Below, piece after piece: positions 1-64,000 of a DNA stretch of 64,000 nucleotides. Every line of letters starts with the position of its first letter. Positions within the stretch are counted from its first letter, which is position 1. The notes beneath the pieces are model-generated. The model was given only the letters and a program-made list of their open reading frames with translations, did no database searches and was not told the DNA's origin. The DNA is from Thiemannella venezuelensis (GTDB taxonomy: Bacteria; Actinomycetota; Actinomycetes; Streptosporangiales; Streptosporangiaceae), in the NCBI RefSeq assembly GCF_014203605.1, contig NZ_JACHJJ010000029.1, positions 1 to 64,000 on the forward strand. Reading direction: 5' to 3'. The position numbers were made by a program, and so were the translations under genes.

Positions 1-564
1 GTGTTGATGGATGTGGGTCAGGGGGTGCGGGCCGCGGTGGGGCATCTGGCGGGGTTGGGTCATGGGCGGGTGGTGTTGTTGTCGGGGCCGGAGGGTTCCT
101 GGACCAGCGAGGAGATGCACGCCGCCGCCACCGCCGCCGCCGCCGAGTACGGAGTGGAGCTGACCGTGCTCCGGCCGAACGCGCCGACCGAGCAGGGCGG
201 GCTGGCGGTGGCGGGCGCGGTGGCGGCGTCGGGGGCGTCGGGGGTGTTGTGCTACAACGACCTGGTCGCGCTGGGCCTGATCGAGGGTCTGCGCGAGCGG
301 GGTCTGGACGTGCCCGGTGACGTGAGCGTGATCGGTGTGGACGACAGTCTGCCCGGCCGGCTGAACCGGCCGAAGCTGACGACGATCACGATGCCGACCG
401 CGGCGGCCGGGCGGATGGCGGTCGACCTGCTGCTGGCCGCCGTCAGCGCCGGAGACTCCGGCACGCCCACGCTGGCCCGGCTGGAGACCCACCTGGTCGT
501 GCGCGAGTCCACCGGCGCCGCCGCCCGCGTCACCGCCGAGCCCCAGCCGAGCCTGCCCCGGTAG
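1..564 (+). CDS. LacI-family transcriptional regulator, C-terminal part
   Basis: The frame is open at the window edge, so only the last 187 residues are visible. They match the C-terminal sugar-binding core of LacI/GalR regulators: an ARAAVGHL-like helix followed by GHGRVVLLSGP, then SGVLCYNDLVALGL, then DVPGDVSVIGVDD and LTTITMPTAAAGRMAVDLL. The N-terminal helix-turn-helix lies upstream of the window. The target operon cannot be told from here; the next genes downstream are a sulfur operon with its own leader, so they are not an obvious target. A GC-rich hairpin follows the stop codon. Confidence 0.88.
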   Translation: MLMDVGQGVRAAVGHLAGLGHGRVVLLSGPEGSWTSEEMHAAATAAAAEYGVELTVLRPNAPTEQGGLAVAGAVAASGASGVLCYNDLVALGLIEGLRERGLDVPGDVSVIGVDDSLPGRLNRPKLTTITMPTAAAGRMAVDLLLAAVSAGDSGTPTLARLETHLVVRESTGAAARVTAEPQPSLPR

Positions 565-578
565 CGGGGGCCGGCCCG

Positions 579-606
579 GTCCGGACGCCGTTCCCGGCGT
601 GCGGAC
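579..606 (+). terminator. Hairpin after the LacI gene
   Basis: Twelve-base arms (GTCCGGACGCCG and CGGCGTGCGGAC) pair with one mismatch around a TTCC loop, 15 bases after the LacI stop. There is no U-tract, which is normal for high-GC actinomycete terminators. Confidence 0.5.
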
Positions 607-826
607 GGGCCCGTACGCGGCGCTCCGGGCGGCGCCGCCCGCCTCCGCCCGGGAACCGGGCTTCGCGCCGGGACTCCGGCAGGTGGCCGCGTCGTCCCAC
701 GCCGCCGTCCTCTCGTCGAGCGGCACGAGACTCCGGTGGTCCGCGCCCGCCCAACCCGTGACACCGGGCCCTCGGCCGGGACCGGGACGGTTCCGGACCT
801 ATTTCATGTAAAACCAGTAGGAAAGA

Positions 827-856
827 TTGACTTAGTCCCCCGGGAGGCCCTAGGTT
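827..856 (+). promoter_or_regulatory. Promoter for a leaderless sulfur-operon transcript
   Basis: TTGACT (827-832) and TAGGTT (851-856) form a -35/-10 pair with an 18-base spacer. The -10 box ends only 6 bases before the ATG of the leader peptide at 863, so transcription should start at or next to that ATG and the leader mRNA would be leaderless. This is inferred from spacing; no start site has been mapped. Confidence 0.55.
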
Positions 857-862
857 CGAGGC

Positions 863-937
863 ATGAGCCAGGGGACCTACCTCACGCGCCGCCCGCACGT
901 GGACTTCGGCCACGTCGCCAGCGCGCAGTGTCGCTGA
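863..937 (+). CDS. Cysteine-type leader peptide (24 aa)
   Basis: A 24-codon frame reads MSQGTYLTRRPHVD, continues through FGHVASA and ends QCR before TGA. This is the pattern of the short leader peptides (LTRR-H-V-D, ending in a Cys codon near the stop) that precede sulfur-assimilation and sulfur-uptake genes in many actinobacteria. The penultimate codon is Cys (TGT), so ribosome stalling when Cys-tRNA is scarce is the likely sensor. There is no Shine-Dalgarno sequence; the promoter just upstream suggests leaderless translation. It lies 182 bases before the substrate-binding protein gene, with a strong hairpin between them. The family match is strong; the mechanism here is inferred. Confidence 0.8.
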   Translation: MSQGTYLTRRPHVDFGHVASAQCR

Positions 938-1056
938 CCGCGGATCTCCAGCGTCCACCGCATCCGCCGAGGGCGTACGGCCACAGGCCGCACCGGCACC
1001 CTCGTCCTCCTCGCGTGGCCGACGACGTCCACGCCCCTTCGCGCAACAGTTCCCCC

Positions 1057-1096
1057 GGCATGCCTCGCCCGCGGCAGGGCGCCGCGCGAGCATGCC
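1057..1096 (+). promoter_or_regulatory. Attenuator-like hairpin upstream of the sulfur ABC genes
   Basis: GGCATGCCTCG on the left pairs with CGAGCATGCC on the right (one bulged base), and the inner segments CGCGGC/GCCGCG extend the stem around an AGGG-containing loop. The hairpin ends just before the start region of the substrate-binding protein gene. With the Cys-ending leader upstream it is a good candidate for the regulated element (termination or translation block). It has no U-tract, so the mode of action cannot be decided from sequence. Confidence 0.5.
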
Positions 1097-1119
1097 CTTC
1101 CTCCATGAGGACCACTTCC

Positions 1120-2139
1120 GTGATCAGAACCAGACACGCCCTCGTCTCCGTCCTGCTGGCCGCCTCCCTCGCCGCCTGCGGATCGGCCTCCGGAGCCGCC
1201 AGGCCCGGGGGACAGGAGGTGACCGAGCTGCGCTACCAGGGCAGCGCCGGCGCCGTCACCTTCCCTGAGCTGGCCCAGGAGCTCGGCTACCTCGGAGACC
1301 TCAGGCTCACATGGGTCGGCAACACCGTCTCCGGCCCGCAGGACATCCAGTCGGCGGCCACCGGCCAGACCGACTTCGGCGGGGCCTTCAACGGCGCCGT
1401 CATCAAGCTCGTCGCCGCCAAGGCCCCGATCAAGGCCGTGGTCGGCTACTACGGCAGCGACGAGGACAGCTACATCGGCTACTACGTCGCGGACGGGTCG
1501 CCGATCAAGGGACCCCGCGACCTGATCGGCAAGAAGATCGGGGTCAACACCCTCGGCGCCCACCTGGAGGCCGTGCTCAAGGAGTACCTCAAGCGCGGCG
1601 GCCTGACCCCGGACGAGATCGGCAGGGTCGAGCTGGTCGTCGTGCCGCCGGCCAACACCGAGCAGGCGCTGCGGCAGGGGCGGATCGACGTGGCCGCGCT
1701 CTCGGGCGTCCTGCGGGACAAGGCCCTGGAGCGCGGAGGCATCCACCCCCTGCTCAAGGACATCGACCTGTTCGGCTCCTTCACCGCCGGCAGCGTCGTG
1801 CTCCGCGAGGACTTCATCGAGGACAACCCGAACACCACGAGGACGTTCGTGGAGGGCTTCGCCAAGGCCGTCGAGTGGACCCAGACGCACTCCCGCGACG
1901 AGGTGATCGCCAAGTACAGGGAGATCATCGCCAAGCGCGGGCGCAACGAGGACGCAACGACCGTCGGCTTCTGGAAGAGCAGCGGCGTGCGCGGCAGAGG
2001 CGGCGTGATCGACGCCGGGGAGTTCCAGACCTGGATCGAGTGGCTGGAACGCGAGGGAGAGATCAGGCCTGGCCAGGTCAAGGCATCCGACCTGTACACC
2101 AACGAGTTCAACCCCTTCGGGAACGGGAGCGCCTCGTGA
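1120..2139 (+). CDS. Sulfonate/organosulfur ABC transporter, substrate-binding lipoprotein
   Basis: This is a periplasmic-type binding protein of the SsuA/TauA/NMT1 family. The first residues form a lipoprotein signal with the lipobox LAAC, so the mature protein is tethered outside the membrane. The body shows TELRYQGSAG, a GAFNGAVIKLVAAKAPIKAV segment and IGVNTLGAHLEAVLKEYL, all typical of the family. I chose the GTG at 1120 because GAGGA lies 8 bases upstream; the in-frame ATG at 1105 has no ribosome site and would lengthen the signal by five residues. It begins an operon with ATPase (overlap 2136-2139), permease, monooxygenase and flavin reductases, so the ligand is probably an organosulfur compound such as a sulfonate. 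The exact substrate is unknown. Confidence 0.85.
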   Translation: MIRTRHALVSVLLAASLAACGSASGAARPGGQEVTELRYQGSAGAVTFPELAQELGYLGDLRLTWVGNTVSGPQDIQSAATGQTDFGGAFNGAVIKLVAAKAPIKAVVGYYGSDEDSYIGYYVADGSPIKGPRDLIGKKIGVNTLGAHLEAVLKEYLKRGGLTPDEIGRVELVVVPPANTEQALRQGRIDVAALSGVLRDKALERGGIHPLLKDIDLFGSFTAGSVVLREDFIEDNPNTTRTFVEGFAKAVEWTQTHSRDEVIAKYREIIAKRGRNEDATTVGFWKSSGVRGRGGVIDAGEFQTWIEWLEREGEIRPGQVKASDLYTNEFNPFGNGSAS

Positions 2140-3035
2140 GCGCGCACGGCCGGGCAGGCCGTCGCGGGACGGGCGCCGGACGGGGCGCCGTGGAGCAGGG
2201 CGCGTCAGCCGTCCCCGGGCACGGCGCCCCCGCCGCGCGGCCGGCGAAGATCGGCATCCGGGACGTCGGCAAGACCTTCCGGGTCAGGGGATCCGACCGG
2301 CCGTTCACCGCGGTCGACGGCATCGACCTGGACGTCCGCGAGGGGGAGTTCCTGACCCTCGTCGGCCCGAGCGGGTGCGGCAAGTCCACACTGCTCGACC
2401 TGGTCGCCGGCCTCACCGCGCCGACCCGCGGCGAGATCCTCATCGACGGCCGCGCCGTCGACGGCCCCGGCCTGGACCGGGGGATCGTCTTCCAGCAGTA
2501 CGCCCTGTTCCCCTGGCGCACGGCCCTGGCCAACATCGAGTTCGGGCTGGAGGCGAAGGCCGTACCGAGGAAGGAGCGGCGTGAGCGGGCCCGGCACTAC
2601 CTGGACCTGGTCGGGCTGGACGGCTTCGGGCAGCGCTACCCGCACGAGCTGTCGGGCGGCATGCGCCAGCGCGTGGCCATCGCCCGCAGCCTGGCCTTCG
2701 ACCCGGACGTGCTGCTGATGGACGAGCCGTTCGCCGCGCTCGACGCCCAGACCCGTGAATCGCTTCAGGAGGAGCTGCTGCGCATCTGGGAGAAGACGGG
2801 CAAGACGGTGGTGTTCATCACCCACGGCATCGACGAGGCCATCTACCTGGGGCAGCGGGTCGCGGTGATGACCTCCAGACCCGGCCGGATCAAGCGGGTG
2901 ATCGACGTGGCGTTCGACTCGCGCGAGGGCGACCTGCGCGCGGACCCGCGCTTCGGCGAGTACCGCCACCACATCTGGACCCTGCTGCGCGACGAGGTCG
3001 CCGTGGCCCAGGAACAGGAGCGGACCATTGGCTGA
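2136..3035 (+). CDS. Sulfonate-type ABC transporter, ATP-binding protein
   Basis: This 299-residue ATPase belongs to the SsuB/TauB/NrtD family and powers the importer encoded by its neighbours. Visible motifs are Walker A GPSGCGKS (residues 77-84), Q-loop IVFQQYALFPW, signature LSGGMRQR, Walker B LLMDEP and the H-loop FITHGIDEA. The first 35 residues are a Gly/Ala/Arg-rich extension not usual in the family. The GTG start overlaps the previous stop (GTGA) and has GGGAG upstream. It overlaps the permease gene by 8 bases, so the ABC genes are translationally coupled. Confidence 0.92.
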   Translation: MSAHGRAGRRGTGAGRGAVEQGASAVPGHGAPAARPAKIGIRDVGKTFRVRGSDRPFTAVDGIDLDVREGEFLTLVGPSGCGKSTLLDLVAGLTAPTRGEILIDGRAVDGPGLDRGIVFQQYALFPWRTALANIEFGLEAKAVPRKERRERARHYLDLVGLDGFGQRYPHELSGGMRQRVAIARSLAFDPDVLLMDEPFAALDAQTRESLQEELLRIWEKTGKTVVFITHGIDEAIYLGQRVAVMTSRPGRIKRVIDVAFDSREGDLRADPRFGEYRHHIWTLLRDEVAVAQEQERTIG

Positions 3036-3981
3036 CACGCTCACCCCGGCCCGCGGCGCGGGGCCCTCCGGTGGCACGGCCGGAGACGGCGGGGAGAACG
3101 CGGACGGGACACGGCCCGCCGGCCGCGCGGTCCCGGGGACCGGATCCGCGCGGGGCGACGCCCCCACCGCCGACGACAGGGCCACCAACTTCTTCAGGAC
3201 CGTCGCGGGGACGCGGACCTCGGTGGCGTCCCGGCTGGTCACGGGGGTCAACCGGTCGCTGGCGCTCGTGCTGCTGGCCGGGGTCTGGGAGGTGCTGCCC
3301 CGGACGGGAGCGGTCGACCCGGTGTTCGTGCCGCCCCTGTCGGAGGTCCTGCTCGCCTGGTACGACCTGCTGCTCGACGGCCGGCTGGCCGAGCACTTCC
3401 AGGCCTCGCTGACCCGCTCCTTCAGCGGGTTCGGCCTGGCGATCGTGCTGGCCATCCCGCTCGGGCTGGCCATCGGCTGGTACCGGCCGGTCGCCGACTT
3501 CCTCAGCCCGGTGCTGGAGCTGTTCCGCAACACCTCGGCCGTGGCCCTGCTGCCGGTCTTCATCCTGATCTTCGGCCTGGGGGAGACCTCGAAGATCGTC
3601 TTCGTGTTCTACGCCTGCGCCTGGCCGATCCTGCTGAACACCGTCAGCGGCGTCAGGACCGTGGAACCGCTGCTGGTCAAGTCGGCCCGGTCCATGGGAC
3701 TCGGCCCGGTCAGGCTGTTCCAGAAGGTGATCCTTCCGGCGGCCGTACCGACCGTCTTCACCGGCATCCGGCTGGCCGGCGCCTACTCCATCCTCGTGCT
3801 GATCTTCGCCGAGATGGTCGGGGCCAAGGCCGGGCTCGGCTACCTCATCCAGGACTCCCAGTTCAGCTTCCGCATCCCCGACATGTACGCCGGGATCATC
3901 ACGATCTCCGCGCTCGGCCTGCTGTTCAACCTGCTCCTGCTCGGCGTGGAGCGCCGTTTCTCGACGTGGAGGACCACCTGA
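3028..3981 (+). CDS. Sulfonate-type ABC transporter, permease
   Basis: This is a BPD-type inner-membrane permease of the SsuC/TauC family, 317 residues. About 65 residues at the N-terminus are Gly/Pro/Ala-rich and look disordered. Several hydrophobic helices follow. The EAA-like cytoplasmic loop (KSARSMGLGPVRLFQKVILPAAVP) that contacts the ATPase is clear. The start is TTG with GGAACAGGAG 8 bases upstream, inside the end of the ATPase gene. The stop overlaps the monooxygenase start (TGATG). Confidence 0.9.
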   Translation: MADTLTPARGAGPSGGTAGDGGENADGTRPAGRAVPGTGSARGDAPTADDRATNFFRTVAGTRTSVASRLVTGVNRSLALVLLAGVWEVLPRTGAVDPVFVPPLSEVLLAWYDLLLDGRLAEHFQASLTRSFSGFGLAIVLAIPLGLAIGWYRPVADFLSPVLELFRNTSAVALLPVFILIFGLGETSKIVFVFYACAWPILLNTVSGVRTVEPLLVKSARSMGLGPVRLFQKVILPAAVPTVFTGIRLAGAYSILVLIFAEMVGAKAGLGYLIQDSQFSFRIPDMYAGIITISALGLLFNLLLLGVERRFSTWRTT

Positions 3982-5326
3982 TGCCCACCCGCACGCTGCA
4001 CCTGAACGCCTTCCTCATGGGCGTCGGCCACCACGAGGCGGCCTGGCGCCACCCGCGCACCGAGCCCGCCCGCCTCAACGACGTCCGCCACTACCAGCAA
4101 CTGGCCCGGATCGCCGAGCGGGGCAGGCTCGACTCGCTCTTCCTCGCCGACGGCCTCGCCCTGCAGGGCGACGTACGGCACAACGCGATCGGCGGCCTCG
4201 AACCCCTCACGCTGCTGTCGGCGCTGGCCGCGGTCACCGACCGCATCGGCCTGATCGCGACCGTCTCCACCACCTACAACGAGCCGTTCCACGTGGCCCG
4301 CAAGTTCGCCTCGCTGGACCACATCAGCGGAGGCCGGGCCGGCTGGAACATCGTCACCTCGGCCGGTGAGGCCGAGGCGCACAACTTCGGCACCGAGCGT
4401 CCCGCGCACGCCGACCGCTACGCCAGGGCGACCGAGTTCCTGGAGGTGGTCACCGGGCTCTGGGACGGCTGGGAGGACGGCGCCGTGGTGGGAGACCGCC
4501 GCGCGGGCGTCTACGCCGACACGGGGAGGATCCACGCGCTCGACCACGACGGCGCCCACTTCCGGGTCCGAGGGCCGCTCACCACCTCGCGTCCGCCGCA
4601 GGGCCACCCGCTCCTGGTCCAGGCCGGCTCCTCGGAGGACGGCAAGGAGTTCGCCGCCCGCCACGCCGAGGCGGTCTTCACCGCCCAGCAGACCCTGGCC
4701 GGGGCCCGGGAGTTCTACGCCGACCTCAAGGGCCGCCTGGCCCGGTACGGCAGGCACGGGGACGAGCTGCTGGTCCTGCCCGGCATCTCCCCGATCATCG
4801 GCTCCACCGAGCGGGAGGCACTCCGGCTGGAGAAGGAGCTGGAGGACCTCGTCATCCCCGCGTACGGCCTGGCCCAGCTCTCGAACATGACCGGCATCGA
4901 ACTGTCGCACGACGATCTGGACCGGCCGCTGCCGGACGTCCCGGTCGAGACGGAAGGGGCGCAGAGCCGCCGCAAGCTGGTCATCGACCTCGCCCGGCGG
5001 GAGAACCTGACCGTCAGGCAACTGCTGTCCCGGCTGGCGGGCGGACGGGGGCACCGGGTCGTGGCCGGCACCCCCGAGCAGATCGCCGACGAGATCCAGG
5101 CCTGGTTCACCGGTGGCGCGGCCGACGGCTTCAACATCATGCCGCCCGTCCTGCCCGGCGGATTGGAGGACTTCGTCGACCACGTCGTGCCGGAACTGCA
5201 GATCAGAGGCCTGTTCCGGACCGAGTACGAGGGCCGCACGCTGCGCGAGCACTACGGCCTGGCCCGGCCCGCCTCCCGCCACGCGCGTCCGGCGGCGGCC
5301 GGGCGGCTGGAGACGGCGGTGGCCTC

Positions 5327-5330
<4 letters not shown>
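3981..5330 (+). CDS. FMNH2-dependent monooxygenase (NtaA/SnaA/DszA family)
   Basis: This 449-residue flavin-dependent monooxygenase of the bacterial-luciferase superfamily resembles nitrilotriacetate and dibenzothiophene-sulfone monooxygenases. Signs are the N-terminal LHLNAFLMGVGHHEAAWRHP, a LDSLFLADG strand, TYNEPFHVARKFASLDHISG, GRAGWNIVTSAG and the late VAGTPEQIADEIQAWFTGGA. Such enzymes need FMNH2 from a separate reductase, and two reductase genes follow directly. With the ABC importer upstream it probably cleaves a C-S (or C-N) bond of the imported compound to release sulfur; the Cys-type leader supports sulfur. The ATG at 3981 overlaps the permease stop and has GGAGGA 8 bases upstream. 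Confidence 0.88.
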
Positions 5331-5916
<586 letters not shown>

Positions 5917-5920
<4 letters not shown>

Positions 5921-6507
5921 CGGAGACCGTTCCGGGGCTCCTCCGGGGGCGGCCCGCGGATCACGGCGCCGACCTGCGGGAAGGCCGCGCCGCCCGCCGG
6001 TCCGGCGACCACGGGCCGGGCCGGTCCGTGGACGGCGGCGCCTTCCGGCGGGCTCTCGCCGTCCACGCCGCGGGCGTCGTCGTGATCACCGCGCAGAGCG
6101 GGGGCGTGCCCGCGGGGATGACCGCGACCTCGTTCTCCTCGGTCAGCCTCGACCCGCCCCTGGTCGCCTTCTATGTCGACCAGGACTCCACCACCTGGCC
6201 CCGGCTGCGGGCGGCCGACCACTTCGCGGTCAACATCCTGGGCAGTGACCAGGCCGAGCTGGCGGCGCGCTTCGCAGGCAGGGGCGTCGACCGCTTCGCC
6301 GCCCCCACCCGCTGGAGCCCCGGGCCGCTCGGGGCGCCGCTGCTGCGGGACGTCTCCGCGCACCTGGTCTGCCTGCCGTACGAGACGACCGCCGTGGGCG
6401 ACCACATCCTGGTCGTGGGCCTGGTCGCGGAGGCGGTCGTGCACGGCCCGGGCCGCCCCCTCCTGTATCACCAGGGCCGGTTCGGCCGTTTCATCCCCCA
6501 CCCCTGA
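5917..6507 (+). CDS. Flavin reductase family protein (HpaC-like split-barrel)
   Basis: This 196-residue protein belongs to the FMN-binding split-barrel flavin reductases. After about 45 disordered residues come FRRALAVHAAGVVVITA, PAGMTATSFSSVSLDPPLVAFYVD (the core FMN-binding signature), HFAVNILGSDQAELAARFA and a C-terminal LLYHQGRFGRF. It is a second, unrelated reductase for the same operon and probably provides reduced flavin to the monooxygenase. The ATG overlaps the previous stop (ATGA). A perfect 15-bp hairpin terminates the operon downstream. Confidence 0.88.
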
Positions 6508-6547
6508 CCGGCCGCGCCCGCCGGGCGGCCGGCGGGCGCGGAACCGG

Positions 6548-6581
6548 CCCCTGCGGCCCGGCCTCCGCCGGGCCGCAGGGG
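6548..6581. terminator. Bidirectional terminator between convergent genes
   Basis: CCCCTGCGGCCCGGC and its exact reverse complement form a 15-bp stem with a CTCC loop, between the flavin reductase stop and the convergent VOC gene stop. It can serve both strands. Confidence 0.8.
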
Positions 6582-6582
6582 A

Positions 6583-6969
6583 CTACTTGTGGTGCACGAT
6601 CTGGATCAGGTTGCCGCAGGTGTCGTCCAGGACCGCGGTGGTGACCGGGCCCATCTCCAGCGGCTCCTGGGTGAAGCGCACCCCGAGCCCGCGCAGCCGG
6701 TCGAACTCGGCGTGCACGTCGTCCACGGCGAAGGCGGTGGCCGGGATGCCGTCGTCGGCCAGCGCGGCCTTGTACGGCTTGACGGCGGGGTGGCCGTCGG
6801 GCTCCAGCAGCAGTTCGGTGCCGTCGGGGTCGTCCGGTGAGACGACGGTCAGCCACCGGTCCTCGCCCACCGGAACCTCGGTCTTCTTCACGAAGCCCAG
6901 CACGTCGGTATAGAAGCGCAGGGCCTTGTCCTGGTCGTCGACGAAGACGCTGGACAGGTGGATCCTCAT
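6583..6969 (-). CDS. VOC (glyoxalase/bleomycin-resistance) family protein
   Basis: This 128-residue single VOC domain reads MRIHLSSVFVDDQDKALRFY, then DVLGF, GTELLLEP and a late CGNLIQIVH, with two βαβββ repeats. These domains use His and Glu metal ligands (H4 and the Glu in ELLLEP are candidates) to bind small molecules or isomerise adducts; the substrate is unknown. GGAGGGAACCCC lies before the ATG. The start overlaps the stop of the ArsR gene (ATGA), so the two form a two-gene operon that ArsR probably controls. Confidence 0.85.
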   Translation of the reverse strand: MRIHLSSVFVDDQDKALRFYTDVLGFVKKTEVPVGEDRWLTVVSPDDPDGTELLLEPDGHPAVKPYKAALADDGIPATAFAVDDVHAEFDRLRGLGVRFTQEPLEMGPVTTAVLDDTCGNLIQIVHHK

Positions 6970-7259
6970 GGGGTTCCCTCCGGTGTGTCGGGCCTGAGCC
7001 ACCGGGTCACGATGTGCTCCAGGGGCCCGGTGTTCAGGTCGTGGAACTTGTAGCGGCCCTGGCGCCGCGAACGGACCAGATCCGCCGATTCCAGCACGGC
7101 CAGGTGCTGGCTGATCGCCTGGCGGGACAGCCCCAGGCCGTGCCTGACGGCCAGCCGCGTGCAGATCTCGAACAGGGTCTGGCCGTTCCGCTCCGCCAGC
7201 TCATCGAGGATGCGCCGGCGGGTGGGGTCGGCCAGTGCCTTGAAGACGTCCTCCGCCAC
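6966..7259 (-). CDS. ArsR-family winged-helix repressor
   Basis: This 97-residue regulator starts VAEDVFKALADPTRRRILD and contains the recognition region LSRQAISQHLAVLESADLV, then RRQGRYKFHDLN. I see no CxC-type metal-binding motif in the DNA-binding helix, so it is likely a non-metal ArsR protein of the kind often found with VOC or SRPBCC genes. The GTG at 7259 is the usual family start; the longer ATG start at 7295 would place the operator inside the gene. A perfect palindrome lies 10 bases upstream, suggesting autorepression of itself and the VOC gene. Confidence 0.9.
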   Translation of the reverse strand: MAEDVFKALADPTRRRILDELAERNGQTLFEICTRLAVRHGLGLSRQAISQHLAVLESADLVRSRRQGRYKFHDLNTGPLEHIVTRWLRPDTPEGTP

Positions 7260-7268
7260 GTCTCCACT

Positions 7269-7292
7269 ATATGCAAGTAGCGACTTGCATAT
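7269..7292. promoter_or_regulatory. Operator palindrome for the ArsR/VOC operon
   Basis: ATATGCAAGT and ACTTGCATAT form a perfect 10-bp inverted repeat with a 4-base spacer, ending 9 bases before the ArsR GTG. It is AT-rich in a GC-rich genome and sits where the -10 box should be, as expected for an autoregulated ArsR repressor. Confidence 0.8.
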
Positions 7293-7439
7293 CAAGGCGG
7301 CGCTCCCGCGCCGCCCGGTCGAGGGGCCGGGCTCCGGGCGGCCCGGCGGGGAGGCGGGATGCGGGCCCGCGCCGGCCCCGGCGCGGCGTGCGCGGGAGTG
7401 GCCGTGCCCCGGAGGCGGGCCGCGAAGTACGATCGTTCA

Positions 7440-7976
7440 ATGACCGAAATGACCGAAACCTCGCCCGGCTGGCTTGCTCCCGACGAGCTGGAGGCGGCAC
7501 GCGCGCGGATGCCGATCCTCTACATCGACGCCGTCCCCGTGCGGGTCGACGACGCCGGAGTGGTCACGCGCGTCGGCCTGCTGCTGCGCATCGGATCGGG
7601 CGGGAAGGTCAGCCGGGCTCTGGTGTCCGGGCGCGTGCTCCACCATGAGCGCGTCCGCGACGCGCTCATGCGCCATCTGGAGAAGGACCTCGGCCCCGTG
7701 GCGCTGCCCCGGGTCCCGGCCTCCCCGCAGCCGTTCACCATCGCCGAGTACTTCCCGACGCAGGGCGTCACGCCGTACCACGACCCCCGGCAGCACGCGG
7801 TCTCGCTGGCGTACGTCGTCCCGGTCGCGGGGGACTGCCGCCCCCGCCAGGACGCCCTCGACCTCGTCTGGTTCACGCCCCAGGAGGCCGCGTCACCGCT
7901 GGTGCAGCAGGAGATGACCGGCGGGCAGGGAGTCCTGCTGAAGCAGGCGCTGGCACACGTCGGCTGCCTTCCTTGA
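7440..7976 (+). CDS. DUF4916 / Nudix-like protein
   Basis: This 178-residue protein matches the actinobacterial DUF4916 family: SPGWLAPDELEAARARMPIL, YIDAVPVRVDDAGVVTRVGL and FTIAEYFPTQGVTPYHDPRQ. The fold is Nudix-like, but the Nudix box is degenerate: in the segment from GRVLHHE to RHLEKDLG, the usual REUxEE pattern reads RHLEKD, so key metal-binding glutamates are replaced. It may bind rather than hydrolyse nucleotides. The ATG at 7440 fits the family start. It stands alone, convergent with the STAS gene. Confidence 0.8.
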   Translation: MTEMTETSPGWLAPDELEAARARMPILYIDAVPVRVDDAGVVTRVGLLLRIGSGGKVSRALVSGRVLHHERVRDALMRHLEKDLGPVALPRVPASPQPFTIAEYFPTQGVTPYHDPRQHAVSLAYVVPVAGDCRPRQDALDLVWFTPQEAASPLVQQEMTGGQGVLLKQALAHVGCLP

Positions 7977-7993
7977 CCTCCCGGGCGGTCGCG

Positions 7994-8368
7994 TCACGGT
8001 GAGGAGACCCGGCGCAGCGCCTCGGCGGTGCCCGCGTGGATCTCGAACGCGTTCCGCAGGCCGGTGATGCTCAGCACCCGGGCCACCACATCGGAGAGCT
8101 CGCTGAGCATGAAGCGCATCCCGGCCCGCTGGCTGCGCTTCATCGTCGACAGGAGCTCGCCCAGGCCCGTCGAGTCGCAGAAGTCCAGCCCGCTCATGTC
8201 GATGATCAGTGCGCGGGTCCCGGGGCGCTCCCAGAGGGGCCGGAGGTGGTCGCGCAGGACCGGCGTGGAGCGCAGGTCCAGCTCGCCGCTGAGATGGACG
8301 ACGACCGCGTCTCCGTGCTCGGTGCACGAGACGGCGAACGCCGGGCCACGGGCGGGGTCGAACAGCAT
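7994..8368 (-). CDS. STAS-domain anti-sigma factor antagonist
   Basis: This 124-residue protein has a SpoIIAA-type STAS domain: AVVVHLSGELDLRSTPVLRD, then ALIIDMSGLDFCDSTGLGEL. The serine of CDST is the residue normally phosphorylated by a partner RsbW-like kinase, and the unphosphorylated protein releases a sigma factor. No kinase or sigma gene lies next to it. The ATG at 8368 (or GTG at 8371) has AGGACGCACC upstream; a longer GTG start at 8404 is possible. Confidence 0.87.
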   Translation of the reverse strand: MLFDPARGPAFAVSCTEHGDAVVVHLSGELDLRSTPVLRDHLRPLWERPGTRALIIDMSGLDFCDSTGLGELLSTMKRSQRAGMRFMLSELSDVVARVLSITGLRNAFEIHAGTAEALRRVSSP

Positions 8369-8429
8369 CACGGTGCGTCCTAGGGGCGGGTGAGGGCAAT
8401 TCACCTTTTTTACCAGTGATTGCCACTAT

Positions 8430-8481
8430 TTGACCCCCTGTGGATGGTGCTCCACTTGACCCCCTGCGGATGGTGCTCCAC
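8430..8481 (+). repeat. 26-bp tandem repeat, possible IS21-type end remnant
   Basis: Two 26-base units (8430-8455 and 8456-8481) start TTGACCCCCTG and end GATGGTGCTCCAC, and differ at one base. Multiple short repeats with TTGACCCC cores are typical of IS21-family termini in actinobacteria, but no istA or istB gene is present, so this would be a leftover end. The IS assignment is inferred; the repeat itself is certain. It lies between the STAS gene and the RecQ gene. Confidence 0.6.
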
Positions 8482-8608
8482 GCCGCCGCAGCCGTTCACC
8501 GGCGTCACCGCCGACCGGTCGGCCCGGTCGCGGCGGGCGGTGGCGGATGCCGACTACGACGCCGGAGCGCGGGTAGCGGTCCTGTCCGCGCGGCGGAAGG
8601 CGGGGGAG

Positions 8609-10252
8609 ATGGGCGCAGGAGAAGCGGCGGGATCGCAGGCGGGGCGGTTGCGCGCCGTGGCCCGCGAAGTGTTCGGCTGGCCGGAGTTGCGGGCCGGCCA
8701 GGTGGAGGCCATGACCCATCTGATGGGCGGCGGGGACGCGCTCGTGGTCATGCCGACCGGTGGCGGGAAGTCGGCCGTCTACCAGGTGCCCGCCCAGTTG
8801 CTGGACGGCCCGACGGTGGTCGTCTCGCCGCTGATCGCCCTGCAGCGGGACCAGGTCGCGGGGCTGACGGAGGCCGGCGCGGGCGGGGCGGTCGCGGTCA
8901 ACTCCGCCCAGCCCGGCGGCGAGGCGTCACTGGAGGCGGTGCGCGCGGGCCGTACCGAGTTCGTGTTCCTGACCCCCGAGCAACTGTCCAGGCACGAGAC
9001 GGTGGAACGGCTGCGGGCCGCGCGCCCCTCGCTGATCGCCGTCGACGAGGCGCACTGCGTGTCCGCCTGGGGCCACGACTTCCGCCCCGACTACCTGGGG
9101 CTCGGCCGGGTGATCGAGCGGCTGGGGCACCCGCCGGTGGTGGCGCTGACCGCCACGGCGACCCCGGCGGTGCGCGAGGAGATCGCGGCCGTGCTGGGGC
9201 TGCGGGACGTGCGCCAGGTGGTGCGCGGGTTCGACCGGCCCAACCTGGACCTCCGGGTACGGCGCTTCGTCACCGGGGACGACCTGCGCCGGGCGCTGGT
9301 GGCCGAGGCCGCCTCCCGCTCCGGGCTCGGGCTGGTCTACGTCGCCACCCGCCGGGACACGGAGGAGTACGCCGCCGCGCTGCGGGCGGAGGGGCGCCGG
9401 GCCGAGCCGTACCACGCGGGGATGAGGGCGTCCGACCGGCATCGCGTGCACGAGTCGTTCCGCGACGGCGGGCTGGACGTCGCCGTGGCGACCTCGGCGT
9501 TCGGCATGGGCATCGACAAGCCCGACGTGCGGTTCGTCCTGCACGCCGCCCCGCCGGAGTCGCCGGACTCCTACTACCAGGAGATCGGCCGGGCCGGGCG
9601 GGACGGCGGTCCGGCCGTCGCGGTGCTGTTCTACCGGCCCGAGGACCTGGGGCTGCGCAGGTTCTTCGCCGGAGGACGGGCCGACGAGGAGCTCCTGCTG
9701 CGGGCCGCGACCCTGCTGCGCGAGTACGGAGGCACGGTCCCGGCCCGGGAGCTGCGCCGGACACTGGACGTGGGCGCCACCCGGCTGACGAGGGTGGTGA
9801 ACCTCCTGGAGCGGGCCGCCGCCGTGACGGTCACCGGCCGGGGGCACCTGCGCTGGGCGGAGGACGGCCCCGGCCCCGAGCGCGCCGTCGCGCGGGCCGT
9901 GGAACTGGAGGAGGCCCGCCGGTGCGTCGACGCCTCCCGGATCGAGATGATGCGCGGCTACGCCGAGACCACCGGCTGCCGCCGCCGGTTCCTGCTGGAG
10001 TACTTCGGCGAGCCGTACGAGCGGCTCTGCGGGAACTGCGACACCTGCCGGGCCGGTGAGGCCGGGGAGCAGGAGGGCGGAGCCGACCGCGGTCCCTTCG
10101 CGATGCACGCCCGGGTACGGCACAGCGAATGGGGACCGGGCATGGTGATGAGCCGGGAGAGCGACCGCGTCACCGTGCTGTTCGAGGAGGTCGGCTACAA
10201 GACGCTCCTGCTGGAGGCCGTCGAGCGGGACAACCTGCTGGTACGGGGCTGA
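8609..10252 (+). CDS. RecQ-family ATP-dependent DNA helicase
   Basis: This 547-residue SF2 3'-5' helicase has motif 0 FGWPELRAGQVEAM, Walker A PTGGGKS (49-55), DEAH (146-149), motif III TATATP, motif V SAFGMGIDKPDVRFV and motif VI YYQEIGRAGRDG. The zinc-binding module is present (GCRRRF, then CGNCDTC). Instead of a winged-helix/HRDC tail it ends with a compact module containing VRHSEWGPGMVMS and VTVLFEEVGYKTLLLEAV, which resembles the Tudor-like tails of some UvrD helicases. I chose the ATG with GGAAGG 8 bases upstream; an open extension reaches back to 8420 but is coded by the repeat region. The stop lies inside a bidirectional terminator. Confidence 0.9.
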   Translation: MGAGEAAGSQAGRLRAVAREVFGWPELRAGQVEAMTHLMGGGDALVVMPTGGGKSAVYQVPAQLLDGPTVVVSPLIALQRDQVAGLTEAGAGGAVAVNSAQPGGEASLEAVRAGRTEFVFLTPEQLSRHETVERLRAARPSLIAVDEAHCVSAWGHDFRPDYLGLGRVIERLGHPPVVALTATATPAVREEIAAVLGLRDVRQVVRGFDRPNLDLRVRRFVTGDDLRRALVAEAASRSGLGLVYVATRRDTEEYAAALRAEGRRAEPYHAGMRASDRHRVHESFRDGGLDVAVATSAFGMGIDKPDVRFVLHAAPPESPDSYYQEIGRAGRDGGPAVAVLFYRPEDLGLRRFFAGGRADEELLLRAATLLREYGGTVPARELRRTLDVGATRLTRVVNLLERAAAVTVTGRGHLRWAEDGPGPERAVARAVELEEARRCVDASRIEMMRGYAETTGCRRRFLLEYFGEPYERLCGNCDTCRAGEAGEQEGGADRGPFAMHARVRHSEWGPGMVMSRESDRVTVLFEEVGYKTLLLEAVERDNLLVRG

Positions 10253-10283
10253 GCTGCGGGGCCGGCAGGGCCCCGCGGCTCAG
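10249..10283. terminator. Bidirectional terminator that contains both stop codons
   Basis: CTGAGCTGCGGGGCC pairs with GGCCCCGCGGCTCAG (15 pairs, one G-U) around GGCAG. The left arm contains the TGA of recQ and the right arm contains the stop of the convergent ankyrin gene, so one palindrome serves both genes. Confidence 0.75.
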
Positions 10284-11026
10284 CGGCCCGGTTCCGCGCC
10301 GCGCACCTCGTCGGCGGTGAGGGCGCCGCGCTCGCGCAGCCAGGCGGCCACGTCACTCGCCCGGGACCGTTGCGCGGCCTGCAGCGGGGTGAGGCCGTCG
10401 TAGCCGATCCAGTTCAGCTCGGCGCCCCGCTCGAGCAGGTACGCGGCCGTCGTCCGCCGGCCGCCGTGGCAGGCGCACCAGAACGCACCGGTGACCTCCT
10501 GCCGGTCCGGCGGCGGACCGGGGTCCAGGAGGGCGCGGACACGGCCGAGATCGCCCAGGCCGGCCGCCTGCCACAGGTTCTGCCGGGCTCCGCGCTCGAC
10601 CAGGCGGCGGGCGGCGTTCCACCGGCCGAACGCGACCGCGTCCGCCAGCGGGGTCCCGCCGTCGACCACCGACCCGGGCGCCTCGATGTCCGCGCCGGCG
10701 TCCAGCAGCGCGTCCAGCACCGCGACGTCGTCGCTGCTGGCCGCCCAGTGCAGGGGTGTCTCGGTGTGCGGTCCGGCGAAGCGGGCGTTCACGTCCGCGC
10801 CCGCGGCGATCAGCGCCGCGACGACCTGCGGGCCGTACGGGAAGTGGCCGGGCCAGTCGGTGGCCGCGTGCAGGGCGGTCCGGGACATGCCCGTGTCCCC
10901 GATCCGCGCCGCGGCCAGCCCGGGCCGCTCGGCGAGCAGCCGCCGCAGTCCTTCGAGGTCTCCGGACCTGATCGCCGCCGTCAGCGCGACCGCCACCGGA
11001 TCCTGTACGGCCAGGAACTCCTCCAT
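10280..11026 (-). CDS. Ankyrin-repeat protein
   Basis: This 248-residue protein is built of ankyrin repeats: DLEGLRRLLAERPGLAA, TALHAATDWPGHFPYG, QVVAALIAAGADVNARF, TPLHWAASSDDVAVLDALLD, GTPLADAVAFGRWNAARRLV and GLTPLQAAQRSRASDVAAWL. It has no signal peptide or membrane helix, so it is probably a cytoplasmic protein-binding scaffold. The partner is unknown. The ATG at 11026 has GGAGGG at good distance. It stands alone. Confidence 0.85.
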   Translation of the reverse strand: MEEFLAVQDPVAVALTAAIRSGDLEGLRRLLAERPGLAAARIGDTGMSRTALHAATDWPGHFPYGPQVVAALIAAGADVNARFAGPHTETPLHWAASSDDVAVLDALLDAGADIEAPGSVVDGGTPLADAVAFGRWNAARRLVERGARQNLWQAAGLGDLGRVRALLDPGPPPDRQEVTGAFWCACHGGRRTTAAYLLERGAELNWIGYDGLTPLQAAQRSRASDVAAWLRERGALTADEVRGAEPGR

Positions 11027-11086
11027 CGGCGCACCCTCCTCCACACTCCGGGAATCGACCATACTGCGGCGGCCTCGGCGCGGCGC

Positions 11087-11302
11087 GAGCCGCTCGTCAC
11101 CGACGGGCCGTTCGCGGAGGGCGAGCCGGCCTCGTGAGCGGGGGGCCGGGCCGTGGGTGAGCAGGAGGCGCACGACGCGCTGTCCCGGGCCGCGCAGATC
11201 GCGCTGACCCTGCGCGTGGTGTGCGGGCTGAGCACGGCGCGGATCGCCGCGGCGTTCCTGGCGCCGGAGACCACCGTGACCCGGCGGCTGACCCGGGCCT
11301 GA
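11087..11302 (+). pseudogene. Decayed DGPF (YCII) + ECF42-type sigma factor remnant
   Basis: A fragment at 11087-11137 codes EPLVTDGPFAEGEPAS then stop, matching the VTDGPFAE signature of YCII/DGPF proteins. Fifteen bases later (11153-11302) a 49-codon frame reads QIALTLRVVCGLSTARIAAA, then FLAPETTVTRRLTRA and stop, matching region 4 of ECF42-type sigma factors (usually ALTLRLLCGLTTAEIARAFL, VPEATMAQRLVRA). DGPF gene followed by sigma gene is the normal ECF42 order, so this looks like a deletion remnant of such a pair. Both pieces are far too short to work. Confidence 0.7.
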
Positions 11303-11313
11303 CCGCCCTGCGG

Positions 11314-11964
11314 TCACGCGCCGGTGACCGGGGACGGGCGGGCCGTTCCCCGGATGAAGAACGACACCGGCGTGCGGATCTCCGGGAGCAGGAAGCGCTC
11401 CAGCCCGGTGATGGCGAACCCGGCGCGTTCGATGGCCGCGGCGCTGTCGCGGCCGGTGTGGCAGCCACCGGCCAGGCGCGGCCAGACGGTGGCGTCCAGC
11501 AGCCGCTGCACCCGCACGAGCCCGGCCGAGTCGGCGCGCACGTGCTCCAGGAACCGCAGCTGCCCGCCGGGGACCAGCACGCGGCGCATCTCGGCCAGCG
11601 CCGCGGGCACATCGGGCAGCGAGCACAGCACCAGCGCCGCCACGACGGCGTCGAAGGAGGCGTCGGCGGCCGGCAGGTGCTCGGCCAGGCCGTCGCCCAC
11701 CTCGACCGGGACCGGCGCCGCCGCCGCCGCGGAGCGGGCCAGGCCGCGCAGCCGCGGCTCCGGTTCGACGGCCAGCACGCGCGTGACGGCGGGCGGATAG
11801 TGCGCGAAATTCAGCCCGTTTCCGGCACCCACCTCGATGACCTGGCCGGACAGTCCCGCCAGCAGCGCCCGGCGGTGCTCGGCCATCCCGCTGCGATCGA
11901 GGTTGCGGCTCAGACGCGGGTACAGCCGGGCGAAGACCGGATGACGCACACCCGTGGTGGCCAT
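11314..11964 (-). CDS. SAM-dependent class I methyltransferase (UbiE-like)
   Basis: This 216-residue protein starts [20 protein letters not shown]. It has SAM motif [17 protein letters not shown], acidic motif [31 protein letters not shown] and the post-motif [19 protein letters not shown]. This is typical of small-molecule or lipid methyltransferases in actinobacteria; the substrate is unknown. GAGGAGGACATC precedes the ATG at 11964. The frame stays open upstream through a degenerate inverted copy of the ychJ start region, which is probably not translated. Confidence 0.85.
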
Positions 11965-12008
11965 GATGTCCTCCTCATGTGTCGGCGGGTCACCAGGTGA
12001 CCGGCAGT

Positions 12009-12055
12009 GCGGCCGGGACCGTGAACCGCGTCGGGACATGCTTCCCATTCTGCCG
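12009..12055 (-). repeat. 47-nt inverted repeat, copy A
   Basis: On the minus strand this segment reads CGGCAGAATGGGAAGC and so on, and matches 12255-12301 at 43 of 47 positions in opposite orientation. It lies upstream of, and in frame with, the methyltransferase. Confidence 0.85.
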
Positions 12056-12254
12056 GTAGGCCCGGCCCCGGCGCCGCCGCCGGGCGCATCGGCCGGGTCG
12101 TCCACGGCGTCATCCCGGCGGCACAGCCCCGGTGACCCCCTGACCGGCCGGCGAAGGCGCTTGCCGGTCGCGGCCCGCGCCCGGCCCGGCGGCGACCGGT
12201 GCGGCGGTCGCCGGCCCGGGGCGACCGGCCCGGGACGACCGGCACGCCGACGAG

Positions 12255-12301
12255 CGGCAGAATGGGGAGCATGCCCCGACGCAGTTCACGGCCCCGGCCG
12301 C
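12255..12301 (+). repeat. 47-nt inverted repeat, copy B (start of ychJ)
   Basis: This copy covers the start codons and first ten codons of ychJ (CGGCAGAATGGGGAGC onward). It is 199 bases from copy A and inverted to it. See the matching finding. Confidence 0.85.
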
Positions 12302-12684
12302 CTTCCACGCCCAACGCCCCGTGCCCGTGCGGGCTCGGCGCGCCGTACCGGGACTGCTGCGGGAGGCTGCACCGGGGGGAGGCCGCCGCGCCCACCGCCG
12401 AACTGCTCATGCGCTCCCGGTTCAGCGCCTTCAGCGTCGGCGACGAGGAGTACCTCCTGCGGACCTGGCATCCGGCCACCCGCCCGCCGCGCGTCGATCT
12501 CGACCGGACGACGCGCTGGGTGCGCCTGGAGATCCTGGAGACCACCGGCGGGAGCGCCTTCCACACCGAGGGCACCGTCCGGTTCCGCGCCCACTACGAG
12601 GAGCGCGGGAACGCGGGGCACCTGGACGAGAACAGCCGCTTCGTCCGGAACGAGGGCGCCTGGGTCTACGCGGGAGCGCTGTAG
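12271..12684 (+). CDS. ychJ: YchJ family protein (UPF0225, SEC-C motif)
   Basis: This 137-residue protein has the SEC-C zinc motif [19 protein letters not shown] (CxC...CC) followed by the YchJ domain: [32 protein letters not shown] and [13 protein letters not shown]. YchJ proteins are small NTF2-like zinc proteins without a settled function. Two in-frame ATGs (12262, 12271) compete. Neither has a well-spaced ribosome site; I use 12271 because it gives the family length. This start lies inside the 47-nt inverted repeat. Confidence 0.85.
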
Positions 12685-12783
12685 CGCGCCCGCCGGTCGT
12701 CCCAGTGCCGGGACCGGAAGCCGATTCTGTGATCCAATGGAGGGTCCGCGCCCCTCGCGCGGCCCCTCACCCCTGGACGGCGT

Positions 12784-13869
12784 ATGGCGATCGTTCACGT
12801 AGTGGACCGAGTGAAGGCGGGCCACGGCCGGGGGTTGAGCGCACTGGCGCTCGTCCGGGCCCAGCACCGGGCGGGGTGGAACGTGAGGCTGCTGGTCAGC
12901 GGGGTGCGCGACCCGGCGCTCCTGCCCGAGGGCCCCGCCGGTGAGGCGTTGTTCGATGACCGCACGGTGGACGTCTACCGGCGGGTCGAGGCGGTGGACC
13001 GGGTGGCGGCGGCGCTCGAGGTGAGGACCCGCCCAGGGGACGTCATCGTCAGTCACGAGGGCGTCGATCTGGCGGCCGCATGCCGGCTGAGGGGCCGCAG
13101 GGTCGTCGCGGCGGTCCACTCCGATCCCGGTGCCTGCCTGGGCTACCTGCCCCTGCCGGATCTGCGGGCGGCCGTCCGCCGGACCGATCACTGGGTCGCC
13201 TGGGGCAGGGCCGTTGCGGCGGGCCTCCACGATTCCCTGTCGGTCTTACCGGCCAGGACCACCGTGAGCGCCCAGGCCGTGGAGCCGGGCGGCCCCCGCC
13301 CGGTGCCCCTGCCGGGATCTCCGGCCTGCCTGAGCGTCGCGCGGGTGCACCCGGTGAAGAACCACGGGTTCATGCTCGAGGCGTGCGCCGTCCTGGCGGA
13401 GCGGTCACCGGGCACGCACTGGCACATGGTCGGAGGCTGCGACGATTCGGCCTATCTCCGGCGCCTCCGCAGGAACGCCGAGCGGCTGGGCGTCAGCCAG
13501 CGGATCACCTGGCACGGATACCGCGACGACGCGGGGGCGATGATGCTCGGCAGCGACGTCACCGTGCTGGCCTCGCACAGTGAGGGCGTGCCGCGGGCCA
13601 TCCAGGAGGCGATGGCGCTCGGCGTGCCGACGGTGATGCCCGGGTCCCTGGCCCGGGACCTCCTCCACGCCGGGTTGCCGGTGACCTATGAACCGGACGG
13701 GCCGGAGGCGCTGGCGCGGGCCGTCGAGGCCGCCCGCCTCGTCGGAACCGACCGGCTGGCGGCCGCCGCCGCCTGGACCGGCCGGACCTGGGCGTGGAGC
13801 CGGGTTCTCGGCGACTGGGCCCGTGTTCTGTCCCGGATCGGGGAGGAGGTCCCGGTTGCAGTCCTTTGA
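12784..13869 (+). CDS. Glycosyltransferase (GT4-like)
   Basis: This 361-residue GT-B fold enzyme starts MAIVHVVDRVKAGHGRG (glycine-rich N-terminal loop). The C-terminal donor domain has CLSVARVHPVKNHGFMLEAC, HMVGGCDDSAYLRRL, VLASHSEGVPRAIQEAMALG (the E-x7-E region) and GVPTVMP. It would transfer a sugar from a nucleotide donor; neither partner can be told. No membrane helix is visible. It is the first gene of a run of five overlapping genes and overlaps the ATP-grasp gene by 14 bases, so the two probably act on the same product. Confidence 0.85.
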   Translation: MAIVHVVDRVKAGHGRGLSALALVRAQHRAGWNVRLLVSGVRDPALLPEGPAGEALFDDRTVDVYRRVEAVDRVAAALEVRTRPGDVIVSHEGVDLAAACRLRGRRVVAAVHSDPGACLGYLPLPDLRAAVRRTDHWVAWGRAVAAGLHDSLSVLPARTTVSAQAVEPGGPRPVPLPGSPACLSVARVHPVKNHGFMLEACAVLAERSPGTHWHMVGGCDDSAYLRRLRRNAERLGVSQRITWHGYRDDAGAMMLGSDVTVLASHSEGVPRAIQEAMALGVPTVMPGSLARDLLHAGLPVTYEPDGPEALARAVEAARLVGTDRLAAAAAWTGRTWAWSRVLGDWARVLSRIGEEVPVAVL

Positions 13870-15082
13870 CACCTCGGTTCCCGCACTGGTGCTGAAAGTC
13901 GGTGAGTACGCGCTCCACCACGGCGGGCTGGCCGTCGCCCGCACGCTCGGCCGCCTGGGCATCCCCGTCTACGGCGTCCACGAGGACCGGTTCTCGCCCG
14001 CCGGTCTGTCGCGTTACGCCACCGGGCGGTTCGTGTGGCGGACCGGTGACCAGCGTCACTACCGGCGCCAGCTGCTGGACGGCATGGGCATGGTGGCCGA
14101 GCGGATCGGCCGCCCCGCCGTCCTGATCCCGACCGATGACCACGCCGCGCTGTTCGCCGCCGAGCACGCCGAGGTCCTGCGGGACCGGTTCCTCATCCCC
14201 GCGCAGGCGGCCTCCCTCGTCCGAGGGGTGATCGACAAGGCCGAGCTGCACGCGCGCTGCCGCGCCCTCGGCTTCGCCGTCCCCGAGGCCACCACGGTCA
14301 CCGGGGCGGACGGTCTCGCGTCGTTCGCCAGGACGGCGGCGTTCCCGGTGGTGGCGAAGCGGGCGGTGCCGCTCCTCCTCCCCGACGGACGCCGTGCGCG
14401 CAGCACCAGGATCGTCCGGGGACTCGGGGAGCTGCTGCGGCTCGACGTCTCGTCCGCACTGCTGCTCCAGGAGCACATCCCCGCCGAGCACGGCGAGGAC
14501 TGGCTGTTCCACGGGTACTGTGACGCGAGGTCGGAGTGCCCGGTGGCCTTCACCGGCCGGAAGCTCCGTTCGTTCCCGCCCGGCGCGGGCGAGACCGCGC
14601 TCGGCCGGTCGGAGCGGAACCCCGCCCTGGAGCACCAGGCGAGGTCGCTGCTGCGCGAGCTCGGCTACCGCGGCCCGGTGAGCATGGACTACCGGTTCGA
14701 CAGGAGAGACGGCCGGTACAAACTGCTCGACCTCAACCCCCGTGTCGGAGCGATCTTCCGGCTCTTCGCGACGGATTCGGGCCTGGACGTGGTCCGTGCC
14801 CTGCACCTCGATCTGACCGGGAGACCGGTGGTCGCCGGAGAACCGGTTGACGGCCGGGTCGTGATGGTCGAAAGTAACGACGTGCGCTCAGCATGGTCGC
14901 TGCTAAGGGCTCGGAGGCTCACCCCTCATGAATGGTGGTCCTCGTGGCGGGCGATCCACGAGACGGCGTGGTTCGCCCCCGACGACCTGGTGCCGCCGCT
15001 CGTGGCCCTCGCGCGCGCAGTCGCTCCCCGGCGCAGGAGAGCGGGCTCCGCACCGCCCCGCTACCTGCCGGGACGCGCATGA
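13856..15082 (+). CDS. ATP-grasp carboxylate-amine ligase-like protein
   Basis: This 408-residue ATP-grasp protein starts with TTG, with GGGGAGGAGG just upstream inside the glycosyltransferase gene. N-terminal pre-ATP domain: PALVLKVGEYALHHGGLAVA, RTLGRLGIPVYGVHED. ATP-binding part: VIDKAELHARCRALGFAVPE, PVVAKRA, LLLQEHIPAEHGEDWLFHGY. The metal-binding strand is LLDLNPRVGAIFRLF. Such enzymes join a carboxylate to an amine through an acyl phosphate. Similar ligases sit beside glycosyltransferases in actinobacterial surface-polymer loci. The nearby AsnB-like protein is a second amide-forming candidate. It overlaps the STAND gene (ATGA). Confidence 0.82.
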   Translation: MQSFDTSVPALVLKVGEYALHHGGLAVARTLGRLGIPVYGVHEDRFSPAGLSRYATGRFVWRTGDQRHYRRQLLDGMGMVAERIGRPAVLIPTDDHAALFAAEHAEVLRDRFLIPAQAASLVRGVIDKAELHARCRALGFAVPEATTVTGADGLASFARTAAFPVVAKRAVPLLLPDGRRARSTRIVRGLGELLRLDVSSALLLQEHIPAEHGEDWLFHGYCDARSECPVAFTGRKLRSFPPGAGETALGRSERNPALEHQARSLLRELGYRGPVSMDYRFDRRDGRYKLLDLNPRVGAIFRLFATDSGLDVVRALHLDLTGRPVVAGEPVDGRVVMVESNDVRSAWSLLRARRLTPHEWWSSWRAIHETAWFAPDDLVPPLVALARAVAPRRRRAGSAPPRYLPGRA

Positions 15083-18000
15083 GCACCACCGTCCGGGCAG
15101 AGGGGGCGGGTGCGATCGCGATCGGCGGCGACGCCATCAACAGCATCTTCGTCACGGGCGGCGCCAACCAGTTCTTCATCGGTCAGTATGAGCGGCTGGT
15201 GGAGGCCTATCTGAACCCCAGGGCGCTGTACCGCGAACTGCGGCTCGACCAGTTCACCGGACGGGCCTGGCTGCTACGGGCGATCGACGACTTTCTCGCC
15301 ACGAACGACCGCGGCTATCTCGTGATCGAGGCCGAAGCGGGCATGGGCAAGACCGCCTTCATGGCCTGGCTCGCGCGTGAACGACGCTACGTGCACCATT
15401 TCGTACGGCTCATGCCCGACGCCAACGACGTCGGGGTCGCGCTCCGGAACATGGCGGCACAGCTGATCCGCGCCTGGGACCTTCAGCCGATGGCGGTCGG
15501 CGGGGTGCTCCCCGCCAGCGCGTCCCGCCCCGACTTCTTCGAGGAGGTCGTCTACGAGGCGGCCGGGAAACGGGACGAGATCCGGCCGGGCGAGCCGATC
15601 GTCATCGTCGTGGACGGGCTGAACGAGACCGCTGCCCCTCCCGGCCGGAACCCGCTCGCCCTCCCGGTGGAGCTGCCCGAAGGCGTCTACGTCGTGGTCT
15701 CGCAGCGCACGGTGCACATCCCGCTCGCCGTGGCGACCCCGCGCCGGGTGCTCAGGATCCGGGCGGGCAGCCCCGAGAACCTCGCCGACCTCCGCGCCTA
15801 CCTGGAGACCGCGGTCACGGAACCCGCCCTGGCCGCGCGTCTGGCGGACGCCGGCGTCGCCCCGCAGGACCTCGTCCGGCAGCTGGTGACCCGCAGCGCC
15901 GGGGTCTGGCTGGTGCTGCGTTATGTGCTCGCGGAACTGCGCAACGGAACGCGGACGCCGGATGACCTGGGATCACTGCCCGTCGGTCTCTGGCACTACT
16001 ACGCGCGCTTCTGGAGCGAATGGCAGCGCACCCACGAGGACACCTGGCCAGAGATGGACCTGCCGCTGCTCGTCACGCTCACGGCCGTTCAGGAACCGCT
16101 GACCCTCGACGCGCTGTGCCGGTTGAGCGGGTTCCCGGACTCCGAGCGCGCGGCGAGACTCGTCGGCGACGCCTGGCGTCCCTTCCTCCAGGTCGAGGAA
16201 GGGACGCAGGAACGGTACGCGGCCTTCCACGACAGCTTGGGCGAGTTCGTGGCGGGAAAGATCGACTCCAGCGCCCTCACCAGTGCCGAACGGCCGTTCG
16301 TCGCGCGGTTGTCCGCAGCTCAGCGAGAGGCGCACGATCGCATCGCCGAGCGCTACCTGACCGCCTGGGGCGGCCTGGAGGGCGGGCTCCCCGGACTCCG
16401 CGGCGAGGTTGCGGACATGGACGGCGGCTACGGCCTGCGGCATGTCGTCCACCACCTCGCGGCCGCCGGGGCGGACGCCGTCCTCCACCGTCTGATGGAG
16501 CTGGAATGGCCGAGGGAGGAGGCCGTCGACCCCGTGGACGCCTCTCCCGCGGCCAACGCCTGGTACGAGGTCCACCGGGCCCGCCGCACGTTCGCCGGGT
16601 ACGCCCTGGACGTCCGGCGAGCCTGGGCGCGGGCCGAGAGGAGCGGGACGCTCGCCCTGGAGCTGCGCTACGCGCTCGTCGCCGCCTCGGTCAACAGCAT
16701 GGCCGGGAACGTTCCGAGCGAGTTGCTCCTGCTCCTCGTCGACAACGGCGTCGCCACGGCGGGGCAGGCCCTGGAACTGGCACGGGGGATCACCGAGCCC
16801 CAGGCCCGCGCCGAAGCCCTCACCGCCCTCCTGCCCGTGCTGACCGGCGAGACCCGTGCCGAAACGGTGCGCGAGGCCCTCGCCAGCGTGCAGCTCGTCC
16901 CGGACGGCTACTGGCGCGCGGGCGAGCTGGTTCGGCTGGCCCCCGCCGCAGGGCCCGACCACCGGGACGACCTGCTTCGCATCGCGACCGGCCTCAGCCG
17001 GGACTACGACCGCTCCATCTCGCTGCGTTTCCTGTCGGCGGAACCGGAGCGGCGCACCACGGAACCCGTTCCCACGGCTTTCAGCTTCGATCCGGCCGAC
17101 CCCCAGGTGTTCGCCGCCCAGTACCTCCAGCGGACGCGCAGGGGAGTGGCGACCCTCCTGCAGGGCATAGGCGCGGACCCCGGTGAGGAGACCTCCGCCC
17201 ACCGGCACGTAGCGGCCAGCCGCTTCGTCCGGGACCCCCGCTGGCGCGCCGAACTCCTGACGGCCTCGGCGCACACCGCGCCCAGCGACGCCCGTGGTGA
17301 CATCCTCAGGGCGGCGCTGAGCATCTCCCTGATGGCCGGTGACCGGGACGCCCTGAACGCCGCTCTCGCCTCGGTCGCCGCCCGCCTGGCCGCGGCCGGT
17401 GACGTCCCGGCCGCACTCGCCTGCATCTCGGAGATACGCGACCCGGAGGGCCTGACCCGGGCGCTCTTCGCCGTCTCCGCCCAGGCTCCGCCCCCGCAGC
17501 GCGCGGAGATCACCCGCCGCGCCGCCGGGACGGCAGGCAGGATCGCCGACCCGGCGGTCCGCGGGCAGATACTCCGCCAGCACGCGGCCCAGCTGGAAGG
17601 CGACCTCGACGACCTCCTCGGATCACTCGGCGCCGACTGGCGCGCATCGGTGTGGGCCGCGATGGGAGAGCGGAACCACGACGAGGACCTGCTGGCCAAG
17701 GCGCTCTCCACCGCCGTCGCCGCCACCGAGCCGGGACGGGCGAGGGTCATCGCCGAACTGATCCCCCACCTCCCCTCCCCGCTCCTCGCCACCGCCCACG
17801 CCGCCGTCGGCGCCCTCGAAGACCCCGAACAGCGCGACCACGGCATGACCGTCCTCGCCGCCCGCATGGGCGGTCTCGCCCGGCTCGGCGACCTGGACGG
17901 GATCGTCTCGTCGATTTCGGACGCGCACTGGCTCACGGAGGCGCTGTACCGGGCCGGGTGCGGGCTCGCAGCGGCCGGACAGGACGGCCCGGCGGCGCTG

Positions 18001-18624
18001 ATCGCCGCCCGGATAGCGTCGCCGCCGCACAGGGCCGAGGTGCTCGCGCGGGCCGGGCGGCCTGCCGAGGCGTTCGCGGTGGCCGACGGCTCGGCGGACC
18101 CGGGCGAGCGGATCGCCGTCCTGCTCCGGATCGGGGAGACGGGTGACCAGGACCGGGACGGCATCGCCCACGCGCGGACGGCACTCGCCGACGTCGGCGA
18201 TCCGGTGCTGCTGGCTCCGCTGGCCAACGCGGTCAGCCTCGCCCTGGCCGAGTCCGGGCGCCCGGAGGCGGCGCTCGACGTCGTCAGGATGCTGCCGGAG
18301 GAGAAGCGCGCCGCGGCGCTGGCCCCGCTGGCGCCGTACGCGGGAGACGCCGTGGGCGAGGCCGCGGGGCTCGCGCGGACGCTGCGCGATCCCGTCAGCC
18401 GGGCCCGCGTGCTCGCGGGACTGATGGGACCGCTGGTCGCGTCGGGAGCGCCGGACATCCAGGGCCATCTCCGTGAAACACTGCGCACGCTCGCCACGGG
18501 AACCCGGGCGCAGCTTCTCGAGGCGGTCCCGGACCTGCTGCCGGGGCTGGTGGAAGCGGCCGGCCTCCAGGGCCTGGCGGATCTGGGCGCGGCGATCACC
18601 TCGGCACACCGGTGGTGGCCGTGA
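15079..18624 (+). CDS. STAND-type NTPase with α-solenoid C-terminus
   Basis: A 1181-residue NLR-like protein. Residues 7-27 are a short Gly/Ile/Thr-rich segment (GAGAIAIGGDAINSIFVTGG) that resembles bacterial amyloid-signalling motifs. A helical linker leads to the NTPase: YLVIEAEAGMGKTAF with Walker A AEAGMGKT (85-92; Ala replaces the first Gly), Walker B PIVIVVDGLNE (173-183), then VYVVVSQRT (sensor-like) and a winged-helix-like region (LLVTLTAVQEPLTLDALCRL). From about residue 450 to the end the protein is helical, with TPR-like units such as ALELARGITEPQARAEALTA and AALACISEIRDPEGLTRALF, a likely sensor. No membrane helix. It overlaps the genes on both sides (ATGA, GTGA). Probable signal-sensing oligomerising switch; ligand and effector are unproven. 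Confidence 0.85.
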   Translation: MSTTVRAEGAGAIAIGGDAINSIFVTGGANQFFIGQYERLVEAYLNPRALYRELRLDQFTGRAWLLRAIDDFLATNDRGYLVIEAEAGMGKTAFMAWLARERRYVHHFVRLMPDANDVGVALRNMAAQLIRAWDLQPMAVGGVLPASASRPDFFEEVVYEAAGKRDEIRPGEPIVIVVDGLNETAAPPGRNPLALPVELPEGVYVVVSQRTVHIPLAVATPRRVLRIRAGSPENLADLRAYLETAVTEPALAARLADAGVAPQDLVRQLVTRSAGVWLVLRYVLAELRNGTRTPDDLGSLPVGLWHYYARFWSEWQRTHEDTWPEMDLPLLVTLTAVQEPLTLDALCRLSGFPDSERAARLVGDAWRPFLQVEEGTQERYAAFHDSLGEFVAGKIDSSALTSAERPFVARLSAAQREAHDRIAERYLTAWGGLEGGLPGLRGEVADMDGGYGLRHVVHHLAAAGADAVLHRLMELEWPREEAVDPVDASPAANAWYEVHRARRTFAGYALDVRRAWARAERSGTLALELRYALVAASVNSMAGNVPSELLLLLVDNGVATAGQALELARGITEPQARAEALTALLPVLTGETRAETVREALASVQLVPDGYWRAGELVRLAPAAGPDHRDDLLRIATGLSRDYDRSISLRFLSAEPERRTTEPVPTAFSFDPADPQVFAAQYLQRTRRGVATLLQGIGADPGEETSAHRHVAASRFVRDPRWRAELLTASAHTAPSDARGDILRAALSISLMAGDRDALNAALASVAARLAAAGDVPAALACISEIRDPEGLTRALFAVSAQAPPPQRAEITRRAAGTAGRIADPAVRGQILRQHAAQLEGDLDDLLGSLGADWRASVWAAMGERNHDEDLLAKALSTAVAATEPGRARVIAELIPHLPSPLLATAHAAVGALEDPEQRDHGMTVLAARMGGLARLGDLDGIVSSISDAHWLTEALYRAGCGLAAAGQDGPAALIAARIASPPHRAEVLARAGRPAEAFAVADGSADPGERIAVLLRIGETGDQDRDGIAHARTALADVGDPVLLAPLANAVSLALAESGRPEAALDVVRMLPEEKRAAALAPLAPYAGDAVGEAAGLARTLRDPVSRARVLAGLMGPLVASGAPDIQGHLRETLRTLATGTRAQLLEAVPDLLPGLVEAAGLQGLADLGAAITSAHRWWP

Positions 18625-19193
18625 CCCCCGGCTTCGAGCTGGTCGTCCACCACCGGTACGGGTCGGGGAGCTGCGCCGACCTCTCCGGGTACGCCAACGA
18701 CGGGCACGCGACGGCGGGGACGGCGGGAGCCGAAGGGATGCCGTTCGACGGCCGGAGCACCCGCGTCGTGGTGTTCCCCGCGCTGAGCCTCACCGACCTC
18801 GGGGGCATCCGGGCCCGGGCGCGGGTGCAGGTCGACGAGCTGGACGACCGGCGAACGATCATGGAGGGCTACCTCTCGTTCTCGTTCTCGGTCGAACCCG
18901 ACGGAGCGCTCTCCGGAAGCGTCTACACGGGCCTCGAATGGCACCTGATCAGGACAGGCCCGGGGGTGGTTCCCCGGCACCGCTGGATCGACGTGGGTTT
19001 CGTCTACGACGGACGGGATTCCGCGTCCCTCTCCCTGGACGGCCGGGTGGTGGCCTCCCGCCACGCGGACTTCGGCAGGATGGGCGGCGTCGAGTGGCCC
19101 TACGGGCTGAACATCGGCGCGTGGCCGGACGAGGCCGCCCGTGTCTTCAGCGGACGTATGGCGGAGGTCTGGTTGTGGCGGCTGAGTCGCTGA
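18621..19193 (+). CDS. LamG-like (concanavalin A-fold) protein
   Basis: This 190-residue protein is a single jelly-roll domain of the Laminin_G_3 type: FELVVHHRYGSGSCADLSGY, ANDGHATAG, MPFDGRSTRVVVF, RHRWIDVGFVYDGRDSASLS, LDGRVVASRHADFG and FSGRMAEVWLWRLSR. It has no signal peptide, so it probably works in the cytoplasm as a ligand-binding module. The GTG at 18621 overlaps the STAND stop (GTGA); other in-frame GTGs lie at 18612 and 18615. It overlaps the amidohydrolase gene by 19 bases, so these three genes look like one translated unit. Confidence 0.8.
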   Translation: MTPGFELVVHHRYGSGSCADLSGYANDGHATAGTAGAEGMPFDGRSTRVVVFPALSLTDLGGIRARARVQVDELDDRRTIMEGYLSFSFSVEPDGALSGSVYTGLEWHLIRTGPGVVPRHRWIDVGFVYDGRDSASLSLDGRVVASRHADFGRMGGVEWPYGLNIGAWPDEAARVFSGRMAEVWLWRLSR

Positions 19194-20245
19194 GACTGGA
19201 GGACTACGCGCCGCGGTCCGAGCTGGTCGTCCCCGAGACATCGGTGACGCGTCCGCGTTTCCCGGTGATCGACGCCCACAGCCATCTGGGCACGGAGTTC
19301 GGCGGCGGCTGGGACCGCCGCCCGGTCGGCGAACTGCTGGACGTCCTGGACGCGTCAGGTGTGGAACGCCTCGTCGACCTCGACGGCGGCTGGGACGAGG
19401 AGGTGCTCGACCGGCATCTGGCACTGTTCAAGGAGGCCGCCCCTGAGCGTTTCGCCTGTTTCGGCGGTGTCGACTGGCAGGCCTGGCCGGAACTGGGCAA
19501 CCGGTTCCCCGAGTGGGCCGCCGACCGGCTGGCCGCGCAGGTCCGCAGGGGCGCCCAGGGACTCAAGATCTGGAAGCCGTTCGGCCTGTCCGTGGCCGAT
19601 CAGCGCGGGTGCCGGGTGGCGGTCGACGACCACCGGCTCGACGTCCTCTGGGCGACCGCGGCCGAGCTCGGCGTGCCGGTGGTCATCCACGTCGCCGACC
19701 CCGTCGCCTTCTTCCGCCCCATGGACGAGCGCAACGAACGCTACGAGCTGCTGCGTGAGAACCCGCAGTGGCACGCGCTCCGGCCGGGGTTCCCCCCGTT
19801 CGAAACCGTGGTCGGTGAGCTGGCCTCGCTGGTCGCCCGGCACCGTTCGACGGTTTTCGTCGGGGCCCACGTGGGCTGCTACGCCGAGAACCTCGCGTGG
19901 GTGAGCGTGCTCCTCGACCGGTGCCCGAACTTCTACGTGGACCTGGCGGCACGCCTAGACGAGCTGGCGCGGCAGCCGTACACCGCCAGGCGGTTCGTCG
20001 TCCGGCATCAGGACCGGGTGGTGTTCGGCACGGACTGGCCCGCCGACGTGGGGATGTACCGTACCCACTACCGGTTCCTGGAGACCGATGACGAGCACTT
20101 CCCCGGCCCGGGAGGGGACCGCCCGGGGAAGAGCTGGCGGCTGACCGGGCTCCACCTGCCGGACGACGTCCTGGCGAAGGTCTACCGGGACAACGCCCTC
20201 CGCCTGCTGGGGCCCGCTAGTCCGCGGAGCGCGTCGTGGTCGTGA
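19175..20245 (+). CDS. Amidohydrolase family protein (Amidohydro_2, TIM barrel)
   Basis: This 356-residue metal-dependent hydrolase of the PF04909 type has FPVIDAHSHLGTEFGGG (HxH on strand 1), RRGAQGLKIWKPFGLSVADQ (Lys on strand 4), PVVIHVADPVAFFRP (His on strand 5), TVFVGAHVGCYAEN (His on strand 6) and VVFGTDWPADVG (Asp on strand 8). All expected metal and catalytic residues are present, so it is probably active in hydrolysis or decarboxylation. The GTG start has GCGGAGG 7 bases upstream. Its 3' end overlaps a convergent gene by 29 bases. The substrate is unknown; an amide product of the neighbouring ligases is one possibility. Confidence 0.83.
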   Translation: MAAESLRLEDYAPRSELVVPETSVTRPRFPVIDAHSHLGTEFGGGWDRRPVGELLDVLDASGVERLVDLDGGWDEEVLDRHLALFKEAAPERFACFGGVDWQAWPELGNRFPEWAADRLAAQVRRGAQGLKIWKPFGLSVADQRGCRVAVDDHRLDVLWATAAELGVPVVIHVADPVAFFRPMDERNERYELLRENPQWHALRPGFPPFETVVGELASLVARHRSTVFVGAHVGCYAENLAWVSVLLDRCPNFYVDLAARLDELARQPYTARRFVVRHQDRVVFGTDWPADVGMYRTHYRFLETDDEHFPGPGGDRPGKSWRLTGLHLPDDVLAKVYRDNALRLLGPASPRSASWS

Positions 20246-20630
20246 TCCTGCTGCCCGACACGTCCCGCCCGATCGCGACGGAACCCTGGCCGCTCGCCGT
20301 CACCGTCGTCACGGTTCCCGCGACCCCGGCGGACCTGGCCTCGTCGAAGATCCGCCCGATCTCCGCCGCCAGCCCGGGATCCTCCGCGAGCAGCTTCTTC
20401 AGCTGGACCTTCAGGACGGTCCGGAGCTCCTCGTCGTCGGGGTTCTCCGCCACGTCGTTGACGGCCTCGCTCGCCGCGGGCCTCTCCTCGACCCTGCCGC
20501 GCAGCCTTTCCCAGATCCTCTGGCCGAATCCGGGTCCTTCCTGCCCGCCGCCGTCTCCGGTTCCTGCGGCGATGTTCAGCAGCTGGGGCAGCAAAGGAGC
20601 GAGATACGAGACCAGCGCAGCGATGTCCAT
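20217..20630 (-). CDS. Small protein with C-terminal amyloid-like motif, likely partner of the STAND NTPase
   Basis: I do not recognise a named family for this 137-residue protein. Residues 1-22 (MDIAALVSYLAPLLPQLLNI) are a hydrophobic helix; residues 24-36 are Gly-rich; residues 37-100 are charged and helical (RIWERLRGRVEERPAASEAV, LKVQLKKLLAEDPGLAAEIG). Residues 113-133 read SGQGSVAIGRD, then VSGSRITTTT. They match the N-terminal motif of the STAND NTPase at the G-G-A-I-G-D-S-T positions. In bacterial NLR/effector pairs the effector carries the motif at its C-terminus and the NLR at its N-terminus, as here. GGGGTAGG precedes the ATG. It is divergent from the AsnB-like gene (81 bases). Confidence 0.7.
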   Translation of the reverse strand: MDIAALVSYLAPLLPQLLNIAAGTGDGGGQEGPGFGQRIWERLRGRVEERPAASEAVNDVAENPDDEELRTVLKVQLKKLLAEDPGLAAEIGRIFDEARSAGVAGTVTTVTASGQGSVAIGRDVSGSRITTTTRSAD

Positions 20631-20711
20631 GTCCTACCCCACCGGATGGATTCGGCCTACGGCCATCCAGTCTACGCAGGCGCTCCGGCGCCCGGACAGG
20701 AGTTGGCGACG

Positions 20712-22223
20712 ATGGCGGGAATCTTCGGGCACATCCGGTTCGGTGTCCCGGACCTCCCCGCCACCGCCACCGCCACCACCACCGCCTCCTTCGACGGCGA
20801 CACCTCCGCCGTCTGGGATCCCCGCGGTCAGACCCTGCGCCTGACCTGCGACCGCCTGGGCTCGAACCCGCTGTACTACCACCTCACCGGGGACGGCGTG
20901 CTGTTCGCGTCCCGGCCGGAGGCGATCCTCGCCCACGTCGACCCGGTCCTCGACCTGGACGGCCTCCGCAAGGCCCTGGCCTTCACCCTCAGCGTTCCCG
21001 GCGTTCCCTGGAGCGGGATCTCCGGGGTCGCGCCGGGCACCACCACGACCGTCACCCCCTCCGGTGTGAGGACGGAGACCTACTGGAGACTGACGGCCCG
21101 CGAGCACACCGACGACCTCGCCACCACCGTGGCGAACATCCGGGACCTGCTCACCGACGCGGTGCGCAGCCGGCCCGTCCGCGCCGCGCTGCTCTCCGGC
21201 GGCCTCGACTCCAGTCTGCTCACCGCGCTCGCCGGAACCCGGCTTCACACCTACGACGTGGACTTCACCGGCTACGAGGACCACTTCACCGCAGATGACG
21301 AGCGCGCGGCCCCCGACGCCCCCTATGCCGCCGAGGCGGCGGCCCACCTGGGCACCCTCCACCGCACGGTCGGCCTGACCCCCGCCGCGCTCGCGGACCC
21401 GGACCTGCGCAGAACAGTGGTCCGCGCCTACGGGATCCCGCCCGGCTGGGGCGACCGGGACCGCTCCGCCTACCTGCTCTACCGCTCGGTCCGTGAGGAC
21501 TTCCCGGGTGCGCTCTCGGGCGAGGCGGCCGACGAACTGTTCGGCGGCTACGCCGTGTTCTTCGATCCCGTGATCCACCGGGCCCGGACCTTCCCGTGGG
21601 TCGCGACCGGCTACACCACGTACGGGCCGGTCTCCGAGGCCCTGCGTCCGGAACTGCGGCTGGACCTCCCGGGCCACCTGGCCGGCGAGTACGCCCGTTC
21701 CGTCTCCGAAGTCGAGTGCCTCGACGGCGAGGACGAGGGCGAGCGGCGGATGCGGACCGTCGCCCACCTGTACCTGACCAGGGCGCTGCCGGTGCTCCTC
21801 ACCCGCAAGGACCGTCTGAGCAGGGCGGCCGGGCTGGACGTCCGGCTGCCCTTCGCCGACCACCGGCTGGTCGAGTACGTCTACAACGTCCCGTGGTCGA
21901 TGAAGACCTTCGACGGCCGGGAGAAGAGCCTGCTCCGCGCCGCCGCCCGCGGTCTGCTGCCGCCTTCGGTCCTGGGCCGCCTGAAGACCGCCTTCCCGTC
22001 GATCCGGCATCCCGCGTACTCGGCGGCGCTCGCGCGTCAGGCGGCCGAGCTCGCGGCCGAAGCCGGTCACGCCGTGTTCGCGATCGCGGACCGGTCCTGG
22101 CTCGGCGCCGTCGGGCGGCGGGACGCCCGCTCCATGCCGGCCCGGACCCGCAACACCCTGGAGTGGATCCTCAACCTGGCCGCCTGGCTGGAGCTGTACC
22201 GCCCGACGCTACGCCTGCCCTGA
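20712..22223 (+). CDS. Asparagine synthetase-like amide synthetase with inactive glutaminase domain
   Basis: This 503-residue AsnB-like protein starts MAGIFGHIRFG, where working enzymes have MCGI: the catalytic Cys is Ala. The N-terminal domain is also about 60 residues shorter than in AsnB before the landmark CDRLGSNPLYY. The synthetase domain looks intact: PPi loop LLSGGLDSSLL, SGEAADELFGGY, LTRKDRLSRAAGLDVRLPFA and REKSLLRAAARGLLPPSVLG. It probably uses free ammonia or another amine to amidate a carboxylate, as do β-lactam synthetase and lasso cyclases, but no lasso genes are near. AGGAG lies 9 bases before the ATG. An in-frame ATG at 20646 would hide the MAGIFG start. Confidence 0.82.
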   Translation: MAGIFGHIRFGVPDLPATATATTTASFDGDTSAVWDPRGQTLRLTCDRLGSNPLYYHLTGDGVLFASRPEAILAHVDPVLDLDGLRKALAFTLSVPGVPWSGISGVAPGTTTTVTPSGVRTETYWRLTAREHTDDLATTVANIRDLLTDAVRSRPVRAALLSGGLDSSLLTALAGTRLHTYDVDFTGYEDHFTADDERAAPDAPYAAEAAAHLGTLHRTVGLTPAALADPDLRRTVVRAYGIPPGWGDRDRSAYLLYRSVREDFPGALSGEAADELFGGYAVFFDPVIHRARTFPWVATGYTTYGPVSEALRPELRLDLPGHLAGEYARSVSEVECLDGEDEGERRMRTVAHLYLTRALPVLLTRKDRLSRAAGLDVRLPFADHRLVEYVYNVPWSMKTFDGREKSLLRAAARGLLPPSVLGRLKTAFPSIRHPAYSAALARQAAELAAEAGHAVFAIADRSWLGAVGRRDARSMPARTRNTLEWILNLAAWLELYRPTLRLP

Positions 22224-22292
22224 CCCCTCCGGCGGGCCGCTTTGCCTCCGACTCGGAATCCCTACCTTGCCGTGGTGGATTTGGTACTCTTG

Positions 22293-22380
22293 GCGCCGGG
22301 CCGAGAGGCGCTGCAACGGGTTCACACCCGCCACGCTCGGTCTGCTCCGTTTTCGCGAAGGGCGCCTCCGACAACGGAGG
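22293..22380 (+). promoter_or_regulatory. SAH riboswitch upstream of metH
   Basis: The leader holds the landmarks of the S-adenosylhomocysteine riboswitch: CCGAG...GCGCTGCAACGGG, CCCGCCACGCTCGG and AAGGGCGCC. P1 pairs GGCGCC (22293-22298) with GGCGCC (22361-22366), and P2 pairs CCGAG with CTCGG. Directly after, CCTCCG (22365-22370) and CGGAGG (22375-22380) form a perfect hairpin that hides the Shine-Dalgarno of metH and shares two bases with P1. So SAH binding, by holding P1, should free the ribosome site and switch metH on. Confidence 0.82.
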
Positions 22381-22386
22381 TGACCG

Positions 22387-26094
<3,708 letters not shown>

Positions 26095-26211
26095 CCCGCG
26101 GCCGCGTCCGGTGCGGTGCCCGCTGACCAGGGCGACCGGTACGGCACGGCGGCCGCCGTACCGGCCCCGGGCCGCCCGCCGGGCCGGCGGGCTCGGCTAA
26201 CCTGGGGCCCG

Positions 26212-27366
26212 ATGAACCGCCTGACGACGCCCTGGGGCGAGCTCGACCTCGCCCGTTTCCCCGACGACCCCCGCGACCCGTTCCGCGCCTGGGACGCCGC
26301 CGACGAGTACCTGCTGCGGCACCTCGCAGGGATCGACACGGAGCCGGTGGACCTGTCGGGCACCGTGGTCGTGTCGGGCGACCGGTGGGGCGCGCTGGCC
26401 GCCGCGCTCGCCGGCCACCACCCTGTGCAGATCACCGACTCGTTCCTGACCCAGGAGGCGACCCGGGCGAACCTGAAGCGCAACGGGACCGACCCGGACG
26501 CGGTGCGGCTGCTGTCGACCAGGGACGCGCCGCCGGACCGGATCGACGTGCTGCTGGTCCGCGTGCCCAGGAGTCTGGCGCTCCTGGAGGACCAGCTGCA
26601 CCGCCTGGCGCCCGCCGTGCACGCGGGCACCGTCGTGGCCGGCACGGGGATGGTCACCGAGATCCACACCTCGACGCTGCGGCTGTTCGAGCGGATCCTC
26701 GGGCCGACCAGGACGTCGCTGGCGGTGAAGAAGGCGCGGCTCGTCTTCTGCGCGCCGGACCCGGACCTGCCCAGGACCCCCAGCCCGTGGCCGCGGAGCT
26801 ACGAGCTGCCCGCCAGCGTCGGGGCGGTCTCGGGCCGGACCGTCGTCAACCACGCGGGGGTCTTCTGCGCCGACCGCCTCGACGTCGGGACCCGGTTCCT
26901 CCTGCGCCACCTGCCCCGCCGCCGCGGCCCCGAGCGGGTGGTGGACCTGGGCTGCGGCAACGGGGTCGTCGGCACGGCCGCGGCGCTGGCCAACGGCGAG
27001 GCCGAGGTGCTGTTCGTCGACGAGTCCCACCAGGCGGTGGCCTCGGCGCGGGCCACCTTCGGGGCGAACCTCGGCCCGGACGCGGCGGCCGAGTTCCGGG
27101 TGGGCGACGGCCTGTCGGGCGTGCCGGCGGGGACGGTGGACCTGGTGCTCAACAACCCGCCGTTCCACAGCCACCGGGGCACGACCGACGCGACGGCCTG
27201 GCGGATGTTCACCGGGTCGCGCGCCGCGCTGCGCCGCGGGGGAGAGCTGTGGGTCATCGGCAACCGGCACCTCGGCTACCACGTGAAGCTGCGCCGGATC
27301 TTCGGCAACTGCGAGGTCGTCGCGAGCGACCCGAAGTTCGTCCTCCTGCGCGCCGTCAAGAACTGA
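26212..27366 (+). CDS. RlmG/RsmC-type rRNA guanine-N2 methyltransferase
   Basis: This 384-residue protein has a degenerate N-terminal methyltransferase-like half and a catalytic C-terminal half, as in RlmG and RsmC. The catalytic half has SAM motif I VVDLGCGNGVVGTAAAL and the N6/N2-methylation motif VLNNPPFHSH (NPPF), plus SRAALRRGGELWVIGNRHL and HVKLRRIFGNCEVVASDPKF. The last two match RlmG well (23S G1835 methylation in E. coli), though the target here is not shown. The start is the ATG at 26212; no clear ribosome site is seen, so it may be leaderless. Confidence 0.85.
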   Translation: MNRLTTPWGELDLARFPDDPRDPFRAWDAADEYLLRHLAGIDTEPVDLSGTVVVSGDRWGALAAALAGHHPVQITDSFLTQEATRANLKRNGTDPDAVRLLSTRDAPPDRIDVLLVRVPRSLALLEDQLHRLAPAVHAGTVVAGTGMVTEIHTSTLRLFERILGPTRTSLAVKKARLVFCAPDPDLPRTPSPWPRSYELPASVGAVSGRTVVNHAGVFCADRLDVGTRFLLRHLPRRRGPERVVDLGCGNGVVGTAAALANGEAEVLFVDESHQAVASARATFGANLGPDAAAEFRVGDGLSGVPAGTVDLVLNNPPFHSHRGTTDATAWRMFTGSRAALRRGGELWVIGNRHLGYHVKLRRIFGNCEVVASDPKFVLLRAVKN

Positions 27367-27371
27367 CGGCC

Positions 27372-27406
27372 GCGGAGCACCGGAGGCCGGCCGGCGAGTG
27401 CTCCGC
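27372..27406 (+). terminator. Hairpin after the RlmG-like gene
   Basis: GCGGAGCAC and GTGCTCCGC form a perfect 9-bp stem with a 17-base loop, starting 6 bases after the stop codon. Confidence 0.5.
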
Positions 27407-27460
27407 CCGTCCTCCCCTCCCCGCGCGGCCGGTGGCGGGGCCGTACGGCCCGCGCCGGGA

Positions 27461-28369
27461 TCAAGACCTGGGGTGGGCGGCGAAGAACCGCCAGATGACG
27501 GCGGTGGCGTCGAGGGCCGCCGACGGGGGATCGGCCCGCTCGCGGACGACCTCGCCGCCCGGCCACTGGTGCCCCGCCCCCTCGACGGTGATCAGTTCGA
27601 CGGCGCGGCCGCGCGGGCACCTGGCGCGTTCGACGGTGACCGGTCCCGACCGGGAGACGGAGGGACGGCCGCAGTCGCCGGTCGCGCGCCAGCCGGCGAC
27701 GACCTCCCGCACCGGAGGCCCGTCGATCCTGGCGAACCCGGCGCCGGGGGCGCCGTCGAACCGCACGGCCTCGTCGGCCAGGCCGTGGACGTGGACGACC
27801 GAGAGGGGCGCGGGCGCGCGGCAGGCGCCCATCCGGGTCGCGGCCACCGGACCGGCCGCCGCGAAGACCGCGGTGTCGCAGGCCAGCCGGTAGGCCATCA
27901 TGCCGCCGTTGGAGATCCCCGTCACGTACACCCGCCGGGGGTCGGTCCCCAGCCTCCGGCCGATCTCCGCGACCATCCGGCCGACGAAGGCGACGTCGTC
28001 CACCCGTTCCCGGCCCGGCCTGCCGCAGCAGCCGCCGCCGGCGTTCCACGCCCTGCCGTACCCGTCGGGGTAGGCGACGGCGAAACCCCGCAGGTCGGCC
28101 TCGGCGTTCCACCCGTAGGAGCGCTCCGCCTGCCGCGCCGAGCCGAAGCCGCCGTGCAGCATCACCACCAGCGGAGCCTTCGCCGGGAGCGACGCGGGCC
28201 GGTAGAGCCGGTAGCCGCGCTCCCGCCCGTCGACCGTGATCGTGTGGACGGTGGTCCTTCCCTCGCCTGCGGCGCGGGTCGCCGTCTCCGCCGCGGCGCC
28301 GCTTCCCGCGGTGCACACCACGGCCAGTACGGCGAACACCGCCGCCGCACCCGCACGGATCATCCGCAT
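27461..28369 (-). CDS. Secreted PHB-depolymerase/LpqC-type esterase
   Basis: This 302-residue α/β-hydrolase belongs to the poly(3-hydroxybutyrate) depolymerase/feruloyl esterase group. The N-terminus is a signal peptide (MRMIRAGAAAVFAVLAVVCT, AGSGAAA). Core motifs: APLVVMLHGGFGSARQAER (oxyanion), GFAVAYPDGYGRAWNAGGGC, VYVTGISNGGMMAYRLAC (nucleophile Ser in GISNGG) and EGAGHQWPGG (catalytic His). It probably hydrolyses polyester or acyl esters outside the cell. GGGAG lies 7 bases before the ATG. It is divergent from the deaminase gene. Confidence 0.88.
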   Translation of the reverse strand: MRMIRAGAAAVFAVLAVVCTAGSGAAAETATRAAGEGRTTVHTITVDGRERGYRLYRPASLPAKAPLVVMLHGGFGSARQAERSYGWNAEADLRGFAVAYPDGYGRAWNAGGGCCGRPGRERVDDVAFVGRMVAEIGRRLGTDPRRVYVTGISNGGMMAYRLACDTAVFAAAGPVAATRMGACRAPAPLSVVHVHGLADEAVRFDGAPGAGFARIDGPPVREVVAGWRATGDCGRPSVSRSGPVTVERARCPRGRAVELITVEGAGHQWPGGEVVRERADPPSAALDATAVIWRFFAAHPRS

Positions 28370-28483
28370 GCCCGAACTCCCTTCCCTCGATGGACGACAG
28401 CCGGCAGTGAACCCGATCTTCTTGGCAAATTCATGAGATCCCGGTGCATGCTGGGCACAGATCACATACGGACGGAGCCGATC

Positions 28484-28909
28484 ATGACCTCTGACGACGA
28501 ACGTTTCCTCCGCAGGGCCATCGAGCTCGCCGCCGGGGCCCGGGCCGCCGGAGAAGCGCCCTTCGGATCGCTTCTGGTGGGCCCGGACGGCAGAGTGCTG
28601 GCCGAGGGGTACAACACGGTCGCCGGCGACCGGGACATCTCCGCCCACCCCGAGCTGAAGCTGGCCAGGTGGGCGGCCCGAGAGCTCGATCCCGGTACGG
28701 CGGCCGCCACCACCATGTACACGAGCTGCCAGCCCTGCGGCATGTGCGCGGGCGCCATCGAGCGCTCCGGTCTCGGCCGCGTCGTGTTCGCGCTCTCCGA
28801 CGAGCAGCTCGGCGAGCTCAAGCCGGGCGGCGGCCGGCCGCACGTGCCCTACGAGGGTCCGGCACTGTTCGACGAGGCGCGCGTCCCGGTCGACGGCTAC
28901 TACCGCTGA
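28484..28909 (+). CDS. Nucleoside/cytidine-type deaminase
   Basis: This 141-residue zinc deaminase of the dCMP/tRNA-adenosine/guanine deaminase fold has AHPELKLAR, where the zinc motif is H-P-E rather than the usual H-A-E, and SCQPCGMCAGAI with the two zinc Cys residues. Length and arrangement fit single-domain nucleoside or guanine deaminases; the substrate is unsure. GGAG lies 6 bases before the ATG. An upstream open frame in the same phase is ignored. Confidence 0.87.
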   Translation: MTSDDERFLRRAIELAAGARAAGEAPFGSLLVGPDGRVLAEGYNTVAGDRDISAHPELKLARWAARELDPGTAAATTMYTSCQPCGMCAGAIERSGLGRVVFALSDEQLGELKPGGGRPHVPYEGPALFDEARVPVDGYYR

Positions 28910-28910
28910 C

Positions 28911-28943
28911 CCGCCGGGGCGGACACGCCTCCCGCCCCGGCGG
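28911..28943. terminator. Terminator between the deaminase and nitronate monooxygenase genes
   Basis: CCGCCGGGGCGG and CCGCCCCGGCGG form a perfect 12-bp stem with a 9-base loop between two convergent genes. Confidence 0.7.
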
Positions 28944-28954
28944 CCGGGGGGGGG

Positions 28955-30052
28955 TCAGCCTCCGGCGGGCCTGCCGCCCATGATCTTCCCCGTCTCCGCG
29001 AGCAGCCTCTCGACGTAGCCGCGGGCGCCGCCCGGCGCGGTCAGCGCCGCGGCCTGGCCGGCCCACAGGTTGACCAGGCCGGCCAGGCCGCGGCGGCCCG
29101 CCTCCCGGCGGAGACCCAGCATCAGCGCGTTCTGCACCGGGTACGGCGGCACCTCCTCCTCGAAGGCCGCCATCTCCCGGACGAAGCGGTTGGGGATCGC
29201 CCGGGCGAGCCGCCCTGAGAACAGCCGGGTGAGCACGGTGACCCGGGCATCGGGGGCGTGCAGCGCGGCCTTGTGCAGCTCGCTCGCCCCCGACTCCCCG
29301 GTGGCCAGGAAACCGGTGCCGATCTGCACGCCGTGCGCCCCGAGCGTGAGCGCCGCGGCGACGCCGCGGCCGTCGGCGATCCCGCCCGCGGCGATCACCG
29401 GCACCGAGACGGCGTCGGCGACCTGCGGGACGAGGGAGAACGTGCCGACCAGCGACTCGTGCACGGGCCGCAGGAAGGCGCCCCGGTGCCCGCCCGCGTC
29501 GCTGCCGGAGGCGACGACCGCGTCCAGGCCCGCCTCCTCCAGCGCGACCGCCTCGTCCACGGTCGTCGCGGTGCCGATCGTCAGGACGCCCCGGCGGCGG
29601 GCCTCGGCGAGGACGCGCGCGGGCGGGACTCCCATGACGAAGCTGATCACCGGGGGACCGGCCGCGAGCAGGGCGTCCGCCTGGTCGTCGAAGTCCTGCC
29701 CGGCCTGCCGCCCGGGGGTGGGGACCGGGAGGCCGAGCTCCTCGAAGTAGGGCCGGATCCGGTCCACGTCGGCCGGCGCCGCCCGCAGCTCCGCTTCCCC
29801 GGGCTGGGGGACCCAGAGGTTGACCGCGAACGGCCGGCCGGTCGCCGCCCTGAGCTCGGCGACCAGGCCGGTGAGCTCGCCGGGGGCCAGGATGTGCCCG
29901 CCGTAGGAGCCGAGGCCGCCCGCCTCGGACACGGCCGCGGTCAGCGCGACGGACGACAGGCCGCCGCCGAAGGGGCCCTGGACGATCGGGTGCTCCAGGC
30001 CCAGTAGGCGCTCCAGCCTGCCGCCGGACCAGGAGGGGATGCGCGCGCCCAT
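28955..30052 (-). CDS. Nitronate monooxygenase (2-nitropropane dioxygenase family)
   Basis: This 365-residue FMN-dependent TIM-barrel enzyme has HPIVQGPFGGGLSSVALTAA, GGLGSYGGHILAPGEL, FAVNLWVPQP, VISFVMGVPP, DAVVASGSDAGGHRGAF (the catalytic-region GSDAGGH motif) and VIAAGGIADGRGVAAALTLG. It oxidises alkyl nitronates, a detoxifying reaction. The ATG overlaps the stop of the upstream flavodoxin-like gene (TGATG), and both lie under the TetR operator. Confidence 0.9.
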   Translation of the reverse strand: MGARIPSWSGGRLERLLGLEHPIVQGPFGGGLSSVALTAAVSEAGGLGSYGGHILAPGELTGLVAELRAATGRPFAVNLWVPQPGEAELRAAPADVDRIRPYFEELGLPVPTPGRQAGQDFDDQADALLAAGPPVISFVMGVPPARVLAEARRRGVLTIGTATTVDEAVALEEAGLDAVVASGSDAGGHRGAFLRPVHESLVGTFSLVPQVADAVSVPVIAAGGIADGRGVAAALTLGAHGVQIGTGFLATGESGASELHKAALHAPDARVTVLTRLFSGRLARAIPNRFVREMAAFEEEVPPYPVQNALMLGLRREAGRRGLAGLVNLWAGQAAALTAPGGARGYVERLLAETGKIMGGRPAGG

Positions 30053-30663
30053 CAGGAGGCCACCCCTTCGAGGCCGCGGCGGCCGGAGGCGAGCCGGAGC
30101 GCGGTCCGGGCGACCCGGCGGCCCAGGTGCTCGGCCGTCCGCAGGTCGGCGGGGGAGGGGGCGAGGTCGGGGCCGGCGTCGGAAGGCGACTGGGCCATCG
30201 CGCCGAGGAAGCCGCCGAGCCGGTTGAGGTCGTCGGGGCTTCCGTCGGCGCTGTACAGCCAGCCCGGCGGCAGCCCCAGCGTCACCCAGGTCATGCCGTG
30301 CTGGGCGGCGAGGAGCGCCATGGAGGTGAGCGTGTTGAGCTTGTCGCCGTTCACCCCGGCGGAGTTGGTGAACCCGGCGGCGAGCTTGTCGCGCCAGCCC
30401 ATGTCCGCCCAGACCTTGGCGCTGGCCTCGGCGAAGGCCTGGAAGGCGGCGGACTGGCTGCCCATGTAGGTCGGGGAGCCGAAGATGATGGCCTCGGCCC
30501 CGTCCAGTGCCGTCCACAGCTCGTCGGTCAGGGAGGTCACGTCGTGCAGCTCGGCCCGCACGCCGGGGACGGAGCGCGCGCCGCCGGCGGCGGCCCGGGC
30601 CTGGCGCTCGGTGTGGCCGTAGCCGCTGTGGTAGGCGATGGCGACGGTGATCGGTGGGAGCAT
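30052..30663 (-). CDS. Flavodoxin-fold NAD(P)H-dependent oxidoreductase (WrbA-like)
   Basis: This 203-residue protein has VAIAYHSGYGHTERQARAAA (FMN phosphate loop), AEAIIFGSPTYMGSQSAAFQ (SPTYMG motif), DKLAAGFTNSAGVNGDKLNT and GMTWVTLGLPPGW. It fits the WrbA/NADPH:quinone reductase group. It is the first gene of a two-gene operon with nitronate monooxygenase and is divergent from a TetR regulator across a large palindrome. GAAAGGG precedes the ATG. Likely induced by an electrophile or quinone sensed by the TetR protein (inference). Confidence 0.87.
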   Translation of the reverse strand: MLPPITVAIAYHSGYGHTERQARAAAGGARSVPGVRAELHDVTSLTDELWTALDGAEAIIFGSPTYMGSQSAAFQAFAEASAKVWADMGWRDKLAAGFTNSAGVNGDKLNTLTSMALLAAQHGMTWVTLGLPPGWLYSADGSPDDLNRLGGFLGAMAQSPSDAGPDLAPSPADLRTAEHLGRRVARTALRLASGRRGLEGVAS

Positions 30664-30705
30664 GGGTGCCCTTTCTCTTCCGCAGATGCTTGGCCGAGCT
30701 TATAG

Positions 30706-30745
30706 ACGGTCGGTCAACTATGTCCAGTTGTAGTTGACCGACCGT
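30706..30745. promoter_or_regulatory. TetR operator between divergent genes
   Basis: ACGGTCGGTCAACT and AGTTGACCGACCGT form a perfect 14-bp inverted repeat with a 12-base spacer in the divergent region. TATACT (30745-30750) touches the right arm and lies 6 bases before the TetR ATG, so it could be the -10 box of a leaderless tetR transcript. Binding here would repress both directions. Confidence 0.8.
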
Positions 30746-30756
30746 ATACTGCGGTC

Positions 30757-31368
30757 ATGGGACGATCGAGCACTGCCCGCGAACGGCTCCTCGACTCCGC
30801 CTGCGAGCTCATGCTCGGCAGGGGTTACGGCAGCATCGGAGTGGCGGAGATCTGCGCACGCGCCGACGTGCGCAAGGGCAGTTTCTACCACTTCTTCGAA
30901 TCCAAGCAGGCGCTGACGGTCGCGGTCGTCGACGCCCACTGGCAGGCGCAGCGGACGGCTTGGACCGCCGTGCTGGACGCGCCGGCGCCCGCGCTCGACC
31001 GGCTGGAACGGCTCTTGCGCGAGCAGGCGGAGGGGCAGCGCCGGGCGAAACTGGACGGCGGAGCGGTGCACGGCTGCCTGCTGGCCAACCTGGCGCTCGA
31101 GCTCAGTCGGCAGGACGGCCCGGTTCAGGAACGGCTGGAGGAGATCTTCGCCGAGCAGATCGGTCTCGTCCAGGCCGTTCTCGACGACGCGGCGCGCGAA
31201 GGGGCCATCCCGGCGCCGCGACAGGGTACGGCCCGCTCGCTGGTGGCCCAGCTGGAAGGGATGGTCCTGTTCGCGAAGCTGGGCAACGACCCGGAGATCC
31301 TGGACGACCTCTGGGAGCAGGCCAGGCTCCTGCTGGGCATGGCCGGCAGTCCCGCCCTCATCGCATAG
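30757..31368 (+). CDS. TetR/AcrR-family repressor
   Basis: This 203-residue regulator has an N-terminal helix-turn-helix (TARERLLDSACELMLGRGYG, VAEICARADVRKGSFYHFFE, SKQAL) and a C-terminal ligand-binding part containing GCLLANLALELSRQDG, similar to the TetR_C group with AefR/YcdC-like regulators. It sits divergent from the flavodoxin-like/nitronate monooxygenase operon with a perfect operator between, so it probably controls that operon and itself. Confidence 0.92.
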   Translation: MGRSSTARERLLDSACELMLGRGYGSIGVAEICARADVRKGSFYHFFESKQALTVAVVDAHWQAQRTAWTAVLDAPAPALDRLERLLREQAEGQRRAKLDGGAVHGCLLANLALELSRQDGPVQERLEEIFAEQIGLVQAVLDDAAREGAIPAPRQGTARSLVAQLEGMVLFAKLGNDPEILDDLWEQARLLLGMAGSPALIA

Positions 31369-31426
31369 CCGGGACCCGCCGGCGCCCCCGCCCGCATGGA
31401 CACCGGGCAGGCGGGGTGTCAGGCGG

Positions 31427-32020
31427 TCAGCGGGCCTGCGGGGTGGTACCGATCACCGACCGGCACAGCGTGCTCAGTTCGTCGACCACCGCGTCGAGCG
31501 GCGCCGAGGTGCGCTGAGCCTGGGCGAGCACGAGTGCGCCCTCCAGCGCGCCGACGACGAGCACCGCCAGGGACTGCGCCCGCCGCCGGTCGGCTCCGTC
31601 CGCGACGAGCCTGTCGGAGATCAGGTCGCACCAGGCCCCGAACACCTCTCCGGCGACGTCGCGGGCGGCCCGTTCGGTGCCCAGGGCCGCCGCGACGATC
31701 GGGCAGCCGACGGCGTAGTCACCGGCTTCGAGGCCGCGGCGCCACAGGTCGGCCATCGCGTGCAGCGCGCCCGGCGTGTCCGACGCGTCGAGGATCCGGG
31801 CCACTGCGGCGCTCAGGTGCCCGGCGGCGCTGCGCGTGGCCTCCTCGACGAGCTGCGACCTGCCGCCGGGGAAGTGGTGGTAGACCGAGCCGCGAGGCGC
31901 ACCGCTGTCGGCCAGCACGTCCGCGAACGAGACCGCGGCGACACCGCGCCGGCGCATCAGCTCGACCGTGCTGCGGATCATCGCCGCCCGGGGGCCGGCG
32001 GGGTCGTGCCGTCTCGTCAT
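31427..32020 (-). CDS. TetR/AcrR-family repressor (LmrA/YxaF-like)
   Basis: This 197-residue regulator has PRAAMIRSTVELMRRRGVAA, VSFADVLADSGAPRGSVYHH and FPGGRSQLVEEA, as in the LmrA/YxaF group (GSVYHHFPGGR is characteristic). Its C-terminal domain has GCPIVAAALG. GGGAG lies 7 bases before the ATG. It is divergent from a thioesterase gene across an AT-rich palindromic region, which it probably controls. Confidence 0.92.
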   Translation of the reverse strand: MTRRHDPAGPRAAMIRSTVELMRRRGVAAVSFADVLADSGAPRGSVYHHFPGGRSQLVEEATRSAAGHLSAAVARILDASDTPGALHAMADLWRRGLEAGDYAVGCPIVAAALGTERAARDVAGEVFGAWCDLISDRLVADGADRRRAQSLAVLVVGALEGALVLAQAQRTSAPLDAVVDELSTLCRSVIGTTPQAR

Positions 32021-32042
32021 CCGCGTGCTCCCGCTGTCTCCG

Positions 32043-32085
32043 TTTCTATGTATGTTGTCATACATAGATGTGGTGTACATAGAAA
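32043..32085. promoter_or_regulatory. Triple half-site operator between tetR and the thioesterase gene
   Basis: CTATGTATG (32046-32054) and CATACATAG (32059-32067) form a perfect 9-bp palindrome with a TTGT spacer. An outer pair, TTTCTATGTA (32043-32052) and TACATAGAAA (32076-32085), is also perfect and reuses the left site. So there are three half-sites with two possible pairings. The tract is AT-rich and lies between the two starts. Confidence 0.78.
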
Positions 32086-32111
32086 TGTCTACCCTGCCCC
32101 GAGGAGACAGC

Positions 32112-32933
32112 GTGACCGAGACCGACGCCCCGCCGCACCCGTTCGATGCGGCCGTCGCGCTCACCCCTGCGGCCGACGGCCGTACCAGGAGCCGGACCCG
32201 GCCGGAGTACGCCAACATGGTCGGCCCCTTCGGCGGTGTCACCGCGGCCACCCTCGTGCAGGCCGTCCAGCAGCACCCCGACCGGCTCGGCGACCCGCTC
32301 TCCATCACCGTCAACTACGCCGCCCCCGTCGCGGACGGCGACTTCGACATCGCCGCGCGGGTCGTGCGCAGCAACCGCACCAACCAGCACTGGACGCTCG
32401 AACTGACCCAGGACGGCGCGGTGACGACCACCGCCACCGCGGTGTTCGGCATCCACCGCGACACGTGGGCGGACACCGAGATCGCCATGCCGTCGGCACC
32501 GCCGCCGGACGCCGTCCCGGTACAGGGTTTCCCGGACTTCGTCGCGTGGGCCCGCAACTACGAGATGCGCTTCGTCCGGGGCGCCGTGCCGGACCAGGAC
32601 GCCGGCGAACACCCGGACTCGACCACGACCCTGTGGGTGCGCGACAACCCGGCCCGGCCCCTCGACTTCCCGGCGCTGACCTCGCTGTGCGACGTGTTCT
32701 ACCCGCGGGTGTTCCTGCGGCGCGGCCAGTACATGCCGGCCGGCACCGTCTCCCTCACCGTGTACTTCCACGCCGACGCCGGGGAGCTCGCGGCCCAGGG
32801 CGAGGACTACGTCCTGGGCACCGCGCGCACCCACCGCTTCTCGCGCGGCTACTTCGACCAGACCGCCCACATGTGGGGCCGCGACGGCACCCTGCTGGCC
32901 TCCACCCACCAGCTGGTCTACTTCAAGGGGTGA
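32112..32933 (+). CDS. Acyl-CoA thioesterase (TesB-like double hotdog)
   Basis: This 273-residue protein has two hotdog halves, as in TesB/DUF4442-type thioesterases: YANMVGPFGGVTAATLVQAV, LSITVNYAAPVADGDFDIAA, VVRSNRTNQHWTLELTQDG, then FLRRGQYMPAGTVSLTVYFH, TARTHRFSRGYFDQTAHMWG and LLASTHQLVYFK. The GTG at 32112 has GAGGAG at good distance; the longer upstream frame crosses the operator and is rejected. It probably hydrolyses an acyl-CoA and is repressed by the divergent TetR protein. Confidence 0.87.
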   Translation: MTETDAPPHPFDAAVALTPAADGRTRSRTRPEYANMVGPFGGVTAATLVQAVQQHPDRLGDPLSITVNYAAPVADGDFDIAARVVRSNRTNQHWTLELTQDGAVTTTATAVFGIHRDTWADTEIAMPSAPPPDAVPVQGFPDFVAWARNYEMRFVRGAVPDQDAGEHPDSTTTLWVRDNPARPLDFPALTSLCDVFYPRVFLRRGQYMPAGTVSLTVYFHADAGELAAQGEDYVLGTARTHRFSRGYFDQTAHMWGRDGTLLASTHQLVYFKG

Positions 32934-32961
32934 ACCCGCCCGGCGTCCGCCGGTCCCGCGG

Positions 32962-34221
32962 TCAGCGGCGGCCGAGGAGGCGCGCCAGGGCGTGCAGGGT
33001 CTCGGCGGGCGTTCCCGGAGACGGGGAGACGCGGAGCACGGGCACCGGCATGTCCAGCGGTGCCCTGCCGACCGGTACGGCGCCGACCAGCAGGGACGCC
33101 TCCGCCGCGAGGGAGGCGGCGTCCGCGACGGCCGCCGCGGGGTCCGCACCCGGCGGAGGCCTGAGCGTGACGACGGCGGAGGGCTCGTCCAGCGGTTCGA
33201 CCGCCTGCCAGCCGCCGGCCCCGTCGAGGAGGCGGCGCGCCGTGGCGCCCAGCTCCGCCAGGCGGGCGTGGACCGCGGCGGGGCCGAGCGCGTGGTGTTC
33301 CCGTACGGCGACGCCGAGACCGGCCCGCGCGGCCACCGCCCCCTCCGCGGTCTCGTAGCGGGCCGCGCCCGCCAGGGGAGAGGGCTGCCCGTCCACCCAG
33401 ACGTGGCCGCCGAGCGCGGGGGCCGCGGTGTCCATCCCCGGGTGGAGCCCGGGGACGATCAGGAAACCGACTCCGCGCGGCCCGGCGAGCCACTTGCGGG
33501 ACGTCCCGACGTAGGCGGCGGCGCCGACGCCGCCGGTGTCCACGTGCCCGAGGGACTGGCACACGTCCAGGACCAGCGGCACGCCGGCCTCGCGGCACAG
33601 CCGCCCGATCGCCCGCGCGGGCTGCACGACGCCCCGGTGCGAGGCGATGTGCGGGACGGTCAGCAGATCCAGCCCGCCGGCCAGCACGGACCGCAGCCCG
33701 TCCGGGTCGACGCGGGAGTCTCCGTCCGCCGGGACCTCGACCAGCCGCCAGCCGCGGTCCCGGGCCAGGCGGCGCAGGAGCATGAGCGTGCTGCCGTACT
33801 CGGCGCGGGTGAACCCGACGCGGCCGCCCGGGGGGAGCCGCCACCCGCCGAGCAGTGCCGCCATCGCCGCCGTCCCGCTCTCCAGGAAGGCGACGTCCCG
33901 CGCGTCCGCGCCGACCAGGGCGGCCAGCGCGGACCGGGACCCGCCCAGGTCCGCGGCCGCGCGGTAACCGCCCGTCTCGCGCTCCCGCCGCAGGTGGGCG
34001 ACGACGGCGTCGAGCACCAGGTCGCTGGGGACGTTGCACCCGGCGGCGTCGAGGTGGCCGGGCGGCACCCGGGACCGCGCCGCCCGCCAGGCGTCGGCGA
34101 CCGCCGTCGCGCCGGGCGGGCCGTTCGCCCCGCCCGGCACGGCCACGAGGTCCGGACCGTCCGTGCCGCCCGGGCCCGGCGGGTCATGGGGGCCGGGCGC
34201 CGGCCGGGTCCCGGTGGTCAT
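32962..34221 (-). CDS. egtE: Ergothioneine biosynthesis PLP-dependent C-S lyase EgtE
   Basis: This 419-residue class V aminotransferase-fold enzyme has AAGCNVPSDLVLDAVVAHLR, VAFLESGTAAMAALLGGW, RAEYGSTLMLLRRLA, VPLVLDVCQSLGHVDTGG (the Asp for PLP) and YVGTSRKWLAGPRGVGFL (the PLP-binding Lys). EgtE removes pyruvate and ammonia from the sulfoxide intermediate to give ergothioneine. It is the last gene of the egt operon and overlaps egtD (ATGA). The first 30 residues are Gly/Pro-rich. Confidence 0.93.
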   Translation of the reverse strand: MTTGTRPAPGPHDPPGPGGTDGPDLVAVPGGANGPPGATAVADAWRAARSRVPPGHLDAAGCNVPSDLVLDAVVAHLRRERETGGYRAAADLGGSRSALAALVGADARDVAFLESGTAAMAALLGGWRLPPGGRVGFTRAEYGSTLMLLRRLARDRGWRLVEVPADGDSRVDPDGLRSVLAGGLDLLTVPHIASHRGVVQPARAIGRLCREAGVPLVLDVCQSLGHVDTGGVGAAAYVGTSRKWLAGPRGVGFLIVPGLHPGMDTAAPALGGHVWVDGQPSPLAGAARYETAEGAVAARAGLGVAVREHHALGPAAVHARLAELGATARRLLDGAGGWQAVEPLDEPSAVVTLRPPPGADPAAAVADAASLAAEASLLVGAVPVGRAPLDMPVPVLRVSPSPGTPAETLHALARLLGRR

Positions 34222-35198
34222 ACACCGGCCAGGGTGAGACTGAAGTCGCCGGCGGGGTCGGTGTACTGGCGCAGGGTGGTGAAACCGGCCGCGGCGAGCT
34301 CGTCCCTGAGCCCCTCCAGACGGAACTTGGCGCTGATCTCGGTGCGCGTCTCCTCTCCCGCGGCGAACGGCACCGACAGGTCCAGGGCGCCGATCCGCAC
34401 GGTCATGTCCCGGGTCGCGCGCAGCCGCATCTCGATCCAGTCGTGCCGCTCGTCGTAGAGCGCGACGTGCTCGAAGGCGTCCGGCTCGAAGTCGGCGTCC
34501 AGCTCCCGGTTGATCACGTGCAGGACGTTGCGGTTGAAGGCGGCCGTCACGCCCGCCGCGTCGTCGTAGGCCGCGACCAGCCGTCCGGTCTCCTTGACCA
34601 GGTCCGCCCCGAGCAGGAAGGTGTCGCCGGGGCGCAGGGTCGCGCGCAGCTCCTTCAGGAACACCTCGCGGGTGGCCGGGTCGAGGTTGCCGATGGTGCC
34701 GCCGAGGAAGGCGACCATCCGCCTGCCCGTCCGCGGCAGCAGCCCCAGGTGGTGCTCGAAGTCGGCGCAGACCGCCCGCACGGTGAGCCCGGGCAGGCGG
34801 GCGGTGAGCCGCCGCGCCGCCTCGGCGAGGGTGTGCGCGTCGACGTCCACCGGGGTGTAGGCGCGCAGGGTCCCCGCGGCGGTGAGGGCGTCGAGCAGCA
34901 GGACGGTCTTCTCGCTGGTCCCCGAGCCTAGCTCGACCAGCGTGTCCGCGCCGCACGCCGCCGCCATCTCACCGGCCCGGGCGCGCAGGATGGCCAGCTC
35001 CCGGCGGGTCGGGTAGTACTCGGGCAGCCGGGTGATCCGGGTGAACAGCTCGCTGCCCGCCGCGTCGTAGAACCACTTCGGCGGCAACTGCTTGGGCCGC
35101 GACGCCAGGCCGGCGCGGACGTCGCGCTCGAGCGCCTGGCGCAGGTAGTCGCGGTCGAGATGGTCGATCAGGTGCACGGTTGACTGGCTGACGGGCAC
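34218..35198 (-). CDS. egtD: L-histidine Nα-methyltransferase EgtD
   Basis: This 326-residue SAM-dependent enzyme trimethylates histidine to hercynine, the first step of ergothioneine synthesis. It has PKQLPPKWFYDAAGSELFTR, ITRLPEYYPTRREL, TLVELGSGTSEKTVLLLDAL (SAM motif I), MVAFLGGTIGNLDPATREVF, LLGADLVKETGRLVAAYDD, AFNRNVLHVINRELDADF and RTEISAKFRLEG. The GTG at 35198 has GGAGG 4 bases upstream and gives near-typical length; an in-frame ATG at 35231 would add 11 residues without a clear ribosome site. Confidence 0.94.
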   Translation of the reverse strand: MPVSQSTVHLIDHLDRDYLRQALERDVRAGLASRPKQLPPKWFYDAAGSELFTRITRLPEYYPTRRELAILRARAGEMAAACGADTLVELGSGTSEKTVLLLDALTAAGTLRAYTPVDVDAHTLAEAARRLTARLPGLTVRAVCADFEHHLGLLPRTGRRMVAFLGGTIGNLDPATREVFLKELRATLRPGDTFLLGADLVKETGRLVAAYDDAAGVTAAFNRNVLHVINRELDADFEPDAFEHVALYDERHDWIEMRLRATRDMTVRIGALDLSVPFAAGEETRTEISAKFRLEGLRDELAAAGFTTLRQYTDPAGDFSLTLAGV

Positions 35199-35300
35199 GG
35201 GGCCTCCAGGGTCGCGGGTCGCGGCGGTCATCGGTGCACCGGCGCGCGGAACAGGCGCCGGCGGGCCGGAACGGGTGCCGGCGGGTCGGGGTGGTCGCTT

Positions 35301-35363
35301 GCGGGTCGGATCGGGTGCGGCGGTCGGGCCGGGCGGGTGCGCGGGTCGGATCGGGTGCGGCGG
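35301..35363. repeat. 23-bp direct repeat between egtC and egtD
   Basis: GCGGGTCGGATCGGGTGCGG plus CGG occurs at 35301-35323 and again, identical, at 35341-35363. Related GCGGGTCGGGG lies at 35281, so the tract has a rough 20-bp period. It fills most of the egtC-egtD gap. Confidence 0.85.
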
Positions 35364-35364
35364 G

Positions 35365-36111
35365 TCAGATCGGCTGGACGTGCACGCCGCCGGACGAGAC
35401 GAGCAGCAGGCTCCGCTCCGGTACGGCCTGCCAGCCGGGCCGCCCGTCCAGCGGCTCGCTCGCCACGAGCACGCCGCCACCGGATCCGCCGCCGGCGCCG
35501 GAGCCGTCGTCGTGGCGGAGGAAGAGGGTGTCGCCCCAGACGGTCGCGGCGAGCGACGCGCCGTCGCAGGCGAGCAGGTTCAGCCGGGCGCCGGGGTCCT
35601 TCGCCCCGGCGTGGGCCACGACCCCGGCCAGGGCGTCGCCGAGCGGGAGCCCGGCGCGCAGCCGCAGGAACACCGCGGCGGCCAGCCAGGCGGAGTCGCA
35701 GGAGCTCTCCGCTCCGTCGGGCAGGTCGCCGGCGAGGTCACCGACCGCGTCCCGGGAGACGCGGCCGTTGTGGCTGAGCAGCCACCGCCCGTCGGTGAAG
35801 GGCGCGGTGGCCGTCTCCTCGACCGGCATGCCGACCGTGGCCGACCGGACGGCGGCCAGCAGGCAGTGCGAGCGGGCCACCCGTGCCAGGGCGGGCAGGT
35901 TGGCGTCGGTCCAGGCGGGGACCGCACGGCGGTAGCGGACCGGTTCGGGGTGGGCGGAGTCGTACCAGCCCATGCCGTAGCCGTCGGCGTTGACCGTGCC
36001 GTACCGCTGCAGCCGGGGCGCGTAGGACTGCCTGAGCAGGCCGTGCTCCGGCTCGTGGATCAGTGAGGCGAGGGCGCGGGGGGCGCCCAGCCAGGCCGCG
36101 TGACGGCACAT
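35365..36111 (-). CDS. egtC: γ-glutamyl-hercynylcysteine sulfoxide hydrolase EgtC
   Basis: This 248-residue Ntn amidohydrolase has a class II glutamine amidotransferase fold. It starts MCRHAAWLGAPRAL, with Cys2 the nucleophile after Met removal, and has NADGYGMGWYDSAHPEPVRY, LLSHNGRVSRDAV and SSCDSAWLAAAVFL. It removes the γ-glutamyl group from the EgtB product. The ATG overlaps the egtB stop (TGATG), so the genes are coupled. A directly repeated tract separates it from egtD. Confidence 0.94.
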   Translation of the reverse strand: MCRHAAWLGAPRALASLIHEPEHGLLRQSYAPRLQRYGTVNADGYGMGWYDSAHPEPVRYRRAVPAWTDANLPALARVARSHCLLAAVRSATVGMPVEETATAPFTDGRWLLSHNGRVSRDAVGDLAGDLPDGAESSCDSAWLAAAVFLRLRAGLPLGDALAGVVAHAGAKDPGARLNLLACDGASLAATVWGDTLFLRHDDGSGAGGGSGGGVLVASEPLDGRPGWQAVPERSLLLVSSGGVHVQPI

Positions 36112-37526
36112 CAGGCTTCCTCCCGGGAGGCCGAGCGGGCGCAGCGGAAACCGGAGAAGATCTGCCGCCGGACCGGGTAGTCCCAGTTGCGGAACGTCGT
36201 GCGGACCGCCGCCGGGTCGGCGGCCCAGGAGCCGCCGCGCAGCACCCGGTGGTCGCGGCCGAAGAAGACCTCGCTGTACTCGGGGTAGGGGAAGCTGCGG
36301 AAGCCGGGATACGGCAGGAAGTGGGAGGAGGTCCACTCCCACACCTCCCCGATCATCTGCTCGGCGCCGTAGGCGCTCGCCCCCGCCGGGTAGGCGCCCA
36401 CCGGTGCCGGGCGCGCCGCCCGGTGGCCGAGGTTGGCCCGTCCGGGCCCGGGGTCGCCGTCTCCCCAGGGGTACTTCCGGGCACGGCCGGCCTCCGGGTC
36501 CCAGCCGCAGGCCTTCTCCCACTCGGCCTCGGTGGGCAGTCTCCTGCCCGCCCAGCGGGCGTAGGCGTCGGCCTCGTACCAGCACACGTGCTGGACCGGC
36601 TCGTCCATGGGCACCGGTTCCGTACGGCCGAAGCGGGTGCGCCACCAGGTGCCGCCGTCCCTGGTCCAGAACAGCGGGGCGAAGGCGCCGCTGCTCCGCA
36701 GCCACCGCCGGCCCTCCGCCGTCCACCAGCGCGGGTCGCCGTAGCCGCCGTCCTCGACGAAGGCGGCGTAGGCGCCGTTGCTCACCGGGAACCTGTCGAT
36801 CCAGTAGGCGGGCAGATCGACCCGGTGGGCCGGACGCTCGTTGTCGTAGGCCCACGGCAGCAGGTCGGTGCCCATCAGGAAGGGGCCGCCGGGGACGAAC
36901 ACCTCCTCGGCGCCGGTCGGGGCCCCGGCCCGGCCGGGCGGCAGGCCGCCCTCGGCGACCAGGCCCGGCCGCCCGGACAACTGCAGCGTGGCGAGCATCG
37001 TCTCGTCGTGCTGGTGCTCGTGCTGGATCACCAGGCCGAAGACGAAGCCGTCCCGGCGCAGCGGGTCGGGGCCGTCCAGGTCGACGGCGTCCAGCACGTC
37101 CAGCACGCGGCCCCGCACACCGGAGATGTAGCGGCGGGCCTCCTCCGGCCCCAGGATGGGCAGGGACGGGCGGTCCCTGCGGGGATGCTTGAAGGCGTCG
37201 TAGAGGTCGTCGATCTCGGGGCGGAGCGGCGTGATGCCGCCGGTCTCCCGGAGCACCCACAGCTCCTCGTAGTTGCCGACGTGCGCCAGGTCCCACACCA
37301 GCGGGGACATCAGCGGGGAGTGCTGGCGCACCAGCAGGTCGTCGTCGGCGTCGGTGTAGGCCAGCGACCGGTCCCGCACGGCGGCCAGCCCGGCGGCGAT
37401 CCGCTCCTTGACGTCCCGCTCTCCCTCGTCCCGCTCGCCGACGCCCCGCCCCTCGGCCTCCCGCCCCCGGACGCCGTGCTCCCGGACGCCGTGCCCCCCG
37501 AAGTCCCGCTCCCCGATACCGTTCAT
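36111..37526 (-). CDS. egtB: Ergothioneine sulfoxide synthase EgtB
   Basis: This 471-residue non-heme iron enzyme joins γ-Glu-Cys to hercynine with O2. The N-terminal DinB-like domain supplies iron ligands: WDLAHVGNYEELWVL and QHEHQHDETMLATLQL (HxHxH). The C-terminal FGE-sulfatase domain has VFVPGGPFLMGTD, RPAHRVDLPAYWIDRFPVSN, RLPTEAEWEKACGWDP, GEVWEWTSSHFLPYPGF and HRVLRGGSWAADP. The first 40 residues are a Gly/Glu/Arg/Val-rich repeat-like extension not usual in EgtB. GGAAGGG precedes the ATG at 37526. Confidence 0.95.
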   Translation of the reverse strand: MNGIGERDFGGHGVREHGVRGREAEGRGVGERDEGERDVKERIAAGLAAVRDRSLAYTDADDDLLVRQHSPLMSPLVWDLAHVGNYEELWVLRETGGITPLRPEIDDLYDAFKHPRRDRPSLPILGPEEARRYISGVRGRVLDVLDAVDLDGPDPLRRDGFVFGLVIQHEHQHDETMLATLQLSGRPGLVAEGGLPPGRAGAPTGAEEVFVPGGPFLMGTDLLPWAYDNERPAHRVDLPAYWIDRFPVSNGAYAAFVEDGGYGDPRWWTAEGRRWLRSSGAFAPLFWTRDGGTWWRTRFGRTEPVPMDEPVQHVCWYEADAYARWAGRRLPTEAEWEKACGWDPEAGRARKYPWGDGDPGPGRANLGHRAARPAPVGAYPAGASAYGAEQMIGEVWEWTSSHFLPYPGFRSFPYPEYSEVFFGRDHRVLRGGSWAADPAAVRTTFRNWDYPVRRQIFSGFRCARSASREEA

Positions 37527-37605
37527 GCCCGCCCTTCCGTTCGTACGGTCTTCCTCGTCTCGGGGCCCGCATCCGTGAACGCGCCGTGCCCGTCGGCCCG
37601 CCCGC

Positions 37606-38874
37606 TCACGTCCGCGCCCCCTCGGTCAGCCAGTCCGGCAGGGACCGCCCCGCAAGGCCCGCCAGATCCACCAGGTCGTCGGCCGGGGACCGGCCGGCCG
37701 CCACGTAGCGGTCGGCGAAGGCGGCCACCTCGCCGACCAGGCCCGCGGACGCCCCCAGGCGGGGCAGCGCCTCGACCGCGGTCCGGAAGCAGGCCTCGGC
37801 GGCCCGCCGCATCAGCGGGTCCCGCAGCCCGCACCGCGCCGCCCGGGACCACAGGCCCCGGTACGGCTCGCAGGCGGCCAGCGCCGCCCCGGCCGCCCGG
37901 TCGTCCGTCACCAGTGCGTGGGCCACGGCCGCGCACACCGGCCAGAGCCCCGGGTGCTGGGCGTCGAGATAGCGGATCTCCAGCCAGCCGCGGGGCCGTA
38001 CCGGGGGGAAGAGGGTCGTGGCGTGGTAGGCCAGATCCGCCAGGGTCGGCGGACGCCCGGACGCGCCCAGCCAGTCGCGGAAGGTCGAGCCGTCGAGGAC
38101 CGGGCGGAACCGCGGCGCGCGCCCCTCCCCGCCGGAACCGCCGCCGTCCTCGCGCACCAGCATGAGCCGGGCGTCGAGGAGGTACTCCGCCCAGTCGGCG
38201 GCGGGATCGCCGGTCGCGGGGACCGGGGCGGTGCGCGTGCGGTCCAGGTTCTCCCACACCGCCTGGCGGCCCGACATCCAGCCCGTGGGCCGGCCGCCGG
38301 CCAGCGGCGAGTTGGCGAAGGCCGCGCCCAGCACCGGCCCCAGCAGGTGCGCGCGCTCCCACCGCGTGGCGGGCTGCCCGCCCAGGTCAAGGTTGACCTG
38401 GATCGACGCCGTCGAGCACATCATCAGCGGCCCGTACGGCGCGCCGAGGAACTCCGCCATCGCGTCGTAGCGGGGCTGGCGCAGCTGCCGCCGCGGAGGC
38501 CTCACCGGGTCGAGTCCCACCCCGGCCAGGGCCAGTCCCGCCTCCCGCAGGGCTTCGCGCACGGCGGTCACGTCGGCCTCCAGCCCGGCGATCGCCTCGG
38601 CGAGCGGGCCCGCCGGACCGGACAGCTCCAGCTGGCCTCCCGGCTCGAACGTCACGCGGCTCCCGCCCGTCAGCCGGGGGAGGGCCTCCTCGATCCGCGC
38701 CCGCGGGACGTGGCGGGTGACGTCCGCGCGGTCGAAGACCAGGAACTCCAGCTCGACCCCGACCCGGTCGCCGCCCGCCGCCCGGCCCCCGGCGGCGCCG
38801 AAGCAGTCCCGCGCGAAACCCTCCACCTCCGCACGGTCCCGGATCGGCGTCTCATCGGCCGCCAGACCGGTCAT
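37606..38874 (-). CDS. egtA: Glutamate-cysteine ligase EgtA
   Basis: This 422-residue ligase of the plant/actinobacterial GCS2 type supplies γ-glutamylcysteine for ergothioneine. It has RVGVELEFLVFDRADV, TFEPGGQLELSGPAG, MMCSTASIQVNLDLGGQ, AFANSPLAGGRPTGWMSGRQ, YHATTLFPPVRPRGWLEIRY and LDAQHPGLWPVCAAVAHAL. It is the first gene of the egt operon (egtA-B-C-D-E, all minus strand), 79 bases before egtB. AAGGGGGG precedes the ATG. The 205 bases upstream hold no gene; I see no clear operator there. Confidence 0.93.
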   Translation of the reverse strand: MTGLAADETPIRDRAEVEGFARDCFGAAGGRAAGGDRVGVELEFLVFDRADVTRHVPRARIEEALPRLTGGSRVTFEPGGQLELSGPAGPLAEAIAGLEADVTAVREALREAGLALAGVGLDPVRPPRRQLRQPRYDAMAEFLGAPYGPLMMCSTASIQVNLDLGGQPATRWERAHLLGPVLGAAFANSPLAGGRPTGWMSGRQAVWENLDRTRTAPVPATGDPAADWAEYLLDARLMLVREDGGGSGGEGRAPRFRPVLDGSTFRDWLGASGRPPTLADLAYHATTLFPPVRPRGWLEIRYLDAQHPGLWPVCAAVAHALVTDDRAAGAALAACEPYRGLWSRAARCGLRDPLMRRAAEACFRTAVEALPRLGASAGLVGEVAAFADRYVAAGRSPADDLVDLAGLAGRSLPDWLTEGART

Positions 38875-39079
38875 CGTCCCCCCTTCCGCCCGGTACGCAT
38901 GGATCTACAGACCCGCGAGGCGCGCGAACGTTACGGGGATCGCTGAAGATCGTTGTACGGCGGACCGGCCGTGAGGGACTCCTCCCAGCTCAGCGGTGTC
39001 CTACGGTCCGGCGGAATTCTCCGGTCCTGCGGTGCCCGACGCGGTGCGGAGGGGGCCTCAGGCCCGGCGGAGGCGTCCC

Positions 39080-39319
39080 TCAGCCGCGGCGGCGGTCGCG
39101 GAAGGCGGACATCAGCCGGTCGCGCACGTCACCGCGGAGGTCCTCGGCCGGCGGCGTGCCGAGGACGCCGATGACGGCGCGGAACTGGTCGAGACGGCGG
39201 CCGCACCCGGCGCAGCAGGTCAGGTGCTCGTCCATGCGCCGCCGCACCGGCGCGTCGAGGGCGTCATCGAGGTAGGCGGTGACGAGTTCCGCCACATCAG
39301 CGCACCTGAACCGCTTCAC
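39080..39319 (-). CDS. Zinc-finger anti-sigma factor
   Basis: This 79-residue ZAS-type protein has FRCADVAELVTAYLDDALDA, then MDEHLTCCAGCGRRLDQF: His32-x3-Cys36-x2-Cys39 plus Cys6 form the zinc site. It lies directly downstream of an ECF sigma gene and so probably binds and holds that sigma. The zinc/Cys site may respond to thiol stress. There is no membrane helix, so it is cytoplasmic. The start is GTG with AAGGCGG upstream. Confidence 0.87.
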   Translation of the reverse strand: MKRFRCADVAELVTAYLDDALDAPVRRRMDEHLTCCAGCGRRLDQFRAVIGVLGTPPAEDLRGDVRDRLMSAFRDRRRG

Positions 39320-39359
39320 GGCGTCGACCGCCTTACCTGTGTTGAGATGAACCGTTCCA

Positions 39360-40010
39360 CTACGCCGGCCGCCCCACCGTCTCGAAGTAGTCCTCGATCC
39401 GCCCCCGCACCCACGCCCGGGCGCGGTGCAGCAGGACCCGCTGGTTGGCCGCGGAGATGTCCAGGATCTCGCAGACCTCCGCCGATGTGCACCCCTCGAC
39501 GTCGCGAAGCGTGATCACGGTCCGCTGCCTGGCCGGCAGACCGGCCAGGGCCGCCGCGATCTGGCCGCGGACCTCGGCGGCGAGCGCCTCGTCCTCCGGG
39601 GTCGGCCAGAGCACGGAGAAGTCCTTCCACGGGCCGGGCGGCAGGCCGTCCCCGTCCGGGGAGCGGGCGGAATCGGCGGCCGGTCCCACGGGCGGCCGGA
39701 AGGCGCTGCTCCAGGGGATCGCCCGCCGCTCGCGGGCGCCGCGCTTCTTGGCCGTGTTGACCAGGATCCGGTGGACCCAGGTCTTGACCGACGAGCGGCC
39801 CTCGAACCCGTCGATCCCCTCGACCACCGCCAGCCAGGCGTCCTGCACGACCTCCTGCGCGGAGTCGTCGGTGGACACGTAGGCGCGGGCCAGCCGGAGC
39901 ATCCCCGGCGACCAGGCGTCGAGCAGCGACGCGAACATCGCCTCGTCACCGGCGCGCAGGGCCTCGACGACGATGTCGTCCGGGGGCGGCCCGCCACCCG
40001 CGAAAGCCAC
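39360..40010 (-). CDS. ECF-subfamily RNA polymerase sigma factor
   Basis: This 216-residue sigma-70 factor has region 2 (EAMFASLLDAWSPGMLRLAR, STDDSAQEVVQDAWLAVVEG, SSVKTWVHRILVNTAKKRG) and region 4 (ALAGLPARQRTVITLRDVEG, CTSAEVCEILDISAANQRVL, LHRARAWVRGRIEDYF). The linker between regions is unusually long (about 45 residues, Pro/Gly-rich). GGAAGGAAACGATC lies before the GTG start. The next gene is its likely anti-sigma. I found no convincing ECF promoter upstream. Confidence 0.9.
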   Translation of the reverse strand: MAFAGGGPPPDDIVVEALRAGDEAMFASLLDAWSPGMLRLARAYVSTDDSAQEVVQDAWLAVVEGIDGFEGRSSVKTWVHRILVNTAKKRGARERRAIPWSSAFRPPVGPAADSARSPDGDGLPPGPWKDFSVLWPTPEDEALAAEVRGQIAAALAGLPARQRTVITLRDVEGCTSAEVCEILDISAANQRVLLHRARAWVRGRIEDYFETVGRPA

Positions 40011-40162
40011 GATCGTTTCCTTCCGTCGGGGACATCGGGAACATCCACGGCATCGCGACGTCCCGCCGGCCGATCCTGGCACCGGCGTACGACATTTCCG
40101 ATCCCAGCACCCCGCGCGCACGATGTCGAGACGCCGGAGCCGATTCCCCCGGCGGGCCGGGA

Positions 40163-41239
40163 TCAGGCCCAGCCCCGGTGCGCGGCGTGCCAGCCGAGCT
40201 GGACACGGGTGCGCGCCCCCGCCAGGTCCATCAGCCCGCGCACCCGCCGCTGGAGCGTGCGCACCGACAGGTCGAGCTGCCCGGCCACCGCCTCGTCGGT
40301 CAGCCCGGCCAGGAGCAGAGTGAGGATCTTCCGGTCGAGCGGGCCGATCGCGGGCTCCGGATCCTCCGCGAGCCCGCCGGAGGCGTCCACGCGCAGTGGG
40401 TAGGCGCGCCGCCACTCCGACTCGAACAACGCCTCCAGCGCGGTCAGCAGCCCGCTGCGGTGCAGCAGGACCGCGGCGGGCTCTCCGCCGGGCTCGGTGG
40501 TCAGCGGCACCAGCGCGAGCTCCCGGTCGGCCATCATCAGCTTGATCGGCAGTGTCTCGGCCACCCTGACCTCGACGCCCCTGCGGAGCGAGGAGAGCGC
40601 CTCGGCGACCGCGCCGGGCGCGGCCAGCACCTCGCGTTCCAGGACGACGCGGTAGGTGACGCCGCGGTCCAGGCTCTGGTTCTCGGCGGGATTCTCGCCC
40701 GGCGGCACGGCGACGAACGGGGCGGTGGAGAAGCAGCGCACCCGTTCGGAGGCGGCCTGCTGGACCTGCAGGAAGCGCTGCCGTACCGCCTCGACGCCGG
40801 TGACCACCTCGATCAGGTCCCCGGCGGCGCGCCCGGTGGAGGCCATGCGGTGCTGCTCGGCCAGCGTCGCCAGGGCCAGCTCGGCGCTGTGCAACTGCTC
40901 CCGGCGCGCGGTGAGCAGCGCGCCCAGCGCCACGGTCGGCGGCGCGGCGACGTAGCGGACCGGCGTGCCCGCCAGGCGGGACACCAGGCCGTGGCCGGTC
41001 AGCGCCGCGAGATCGTCCTCGACCCCGGCCTGCGGTCTGGCCAGGGCCGCGCCCAGCTCGGCGGGGGTCGCCGAGGGCCTGGTGATCAGGTGGCGGTAGA
41101 CCGCCTCCTCCCCGGCGGTGAGCCCCAGCCCCTCCAGCACCGCGCCCTTCCTCCTCCGGTCGGCGGGAATGCCGACCAGTATGGGAGAGAGGGCGGGGCC
41201 GGAGGCGAGCCGGTCGTCTCCGGCCCCGAATTGTGACAT
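40163..41239 (-). CDS. TrmB/LuxR-type transcriptional regulator
   Basis: This 358-residue regulator has an N-terminal TrmB-like winged helix (LEGLGLTAGEEAVYRHLITR, SATPAELGAALARPQAGVED, DLAALTGHGLVSRLAG), a middle phospholipase-D-like effector part (RVRCFSTAPFVAVPPGENPA, GVTYRVVLEREVLAAPG) and a C-terminal LuxR HTH (GPLDRKILTLLLAGLTDEAV, AGQLDLSVRTLQRRVRGLMD). This architecture is common in Streptomyces-type genomes. The target is unknown; the subtilase gene just upstream on the same strand ends 25 bases from its start. GTG/ATG starts lie together at 41242/41239. Confidence 0.85.
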   Translation of the reverse strand: MSQFGAGDDRLASGPALSPILVGIPADRRRKGAVLEGLGLTAGEEAVYRHLITRPSATPAELGAALARPQAGVEDDLAALTGHGLVSRLAGTPVRYVAAPPTVALGALLTARREQLHSAELALATLAEQHRMASTGRAAGDLIEVVTGVEAVRQRFLQVQQAASERVRCFSTAPFVAVPPGENPAENQSLDRGVTYRVVLEREVLAAPGAVAEALSSLRRGVEVRVAETLPIKLMMADRELALVPLTTEPGGEPAAVLLHRSGLLTALEALFESEWRRAYPLRVDASGGLAEDPEPAIGPLDRKILTLLLAGLTDEAVAGQLDLSVRTLQRRVRGLMDLAGARTRVQLGWHAAHRGWA

Positions 41240-41250
41240 CACGGTTTTTA

Positions 41251-41279
41251 CTTCGTGACGACTTCTATTTCGTGACGAC
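41251..41279 (-). repeat. Short tandem duplication at the end of the subtilase gene
   Basis: TTCGTGACGAC occurs twice (41252-41262 and 41269-41279), 17 bases apart. The first gene stop (41265-41267) lies between them. The extra copy repeats the last codons and gives a second frame the same VVTK ending. Confidence 0.8.
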
Positions 41280-44200
41280 CGCCCGGATGATCTCCTGGCT
41301 GACCGTCCGGCCACCCCGGTCGGCCGCCGTCGCCTTCAGCGAGATCGCGCCGCCGCGCACGGCCGCCGTCCATCGCCCGGCGCCCTCGGCCCGCAGCCGC
41401 ACCGGCTGCCAGGTCGCGCCGTCGTCGTAGGAGACGGCCAGCGTCGCCTCGGTGGCCGCACCGGTGACCGGCAGGCCCTCCTGCACGGCGCCCGACAGGG
41501 TGATCTCGGTCCGGGCGCCCGTCACGCGGAGGCCGTAGTCGAGCTGCAGGAGCGGGATGTCCACCCGCTTCCACGGGTCGGACGGGTCGGCGGCGGAGGT
41601 GAAGCCCCACTCGGTGCGCACGCGGGCCGAGGTCCGCCACATCCGCGGGTCCCGGACCGTGTCGAGCACCAGCCGGTACGGCAGCGCCTCGGGGGCGATG
41701 CCGTCCCAGGCCACCAGCGCCCGGCCCGGCTGCTTCCTGATCAGCTTGTCGCCCTGGTAGAGCGCGATGGAGGAGGTGTCGTACTCGGTCGCCGCGTCCG
41801 ATCCGGAGTGGGCGGGCGAGCCGTCGGCCAGTGACGGGATGTTGAACTGCATGTCGTTGCCCTGCCGGAACGGGCCCCAGTACTCGGTGCGGACACGCGG
41901 CCGCACGACGGGGCCGAACCACTCCTGCGCGGCCCGCTCGCCCGGCCGGTAGACGCGCGGCGTCTGCCGCATCTCCCACAGGCCGTCGCCGATGGTGTGG
42001 TTCTCGTACCAGGTGACGCCCGGCCCGGTGGAGACCCACTCGGTGCGGGTGGCGGGGAAGACCTCGGTCTCCTCGAAGCCGGCTCCCGGGCCCCAGCCGG
42101 CCGGCAGGTCGTAGCGGTAGCCGCCGCCGGTCTGCGGGGTGAGCGCACCGTGCATGACGTTGGTGACGCGGGCCAGGTTCCGGCGCTCGTCCGCGCGGTA
42201 GGTCAGATCCCTGTCGGGCACGCCCGCGGGGTGGACGTCGGCCAGGTCGTAGAGGTAGGAGGGGAACGCCGTGCGGGTGACGACCAGCGTCCTGCCCAGG
42301 TTCTCGCCGGTGTCCCTGGACAGGGCGGCGATCGTGATCGGCAGGTCCTCGCCGTAGTACTCGCTCAGCACGCCGGGCCGGTCGTTGACGACCAGCAGCA
42401 GGCTCGCCCCGGCCTTGACCGCCTGGGCGGCGCGCTCGGCGGGCGGGACCTCGTCGCTGCGCCGTACGACGACGGCCTTGCCCCGGGCGTCCAGGCCCGC
42501 GTAGTCCCCGGCTGCGCCGGTGCCCGCGCGGACCGTCCGCAGCACGGCCCTGCCATCCTTGATGGCGCCGCCGGGCTGCGGCACGGCCGCGATCTCCGGA
42601 CGCCCCGGCACGGCCAGCGAGATCCGCGGCTCGCCCTTGCGCCAGCGGGTCAGGTAGCCGAACGAACCGGTGGCGACCTTCCCGGTCGGCGAGACGTAGA
42701 CGTCGTCGTAGCGGACGGGCAGCAGGTAGGCGCCCCTGATGCCCGGACCGGACGGGACGGCGCGGTGGAAGTCCAGCCGCCGCTGCCGGTCCTCGGCCGC
42801 CCGGGGGGTGGTGGCGCTCGCCCGGCGGGCCCTGCTCGCGTCGAGCACGATCTCGGAGGGGCGGTCCAGCACGGTCTCGGGGTCGACGAGCATCGCCACG
42901 CCCAGCGCGTCGGCCCGCTCGCCCCGGACGTCGAGCACCGACCAGGCCATGTAGGTGCCGGGCGGCAGGCGCAGCGTGCGCTCGCCGCTCACCGCGTACG
43001 GCGTGGCGTCGCCGTTCAGGTCGGCCAGCACGACGGTGCCGTCGGCGGGCTCGCCGTCCCGGTCGCGCAGCTTCAGCGTCAGGTCGTGCAGCTCCCGCTC
43101 CTTGACCGCGCCGAACGCGGTCCGCAGCACGGTCGTGCCGGAGACGGCCGTGACCAGCCCGGACACCTGCGTTCCCGGCTCCAGCGCGGCCGGGTCGAGG
43201 GTGAGCGTCACCTCGGCCCGCCCGCCGGCCGGTACGGTGACCCGCGGCGCGGACAGGGCGGCCGCGCCGGAGCCGGAGACGGCCAGGTCCAGCGTGACCT
43301 CGGCGTCGCCGTGGTTGCGGTAGGCGATGGTCCGGGTGGCCTTCTCGTCGCCGGCGGCGTGCGGCCAGTCGTAGAACGCGGCGGGCACCGAGCCCGTCGC
43401 GGTGACGGCGGCGGTGATCGCTGCGGCGACGTCGAGCCTTCCGGTGCCCTGCTGGAACGGCTCGTACGGCAGCGCCGCGGCCGTGCTCATCAGCGCGTCC
43501 TTGAGCCGCTGCCCGGTCCAGTCCGGGTGGCGCTGGGCGAGGATCGCCGCGGCGCCCGCCACATGCGGGGTGGCCATCGAGGTGCCGTCGAGCGACCGGT
43601 AGGGACCCTCCCCGGGGCTGAGGGAGGAACGCGCGGCCTCGATGGCCACGCCGGGCGCGGAGAGGTCCGGCTTGAGGCCGCCGGTCCGGACGAGCGGGCC
43701 CCAGCTGGAGAACTCCGCGCGCCGGTCGGACGTGTCGACCGCGCCCACGGTCAGCGCCGTGGCGGCCGAGCCCGGCGCGCCGATGGAGCCGGAGGAGTAG
43801 CTGTTGCCCGCGGCGATCACGAACAGCGTGCCGTACTGCTCGGACAGCCGGTCCACCGCCAGCGCCATGGGGTCGTCGCCCTCGTCGGGGACGCTGCTGC
43901 CCAGGCTCATGTTGACCACGGCGGCGCCCTGGGCGGCGGCCCACTCCATGCCGGCGATGATCCAGGAGTCCTGGCCGTAGCCGTCGTTTCCGAGCACCTT
44001 GCCGATCACCAGGTCGGCGCCGGGGGCGACGCCCTTGTTCGCGCCGGAGGAGGCCGCGCCCGTGCCCGCGATGGTGGAGGCGACGTGCGTGCCGTGGCCG
44101 TCCGCGTCCCCGGCGTCCTCACCCGGCACGAAGCTGGTCTTCTCCGCGATCCGCCCGGAGAGGTCGGGATGGGTGTCGTCGACTCCGGTGTCGAGCACCG

Positions 44201-44912
44201 CGACCTTGACGCCGGTGCCGTCGAAGCCCGCCGCCCACGCCTGCGGCGCGCCCACCCGCGGGACGCTGTCCTTCAGCGCGGCCCGGGCCTTGCCGTCCAG
44301 CCAGATCCGGTCGACGCCGCCGGCCAGGCGCCGCGCGCCGCCGGAGGCGATCGCCTCCCAGAACACACGGGCCTGCTTCTTGCCGGCCGTGAGCGCGGCG
44401 CCCCTGATGCTGGGCAGGCGGCGCACGACCTCGGCGCCCCGCGGCGCGGCCACCGTGCGCGGCAGCGCGCCCGCGTAGGTGGTGATCACCGGCAGGCCGT
44501 CGCTGCGCGCGTCGTCGTAGCCCATCTCGATGAGCGTGGTGACATTGAACAGGCGCTCGTCCAGGCTCCCGGCCGTGATGAGCGGGACGGCCTCGTCGGG
44601 GAGCACGTACGTGTCGCCGGAGACCCGCCGGACCTGGACGCCGCCCTCGGCGCCGGCGGGCCTGGCGACGGTGACGGCGTCGGCGTCTCCGGGGCCGTCG
44701 ACGATACGGACCCGGTCGCCGGTGAGGAGGGTGACCGTGAACTCCTCGCCCTGCGGGGTGGATGCGGTGGACCCGCCGGGTCCGGTGGGGGCGGTGGGGG
44801 CGGCGGTCCCGGCGGGGGCGGCGTGGGCGGCGTGCGGGCCGGTTGCGACGAGCGCGGCGGAGAGCGCTCCGGCCGCCAGCGCCCGCCGGCGGCCGGGTGG
44901 GATGAGGGGCAT
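41265..44912 (-). CDS. Secreted S8 subtilisin-like serine protease
   Basis: This 1215-residue exported protease has a signal peptide (MPLIPPGRRRALAAGALSAA, LVATG) and a propeptide to about residue 215. The S8 domain (about 230-490) has catalytic Asp241 (VAVLDTGVDDTHPD), His273 (DGHGTHVAS), Asn370 (VIAAGNSYSSG) and Ser445 (DGTSMATPHVAG). A large C-terminal region follows with Ig-like and β-rich segments (ATRTIAYRNHGDAEVTLDLA). No cell-wall anchor is seen. No ribosome site precedes the ATG. The 170 bases upstream hold only short direct repeats (GGCGGAAACCCG twice; TGCGGTGCCGTC twice). Confidence 0.92.
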   Translation of the reverse strand: MPLIPPGRRRALAAGALSAALVATGPHAAHAAPAGTAAPTAPTGPGGSTASTPQGEEFTVTLLTGDRVRIVDGPGDADAVTVARPAGAEGGVQVRRVSGDTYVLPDEAVPLITAGSLDERLFNVTTLIEMGYDDARSDGLPVITTYAGALPRTVAAPRGAEVVRRLPSIRGAALTAGKKQARVFWEAIASGGARRLAGGVDRIWLDGKARAALKDSVPRVGAPQAWAAGFDGTGVKVAVLDTGVDDTHPDLSGRIAEKTSFVPGEDAGDADGHGTHVASTIAGTGAASSGANKGVAPGADLVIGKVLGNDGYGQDSWIIAGMEWAAAQGAAVVNMSLGSSVPDEGDDPMALAVDRLSEQYGTLFVIAAGNSYSSGSIGAPGSAATALTVGAVDTSDRRAEFSSWGPLVRTGGLKPDLSAPGVAIEAARSSLSPGEGPYRSLDGTSMATPHVAGAAAILAQRHPDWTGQRLKDALMSTAAALPYEPFQQGTGRLDVAAAITAAVTATGSVPAAFYDWPHAAGDEKATRTIAYRNHGDAEVTLDLAVSGSGAAALSAPRVTVPAGGRAEVTLTLDPAALEPGTQVSGLVTAVSGTTVLRTAFGAVKERELHDLTLKLRDRDGEPADGTVVLADLNGDATPYAVSGERTLRLPPGTYMAWSVLDVRGERADALGVAMLVDPETVLDRPSEIVLDASRARRASATTPRAAEDRQRRLDFHRAVPSGPGIRGAYLLPVRYDDVYVSPTGKVATGSFGYLTRWRKGEPRISLAVPGRPEIAAVPQPGGAIKDGRAVLRTVRAGTGAAGDYAGLDARGKAVVVRRSDEVPPAERAAQAVKAGASLLLVVNDRPGVLSEYYGEDLPITIAALSRDTGENLGRTLVVTRTAFPSYLYDLADVHPAGVPDRDLTYRADERRNLARVTNVMHGALTPQTGGGYRYDLPAGWGPGAGFEETEVFPATRTEWVSTGPGVTWYENHTIGDGLWEMRQTPRVYRPGERAAQEWFGPVVRPRVRTEYWGPFRQGNDMQFNIPSLADGSPAHSGSDAATEYDTSSIALYQGDKLIRKQPGRALVAWDGIAPEALPYRLVLDTVRDPRMWRTSARVRTEWGFTSAADPSDPWKRVDIPLLQLDYGLRVTGARTEITLSGAVQEGLPVTGAATEATLAVSYDDGATWQPVRLRAEGAGRWTAAVRGGAISLKATAADRGGRTVSQEIIRAVVTK

Positions 44913-45083
44913 GGAAGAGATCTAGCCCAGCCGGTCTTCTCCCCGGAACGCCGTTCGGTGGCGGAAACCCGTCCTGGCGGAAACCCGCCAGGCGCGGCCG
45001 TCCAGAAGCGCGCCACGCCCGGCGGCGCCGTCCTCTCGCGGCGACCTCCTCTTGCGGTGCCGTCCTCCTGCGGTGCCGTCTTC

Positions 45084-46568
45084 TTACAGCGGCCCGCGGC
45101 TCCACGGGCCGCGGATCGCATAGGTACGGCCCGGCGGGTCGGTCGCGGTGGTGCTGCCGAGGTTGTTGGCGAACAGCACCGCGCCGTCGGGGCTGAAGCA
45201 CGCCCCGGCGAACTCGCTGTCGTCGGCGATGTTGACCGCGAACTCGAACGGCTGCCCGCCGCGCGGGTCCAGGCCGATCAGCCGGTTGACGTTGGCCAGG
45301 CCCGGGGCCAGCGGGTGCGGGTCGGCGTCGGCGTCGGAGGCGTCGTCCTCGCACAGCACGATGCCGCCGCGCGGGGTGAAGGTCAGGTTGTCGGGAGAGT
45401 CGAGCTCCCGGCGGCCGGGCGACTCGTACACCAGCACCAGTGTCCCGCCGCCGCGGCGGCCGGGGACGTACCGCCAGACCTGCCCGTAGCCCTCGGCGAA
45501 CCCGTCGGCGCCCGGCGCGTCGCCGTTCTTGGCGTCGCCGCCGCTGGTGGAGTTGAAGAACACGCCGCCGTCGCCCCACCAGCAGCCCTCCAGGCGGTTG
45601 AACATCGCCGCTCCCTTGGCCAGGCCCTGCTGGGCGCAGGTCGGGGCGCCGCCCTCCAGATCGGGGTCGGGACTGTCGACGGTCACCCACTCCACCGGCA
45701 GGCGCGCGCCCATGCGCTGGCCCTCGCGGCAGTCGTATCCGTCGCGCCCCCTGACCTTCAGCATCTCGAGCACGCCGCCGGCGGCCAGGTTCCGCGGGTC
45801 CCGGGGCCGGTAGCGGTAGAAGCCGTTCGGCCTGCCGGAGTCGTCCTCGGTCTCGTACACGTAGCCGGTGCGCGGGTCGACCGCGACGGCCTCGTGCGAG
45901 AAGCGCCCCATCGCGGTGATCGGCATCGAGGCCGCGGGCCTGCCCGGCGCGGGTCCCTCCAGCGGGACCTCGAAGATGTAGCCGTGCTTGCGCTGCCAGC
46001 CCTGCGCCGGTCCCGCCGTGGTCTCCTCGCAGGTCAGCCAGCCGCGGTCGCCGAGCATCCGGCCGCCGGCGCAGTTGACGACCGTGCCGTTGAGGCTGAC
46101 GAAGTGGCGGACCACCTCGCCGCTGCGCAGGTCCACCTCCAGCGTGGTCGTCCCGCCGACGCCGAGCTCGTCGTAGCGGGCCGAACCGGGGACGTGCACC
46201 CGGCCGGCCGGCGTCCCCGGCGGGGTGCGGACCTCGTGGTTGCGGATCAGGCGGACGGTGTGCCGCCGGGAGCCGCGGAAGGCGGCCATCCCGTCGTGGG
46301 CGATCGGGGTGGGCGTGCCGTCGTCCATCGGGGTCCCGGTCCTGCCGAGGACGGTGTAGGAGAAGCCGGCGGGCAGGGCGAGCAGTTCCTCTCCAGTGTT
46401 GCGGGAGGCGGTACGGCGCAGCTCCCCGTAGCCGACCTCGCCGGGATCGGACGGCGCGCGGCCCGCCTCCGCCCAGGCGGCGTGGGCCCCGAGCGTGTTC
46501 ACCGCGACCCCTCCGGCGAGGACGCCGCCGGTCGTGGCCAGGAAGGACCTTCGGTCGATGGAAACCAT
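45084..46568 (-). CDS. PhoX-like/DUF839 Tat-exported protein
   Basis: This 494-residue protein has a twin-arginine signal (MVSIDRRSFLATTGGVLAGG) and the PhoX-type β-propeller: LIRNHEV, GTTTLEVDLRSGEVVRHFVS, WLTCEETTAG, GRFSHEAVAVDPRTGYVYET, EDDSGRPNGFYRYRP, EGCWWGDGGVFFNSTSGGD, DNLTFTPRGGIVLCED and GACFSPDGAVLFANN. PhoX enzymes are calcium/iron alkaline phosphatases; whether this one is a phosphatase is uncertain. AGAGGAG lies 6 bases before the ATG. The 218 bases upstream hold only a TGTC-type short repeat near 46641. Confidence 0.87.
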   Translation of the reverse strand: MVSIDRRSFLATTGGVLAGGVAVNTLGAHAAWAEAGRAPSDPGEVGYGELRRTASRNTGEELLALPAGFSYTVLGRTGTPMDDGTPTPIAHDGMAAFRGSRRHTVRLIRNHEVRTPPGTPAGRVHVPGSARYDELGVGGTTTLEVDLRSGEVVRHFVSLNGTVVNCAGGRMLGDRGWLTCEETTAGPAQGWQRKHGYIFEVPLEGPAPGRPAASMPITAMGRFSHEAVAVDPRTGYVYETEDDSGRPNGFYRYRPRDPRNLAAGGVLEMLKVRGRDGYDCREGQRMGARLPVEWVTVDSPDPDLEGGAPTCAQQGLAKGAAMFNRLEGCWWGDGGVFFNSTSGGDAKNGDAPGADGFAEGYGQVWRYVPGRRGGGTLVLVYESPGRRELDSPDNLTFTPRGGIVLCEDDASDADADPHPLAPGLANVNRLIGLDPRGGQPFEFAVNIADDSEFAGACFSPDGAVLFANNLGSTTATDPPGRTYAIRGPWSRGPL

Positions 46569-46786
46569 GACGACTCCTCTCGGGGCCCGGAAGTCGTCTC
46601 CGGGCCCGGAAGCGACCCATCCATGTCCTGACATCACTTTGTCTGTCTGTCTGATGAACAGTAGATGCACAGGAGCTGCCATGAGCATCCCCGCCGACGG
46701 CGGCGGTGTCCATGGCCGCCGCACCGGTACCGCCGGGGCGGGCCCGCCGTCACCCCCGGGAACCGGCCGTCCTCCGGGAGGGGCGG

Positions 46787-47866
<1,080 letters not shown>

Positions 47867-47890
47867 GTCAAAAATTATTACCCGAAAGCC

Positions 47891-47919
47891 TTGACGGCAC
47901 TAGTCTATGAGCATAATTT
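47891..47919 (+). promoter_or_regulatory. Promoter of the RpiR gene
   Basis: TTGACG (47891-47896) and TAATTT (47914-47919) are separated by 17 bases. The predicted start near 47926 leaves about 20 bases of leader with GGAGGGAG before the GTG at 47946. The spacer holds ACTAGTCTAT, weakly like half of a DasR site; I do not claim it. Confidence 0.6.
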
Positions 47920-47945
47920 TCACCAACAAGACGGAGGGAGCGGTG

Positions 47946-48815
47946 GTGGGACTGCTGGGCAGGATCAGGACCGAGCAGGGCGAGATGCCCGAGGCGCTGC
48001 GCAAGGTGGCCGAGGTGATCCTCACCGACCCGGCCGAGGCCGCGCGGTCGACGATCGTCGACCTGGCCGAGCGCAGCGGCACCTCGACCGCCACGATCAC
48101 CCGGTTCTGCCGCGGGCTCGGGTTCGGCGGCTACGCCGAGCTGCGCGTGGCCCTCGCCACCGAGACCGGCCGGGCCGCGCGGCAGCGCTGGGAGACCGAC
48201 ATCGGGCAGGAGATCCTGCCGGACGACGGCCTCGACCGGGTGCTGGGCGTGGTCTCGGGCAACGACATCCGCCTGATCCAGGAGACCGCCGCCCAGCTCG
48301 ACCTGGCCACCGTGGAGAAGGCCGCGGGCGCGATCGCCCAGGCCGGCCGGGTGCTGCTGTTCGGGGTCTCCAGCAGCGCGGCGGTGGCCAGCGAGATGGA
48401 GTACCGCCTGCAGCGCATCCGCATCCCGACCTGGAGCCGGTCCGACGCGCACAGCGCGCTGACCGACGCCGCCCTGCTCGGCCAGGGCGACGTGGCGATC
48501 GGCATCTCGCACAGCGGCAGGACCCGCGAGGCCATCGAGGTGCTCGCCGAGGCGGGCAGCCACGGCGCGATCACCGTGGCGGTCACCTCGCACCCGAGGT
48601 CGCCGCTGGCCGAGGTGGCCGAGCTGGTGGTCACCACCTCCAGCAGGGAGACGACCTTCCGCTCGGAAGGGTTCGCCGCGATCCACTCCCAGCTGCTCGT
48701 CCTCGACGTGATCTACGTCTCGGTCGCGCAGCGCACCTACGAGCGCACCCGGAAGGCGTTCGACCTGACCGTCCGTGCGGTGACCGGGCACCGGCTCCCG
48801 GAAGGAGACACATGA
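47946..48815 (+). CDS. RpiR/MurR-family regulator with SIS domain
   Basis: This 289-residue regulator has an N-terminal HTH_6 domain (GEMPEALRKVAEVILTDPAE, AARSTIVDLAERSGTSTATI, TRFCRGLGFGGYAELR) and a C-terminal SIS sugar-phosphate-binding domain (RVLLFGVSSSAAVASEMEYR, DVAIGISHSGRTREAIEVL). I use GTG 47946 because the ATG at 47907 lies upstream of the -10 box, while GGAGG precedes 47946 well. It overlaps the next SIS gene (ATGA) and is divergent from the kinase gene, so an amino-sugar phosphate is the likely signal. Confidence 0.9.
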   Translation: MGLLGRIRTEQGEMPEALRKVAEVILTDPAEAARSTIVDLAERSGTSTATITRFCRGLGFGGYAELRVALATETGRAARQRWETDIGQEILPDDGLDRVLGVVSGNDIRLIQETAAQLDLATVEKAAGAIAQAGRVLLFGVSSSAAVASEMEYRLQRIRIPTWSRSDAHSALTDAALLGQGDVAIGISHSGRTREAIEVLAEAGSHGAITVAVTSHPRSPLAEVAELVVTTSSRETTFRSEGFAAIHSQLLVLDVIYVSVAQRTYERTRKAFDLTVRAVTGHRLPEGDT

Positions 48816-49672
48816 CCGCGGAAACCGATGTGACGGGAGGGAACCCCTCCCGCCCCGACCCGGGGGCGCGGGCTCCGGACCCACCGGACGCCCGGCGACC
48901 CGCCGGCCCGCCGGGGCCGGACCTCCCGGACCCGGACGCCTACGTCCGGCACATAGCGGACCTCGTCCGGTCCATCCCCGTCGAGCAGGCGGACCCCATC
49001 AGGGCCGCCGCCGCGCTGGTCGCGGGGGCGCTGGACGGCGGCGGCGTCATCCAGGCGTTCGGCTCGGGCCACTCCGAGGCGGTCGCCATGGAGATCGCCG
49101 GCCGTGCGGGAGGCCTCGTGCCGACCAACCGGCTCGCGCTGCGGGACATCGTCCTGTACGGCGGGGCCGACCGGAGCGAACTCGAACGCTACGACCTCGA
49201 ACGCGACCCCGCGGTCGCCCACCGGATCCTCGACGCCGCCCCGATCGCGGACGGCGACCTGTTCGTCGTCATCTCCAGCTCCGGCGTCAACGGCGTCGTC
49301 GTCGAGCTGGCCACCCAGGTGAAGGAGCGCGGTCACGACCTGATCGCCATCACCTCTCTCGCGCACAGCTCCGCCGTCCCGGCCCGGCACCCCTCGGGCC
49401 GCAGACTGTGCGACCTCGCCGACGTGGTGCTCGACAACCGGGCGCCGTACGGCGACGCGGTGCTCCCGCTCCCGGGCGGCGGCGCCGTGGCGGCGGTCTC
49501 CACGATCACCTCGGCCCTGCTCGCCCAGCTCGTCGTCACCGGTGCCGTCGCCGAGATGCTCGCCGCCGGCCGGACGCCGCCGGTGTACCTGTCGGCGAAC
49601 GTCCCCGAGGGGGACGCGCACAACCTCGCCCTGGAGGCCCGGTACGCGGGCCGCATCCGCAGGGGCGGCTGA
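48812..49672 (+). CDS. SIS-domain sugar isomerase-like protein (UPF0309)
   Basis: This 286-residue protein has about 40 Pro/Asp-rich residues and then a SIS fold: GGVIQAFGSGHSEAVAMEIA, GRAGGLVPTNRLALRDIVL, DGDLFVVISSSGVNGVVVEL, GHDLIAITSLAHSSAVPARH and SANVPEGDAHNLALEARY. These match the UPF0309 group related to MurQ/AgaS, which act on phosphorylated amino sugars. The start overlaps the RpiR stop with GGAAGGAG upstream. With the kinase it probably forms a GlcNAc/MurNAc route. Confidence 0.85.
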   Translation: MTAETDVTGGNPSRPDPGARAPDPPDARRPAGPPGPDLPDPDAYVRHIADLVRSIPVEQADPIRAAAALVAGALDGGGVIQAFGSGHSEAVAMEIAGRAGGLVPTNRLALRDIVLYGGADRSELERYDLERDPAVAHRILDAAPIADGDLFVVISSSGVNGVVVELATQVKERGHDLIAITSLAHSSAVPARHPSGRRLCDLADVVLDNRAPYGDAVLPLPGGGAVAAVSTITSALLAQLVVTGAVAEMLAAGRTPPVYLSANVPEGDAHNLALEARYAGRIRRGG

Positions 49673-49896
49673 ACGGCGCGGGCCCGCCCGCTCCCTGGGA
49701 CACATCCGCTGAAGACGCAGCCGCCAAGACGCGGCCGGCGAAGGGGTCCTCCCACCCCGTCACGGAACCGGTGAAGGCCCGCTGCGTCCCGCCGGGCATC
49801 CGGCGACGGGTCCCCCCCGCACGCCGGACACCACGCGAGGGTCCGCCTCGCCGTGCCATCGAACACCTCGGGGGCCGCTCAGAAGGAGATCCGCCC

Positions 49897-51291
49897 ATGC
49901 CCCGACCCCCCTTGAAGATCATCCTCGCACTGACCCTGCCCCTCGTCCTGGTGGCCGTCGCCCTGGCCTCGCCGGCCTCGGCCGCCCAGGCGCTGCGCCT
50001 GCAGTACAAGACCAGCGCCGCCGGAGCCGTCACCGCACAGGCCGAGCCGTGGTTCAAGCTCGTCAACGACGGAACCGAGCCCGTCCCGCTCAGCCAGGTG
50101 AAGATCCGCTACTACTTCACGGGTGAGACCTCCTACCGGTTCGCCTGCTCATGGGCGGTGGTGAGCTGCTCCACCGTGACCGGGCACTTCGTCCCGCTGG
50201 CGAGCCCGGTCGCGGGCGCCGACCGGTACCTGGAGGTCGGCTTCACCTCCGGGACGCTGGCCCCCGGCGCGGACACCGGCGACATGCAGCTGCGCTTCCA
50301 CCGCACCGACTGGCAGAACTTCACCCAGTCCGACGACCACTCCTTCGGGGCGGGCCGCACCTCCTACGGAGACTGGGACAAGGTGGCCGTCTACGCCGGC
50401 GGGCGGCTCGTCTGGGGCACTCCGGCGGGCGGCGGGAGCGGGGAGCCCACACCGACGCCCACCGTCACCCCGACGGGGAACCCGGGCGGCCAGGGCACGC
50501 TCTTCGACGACTTCGCCTACACCGGCTCGTCCGATCCGCGGCTGGCGCAGCGCGGCTGGACGGTGCGCTCCGCCTCCGGCGGTCCGGGCGTGCCCGGCGC
50601 GACCTGGTCGCCCGGCGCGGTCACCTTCCCCTCGGCGGAGGGCGGCCAGGTCCTGCAGCTCGACTCCTCCACCGACGGCACCGGGGCGGGCACCGTGCAC
50701 ACCGAGCTCTCGACCGCCTCCCGCAAGTTCTTCGAGGGCACCTACGCCGCCCGGGTGAAGTTCAGCGACGCCCCGCTGTCCGGCCCCGACGGCGAGCACG
50801 TGGTGCAGACGTTCTTCACCATCACGCCGCTCCGGCAGAACATGGACCCGGACTACGGCGAGCTGGACTTCGAGTACCTGCCCAACGGCGGCTGGGGAGA
50901 GCCCGGCAACATCCTCTACGCCACGAGCTGGGAGACCTACCAGGCCGATCCCTGGCAGGCCGTCAACACCCACACCGAGGAGCGGGCGAGCTTCGCCGGC
51001 TGGCACGACCTGGTGATCCAGGTCTCCGGCGGCCGGATCAGGTACTACGTCGACGGGCGCCTGTTCGCCGACCACGGCGACGCCTACTATCCCGAGACGC
51101 CTATGTGGATCATGTTCAACCAGTGGTTCATCGACCTGCAGGGCGGCTCCGCCCCGCGCACCTACCGCCAGCAGGTCGACTGGGTCTACCACAGCAGGAA
51201 CGAGGTCGTCGCGCCCGCCGACGTGCTGAGCAGGGTCGCCGCCTTCCGGGCGGCCTCCACCACGTTCACCGACACCGTCCCCGCCCCCTGA
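49897..51291 (+). CDS. Secreted CBM3-GH16 glycoside hydrolase
   Basis: This 464-residue exported enzyme has a signal peptide (MPRPPLKIILALTLPLVLVA), a cellulose-binding family 3 module (about 30-175; LRLQYKTSAAGAVTAQAEPW, FKLVNDGTEPVPLSQVKIRY, DWDKVAVYAGGRLVWG), a Pro/Thr linker (PTPTPTVTPTG) and a GH16-like catalytic domain (about 200-440) with the ExDxE motif in YGELDFEYLPNGG. GH16 enzymes cut β-glucans or similar polymers; the substrate here is open. AGAAGGAG lies 8 bases before the ATG. The 224 bases upstream hold no gene. A strong hairpin separates it from the ABC importer genes. Confidence 0.85.
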   Translation: MPRPPLKIILALTLPLVLVAVALASPASAAQALRLQYKTSAAGAVTAQAEPWFKLVNDGTEPVPLSQVKIRYYFTGETSYRFACSWAVVSCSTVTGHFVPLASPVAGADRYLEVGFTSGTLAPGADTGDMQLRFHRTDWQNFTQSDDHSFGAGRTSYGDWDKVAVYAGGRLVWGTPAGGGSGEPTPTPTVTPTGNPGGQGTLFDDFAYTGSSDPRLAQRGWTVRSASGGPGVPGATWSPGAVTFPSAEGGQVLQLDSSTDGTGAGTVHTELSTASRKFFEGTYAARVKFSDAPLSGPDGEHVVQTFFTITPLRQNMDPDYGELDFEYLPNGGWGEPGNILYATSWETYQADPWQAVNTHTEERASFAGWHDLVIQVSGGRIRYYVDGRLFADHGDAYYPETPMWIMFNQWFIDLQGGSAPRTYRQQVDWVYHSRNEVVAPADVLSRVAAFRAASTTFTDTVPAP

Positions 51292-51296
51292 AGGAG

Positions 51297-51327
51297 CCGG
51301 TACGGCTCCCGCGCGGAGCCGTACCGG
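51297..51327 (+). terminator. Terminator after the GH16 gene
   Basis: CCGGTACGGCTCC and GGAGCCGTACCGG form a perfect 13-bp stem with a CGCGC loop, 6 bases after the stop. Confidence 0.75.
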
Positions 51328-51396
51328 CCCCCGGACCGGACCCCGGCACCCGCCCGGACCGGTCCGGGGGCCGTACCCCCCGAGAGAGAAGACACC

Positions 51397-52668
51397 ATGA
51401 AGCACCGCCTCCTGGCCGCTGCGGCCGCGCTGGCCCTGGCCGCCACCGCCGCGGCCTGCGGTTCCGGCTCCGGCGGCGGGTCCGCCGCCCCCGCGAGCAC
51501 CGGGCCCGCCAGGCTCACCGTCTGGATCATGGACGGGAGCGTCACCGACGAGCTCGCCAAGCGCTTCGAGACCGAGTACGAGGCCGCCCACCGGGGCGTC
51601 GACCTCGACATCCAGATCCAGGCCTGGGACGGCATCGGCGAGCGCGTCACCGCCGCCCTGGCCAGCACCGACGCCCCCGACGTGATCGAGGTCGGCAACA
51701 CCCAGGTCGCCCAGTACGCCGCCAGCGGCGGCGTCAAGGACCTCACCGACAAGGTCTCCGATCTCGCCGGCTCCGACTGGATCCCGGGGCTGGCCCAGCC
51801 GGGCAACATCGACGGCAGGCAGTACGGCGTGCCCTGGTACGCCGCCAACCGCGTCGTCGTCTACAACAAGGAGCTGTTCGCCGAGGCCGGGATCGAGGCC
51901 CCGCCCAGGACCCGCGACGAGTGGCTGGAGATCACCGCCAAGCTGAACGAGGGCGGGAACCAGGGCATCTACCTCACCGGGCAGACCTGGTACGCGCTGG
52001 CCGGGTTCATCTGGGACGAGGGCGGCGACCTGGCGGTCAAGGACGGCGACCGGTGGAAGGGCGCCCTCGACAGCCCGCAGGCGCTGGCCGGCATGGACTT
52101 CTACAAGCGGCTCCAGGCCCTCGGCAAGGGGCCGAAGGACGCCGACGAGGCCAACCCGCCGCAGCACGAGGTCTTCGCCCAGGGCAAGGTCGCCCAGATG
52201 ATCAACGTGCCCGGCGGCGCGGCCCGGGTGCTGGAGGTCGAACCGGGGATGAAGGGCAAGATGGGCTTCTTCCCGATCCCCGGCAAGACGGCCGACAAGC
52301 CCGGCGCGGTGTTCACCGGCGGCTCCGACCTGATCATCCCCGAGGCGTCGAAGAACCAGGACGCCGCCTACGAGGTGGTCAAGGCCCTGGCGGGGGAGAA
52401 GTTCCAGACCGACCTGGCCAAGACGATGAACTTCGTGCCCAACAGGGCGTCGCTGGCGCACGTGCTCGACGCCGACGAGGGCACCGCCGCCATGGCCAGG
52501 GGAGCGGCGGCGGGCAGGGCCACCCCCAACACCCCCAACTGGGCCGCGGTCGAGGCCACTTCCGTGATCAAGCAGTACATGACCGCCGTGCTCACCGGCA
52601 AGGACCCGGCGGCCGAGGCGCGCAAGGCGTCCGAGACCATCACCACCACCCTCAACAGCGGATCCTGA
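51397..52668 (+). CDS. Sugar ABC transporter substrate-binding lipoprotein (DasA-like)
   Basis: This 423-residue family 1 solute-binding protein has a lipoprotein signal (MKHRLLAAAAALALAATAAA, then CGSGSGGG). The mature part has ARLTVWIMDGSVTDELAKRF, DAPDVIEVGNTQVAQYAASG, DGRQYGVPWYAANRVVVYNK, FAQGKVAQMINVPGGAARVL and FTGGSDLIIPEASKNQDAAY. It most resembles DasA/NgcE-type chitobiose or oligosaccharide binders, which fits the amino-sugar genes nearby, but the ligand is not proven. Permeases DasB- and DasC-like follow. Confidence 0.82.
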   Translation: MKHRLLAAAAALALAATAAACGSGSGGGSAAPASTGPARLTVWIMDGSVTDELAKRFETEYEAAHRGVDLDIQIQAWDGIGERVTAALASTDAPDVIEVGNTQVAQYAASGGVKDLTDKVSDLAGSDWIPGLAQPGNIDGRQYGVPWYAANRVVVYNKELFAEAGIEAPPRTRDEWLEITAKLNEGGNQGIYLTGQTWYALAGFIWDEGGDLAVKDGDRWKGALDSPQALAGMDFYKRLQALGKGPKDADEANPPQHEVFAQGKVAQMINVPGGAARVLEVEPGMKGKMGFFPIPGKTADKPGAVFTGGSDLIIPEASKNQDAAYEVVKALAGEKFQTDLAKTMNFVPNRASLAHVLDADEGTAAMARGAAAGRATPNTPNWAAVEATSVIKQYMTAVLTGKDPAAEARKASETITTTLNSGS

Positions 52669-52737
52669 GACCCCCGCGGGCCCCCGGCTCCCGGACGTCG
52701 CCGGAGCCGGGGCCCGCCAGAACCGGAGGGAGCGAGC

Positions 52738-53703
52738 GTGCCCGCCGCCACCCGGACCCCGGCCCCGCCGCGACGGCGGCAGACGCCGCGGGCCCCGACA
52801 GGAAGACCCCGCAGGCGCAGGAACCCGTGGCCCTACCTGCTCATCGCCCCCGCCGTGGCCGGCGGCGTCTTCCTGCTGCTCTACCCGCTGCTGCGCGCCG
52901 CGACGATCTCCTTCCAGCACTTCCGGATGGGCGAGCTCATCCGGGGCGGCGCGGAGCTCGTCGGCCTGGACAACTACCGGGAACTGCTGGCCGCCGAGGA
53001 GTTCTGGGCGGTCACGCTGCGCACCTTCGCCTGGACCGCGGTCAACGTGGTGCTCATCGTGGGGATCTCGACCGGCGTCGCGCTCATGCTGGCCCGGCTC
53101 GGCCGGCGCATGCGCGTCGCGCTGATGAGCGCGCTCGCCCTCGTCTGGGCCACCCCGGTCATCGCGGCCACCACGATCTTCCAATGGCTGTTCCAGTCGG
53201 AGCTGGGGGTCGTCAACTGGGTGCTGACCCGCCTCGGATTCGGCTCCTTCCAGGGCTACTCCTGGTTCGCCGACGGCGGGGCGATGTTCGGCGTGCTGGT
53301 GACACTGGTGGTCTGGCAGTCGGTGCCGTTCGCCGCGCTCACCCTGTACGCGGGCCTGACCACGATCCCCGCCGAACTGTACGAGTCGGCCAGGATCGAC
53401 GGCGGCACCGGGAGGCAGATCTTCGCCAGGGTGACCTTCCCGATCCTGCGCCCGATGTTCGCGCTCGTCACCTCGCTCGAGGTGATCTGGGTCTTCAAGT
53501 GCTTCCCGCAGATCTGGGTGCTCAGCCAGGGCGGTCCCGACGACGCGACGACCACGCTGCCGGTCTACGCCTTCAAGGTCGCCCGGGTGCTGCACCGCTA
53601 CGACCTCGGCTCGGCCGTCGCCATGCTCACCGTGGCGATCCTCGCCGTCGCCCTGGTCGGCAACCTGCGCCGGATGCTCAGGCAGGAAGGAAACGAGTCA
53701 TGA
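52738..53703 (+). CDS. Sugar ABC transporter permease (DasB-like, MalF type)
   Basis: This 321-residue membrane protein has a basic N-terminal tail, then helices beginning NPWPYLLIAPAVAGGVFLLL. Signature parts are LVGLDNYRELLAAEEFWAVT, WATPVIAATTIFQWLFQSEL and the EAA loop AELYESARIDGGTGRQIFAR. The start is GTG with GGAGGGAGC upstream. It overlaps the next permease gene by 4 bases. Confidence 0.9.
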   Translation: MPAATRTPAPPRRRQTPRAPTGRPRRRRNPWPYLLIAPAVAGGVFLLLYPLLRAATISFQHFRMGELIRGGAELVGLDNYRELLAAEEFWAVTLRTFAWTAVNVVLIVGISTGVALMLARLGRRMRVALMSALALVWATPVIAATTIFQWLFQSELGVVNWVLTRLGFGSFQGYSWFADGGAMFGVLVTLVVWQSVPFAALTLYAGLTTIPAELYESARIDGGTGRQIFARVTFPILRPMFALVTSLEVIWVFKCFPQIWVLSQGGPDDATTTLPVYAFKVARVLHRYDLGSAVAMLTVAILAVALVGNLRRMLRQEGNES

Positions 53704-54560
53704 GAACGCGCACCCGGCCGGGGAGGAGGCCGGCCGTGAGGGCGGGCAGGATCGCCCTCAACACCGCCGCGGCGGCCGTACTCGCCGTTATGATCTTCCC
53801 GGTCTACTGGATGTTCGCCACCGCGTTCAAGCCGGCGGCGGAGATCCAGTCCGAGACGCCGAGCCTGTGGCCCGCGCACCCGACGCTGGAGCACTTCGCC
53901 GCCGCGGTGGGCGCCGACGGGTTCTGGACGTTCTGGCGCAACAGCCTGGCCGTCACCGCCGCCGCCGTGCTCCTGGCCCTGGCGGTCTCGCTGCTGTCGG
54001 CCTTCGCCGTGGCCCGGATGCGCTGGCGCGGCAGGGGGCCCTTCATCGTCATGGTCTTCGCCGCGCAGATGGCTCCGTGGGAGGCGCTGCTCGTGCCGAT
54101 GTTCATCATCGCCAGGGACACCGAGCTGCTCGACTCGCTGGCCATGCTCACCGGCGTCTACTTCATGATCACGCTGCCGTTCACGATCGTCACCCTGCGC
54201 GGCTTCCTCGCCGCCGTCCCCGCAGAGGTGGAGGAGGCCGCTCTGGTCGACGGCTGCACCCGGCTCGCCGCCTTCCGCCGGGTGGTCTTCCCGCTGCTCG
54301 CACCCGGCCTGATGGCCACCTCGCTGTTCGGGTTCATCACCGCCTGGAACGAGTTCGCGTTCGTCAACGTGCTGATCATCAAGGACCAGGGCAAGCGCAC
54401 GCTCCCGGTGTGGTTGTCGTCCTTCCGCGACGTGTTCGGCACCGACTGGGGCGCCACCATGGCCGCCGCCACCCTGTTCGCCCTGCCGGTGCTGGTGGTC
54501 TTCCTGTTCCTGCAGCGCAGGGTCGGGGCGGGAATGATCGCGGGGGCGGTGAAGGGCTGA
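53700..54560 (+). CDS. Sugar ABC transporter permease (DasC-like, MalG type)
   Basis: This 286-residue permease has MIFPVYWMFATAFKPAAEIQ, FWTFWRNSLAVTAAAVLLAL, the EAA loop EVEEAALVDGCTRLAAFRRV and FGFITAWNEFAFVNVLI. The ATG overlaps the previous stop. No ATPase gene follows; in actinomycetes such importers usually share the MsiK ATPase encoded elsewhere. Two overlapping hairpins lie directly downstream. Confidence 0.9.
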   Translation: MRTRTRPGRRPAVRAGRIALNTAAAAVLAVMIFPVYWMFATAFKPAAEIQSETPSLWPAHPTLEHFAAAVGADGFWTFWRNSLAVTAAAVLLALAVSLLSAFAVARMRWRGRGPFIVMVFAAQMAPWEALLVPMFIIARDTELLDSLAMLTGVYFMITLPFTIVTLRGFLAAVPAEVEEAALVDGCTRLAAFRRVVFPLLAPGLMATSLFGFITAWNEFAFVNVLIIKDQGKRTLPVWLSSFRDVFGTDWGATMAAATLFALPVLVVFLFLQRRVGAGMIAGAVKG

Positions 54561-54563
54561 CCC

Positions 54564-54613
54564 GGCGGGTACGGCCCGCGCCTCTCCGGCGGGCCGTACC
54601 CGCCGGAGAGGCG
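54564..54613 (+). terminator. Two overlapping, mutually exclusive hairpins after dasC-like gene
   Basis: Hairpin A: GGCGGGTACGGCCCGC (54564-54579) with GCGGGCCGTACCCGCC (54589-54604), a perfect 16-bp stem. Hairpin B: CGCCTCTCCGGCGGG (54579-54593) with CCCGCCGGAGAGGCG (54599-54613), a perfect 15-bp stem. They share bases, so only one can form at a time. Confidence 0.75.
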
Positions 54614-54745
54614 CCCCGGAGGACTGAAACGCGCGGGGTTCCCGTGCGGCGGTGCGTCTCGCGCCACGGCAGACGCCCCCTATGCACGGACGTGACGCTG
54701 AGGTTATATGGAATTGCATTCGGCTCGGGACCGTCGCGATCGCAC

Positions 54746-54765
54746 GTCGGAGCGCTTGCACCGAC
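54746..54765. promoter_or_regulatory. Candidate operator upstream of the glycerol-type ABC operon
   Basis: GTCGGAGCGC and TTGCACCGAC make an imperfect palindrome (GTCGG arms perfect, 7 of 8 outer pairs) about 40 bases before the first ATPase gene. It has an AGCGCT-like core as in LacI-type sites. It is weak evidence on its own. Confidence 0.35.
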
Positions 54766-54807
54766 CGCACGGTTTCGATCATGCTCCGGCAGAGAGGACC
54801 GGGCACC

Positions 54808-55899
54808 GTGACGCTGATTCTCGACGGCGTTCGCGTGCGGCAGCGCGGAGAGCCCTGGCTGGACGGCATCGACCTCGAATTCCCGAGCGGGATGACGACG
54901 CTCATCGGCCCGCTGGCGGCGGGGAAGACGACGCTGATGCGCGTCGCCGCAGGGCTGCTGCCGCCCACCGCCGGGCGCGTCGTCGTCAACGGGAAGGACG
55001 TCACCCCGGTCTCGGTGCGGAAGAGGTCGGTGGCCTTCGTCTACCAGCAGTTCATCAACTACCCGTCGCTGACGGTCTACGAGAACATCGCCTCCCCGCT
55101 GCGCCTGGCGCGCTCCTTCCCCAAGGAGGACGTCGACCGGCGGGTGCGCGAGGTCGCCGAGCTCATGGGCATCGGGGACCTGCTCGGGCGCCGGCCCGCC
55201 GAGCTGTCGGGCGGCCAGCAGCAGCGCACCGCCATCGCCCGGGCGCTGGCCCGTCCCGTCGACGTGCTGCTGCTGGACGAGCCGCTCGCCAACCTCGACT
55301 ACAAGCTCCGGGAACAGCTGCGCGCCGATCTGAAGGGCATGTTCGCCGGCTCCCCGGGCGTGGTCCTGTACTCCACCGCGGACCCGGCCGAGGCGCTGAC
55401 CTTCGCGGCGCCGACGGTGGTCCTGGGCGAGGGCCGGGTCCGGCACGCCGGCGACGCGGCGGACATGTACGACCGGCCGCCGACGCTGGCCGTCGCCGCG
55501 ACGCTCAGCGATCCGCCGCTGAACCTCCTGCCGGGCGTCGTGCGCGACGGCCGGATCGAATGCCTCGGGGTCTCCTTCCCGGCCCCCGGGGTGCAGGGCT
55601 CCGGCCGCCGCGTCGTCCTCGGGGTCCGCCCCCACCAGGTGAGCATCGAGCGGACCGGCCCCGGCGGGCTGGAGTTCCCCGCGGAGATCCGGCTCGCGGA
55701 GGTGACGGGGAGCACGACCTTCCTCCACCTGCTCCTGCCCGACCGGCGGCACCTCGTCGCCCAGCTGCCCGGGACCCGGCTGTTCACCCCGGGGGAGCCG
55801 GCGGTGGCCCACGTGGACCCCGCGCACGTCTTCGTCTTCGACGAGGCCGGCGGGAACCTGCTCGCCACGTCGGCGGCGGAGGTCGGTCCGCATGGCTGA
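54808..55899 (+). CDS. glpS: Glycerol-type ABC transporter ATP-binding protein GlpS
   Basis: This 363-residue ATPase has Walker A GPLAAGKTT, YQQFINYPSLTVYENI, signature ELSGGQQQRTAIARALAR, Walker B VDVLLLDEPLANLDYKLR and a C-terminal TOBE-like part (VVLGVRPHQVSIE). The switch His is missing: the H-loop reads LYSTADPAEAL where most have THD. That is a family trait of GlpS, which works as a heterodimer with GlpT. The GTG at 54808 fits the domain start; an ATG at 54781 is possible. It overlaps glpT by 8 bases. The order matches the rhizobial glpSTPQUV glycerol operon. Confidence 0.85.
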   Translation: MTLILDGVRVRQRGEPWLDGIDLEFPSGMTTLIGPLAAGKTTLMRVAAGLLPPTAGRVVVNGKDVTPVSVRKRSVAFVYQQFINYPSLTVYENIASPLRLARSFPKEDVDRRVREVAELMGIGDLLGRRPAELSGGQQQRTAIARALARPVDVLLLDEPLANLDYKLREQLRADLKGMFAGSPGVVLYSTADPAEALTFAAPTVVLGEGRVRHAGDAADMYDRPPTLAVAATLSDPPLNLLPGVVRDGRIECLGVSFPAPGVQGSGRRVVLGVRPHQVSIERTGPGGLEFPAEIRLAEVTGSTTFLHLLLPDRRHLVAQLPGTRLFTPGEPAVAHVDPAHVFVFDEAGGNLLATSAAEVGPHG

Positions 55900-57015
55900 C
55901 ATCCGCCTGGAGGAGGTGTCCCACAGCTACGACGGGGGCCGGACGTGGGCGCTCAAGCCGATGACCTGGACCTGGCGGAGCGCCAGGGCGTATGCGCTGC
56001 TCGGGCCGAGCGGGTGCGGCAAGTCCACGCTCCTGAACATCGTCTCCGGCCTGCTCTCCCCGACGACGGGGCGGATCTGGCTGGACGACCGGGAGGTCAC
56101 CGCGGTGCCGACCGCGGGCCGCAACATCGCCCAGGTCTTCCAGTTCCCGGTCCTCTACGAGGAGATGTCGGTCTACGACAACCTCGCCTTCCCGCTGCGC
56201 AACCGCCGGTACCCCCGGGCGGAGGTCGACCGGCGGGTGCGCGAGGTCTCCCGGATGCTCGGGCTGGACGACCATCTCGGCCGCAGGTCGCGGCGGCTGG
56301 ACCCGGGACGGCAGCAGATCGTCAGCCTGGGCCGCGGGCTGGTCCGCCCCGAGGTCGCGGCGGTCCTGCTCGACGAGCCCCTCACCGTCATCGATCCGGC
56401 GATGAAGTGGACGTTGCGCAGCAAGCTGAAGGAGATCCACCGCGACACCGGCCACACGCTCATCTACGTCACCCACGACCAGACCGAGGCGCTGACCTTC
56501 GCCGACGAGGTGGTCGTCCTCAAGGACGGGGAGATCGTGCAGGCCGGCGAGCCGGCCGAGCTGTTCCTGGCGCCCGCGCACGAGTTCGTCGGCCACTTCA
56601 TCGGCTCACCCGGCATGAACGTGCTGCCCGCCGAGATCGCCGGAGGGGTGGTCCGGGTCGGCGGGACGGCGGTCGGGCGCGCCGCGGGCGACGGCGGTGA
56701 ACTCCCGCCGGGCCCGGTGCGGATCGGAGTCCGGCCGGAGTTCGTCCGGATCACCGCCGGGCAGGACGCCCCGGACGCCGGAGACCCGGCGGGCCCGGGC
56801 CTGGCGGCGCGGATCACCGGGTTGGACCGCATGGGCTCCCACCACCTCGTGCACGCCCGGGTGGACGGCCACGCCCTGGTCTCCAAGACCGGTCCCGGTT
56901 CCCGGTACGAGCCCGGCACCGCCGCGTTCCTGCGGTTCGACCCCGGCCGCGCGTTCCTGTTCCGGGACGAGGTCCGGTGCGGATCGCTCATGCCCCTCGA
57001 AGGGAGGGGGGGAAC

Positions 57016-57019
<4 letters not shown>
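55892..57019 (+). CDS. glpT: Glycerol-type ABC transporter ATP-binding protein GlpT
   Basis: This 375-residue ATPase has Walker A GPSGCGKS, QVFQFPVLYEEMSVYDNLAF, Walker B AVLLDEPLTVIDP and a normal H-loop IYVTHDQTEALTFADEVVVL. The signature is degenerate: RRLDPGRQQIVSLGRGLVR replaces LSGGQ. Paired with GlpS, its Walker A/His would work with the good signature of GlpS, leaving one consensus and one degenerate ATP site. This glycerol-importer glpT must not be confused with the G3P antiporter of the same name. Confidence 0.85.
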
Positions 57020-58020
<1,001 letters not shown>

Positions 58021-58025
58021 GCCGG

Positions 58026-58901
<876 letters not shown>

Positions 58902-58903
58902 CC

Positions 58904-59179
58904 ATGCTGGAGTGGATGGTGTGGACCCCGCCCACGGCCGCGGTGTTCGCCGGACTGGCCCTGCTGCTCGCCGGGATGGCGGTGTGGGCCCGGCTCTCGC
59001 CGCCGGTGGCGCGGCGCGGTTTCCTGCGGATCGAGACCGACCGGGGCGACCGGCTGTACATCGGCCTGATCAGCGCGGCGGCCGTGCTCACCGGGTGGAT
59101 CGCCGTCACCGACCTGTCCATGTGGCTGGCGCTGGCGTGCGCGCTGCTGGTGGCGCTGGTGATCGGCATATGGGGATGA
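58904..59179 (+). CDS. glpU: Small membrane protein GlpU (DUF2160)
   Basis: This 91-residue protein has three hydrophobic segments (TAAVFAGLALLLAGMAVWA, YIGLISAAAVLTGWIAVT, LALACALLVALVIGIWG) and a conserved loop FLRIETDRGDRLYIG. It matches the DUF2160 small integral membrane proteins that sit between permease and binding-protein genes only in glpSTPQUV-type operons, so it supports the glycerol assignment. Its job is unknown. GGAGGG precedes the ATG. Confidence 0.83.
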   Translation: MLEWMVWTPPTAAVFAGLALLLAGMAVWARLSPPVARRGFLRIETDRGDRLYIGLISAAAVLTGWIAVTDLSMWLALACALLVALVIGIWG

Positions 59180-59217
59180 CCGCAGAAAGCAGACGCCGGC
59201 CTGGGAGGAGCCAGACG

Positions 59218-60990
59218 ATGTCGTTAACACTCAAGGGGCGGACGGCCGTCGTCCTGTCCGTCCTCGGCCTGCTGGCGGCAGGCTGCTCGCAGGACCCCGG
59301 AGGAGAGCGCACGGGCGGGTTCAACGAGGCGAACGCCAAGGCGGCGGCGCAGAGATGGGTCAGCCAGGAGTTCACCCCCAGCACCCTCTCCCGCGACCGG
59401 CAACTCGCGGAGATGGACTGGTTCATGAAGGCCGCGGCGCCGTACCGCGGCATGGAGATCAACGTGGTCTCCGAGACGATCACCACGCACGAGTACGAGT
59501 CGCAGCAGCTCGCCAAGGCGTTCAGCGAGATCACCGGGATCAGGCTCAGGCACGACCTGATCCAGGAGGGCGACGTCATCGAGAAGCTGCAGACCCAGAT
59601 CCAGGGCGACCAGAACATCTACGACGCCTACGTCAACGACTCCGACCTCATCGGAACCCACTCCCGCGGCGACTACGTGCTCCCGCTCTCGGACTACATG
59701 GCGGGTGAGGGCAAGGCGGTCACGTCGCCCACGCTCGACATCGGCGACTTCATCGGCATCAGCTTCACCACCGGGCCGGACAAGAAGATCTACCAGCTCC
59801 CCGACCAGCAGTTCGCGAACCTCTACTGGTTCCGCTACGACTGGTTCACCGATCCGGAGATCAAGCAGCAGTTCAGGGACGCCTACGGCTACGACCTGGG
59901 CGTGCCGGTCAACTGGGCCGCCTACGAGGACATCGCCGACTTCTTCACCAACAAGGTGAACGGCGACGGCACCGTCGACGGCAGGAAGGTCTACGGCCAC
60001 ATGGACTACGGCCGCAAGGACCCCTCCCTGGGCTGGCGCTTCACCGACTCGTGGCTGTCCATGGCCGGCAACGGCGACCCCGGCATCCCCAACGGGCTTC
60101 CGGTGGACGACTGGGGCATCAGGGTGGAGGACTGCCGCCCGGTCGGCTCGTCGGTGAGCCGCGGCGGCGACACCAACGGCCCGGCCGCGGTGTACGCCCT
60201 GACCAAGTACGTGGACTGGCTGAAGCGGTTCGCGCCCAAGGAGGCGGCCGGGATGAACTTCAGCGAGGCCGGCCCGGTCCCGGCGCAGGGCCACATCGCC
60301 CAGCAGATCTTCTGGTACACCGCCTTCACCGCGGACATGACCAAGGAGGGGCTGCCGGTCGTCAACGCCGACGGCACTCCGAAGTGGCGGATGGCGCCGA
60401 GCCCGCACGGCGCGTACTGGAAGGACGGCAACAAGCTGGGCTACCAGGACGCCGGCTCCTGGACGCTGCTGAAGAACACGCCCGCGGAGCGCCGGGCCGC
60501 GGCGTGGCTGTACGCCCAGTTCGTCACCTCCAAGACCGTCTCGCTGAAGAAGTCCATCACCGGGCTGACCTTCATCCGGGACTCCGACGTCCGCAGCGAC
60601 TACTTCACGGAGAACGCGGCGAAGTACGGCGGGCTGATCGAGTTCTACCGCTCGCCCGCCCGCGAGCAGTGGACGCCGACCGGGACCAACGTGCCCGACT
60701 ACCCGAGGCTGGCCCAGCTGTGGTGGCAGAACGTCGCCACCGCCGTGACCGGTGAGACGACCCCCCAGCAGTCGATGGACAACCTCGCCAAGCAGCAGGA
60801 CGACATCCTCTCCCGGCTGGAGCGCCGCGGCTACGGCGGCGACTGCGCGCCGAAGCTGAACCCGGAGCAGGGCGCCCGGCACTGGCTGGACCAGCCGGGC
60901 GCCCCGGTGCCGAAGCTCGCCGACGAGCGGGGGAAACCGGAGACGCTCGACTACGACAAGCTGATCGCGCAGTGGAAGGGCGCGGACTGA
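59218..60990 (+). CDS. glpV: Glycerol-type ABC transporter substrate-binding lipoprotein GlpV
   Basis: This 590-residue binding protein has a lipoprotein signal (TAVVLSVLGLLAAGCSQD; lipobox LAAGC). It is large for the family, as GlpV proteins are. It has DWFMKAAAPYRGMEINVVSE, TITTHEYESQQLAKAFSEIT, YVNDSDLIGTHSRGDYVLPL, YQLPDQQFANLYWFRYDWFT and IAQQIFWYTAFTADMTKEGL. GGGAGGAG lies 7 bases before the ATG at 59218; an earlier ATG (59176) overlapping glpU is less likely. Glycerol is the inferred ligand; no glycerol kinase or GlpD gene lies in the window. Confidence 0.83.
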   Translation: MSLTLKGRTAVVLSVLGLLAAGCSQDPGGERTGGFNEANAKAAAQRWVSQEFTPSTLSRDRQLAEMDWFMKAAAPYRGMEINVVSETITTHEYESQQLAKAFSEITGIRLRHDLIQEGDVIEKLQTQIQGDQNIYDAYVNDSDLIGTHSRGDYVLPLSDYMAGEGKAVTSPTLDIGDFIGISFTTGPDKKIYQLPDQQFANLYWFRYDWFTDPEIKQQFRDAYGYDLGVPVNWAAYEDIADFFTNKVNGDGTVDGRKVYGHMDYGRKDPSLGWRFTDSWLSMAGNGDPGIPNGLPVDDWGIRVEDCRPVGSSVSRGGDTNGPAAVYALTKYVDWLKRFAPKEAAGMNFSEAGPVPAQGHIAQQIFWYTAFTADMTKEGLPVVNADGTPKWRMAPSPHGAYWKDGNKLGYQDAGSWTLLKNTPAERRAAAWLYAQFVTSKTVSLKKSITGLTFIRDSDVRSDYFTENAAKYGGLIEFYRSPAREQWTPTGTNVPDYPRLAQLWWQNVATAVTGETTPQQSMDNLAKQQDDILSRLERRGYGGDCAPKLNPEQGARHWLDQPGAPVPKLADERGKPETLDYDKLIAQWKGAD

Positions 60991-61005
60991 CCGCACACCG
61001 CCCGG

Positions 61006-61044
61006 CGGCGCACCGACCGGCCTGCGGCGTCCGGCGGTGCGCCG
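61006..61044 (+). terminator. Hairpin after glpV
   Basis: CGGCGCACCG and CGGTGCGCCG form a perfect 10-bp stem with a 19-base loop, 16 bases after the stop. Confidence 0.5.
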
Positions 61045-61056
61045 GTGGGCTGCATG

Positions 61057-61109
61057 CCGGCGGGCCGTGCTCCGGCGGGTCGTGCTCCGGCGGGTCGTGC
61101 TCCGGCGGG
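61057..61109 (+). repeat. 15-bp tandem repeat between glpV and the histidine kinase gene
   Basis: CCGGCGGGTCGTGCT occurs in three tandem copies (first with one change), plus an 8-base partial copy. The tract lies in the 271-base gap before the kinase gene, which holds nothing else I can name. Confidence 0.85.
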
Positions 61110-61261
61110 CATCGCGCCGAGGCGATGGCCGCCGTCCCGGCTCCGGAGTAGGCTTGGCCTGCGATCAGGGCCGGGACGCGGATCCGCGGCGGCCGATCGA
61201 CCGACCGTGAAGACCGATGGCGGGAGCCGGGACCCCCGGATCCGGCGCGAGGAGCCGCTCT

Positions 61262-63667
61262 ATGCTTCGCCGCGGCGCGGCACATCTCGGCAGGGTCGCC
61301 GCGCTGGCGGCGCTCTACGCCGTGGCTGCGAAGGCGGCGTTCGCGCTGGCCGCCGTGCACACCGTCATCTCGCCCGTGTGGCTGCCGAGCGGGCTGGCGG
61401 TGGCGGCCGTCGTGCTGTGCGGCCACCGCGCGGTGCCCGCGGTCCTGCTCGGAGCGTTCGTGTTCAACGCCTCGACCGGGCTCCCGCTCTGGGTGGCCGC
61501 TCTGATCGCCTCGGGGAACGCGCTGGAGGCGGCCGGCGCCGGATGGCTGCTGCGCCGGACGGGCTTCCGGCGGAGCGCCGGCCGGGTCCGGGACGTGCTG
61601 GCGCTGGCCGTACCGGCCGGTCTGGGGGCCACGGCGGCCGGCGCCGGGGTCGGGGTGGCGGCCCTGTGGGCCGGCGGCGTCGTGCCGGCGGCCGACCTGG
61701 TGTCCTCGTGGGTGCTGTGGTGGTTCGGCGACGCGATCGGCGTGCTGACCCTGACCCCGGTGCTGCTGGCGGCGTGGGCTCACCGGCACCGGCGGCCGCG
61801 CCCCGGCAGGGGCCGGGTGGCCGAGGCCGTGCTGCTCGCCCTCGCGCTCCCGGTGGTCACCTGGCCCGTCCTGGGGGCCGGGCGGCTGACCCTCGTCGTC
61901 CCGGTGCTGCTGTGGGCCGCGATCAGGTTCCGGCTGGTCGGCGCGTCCCTGGCCAGCCTGTTCACCTCCGCGGTGGTGATCTACGCGGCGGCGCGCGGGG
62001 TCGGCCCCTTCGTCCAGCCCTCGTTCCAGGGCACCCTGCTGACCACCCAGAACTACACCATGGTGCTGATCGCCACCAGCATGCTCGTGGCGGCGATCAT
62101 CACCGAACGCGAGCAGGCGACCTCGGCGCTCCACGCCCAGCAGGAACGGACCCGTTCGATCATCGCCACCGCCCGCGACCCCTTCTTCGGGTTCGACGGC
62201 GACGGCGTGGTCACCGACTGGAACCGCAGCGCGGAGACCACCTTCGGCTGGTCCGCGCAGGAGGCGATCGGCCGCCCGCTGACCGGGCTCATCGTCCCGG
62301 CGGAGGTCTACCACGAGCGCTTCCGGAGTGCGATGACCGCCGCGGAGGACCGCATGGAGGTCCTCGCCAGGCACCGGGACGGCAGGGAGCTGCCCGTCGA
62401 GGTCACGATCTGGTCCGTCGAGTCCGTCGGCCGCAGCCGCTTCAACGCCTTCGCGCGGGACATCACCGAGCGCAAGCAGTTCGAGCGGGACCTGGCCACG
62501 GCACGTGACCGGGCACTGGAGGCCTCGCGGCTCAAGTCGCAGTTCCTGGCCACGATGAGCCACGAGATCCGCACCCCGATGAACGCGGTCATCGGCCTGG
62601 CCGCGGTCCTGCTGGCCGGCCCGCTCGGCGCCGACCAGCGCCGCCAGCTCCAGGGCATCCTCACCGCGGGGCAGACGCTGCTGGCGATCATCAACGACAT
62701 CCTGGACCTGTCCAAGATCGAAGCCGACCAGCTGGTGCTGGAGGAGGCCGACTTCGCCCCCGGCGCGCTCGTCCGCGACGTCATCGGGCTGCTCTCCGGG
62801 ACGGCCGGGGCCAAGGGCCTCACTCTGACCGGCTCGTGCGGGCCGGAGCTGCCCGCCCTGCTGCGCGGCGACGCCACCCGGATCCGGCAGATCCTGCTCA
62901 ACCTGGTGGACAACGCCGTCAAGTTCACCCCGCACGGCGGCGTCACCGTCCGCGCCGGGCTCACCGGCGTGGACCCGGAGGGGACGGCGGAGGTCGTGAT
63001 AGAGGTCACGGACACCGGCATCGGCATCCCCGGCGACAAGCAGGAAAGCCTGTTCGACCCGTTCGTCCAGGCCGACGCCTCGACCACCCGGGAGTACGGC
63101 GGCACCGGCCTGGGCCTGGCGATCTCCCGCCGGCTCGCCCGGGCGATGGGCGGAGACCTGAGGGTGTCCAGCCGCCCGGGCCGGGGCAGCACCTTCACCT
63201 GCACGATCCGGCTGGCGCAGGCGTCCGCGGCGGGGCCGCCCGCGGACGACGGCGGGACCGCCGCGGCGCCCGTCCGCCGCTCCCGGCTCCTCCTGGTGGA
63301 GGACAACGAGCTCAACCAGATGGCGGCCATGGAGGTCCTCACCCTGCTCGGCTACCACGCCGACCTCGCGACCAACGGCCAGGAGGCCATCGCGATGGCG
63401 GAGAGGACGCAGTACCAGGCGATCCTGATGGACTGCCAGATGCCCGTCATGGACGGCTACACCGCCACCACCGTGCTGCGCCGCAGGGAGGGGAAGGAGC
63501 GGCGCACCCCCGTCATCGCGCTGACCGCCGGCGCCTTCGCCGAGGACCGGCAGCGCTGCCTGGCCGCGGGCATGGACGACTTCATCGCCAAGCCCTTCGA
63601 CTGCGACGAGCTCGCCTCCACCATCGCGCGGTGGACGGAGCGCCCCGACGGCCGGGCCGCGAGCTGA
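61262..63667 (+). CDS. MASE1-PAS hybrid sensor histidine kinase
   Basis: This 801-residue membrane kinase has a MASE1 sensor (about 10-270; eight or so helices, SPVWLPSGLAVAAVVL, WWFGDAIGVLTLTPVLLAAW), a PAS domain (about 300-400; DPFFGFDGDGVVTDWNRSAE, TTFGWSAQEAIGRPL), HisKA with His434 (FLATMSHEIRTPMNAVIG), HATPase (DATRIRQILLNLVDNAVKFT, DTGIGIPGD, GGTGLGLAISRRLARAMGGD) and a receiver (about 673-793; LLLVEDNELNQMA, phospho-acceptor Asp724 in ILMDCQMPVMDG, Lys in IAKPF). No Hpt or output gene is adjacent. GAGGAG lies 8 bases before the ATG at 61262; ATG 61217 is an alternative. Confidence 0.92.
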   Translation: MLRRGAAHLGRVAALAALYAVAAKAAFALAAVHTVISPVWLPSGLAVAAVVLCGHRAVPAVLLGAFVFNASTGLPLWVAALIASGNALEAAGAGWLLRRTGFRRSAGRVRDVLALAVPAGLGATAAGAGVGVAALWAGGVVPAADLVSSWVLWWFGDAIGVLTLTPVLLAAWAHRHRRPRPGRGRVAEAVLLALALPVVTWPVLGAGRLTLVVPVLLWAAIRFRLVGASLASLFTSAVVIYAAARGVGPFVQPSFQGTLLTTQNYTMVLIATSMLVAAIITEREQATSALHAQQERTRSIIATARDPFFGFDGDGVVTDWNRSAETTFGWSAQEAIGRPLTGLIVPAEVYHERFRSAMTAAEDRMEVLARHRDGRELPVEVTIWSVESVGRSRFNAFARDITERKQFERDLATARDRALEASRLKSQFLATMSHEIRTPMNAVIGLAAVLLAGPLGADQRRQLQGILTAGQTLLAIINDILDLSKIEADQLVLEEADFAPGALVRDVIGLLSGTAGAKGLTLTGSCGPELPALLRGDATRIRQILLNLVDNAVKFTPHGGVTVRAGLTGVDPEGTAEVVIEVTDTGIGIPGDKQESLFDPFVQADASTTREYGGTGLGLAISRRLARAMGGDLRVSSRPGRGSTFTCTIRLAQASAAGPPADDGGTAAAPVRRSRLLLVEDNELNQMAAMEVLTLLGYHADLATNGQEAIAMAERTQYQAILMDCQMPVMDGYTATTVLRRREGKERRTPVIALTAGAFAEDRQRCLAAGMDDFIAKPFDCDELASTIARWTERPDGRAAS

Positions 63668-63671
63668 GCCC

Positions 63672-64000
63672 TCAGGCCTCCGGGGGCCCGTCCGGCGCCG
63701 GGGGGTAGGCGCGGGCGAGGTGCTCGGTGACGGCGCGGGCGGCCGCCGGGCCGTCACCGGCGGCGACGAGCTCGTGGATGCGCCGGTGGTCGGCCATGAG
63801 CAGGCCGGTCTGCCCGGCCCGCTCGACCGCGGCGACCGAGAAGGCGTGGATGGTCTGCCGGAGCGCCCGCATGGTGGCGGCCAGCAGGCGGTTGCCGGAG
63901 AGCATCGCGACGCCGAGGTGGAACGCGACGTCGTGGTCGACGAACTCCTGCGGCGTGGCCGCCGCCTCCATCCGCTCCAGGGCCGCCGCCATGGCATCGA
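63672..64000 (-). CDS. GntR/FadR-family regulator, C-terminal (FCD) part
   Basis: The frame runs off the window end; about 109 residues are visible. They match the FCD ligand-binding domain: FVDHDVAFHLGVAMLSGNRL (the D-x3-H metal motif), LAATMRALRQTIHAFSVAAV, MADHRRIHELVAAGDGPAAA (H-x3-H) and RAVTEHLARAY. The N-terminal winged helix lies outside the window. The target is unknown. It is convergent with the histidine kinase gene, 4 bases apart. Confidence 0.87.
   Translation of the reverse strand, partial: DAMAAALERMEAAATPQEFVDHDVAFHLGVAMLSGNRLLAATMRALRQTIHAFSVAAVERAGQTGLLMADHRRIHELVAAGDGPAAARAVTEHLARAYPPAPDGPPEA

What the first reader, a model, noticed from the sequence alone, without database searches (positions are those of the whole stretch)
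20712..22223. AsnB-like synthetase with Cys-to-Ala nucleophile and shortened glutaminase domain
The protein begins MAGIF instead of MCGIF and reaches the DRxGxxPLYY landmark about 60 residues early, so the glutaminase site is lost both by point change and deletion. The synthetase domain keeps the PPi loop (SGGLDS) and the ADELFGGY motif. Enzymes with this pattern (β-lactam synthetase, lasso cyclases) use an internal or external amine. No lasso precursor, leader-binding or protease genes are near, so the product is unknown.
Basis: seen in the sequence. Interest (0 to 1): 0.6.

Follow-up and report, generated by a model that had tools for sequence, protein, structure and literature searches.

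The report
Glutaminase-less amide synthetase in cell-death cassette
A soil bacterium carries an amide-making enzyme that has lost the part which normally frees ammonia from glutamine, and its gene belongs to a recurring gene set that looks like a bacterial immune-receptor and cell-death switch; relatives show the loss at successive stages.

Summary
It does not group with beta-lactam synthetases or lasso cyclases: the closest solved structure is the trichostatin hydroxyamidotransferase TsnB9 (Z 46.8), with AsnB and beta-lactam synthetase tied far behind (Z about 25).

The main new evidence is context. The gene belongs to a cassette found in seven genomes: an NLR/STAND-like NTPase, a small protein sharing a terminal motif with it (the BELL/amyloid-signalosome layout) and a LamG protein, plus, variably, an ATP-grasp ligase, amidohydrolase, glycosyltransferase and this AsnB. 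The five cassette AsnBs form one clade (100/100), ordered by glutaminase decay: intact, intact, full-length but dead, truncated, truncated. Seven residues invariant in 32 intact relatives are lost in the three decayed ones; an acceptor-loop motif (GDRDRS) found only in cassette AsnBs is kept in all five.

Most likely it is an ATP-dependent amide synthetase that still acts on the cassette's own acid but now takes free ammonia or a small amine. Substrate, product and any link to cell death are inferred.

The parts
20712..22223 (+). AsnB-type amide synthetase with Cys-to-Ala and a glutaminase domain shortened by about 95 residues (503 aa)
20698..20702 (+). Shine-Dalgarno-like AGGAG, 9 nt before the ATG
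20217..20630 (-). 137-aa small protein, divergent to the synthetase; hydrophobic N-terminus; C-terminal motif shared with the NTPase (BELL-like putative effector). No Pfam, NCBIfam or PADLOC hit
20238..20309 (-). shared amyloid-signalling-like motif at the C-terminus of the small protein
   Evidence: score 54, 0 of 500 shuffles reach it
15079..18624 (+). NLR/STAND-like P-loop NTPase, 1181 aa (weak Avs1b, AAA_16 and NACHT similarity, all below cut-off)
15085..15156 (+). matching motif at the N-terminus of the NTPase
18612..19193 (+). LamG/concanavalin-A-like protein (PF13385, 31.5 bits, cut-off 27.6), present in all seven cassettes
19175..20245 (+). amidohydrolase (PF04909, 73.1 bits, cut-off 26.4); start uncertain (GTG 19175 proposed); in four of seven cassettes
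13856..15082 (+). ATP-grasp ligase; start uncertain (TTG 13856 or GTG 13823); in the same five cassettes as the AsnB
12784..13869 (+). GT4 glycosyltransferase (PF13692 best; also PF20706 GT4-conflict, 29.2 bits, cut-off 26); in three of seven cassettes

Best explanation
The protein is an ATP-pyrophosphatase-type amide synthetase of the AsnB/TsnB9 line. It activates a carboxylate as the acyl-adenylate in the intact C-terminal domain and forms an amide with free ammonia or a small amine taken from solution, because the glutaminase that once supplied ammonia has been lost in steps. Its acid substrate is probably not aspartate but one specific to the cassette, the same before and after the glutaminase was lost. 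It works beside an ATP-grasp ligase as the chemical arm of an NLR-BELL-LamG cassette. Shown by sequence: the cassette, the clade, the order of decay, intact catalytic residues, a confident fold. Inferred: that the enzyme is active, its amine donor, its acid, its partnership with the ATP-grasp enzyme, and any role of the product in immunity or cell death.
For: Catalytic synthetase residues invariant in 36 rows; AlphaFold2 model pLDDT 89.7, pTM 0.90, weak only at residues 13-24; TsnB9 fold Z 46.8, rmsd 1.6 over 460 residues. The five cassette AsnBs are one clade at 100/100, and inside it intact G022, intact G696, dead G072 and the two truncated ones branch off in that order (99/89, 100/100, 100/98). 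Seven residues invariant in 32 of 32 intact rows (K52, E68, K70, V266, M371, E376, V379) differ in window, L005 and L059; they were picked because window and L005 differ, but L059's loss of all seven and their retention in both intact cassette AsnBs were not selected for. Residue 51, V or I in 32 of 32, is S, E, G. Residues 51, 52 and 376 align with human Val-141, Arg-142 and Glu-414, of the ammonia tunnel and its gate (PMC11615228 passages). L015, decayed independently (Cys to Ser), has lost 51, 52, 266, 371, 376 and 379 too. GDRDRS in the acceptor loop: 5 of 112 collected AsnB-like proteins, exactly the cassette ones. AsnB and ATP-grasp: both in 5, neither in 2 of 7 cassettes (Fisher p 0.048). 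Wild-type human ASNS uses free ammonia at kcat 0.59 per s.
Against: No activity is shown. K52 to R (L005, L059) and E376 to D (window, L005) are conservative, and the gate residue is Ile in E. coli AsnB. D241, D in 31 of 32 intact rows and possibly a substrate contact, is Gly in the three decayed proteins, so the acceptor pocket may have changed as well. The AsnB/ATP-grasp link rests on 7 related loci. In Actinomadura soli the cassette seems reduced to broken AsnB and ATP-grasp pieces, so the arm is dispensable. Two of seven cassettes have no AsnB. Constraint on residues 1-32 is weak (pN/pS 0.78).
Confidence: 0.6

Rival explanations
1. Ammonia-dependent housekeeping asparagine synthetase: the only PF00733 protein of the genome makes asparagine from aspartate and ammonia.
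For: It is the only PF00733 match in the genome and AsnA is absent.
Against: GatB is present, so asparagine can be made on tRNA. By the alignment the human segment DITTVR reads GIPPGW here, so an acidic and an arginine position are both gone; PMC8554201 says that Asn-making enzymes conserve an Asp-binding D and R (passage; that these are those two positions is my inference). Cassette synteny and the cassette-only GDRDRS loop do not suit a housekeeping role.
Confidence: 0.07
2. Intramolecular cyclase like beta-lactam synthetase, carbapenam synthetase or a lasso cyclase, using an amine of the substrate itself.
For: These also lack a working glutaminase, and their folds match (Z 22-24.5).
Against: AsnB matches as well as they do (Z 24.7-25.6) and TsnB9 far better (46.8). 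Lasso and albusnodin/ikarugamycin models are far below cut-off; beta-lactam synthetase is not among the six sequence matches at E 0.001. The nearest ancestors are intact glutamine-type enzymes.
Confidence: 0.1
3. Synthetase fed in trans: a separate glutaminase or a cassette enzyme such as the amidohydrolase releases the amine.
For: The amidohydrolase lies next to the two truncated AsnBs.
Against: The amidohydrolase is absent beside the dead AsnB of G072 and present beside the intact one of G696 and in G213, which has no AsnB, so it does not track glutaminase loss. Tunnel-side residues are lost.
Confidence: 0.1
4. Pseudoenzyme or decaying gene: the protein only binds ATP or acid as a sensor of the NLR system, or is on its way out.
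For: Glutaminase decay, weak constraint at the N-terminus, broken copy in A. soli.
Against: All catalytic synthetase residues kept, pN/pS of the synthetase part 0.41, intact frame in two genera.
Confidence: 0.13

Closest known systems
TsnB9, trichostatin A-forming hydroxyamidotransferase (PDB 7YLZ)
   Same: Closest solved structure by sequence (E 1.1e-110) and fold (Z 46.8, 42% identity over 460 residues); same synthetase residues; acts on a free carboxylic acid with ATP (relatives: PMC13418202 passages).
   Different: TsnB9 has a full N-terminal domain and takes the nitrogen unit from glutamyl hydroxamate; the window protein has no such domain. TsnB9 falls outside the cassette clade (its own place weakly supported, SH-aLRT 21). 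No TsnB6/TsnB7 genes were seen beside the window gene.
Glutamine-dependent asparagine synthetase AsnB/ASNS and mDAP-amidating AsnB/LtsA
   Same: Same two-domain ancestry and PP-loop chemistry.
   Different: No glutaminase site; tunnel and gate positions altered; TIGR01536 score 211 is below the cut-off 267, whereas the intact cassette AsnB of L006 scores 463.
Beta-lactam synthetase, carbapenam synthetase, lasso cyclases
   Same: AsnB-fold enzymes without working glutaminase.
   Different: Only as similar in fold as AsnB is; lasso models far below cut-off; their glutaminase loss is separate from the one traced here (inference; they were not in the tree).
BELL/NLR amyloid signalosomes of filamentous bacteria (BASS motifs)
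   Same: Adjacent genes for an NLR-like NTPase with the motif at its N-terminus and a small protein with the motif at its C-terminus (PMC7889193 and PMC8086366 passages).
   Different: Published descriptions seen here speak of two-gene clusters; here LamG is constant and ATP-grasp, AsnB, amidohydrolase and GT4 are recurrent additions. BASS profile models were not available.

Membership tests
Glutamine-hydrolysing AsnB (TIGR01536) | score above curated cut-off | tested here: not met
   211.4 of 267.1 bits
Glutamine-hydrolysing AsnB (TIGR01536) | N-terminal Cys nucleophile and full glutaminase domain | tested here: not met
   MAGIF, about 95 residues missing
Glutamine-hydrolysing AsnB (TIGR01536) | PP-loop synthetase domain with catalytic residues | tested here: met
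   PF00733 231 bits; invariant residues
TsnB9-type hydroxyamidotransferase | fold and sequence of the synthetase domain | tested here: met
TsnB9-type hydroxyamidotransferase | N-terminal domain that hydrolyses glutamyl hydroxamate | tested here: not met
   domain largely deleted
TsnB9-type hydroxyamidotransferase | amidooxygenase genes (TsnB6/TsnB7) nearby | tested here: inconclusive
   none among the eight neighbouring genes scanned with Pfam; not searched by sequence
Lasso cyclase (NF033535, NF033561) | score above curated cut-off | tested here: not met
   89 of 525 and 65.7 of 300 bits
Lasso cyclase (NF033535, NF033561) | precursor, leader-binding and protease genes nearby | tested here: inconclusive
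   none in the Pfam scan; short ORFs not searched
Beta-lactam/carbapenam synthetase | closer to these than to AsnB in fold | tested here: not met
   Z 22.0-24.5 against 24.6-25.6 for AsnB/ASNS and 46.8 for TsnB9
Beta-lactam/carbapenam synthetase | catalytic dyad and acceptor pocket | not tested
   no superposition of side chains was made
BELL/NLR amyloid signalosome (cassette) | shared motif at NLR N-terminus and small-protein C-terminus of neighbouring genes | tested here: met
   7 of 7 loci, 0 of 500 shuffles reach the score in each
BELL/NLR amyloid signalosome (cassette) | NLR/STAND NTPase | tested here: inconclusive
   AAA_16 20.5 of 32.6, NACHT 15.8 of 26.7 bits; Avs1b E 2.6e-4; Walker-like motifs seen by eye
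BELL/NLR amyloid signalosome (cassette) | BASS family profile and BELL domain | not testable with these tools
   no such profiles in the libraries; no Pfam hit at E 10
BELL/NLR amyloid signalosome (cassette) | amyloid templating and cell death | not testable with these tools
   needs experiment

The most novel reading that the evidence does not exclude
A bacterial NLR-BELL amyloid cell-death system carries its own chemistry: a paired ATP-grasp ligase and glutaminase-less amide synthetase make (or modify a cell-surface glycan into) an amide that the LamG/NLR arm reads as self or alarm, so that free ammonia or amine level, no longer buffered by a glutaminase, is itself part of the signal.
Probability: 0.12. 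Interest if true: 0.85.

Novelty: new variant of a known kind. Interest (0 to 1): 0.6.

Why it matters
It gives a natural series (intact, intact, dead, truncated, truncated) in one clade and one gene neighbourhood for how a glutamine-dependent enzyme sheds its ammonia-producing half while keeping the other, and the same tunnel positions fall in an independent case. It also puts amide-forming enzymes beside a bacterial NLR/BELL-type pair, which makes the question of what such receptors sense open to a chemical test.

Tried and rejected
An upstream start restoring the glutaminase: rejected. Lasso or beta-lactam assignment: rejected as above. Defence-system libraries: PADLOC finds only weak Avs1b similarity for the NTPase and nothing for the six other cassette proteins. 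The conflict-system paper PMC7159879, searched for five terms, holds none of LamG, amidohydrolase, ATP-grasp, asparagine or GT4. More distant relatives of the NTPase do not carry the cassette: nine stretches of 11.6-20 kb held (L118-L123 and L125 of the family, L142 of the class; tblastn with all seven cassette proteins) show the NTPase alone in each of the eight named. The remaining weaker family hits (G004, G029, G268, G269, G316) were not fetched. Plasmid records hold only distant NTPase matches (15 records, none covering 80%). The ATP-grasp fold search gave only generic ATP-grasp enzymes (biotin carboxylase, PurK, ligase RizA; TM 0.46-0.60), so its substrate stays open; its relatives at 40-48% identity are common (109 of 341 family genomes at E 1e-15) and those seen in six stretches lie mostly among glycosyltransferase, polysaccharide-deacetylase-like or flavoprotein genes read by eye. 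The literature searches for this combination listed no paper on an AsnB or ATP-grasp gene in an NLR/BELL cassette; subscription papers, the original BASS paper (Dyrka et al. 2020) among them, were not available, so absence from print is not claimed. Papers: passages only of PMC7889193, PMC8086366, PMC12261475, PMC11615228, PMC13418202 and PMC8554201; all others listings only.

Counting notes. Tree: window and 60 loci chosen by me out of 111 other non-duplicate AsnB-like proteins; rows were chosen for spread, and the fragments and most Clostridia rows were left out. Letter make-up of L005 and L059 is flagged as odd and L171 as long. Alignment A1: 36 rows, of which 32 counted as intact (window, L005, L059, L015 left out). 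Of 18 proteins without a Cys motif in the set of 112, one is the window itself, several are fragments or contig ends (L041, L054, L055, L170), L051 was not looked into and L008 is unreadable at that position. The genome searches list only part of their matches.

Full report
Observation. The ORF at 20712-22223 codes for 503 residues. AGGAG lies 9 nt before the ATG. PF00733 covers residues 143-494 at 231 bits; GATase_7 matches only with its last 44 positions. In 36 aligned relatives the PP-loop, E271, D274, K405 and R409 never vary. Of 94 relatives with a Cys start, 40 have 127 and 13 have 128 residues before the point where the window's conserved part begins; the window has 32. The missing part is thus about 95 residues. 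The N-terminal strand (MAGIFGHIRFG, against MCGIAGWV-F in intact proteins) and the last hairpin of the domain remain.

The truncation is real and shared. Actinomadura sp. NBRC 104412 (L005; the same place as G281:C19) has the same form, MADLFGRIRFG, 65% identical. Between window and L005 pN/pS is 0.46 for the gene and 0.27-0.52 for six neighbours.

What kind of enzyme. By sequence the best solved match is TsnB9 (E 1.1e-110), then human and E. coli AsnB (E about 1e-12 to 5e-11), CarA last (4e-4); beta-lactam synthetase is not among the six matches. The AlphaFold2 model (36 rows, pLDDT 89.7, pTM 0.90) superposes on TsnB9 with Z 46.8 and 1.6 A over 460 residues; AsnB/ASNS come at 24.6-25.6 and beta-lactam and carbapenam synthetases at 22.0-24.5, which is a tie (Foldseek agrees). 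Curated models for AsnB (211 of 267 bits), lasso cyclase (89 of 525) and albusnodin/ikarugamycin cyclase (66 of 300) are all missed. Several intact relatives (L090, L092, L049) lie in gene sets with PhzF-family and anthranilate-synthase-like genes (the family scan covered L090 and one gene of L049), and TsnB9 itself serves a natural product, so the wider group amidates varied acids.

The cassette. Upstream of the gene lie GT4, ATP-grasp, a 1181-aa P-loop NTPase, LamG and amidohydrolase on the same strand, and a divergent 137-aa protein. tblastn with these seven proteins shows the NTPase, LamG and small protein together in seven genomes: window, G281, G072, G696 (an Acidimicrobiia MAG, L006), G022, G069 and G213. 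AsnB and ATP-grasp are both present in the first five and both absent in the last two (Fisher p 0.048, related loci). Amidohydrolase is in four (window, G281, G696, G213), GT4 in three (window, G281, G069). In the family of 341 genomes 18 have an NTPase match at E 1e-30; the six with the cassette are the six best. Outside the family the best NTPase match (E 2.9e-86, G444) has no cassette neighbour in 18 kb. Flanks outside the cassette differ between window and L005, where it begins 66 bases after a tRNA-Val in a run of nine tRNA genes (start of GT4 by alignment).

NLR-BELL layout. Published bacterial amyloid signalosomes put one motif at the N-terminus of an NLR and at the C-terminus of a small BELL protein encoded next to it (PMC7889193 and PMC8086366, passages). 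I aligned the last 45 residues of the small protein with the first 75 of the NTPase in each of the seven loci: scores 54-79, against shuffled means of 22-28, and 0 of 500 shuffles reached the score in each. The motif reads like GSVAIGRDVSGSxI / GAIAIGGDAINSIFVTG. The NTPase itself is only weakly like known STAND proteins (Avs1b E 2.6e-4; AAA_16 and NACHT below cut-off), the small protein has no family hit, and no BASS profiles were on hand; so the layout is met, the family membership is not proven.

Decay in order. A tree of 61 synthetase domains (IQ-TREE) puts the five cassette AsnBs on one branch, 100/100, in all of 200 bootstrap trees. Inside, G022 and then G696 split off with intact-looking glutaminase motifs (Cys, RGPD, SGEVYN or SGEIYN, SDTE), then G072 with a full-length domain that has Gly for Cys and lost those motifs, then window and L005, truncated. 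Judgement of intact or dead is by motif, not by assay.

Tunnel. I listed positions conserved in at least 88% of 32 intact rows at which both window and L005 differ: 15 positions, seven of them invariant in all 32. All seven also differ in L059 and are kept in L006 and L067, which was not a condition. Residue 51 (V or I in all 32) is S, E and G. By the alignment 51, 52 and 376 correspond to human Val-141, Arg-142 (tunnel gate) and Glu-414 (PMC11615228, passages). L015, a separate Cys-to-Ser case in another part of the tree, has lost 51, 52, 266, 371, 376 and 379 but keeps 68 and 70. Against: K52R and E376D are mild, and E. coli has Ile at the gate.

Acceptor side. GDRDRS, in the loop aligned with the human stretch before Met-344, is in 5 of 112 collected proteins, exactly the five cassette AsnBs, intact and decayed alike; it is also in the A. 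soli fragment (frame 0). This argues that the acid stayed the same while the nitrogen source changed. Against that, D241 (D in 31 of 32) is Gly in the three decayed proteins. The Asp-binding arginine of asparagine makers, if it is the one in DITTVR (inference), is Trp here.

Host. The genome has one PF00733 protein, no AsnA, and GatB.

Erosion. In Actinomadura soli one contig end carries ATP-grasp residues 4-254 directly abutting AsnB residues 115-185, in different frames (L203), and another carries AsnB from residue 208 with a further frame break (L041); no close NTPase is in that genome. Either the cassette has largely been deleted there or the assembly is at fault.

Conclusion. Confidence that the protein is a glutaminase-less amide synthetase descended from glutamine-dependent ones is high (about 0.85); that it works with ammonia or a small amine on a cassette-specific acid, about 0.6; that the product bears on the NLR/BELL pair is open.

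Noticed in passing
L090, L092, L049: Intact relatives of this AsnB lie with PhzF-family, anthranilate-synthase-like and isochorismatase-like genes, a phenazine-like cluster; they may be carboxamide synthetases.
   Followed up: partly
L171:9013-10790: Another AsnB-like gene (G501) with Cys-to-Ser and a frame break between the glutaminase remnant and the synthetase domain.
   Followed up: partly
L013, L015: Amycolatopsis arida and Streptomyces hirsutus: full-length AsnB-like proteins with Cys-to-Ser, one clade, independent of the cassette.
   Followed up: partly
L050, L052, L057: Three Holdemania AsnB-like proteins show no Cys start; in L050 the N-terminal domain was seen to be unlike the usual one.
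   Followed up: no
alignment A1, column of SGEVYN: The position of the Asn in NGEIYN of usual AsnB is Ser or Thr in 28 of 36 rows of this group; it may mark a changed glutaminase specificity.
   Followed up: no
L203:91-1048, L041:1-835: Actinomadura soli carries broken pieces of the cassette: ATP-grasp abutting AsnB out of frame.
   Followed up: partly
L005:1054-1982: In Actinomadura sp. NBRC 104412 the cassette begins just after a run of nine tRNA genes, a possible insertion site.
   Followed up: no
G000:C3:198368-199540 (L204): Paralogue of the cassette ATP-grasp (44% identity) near glycosyltransferase and flavoprotein genes in the same genome.
   Followed up: no
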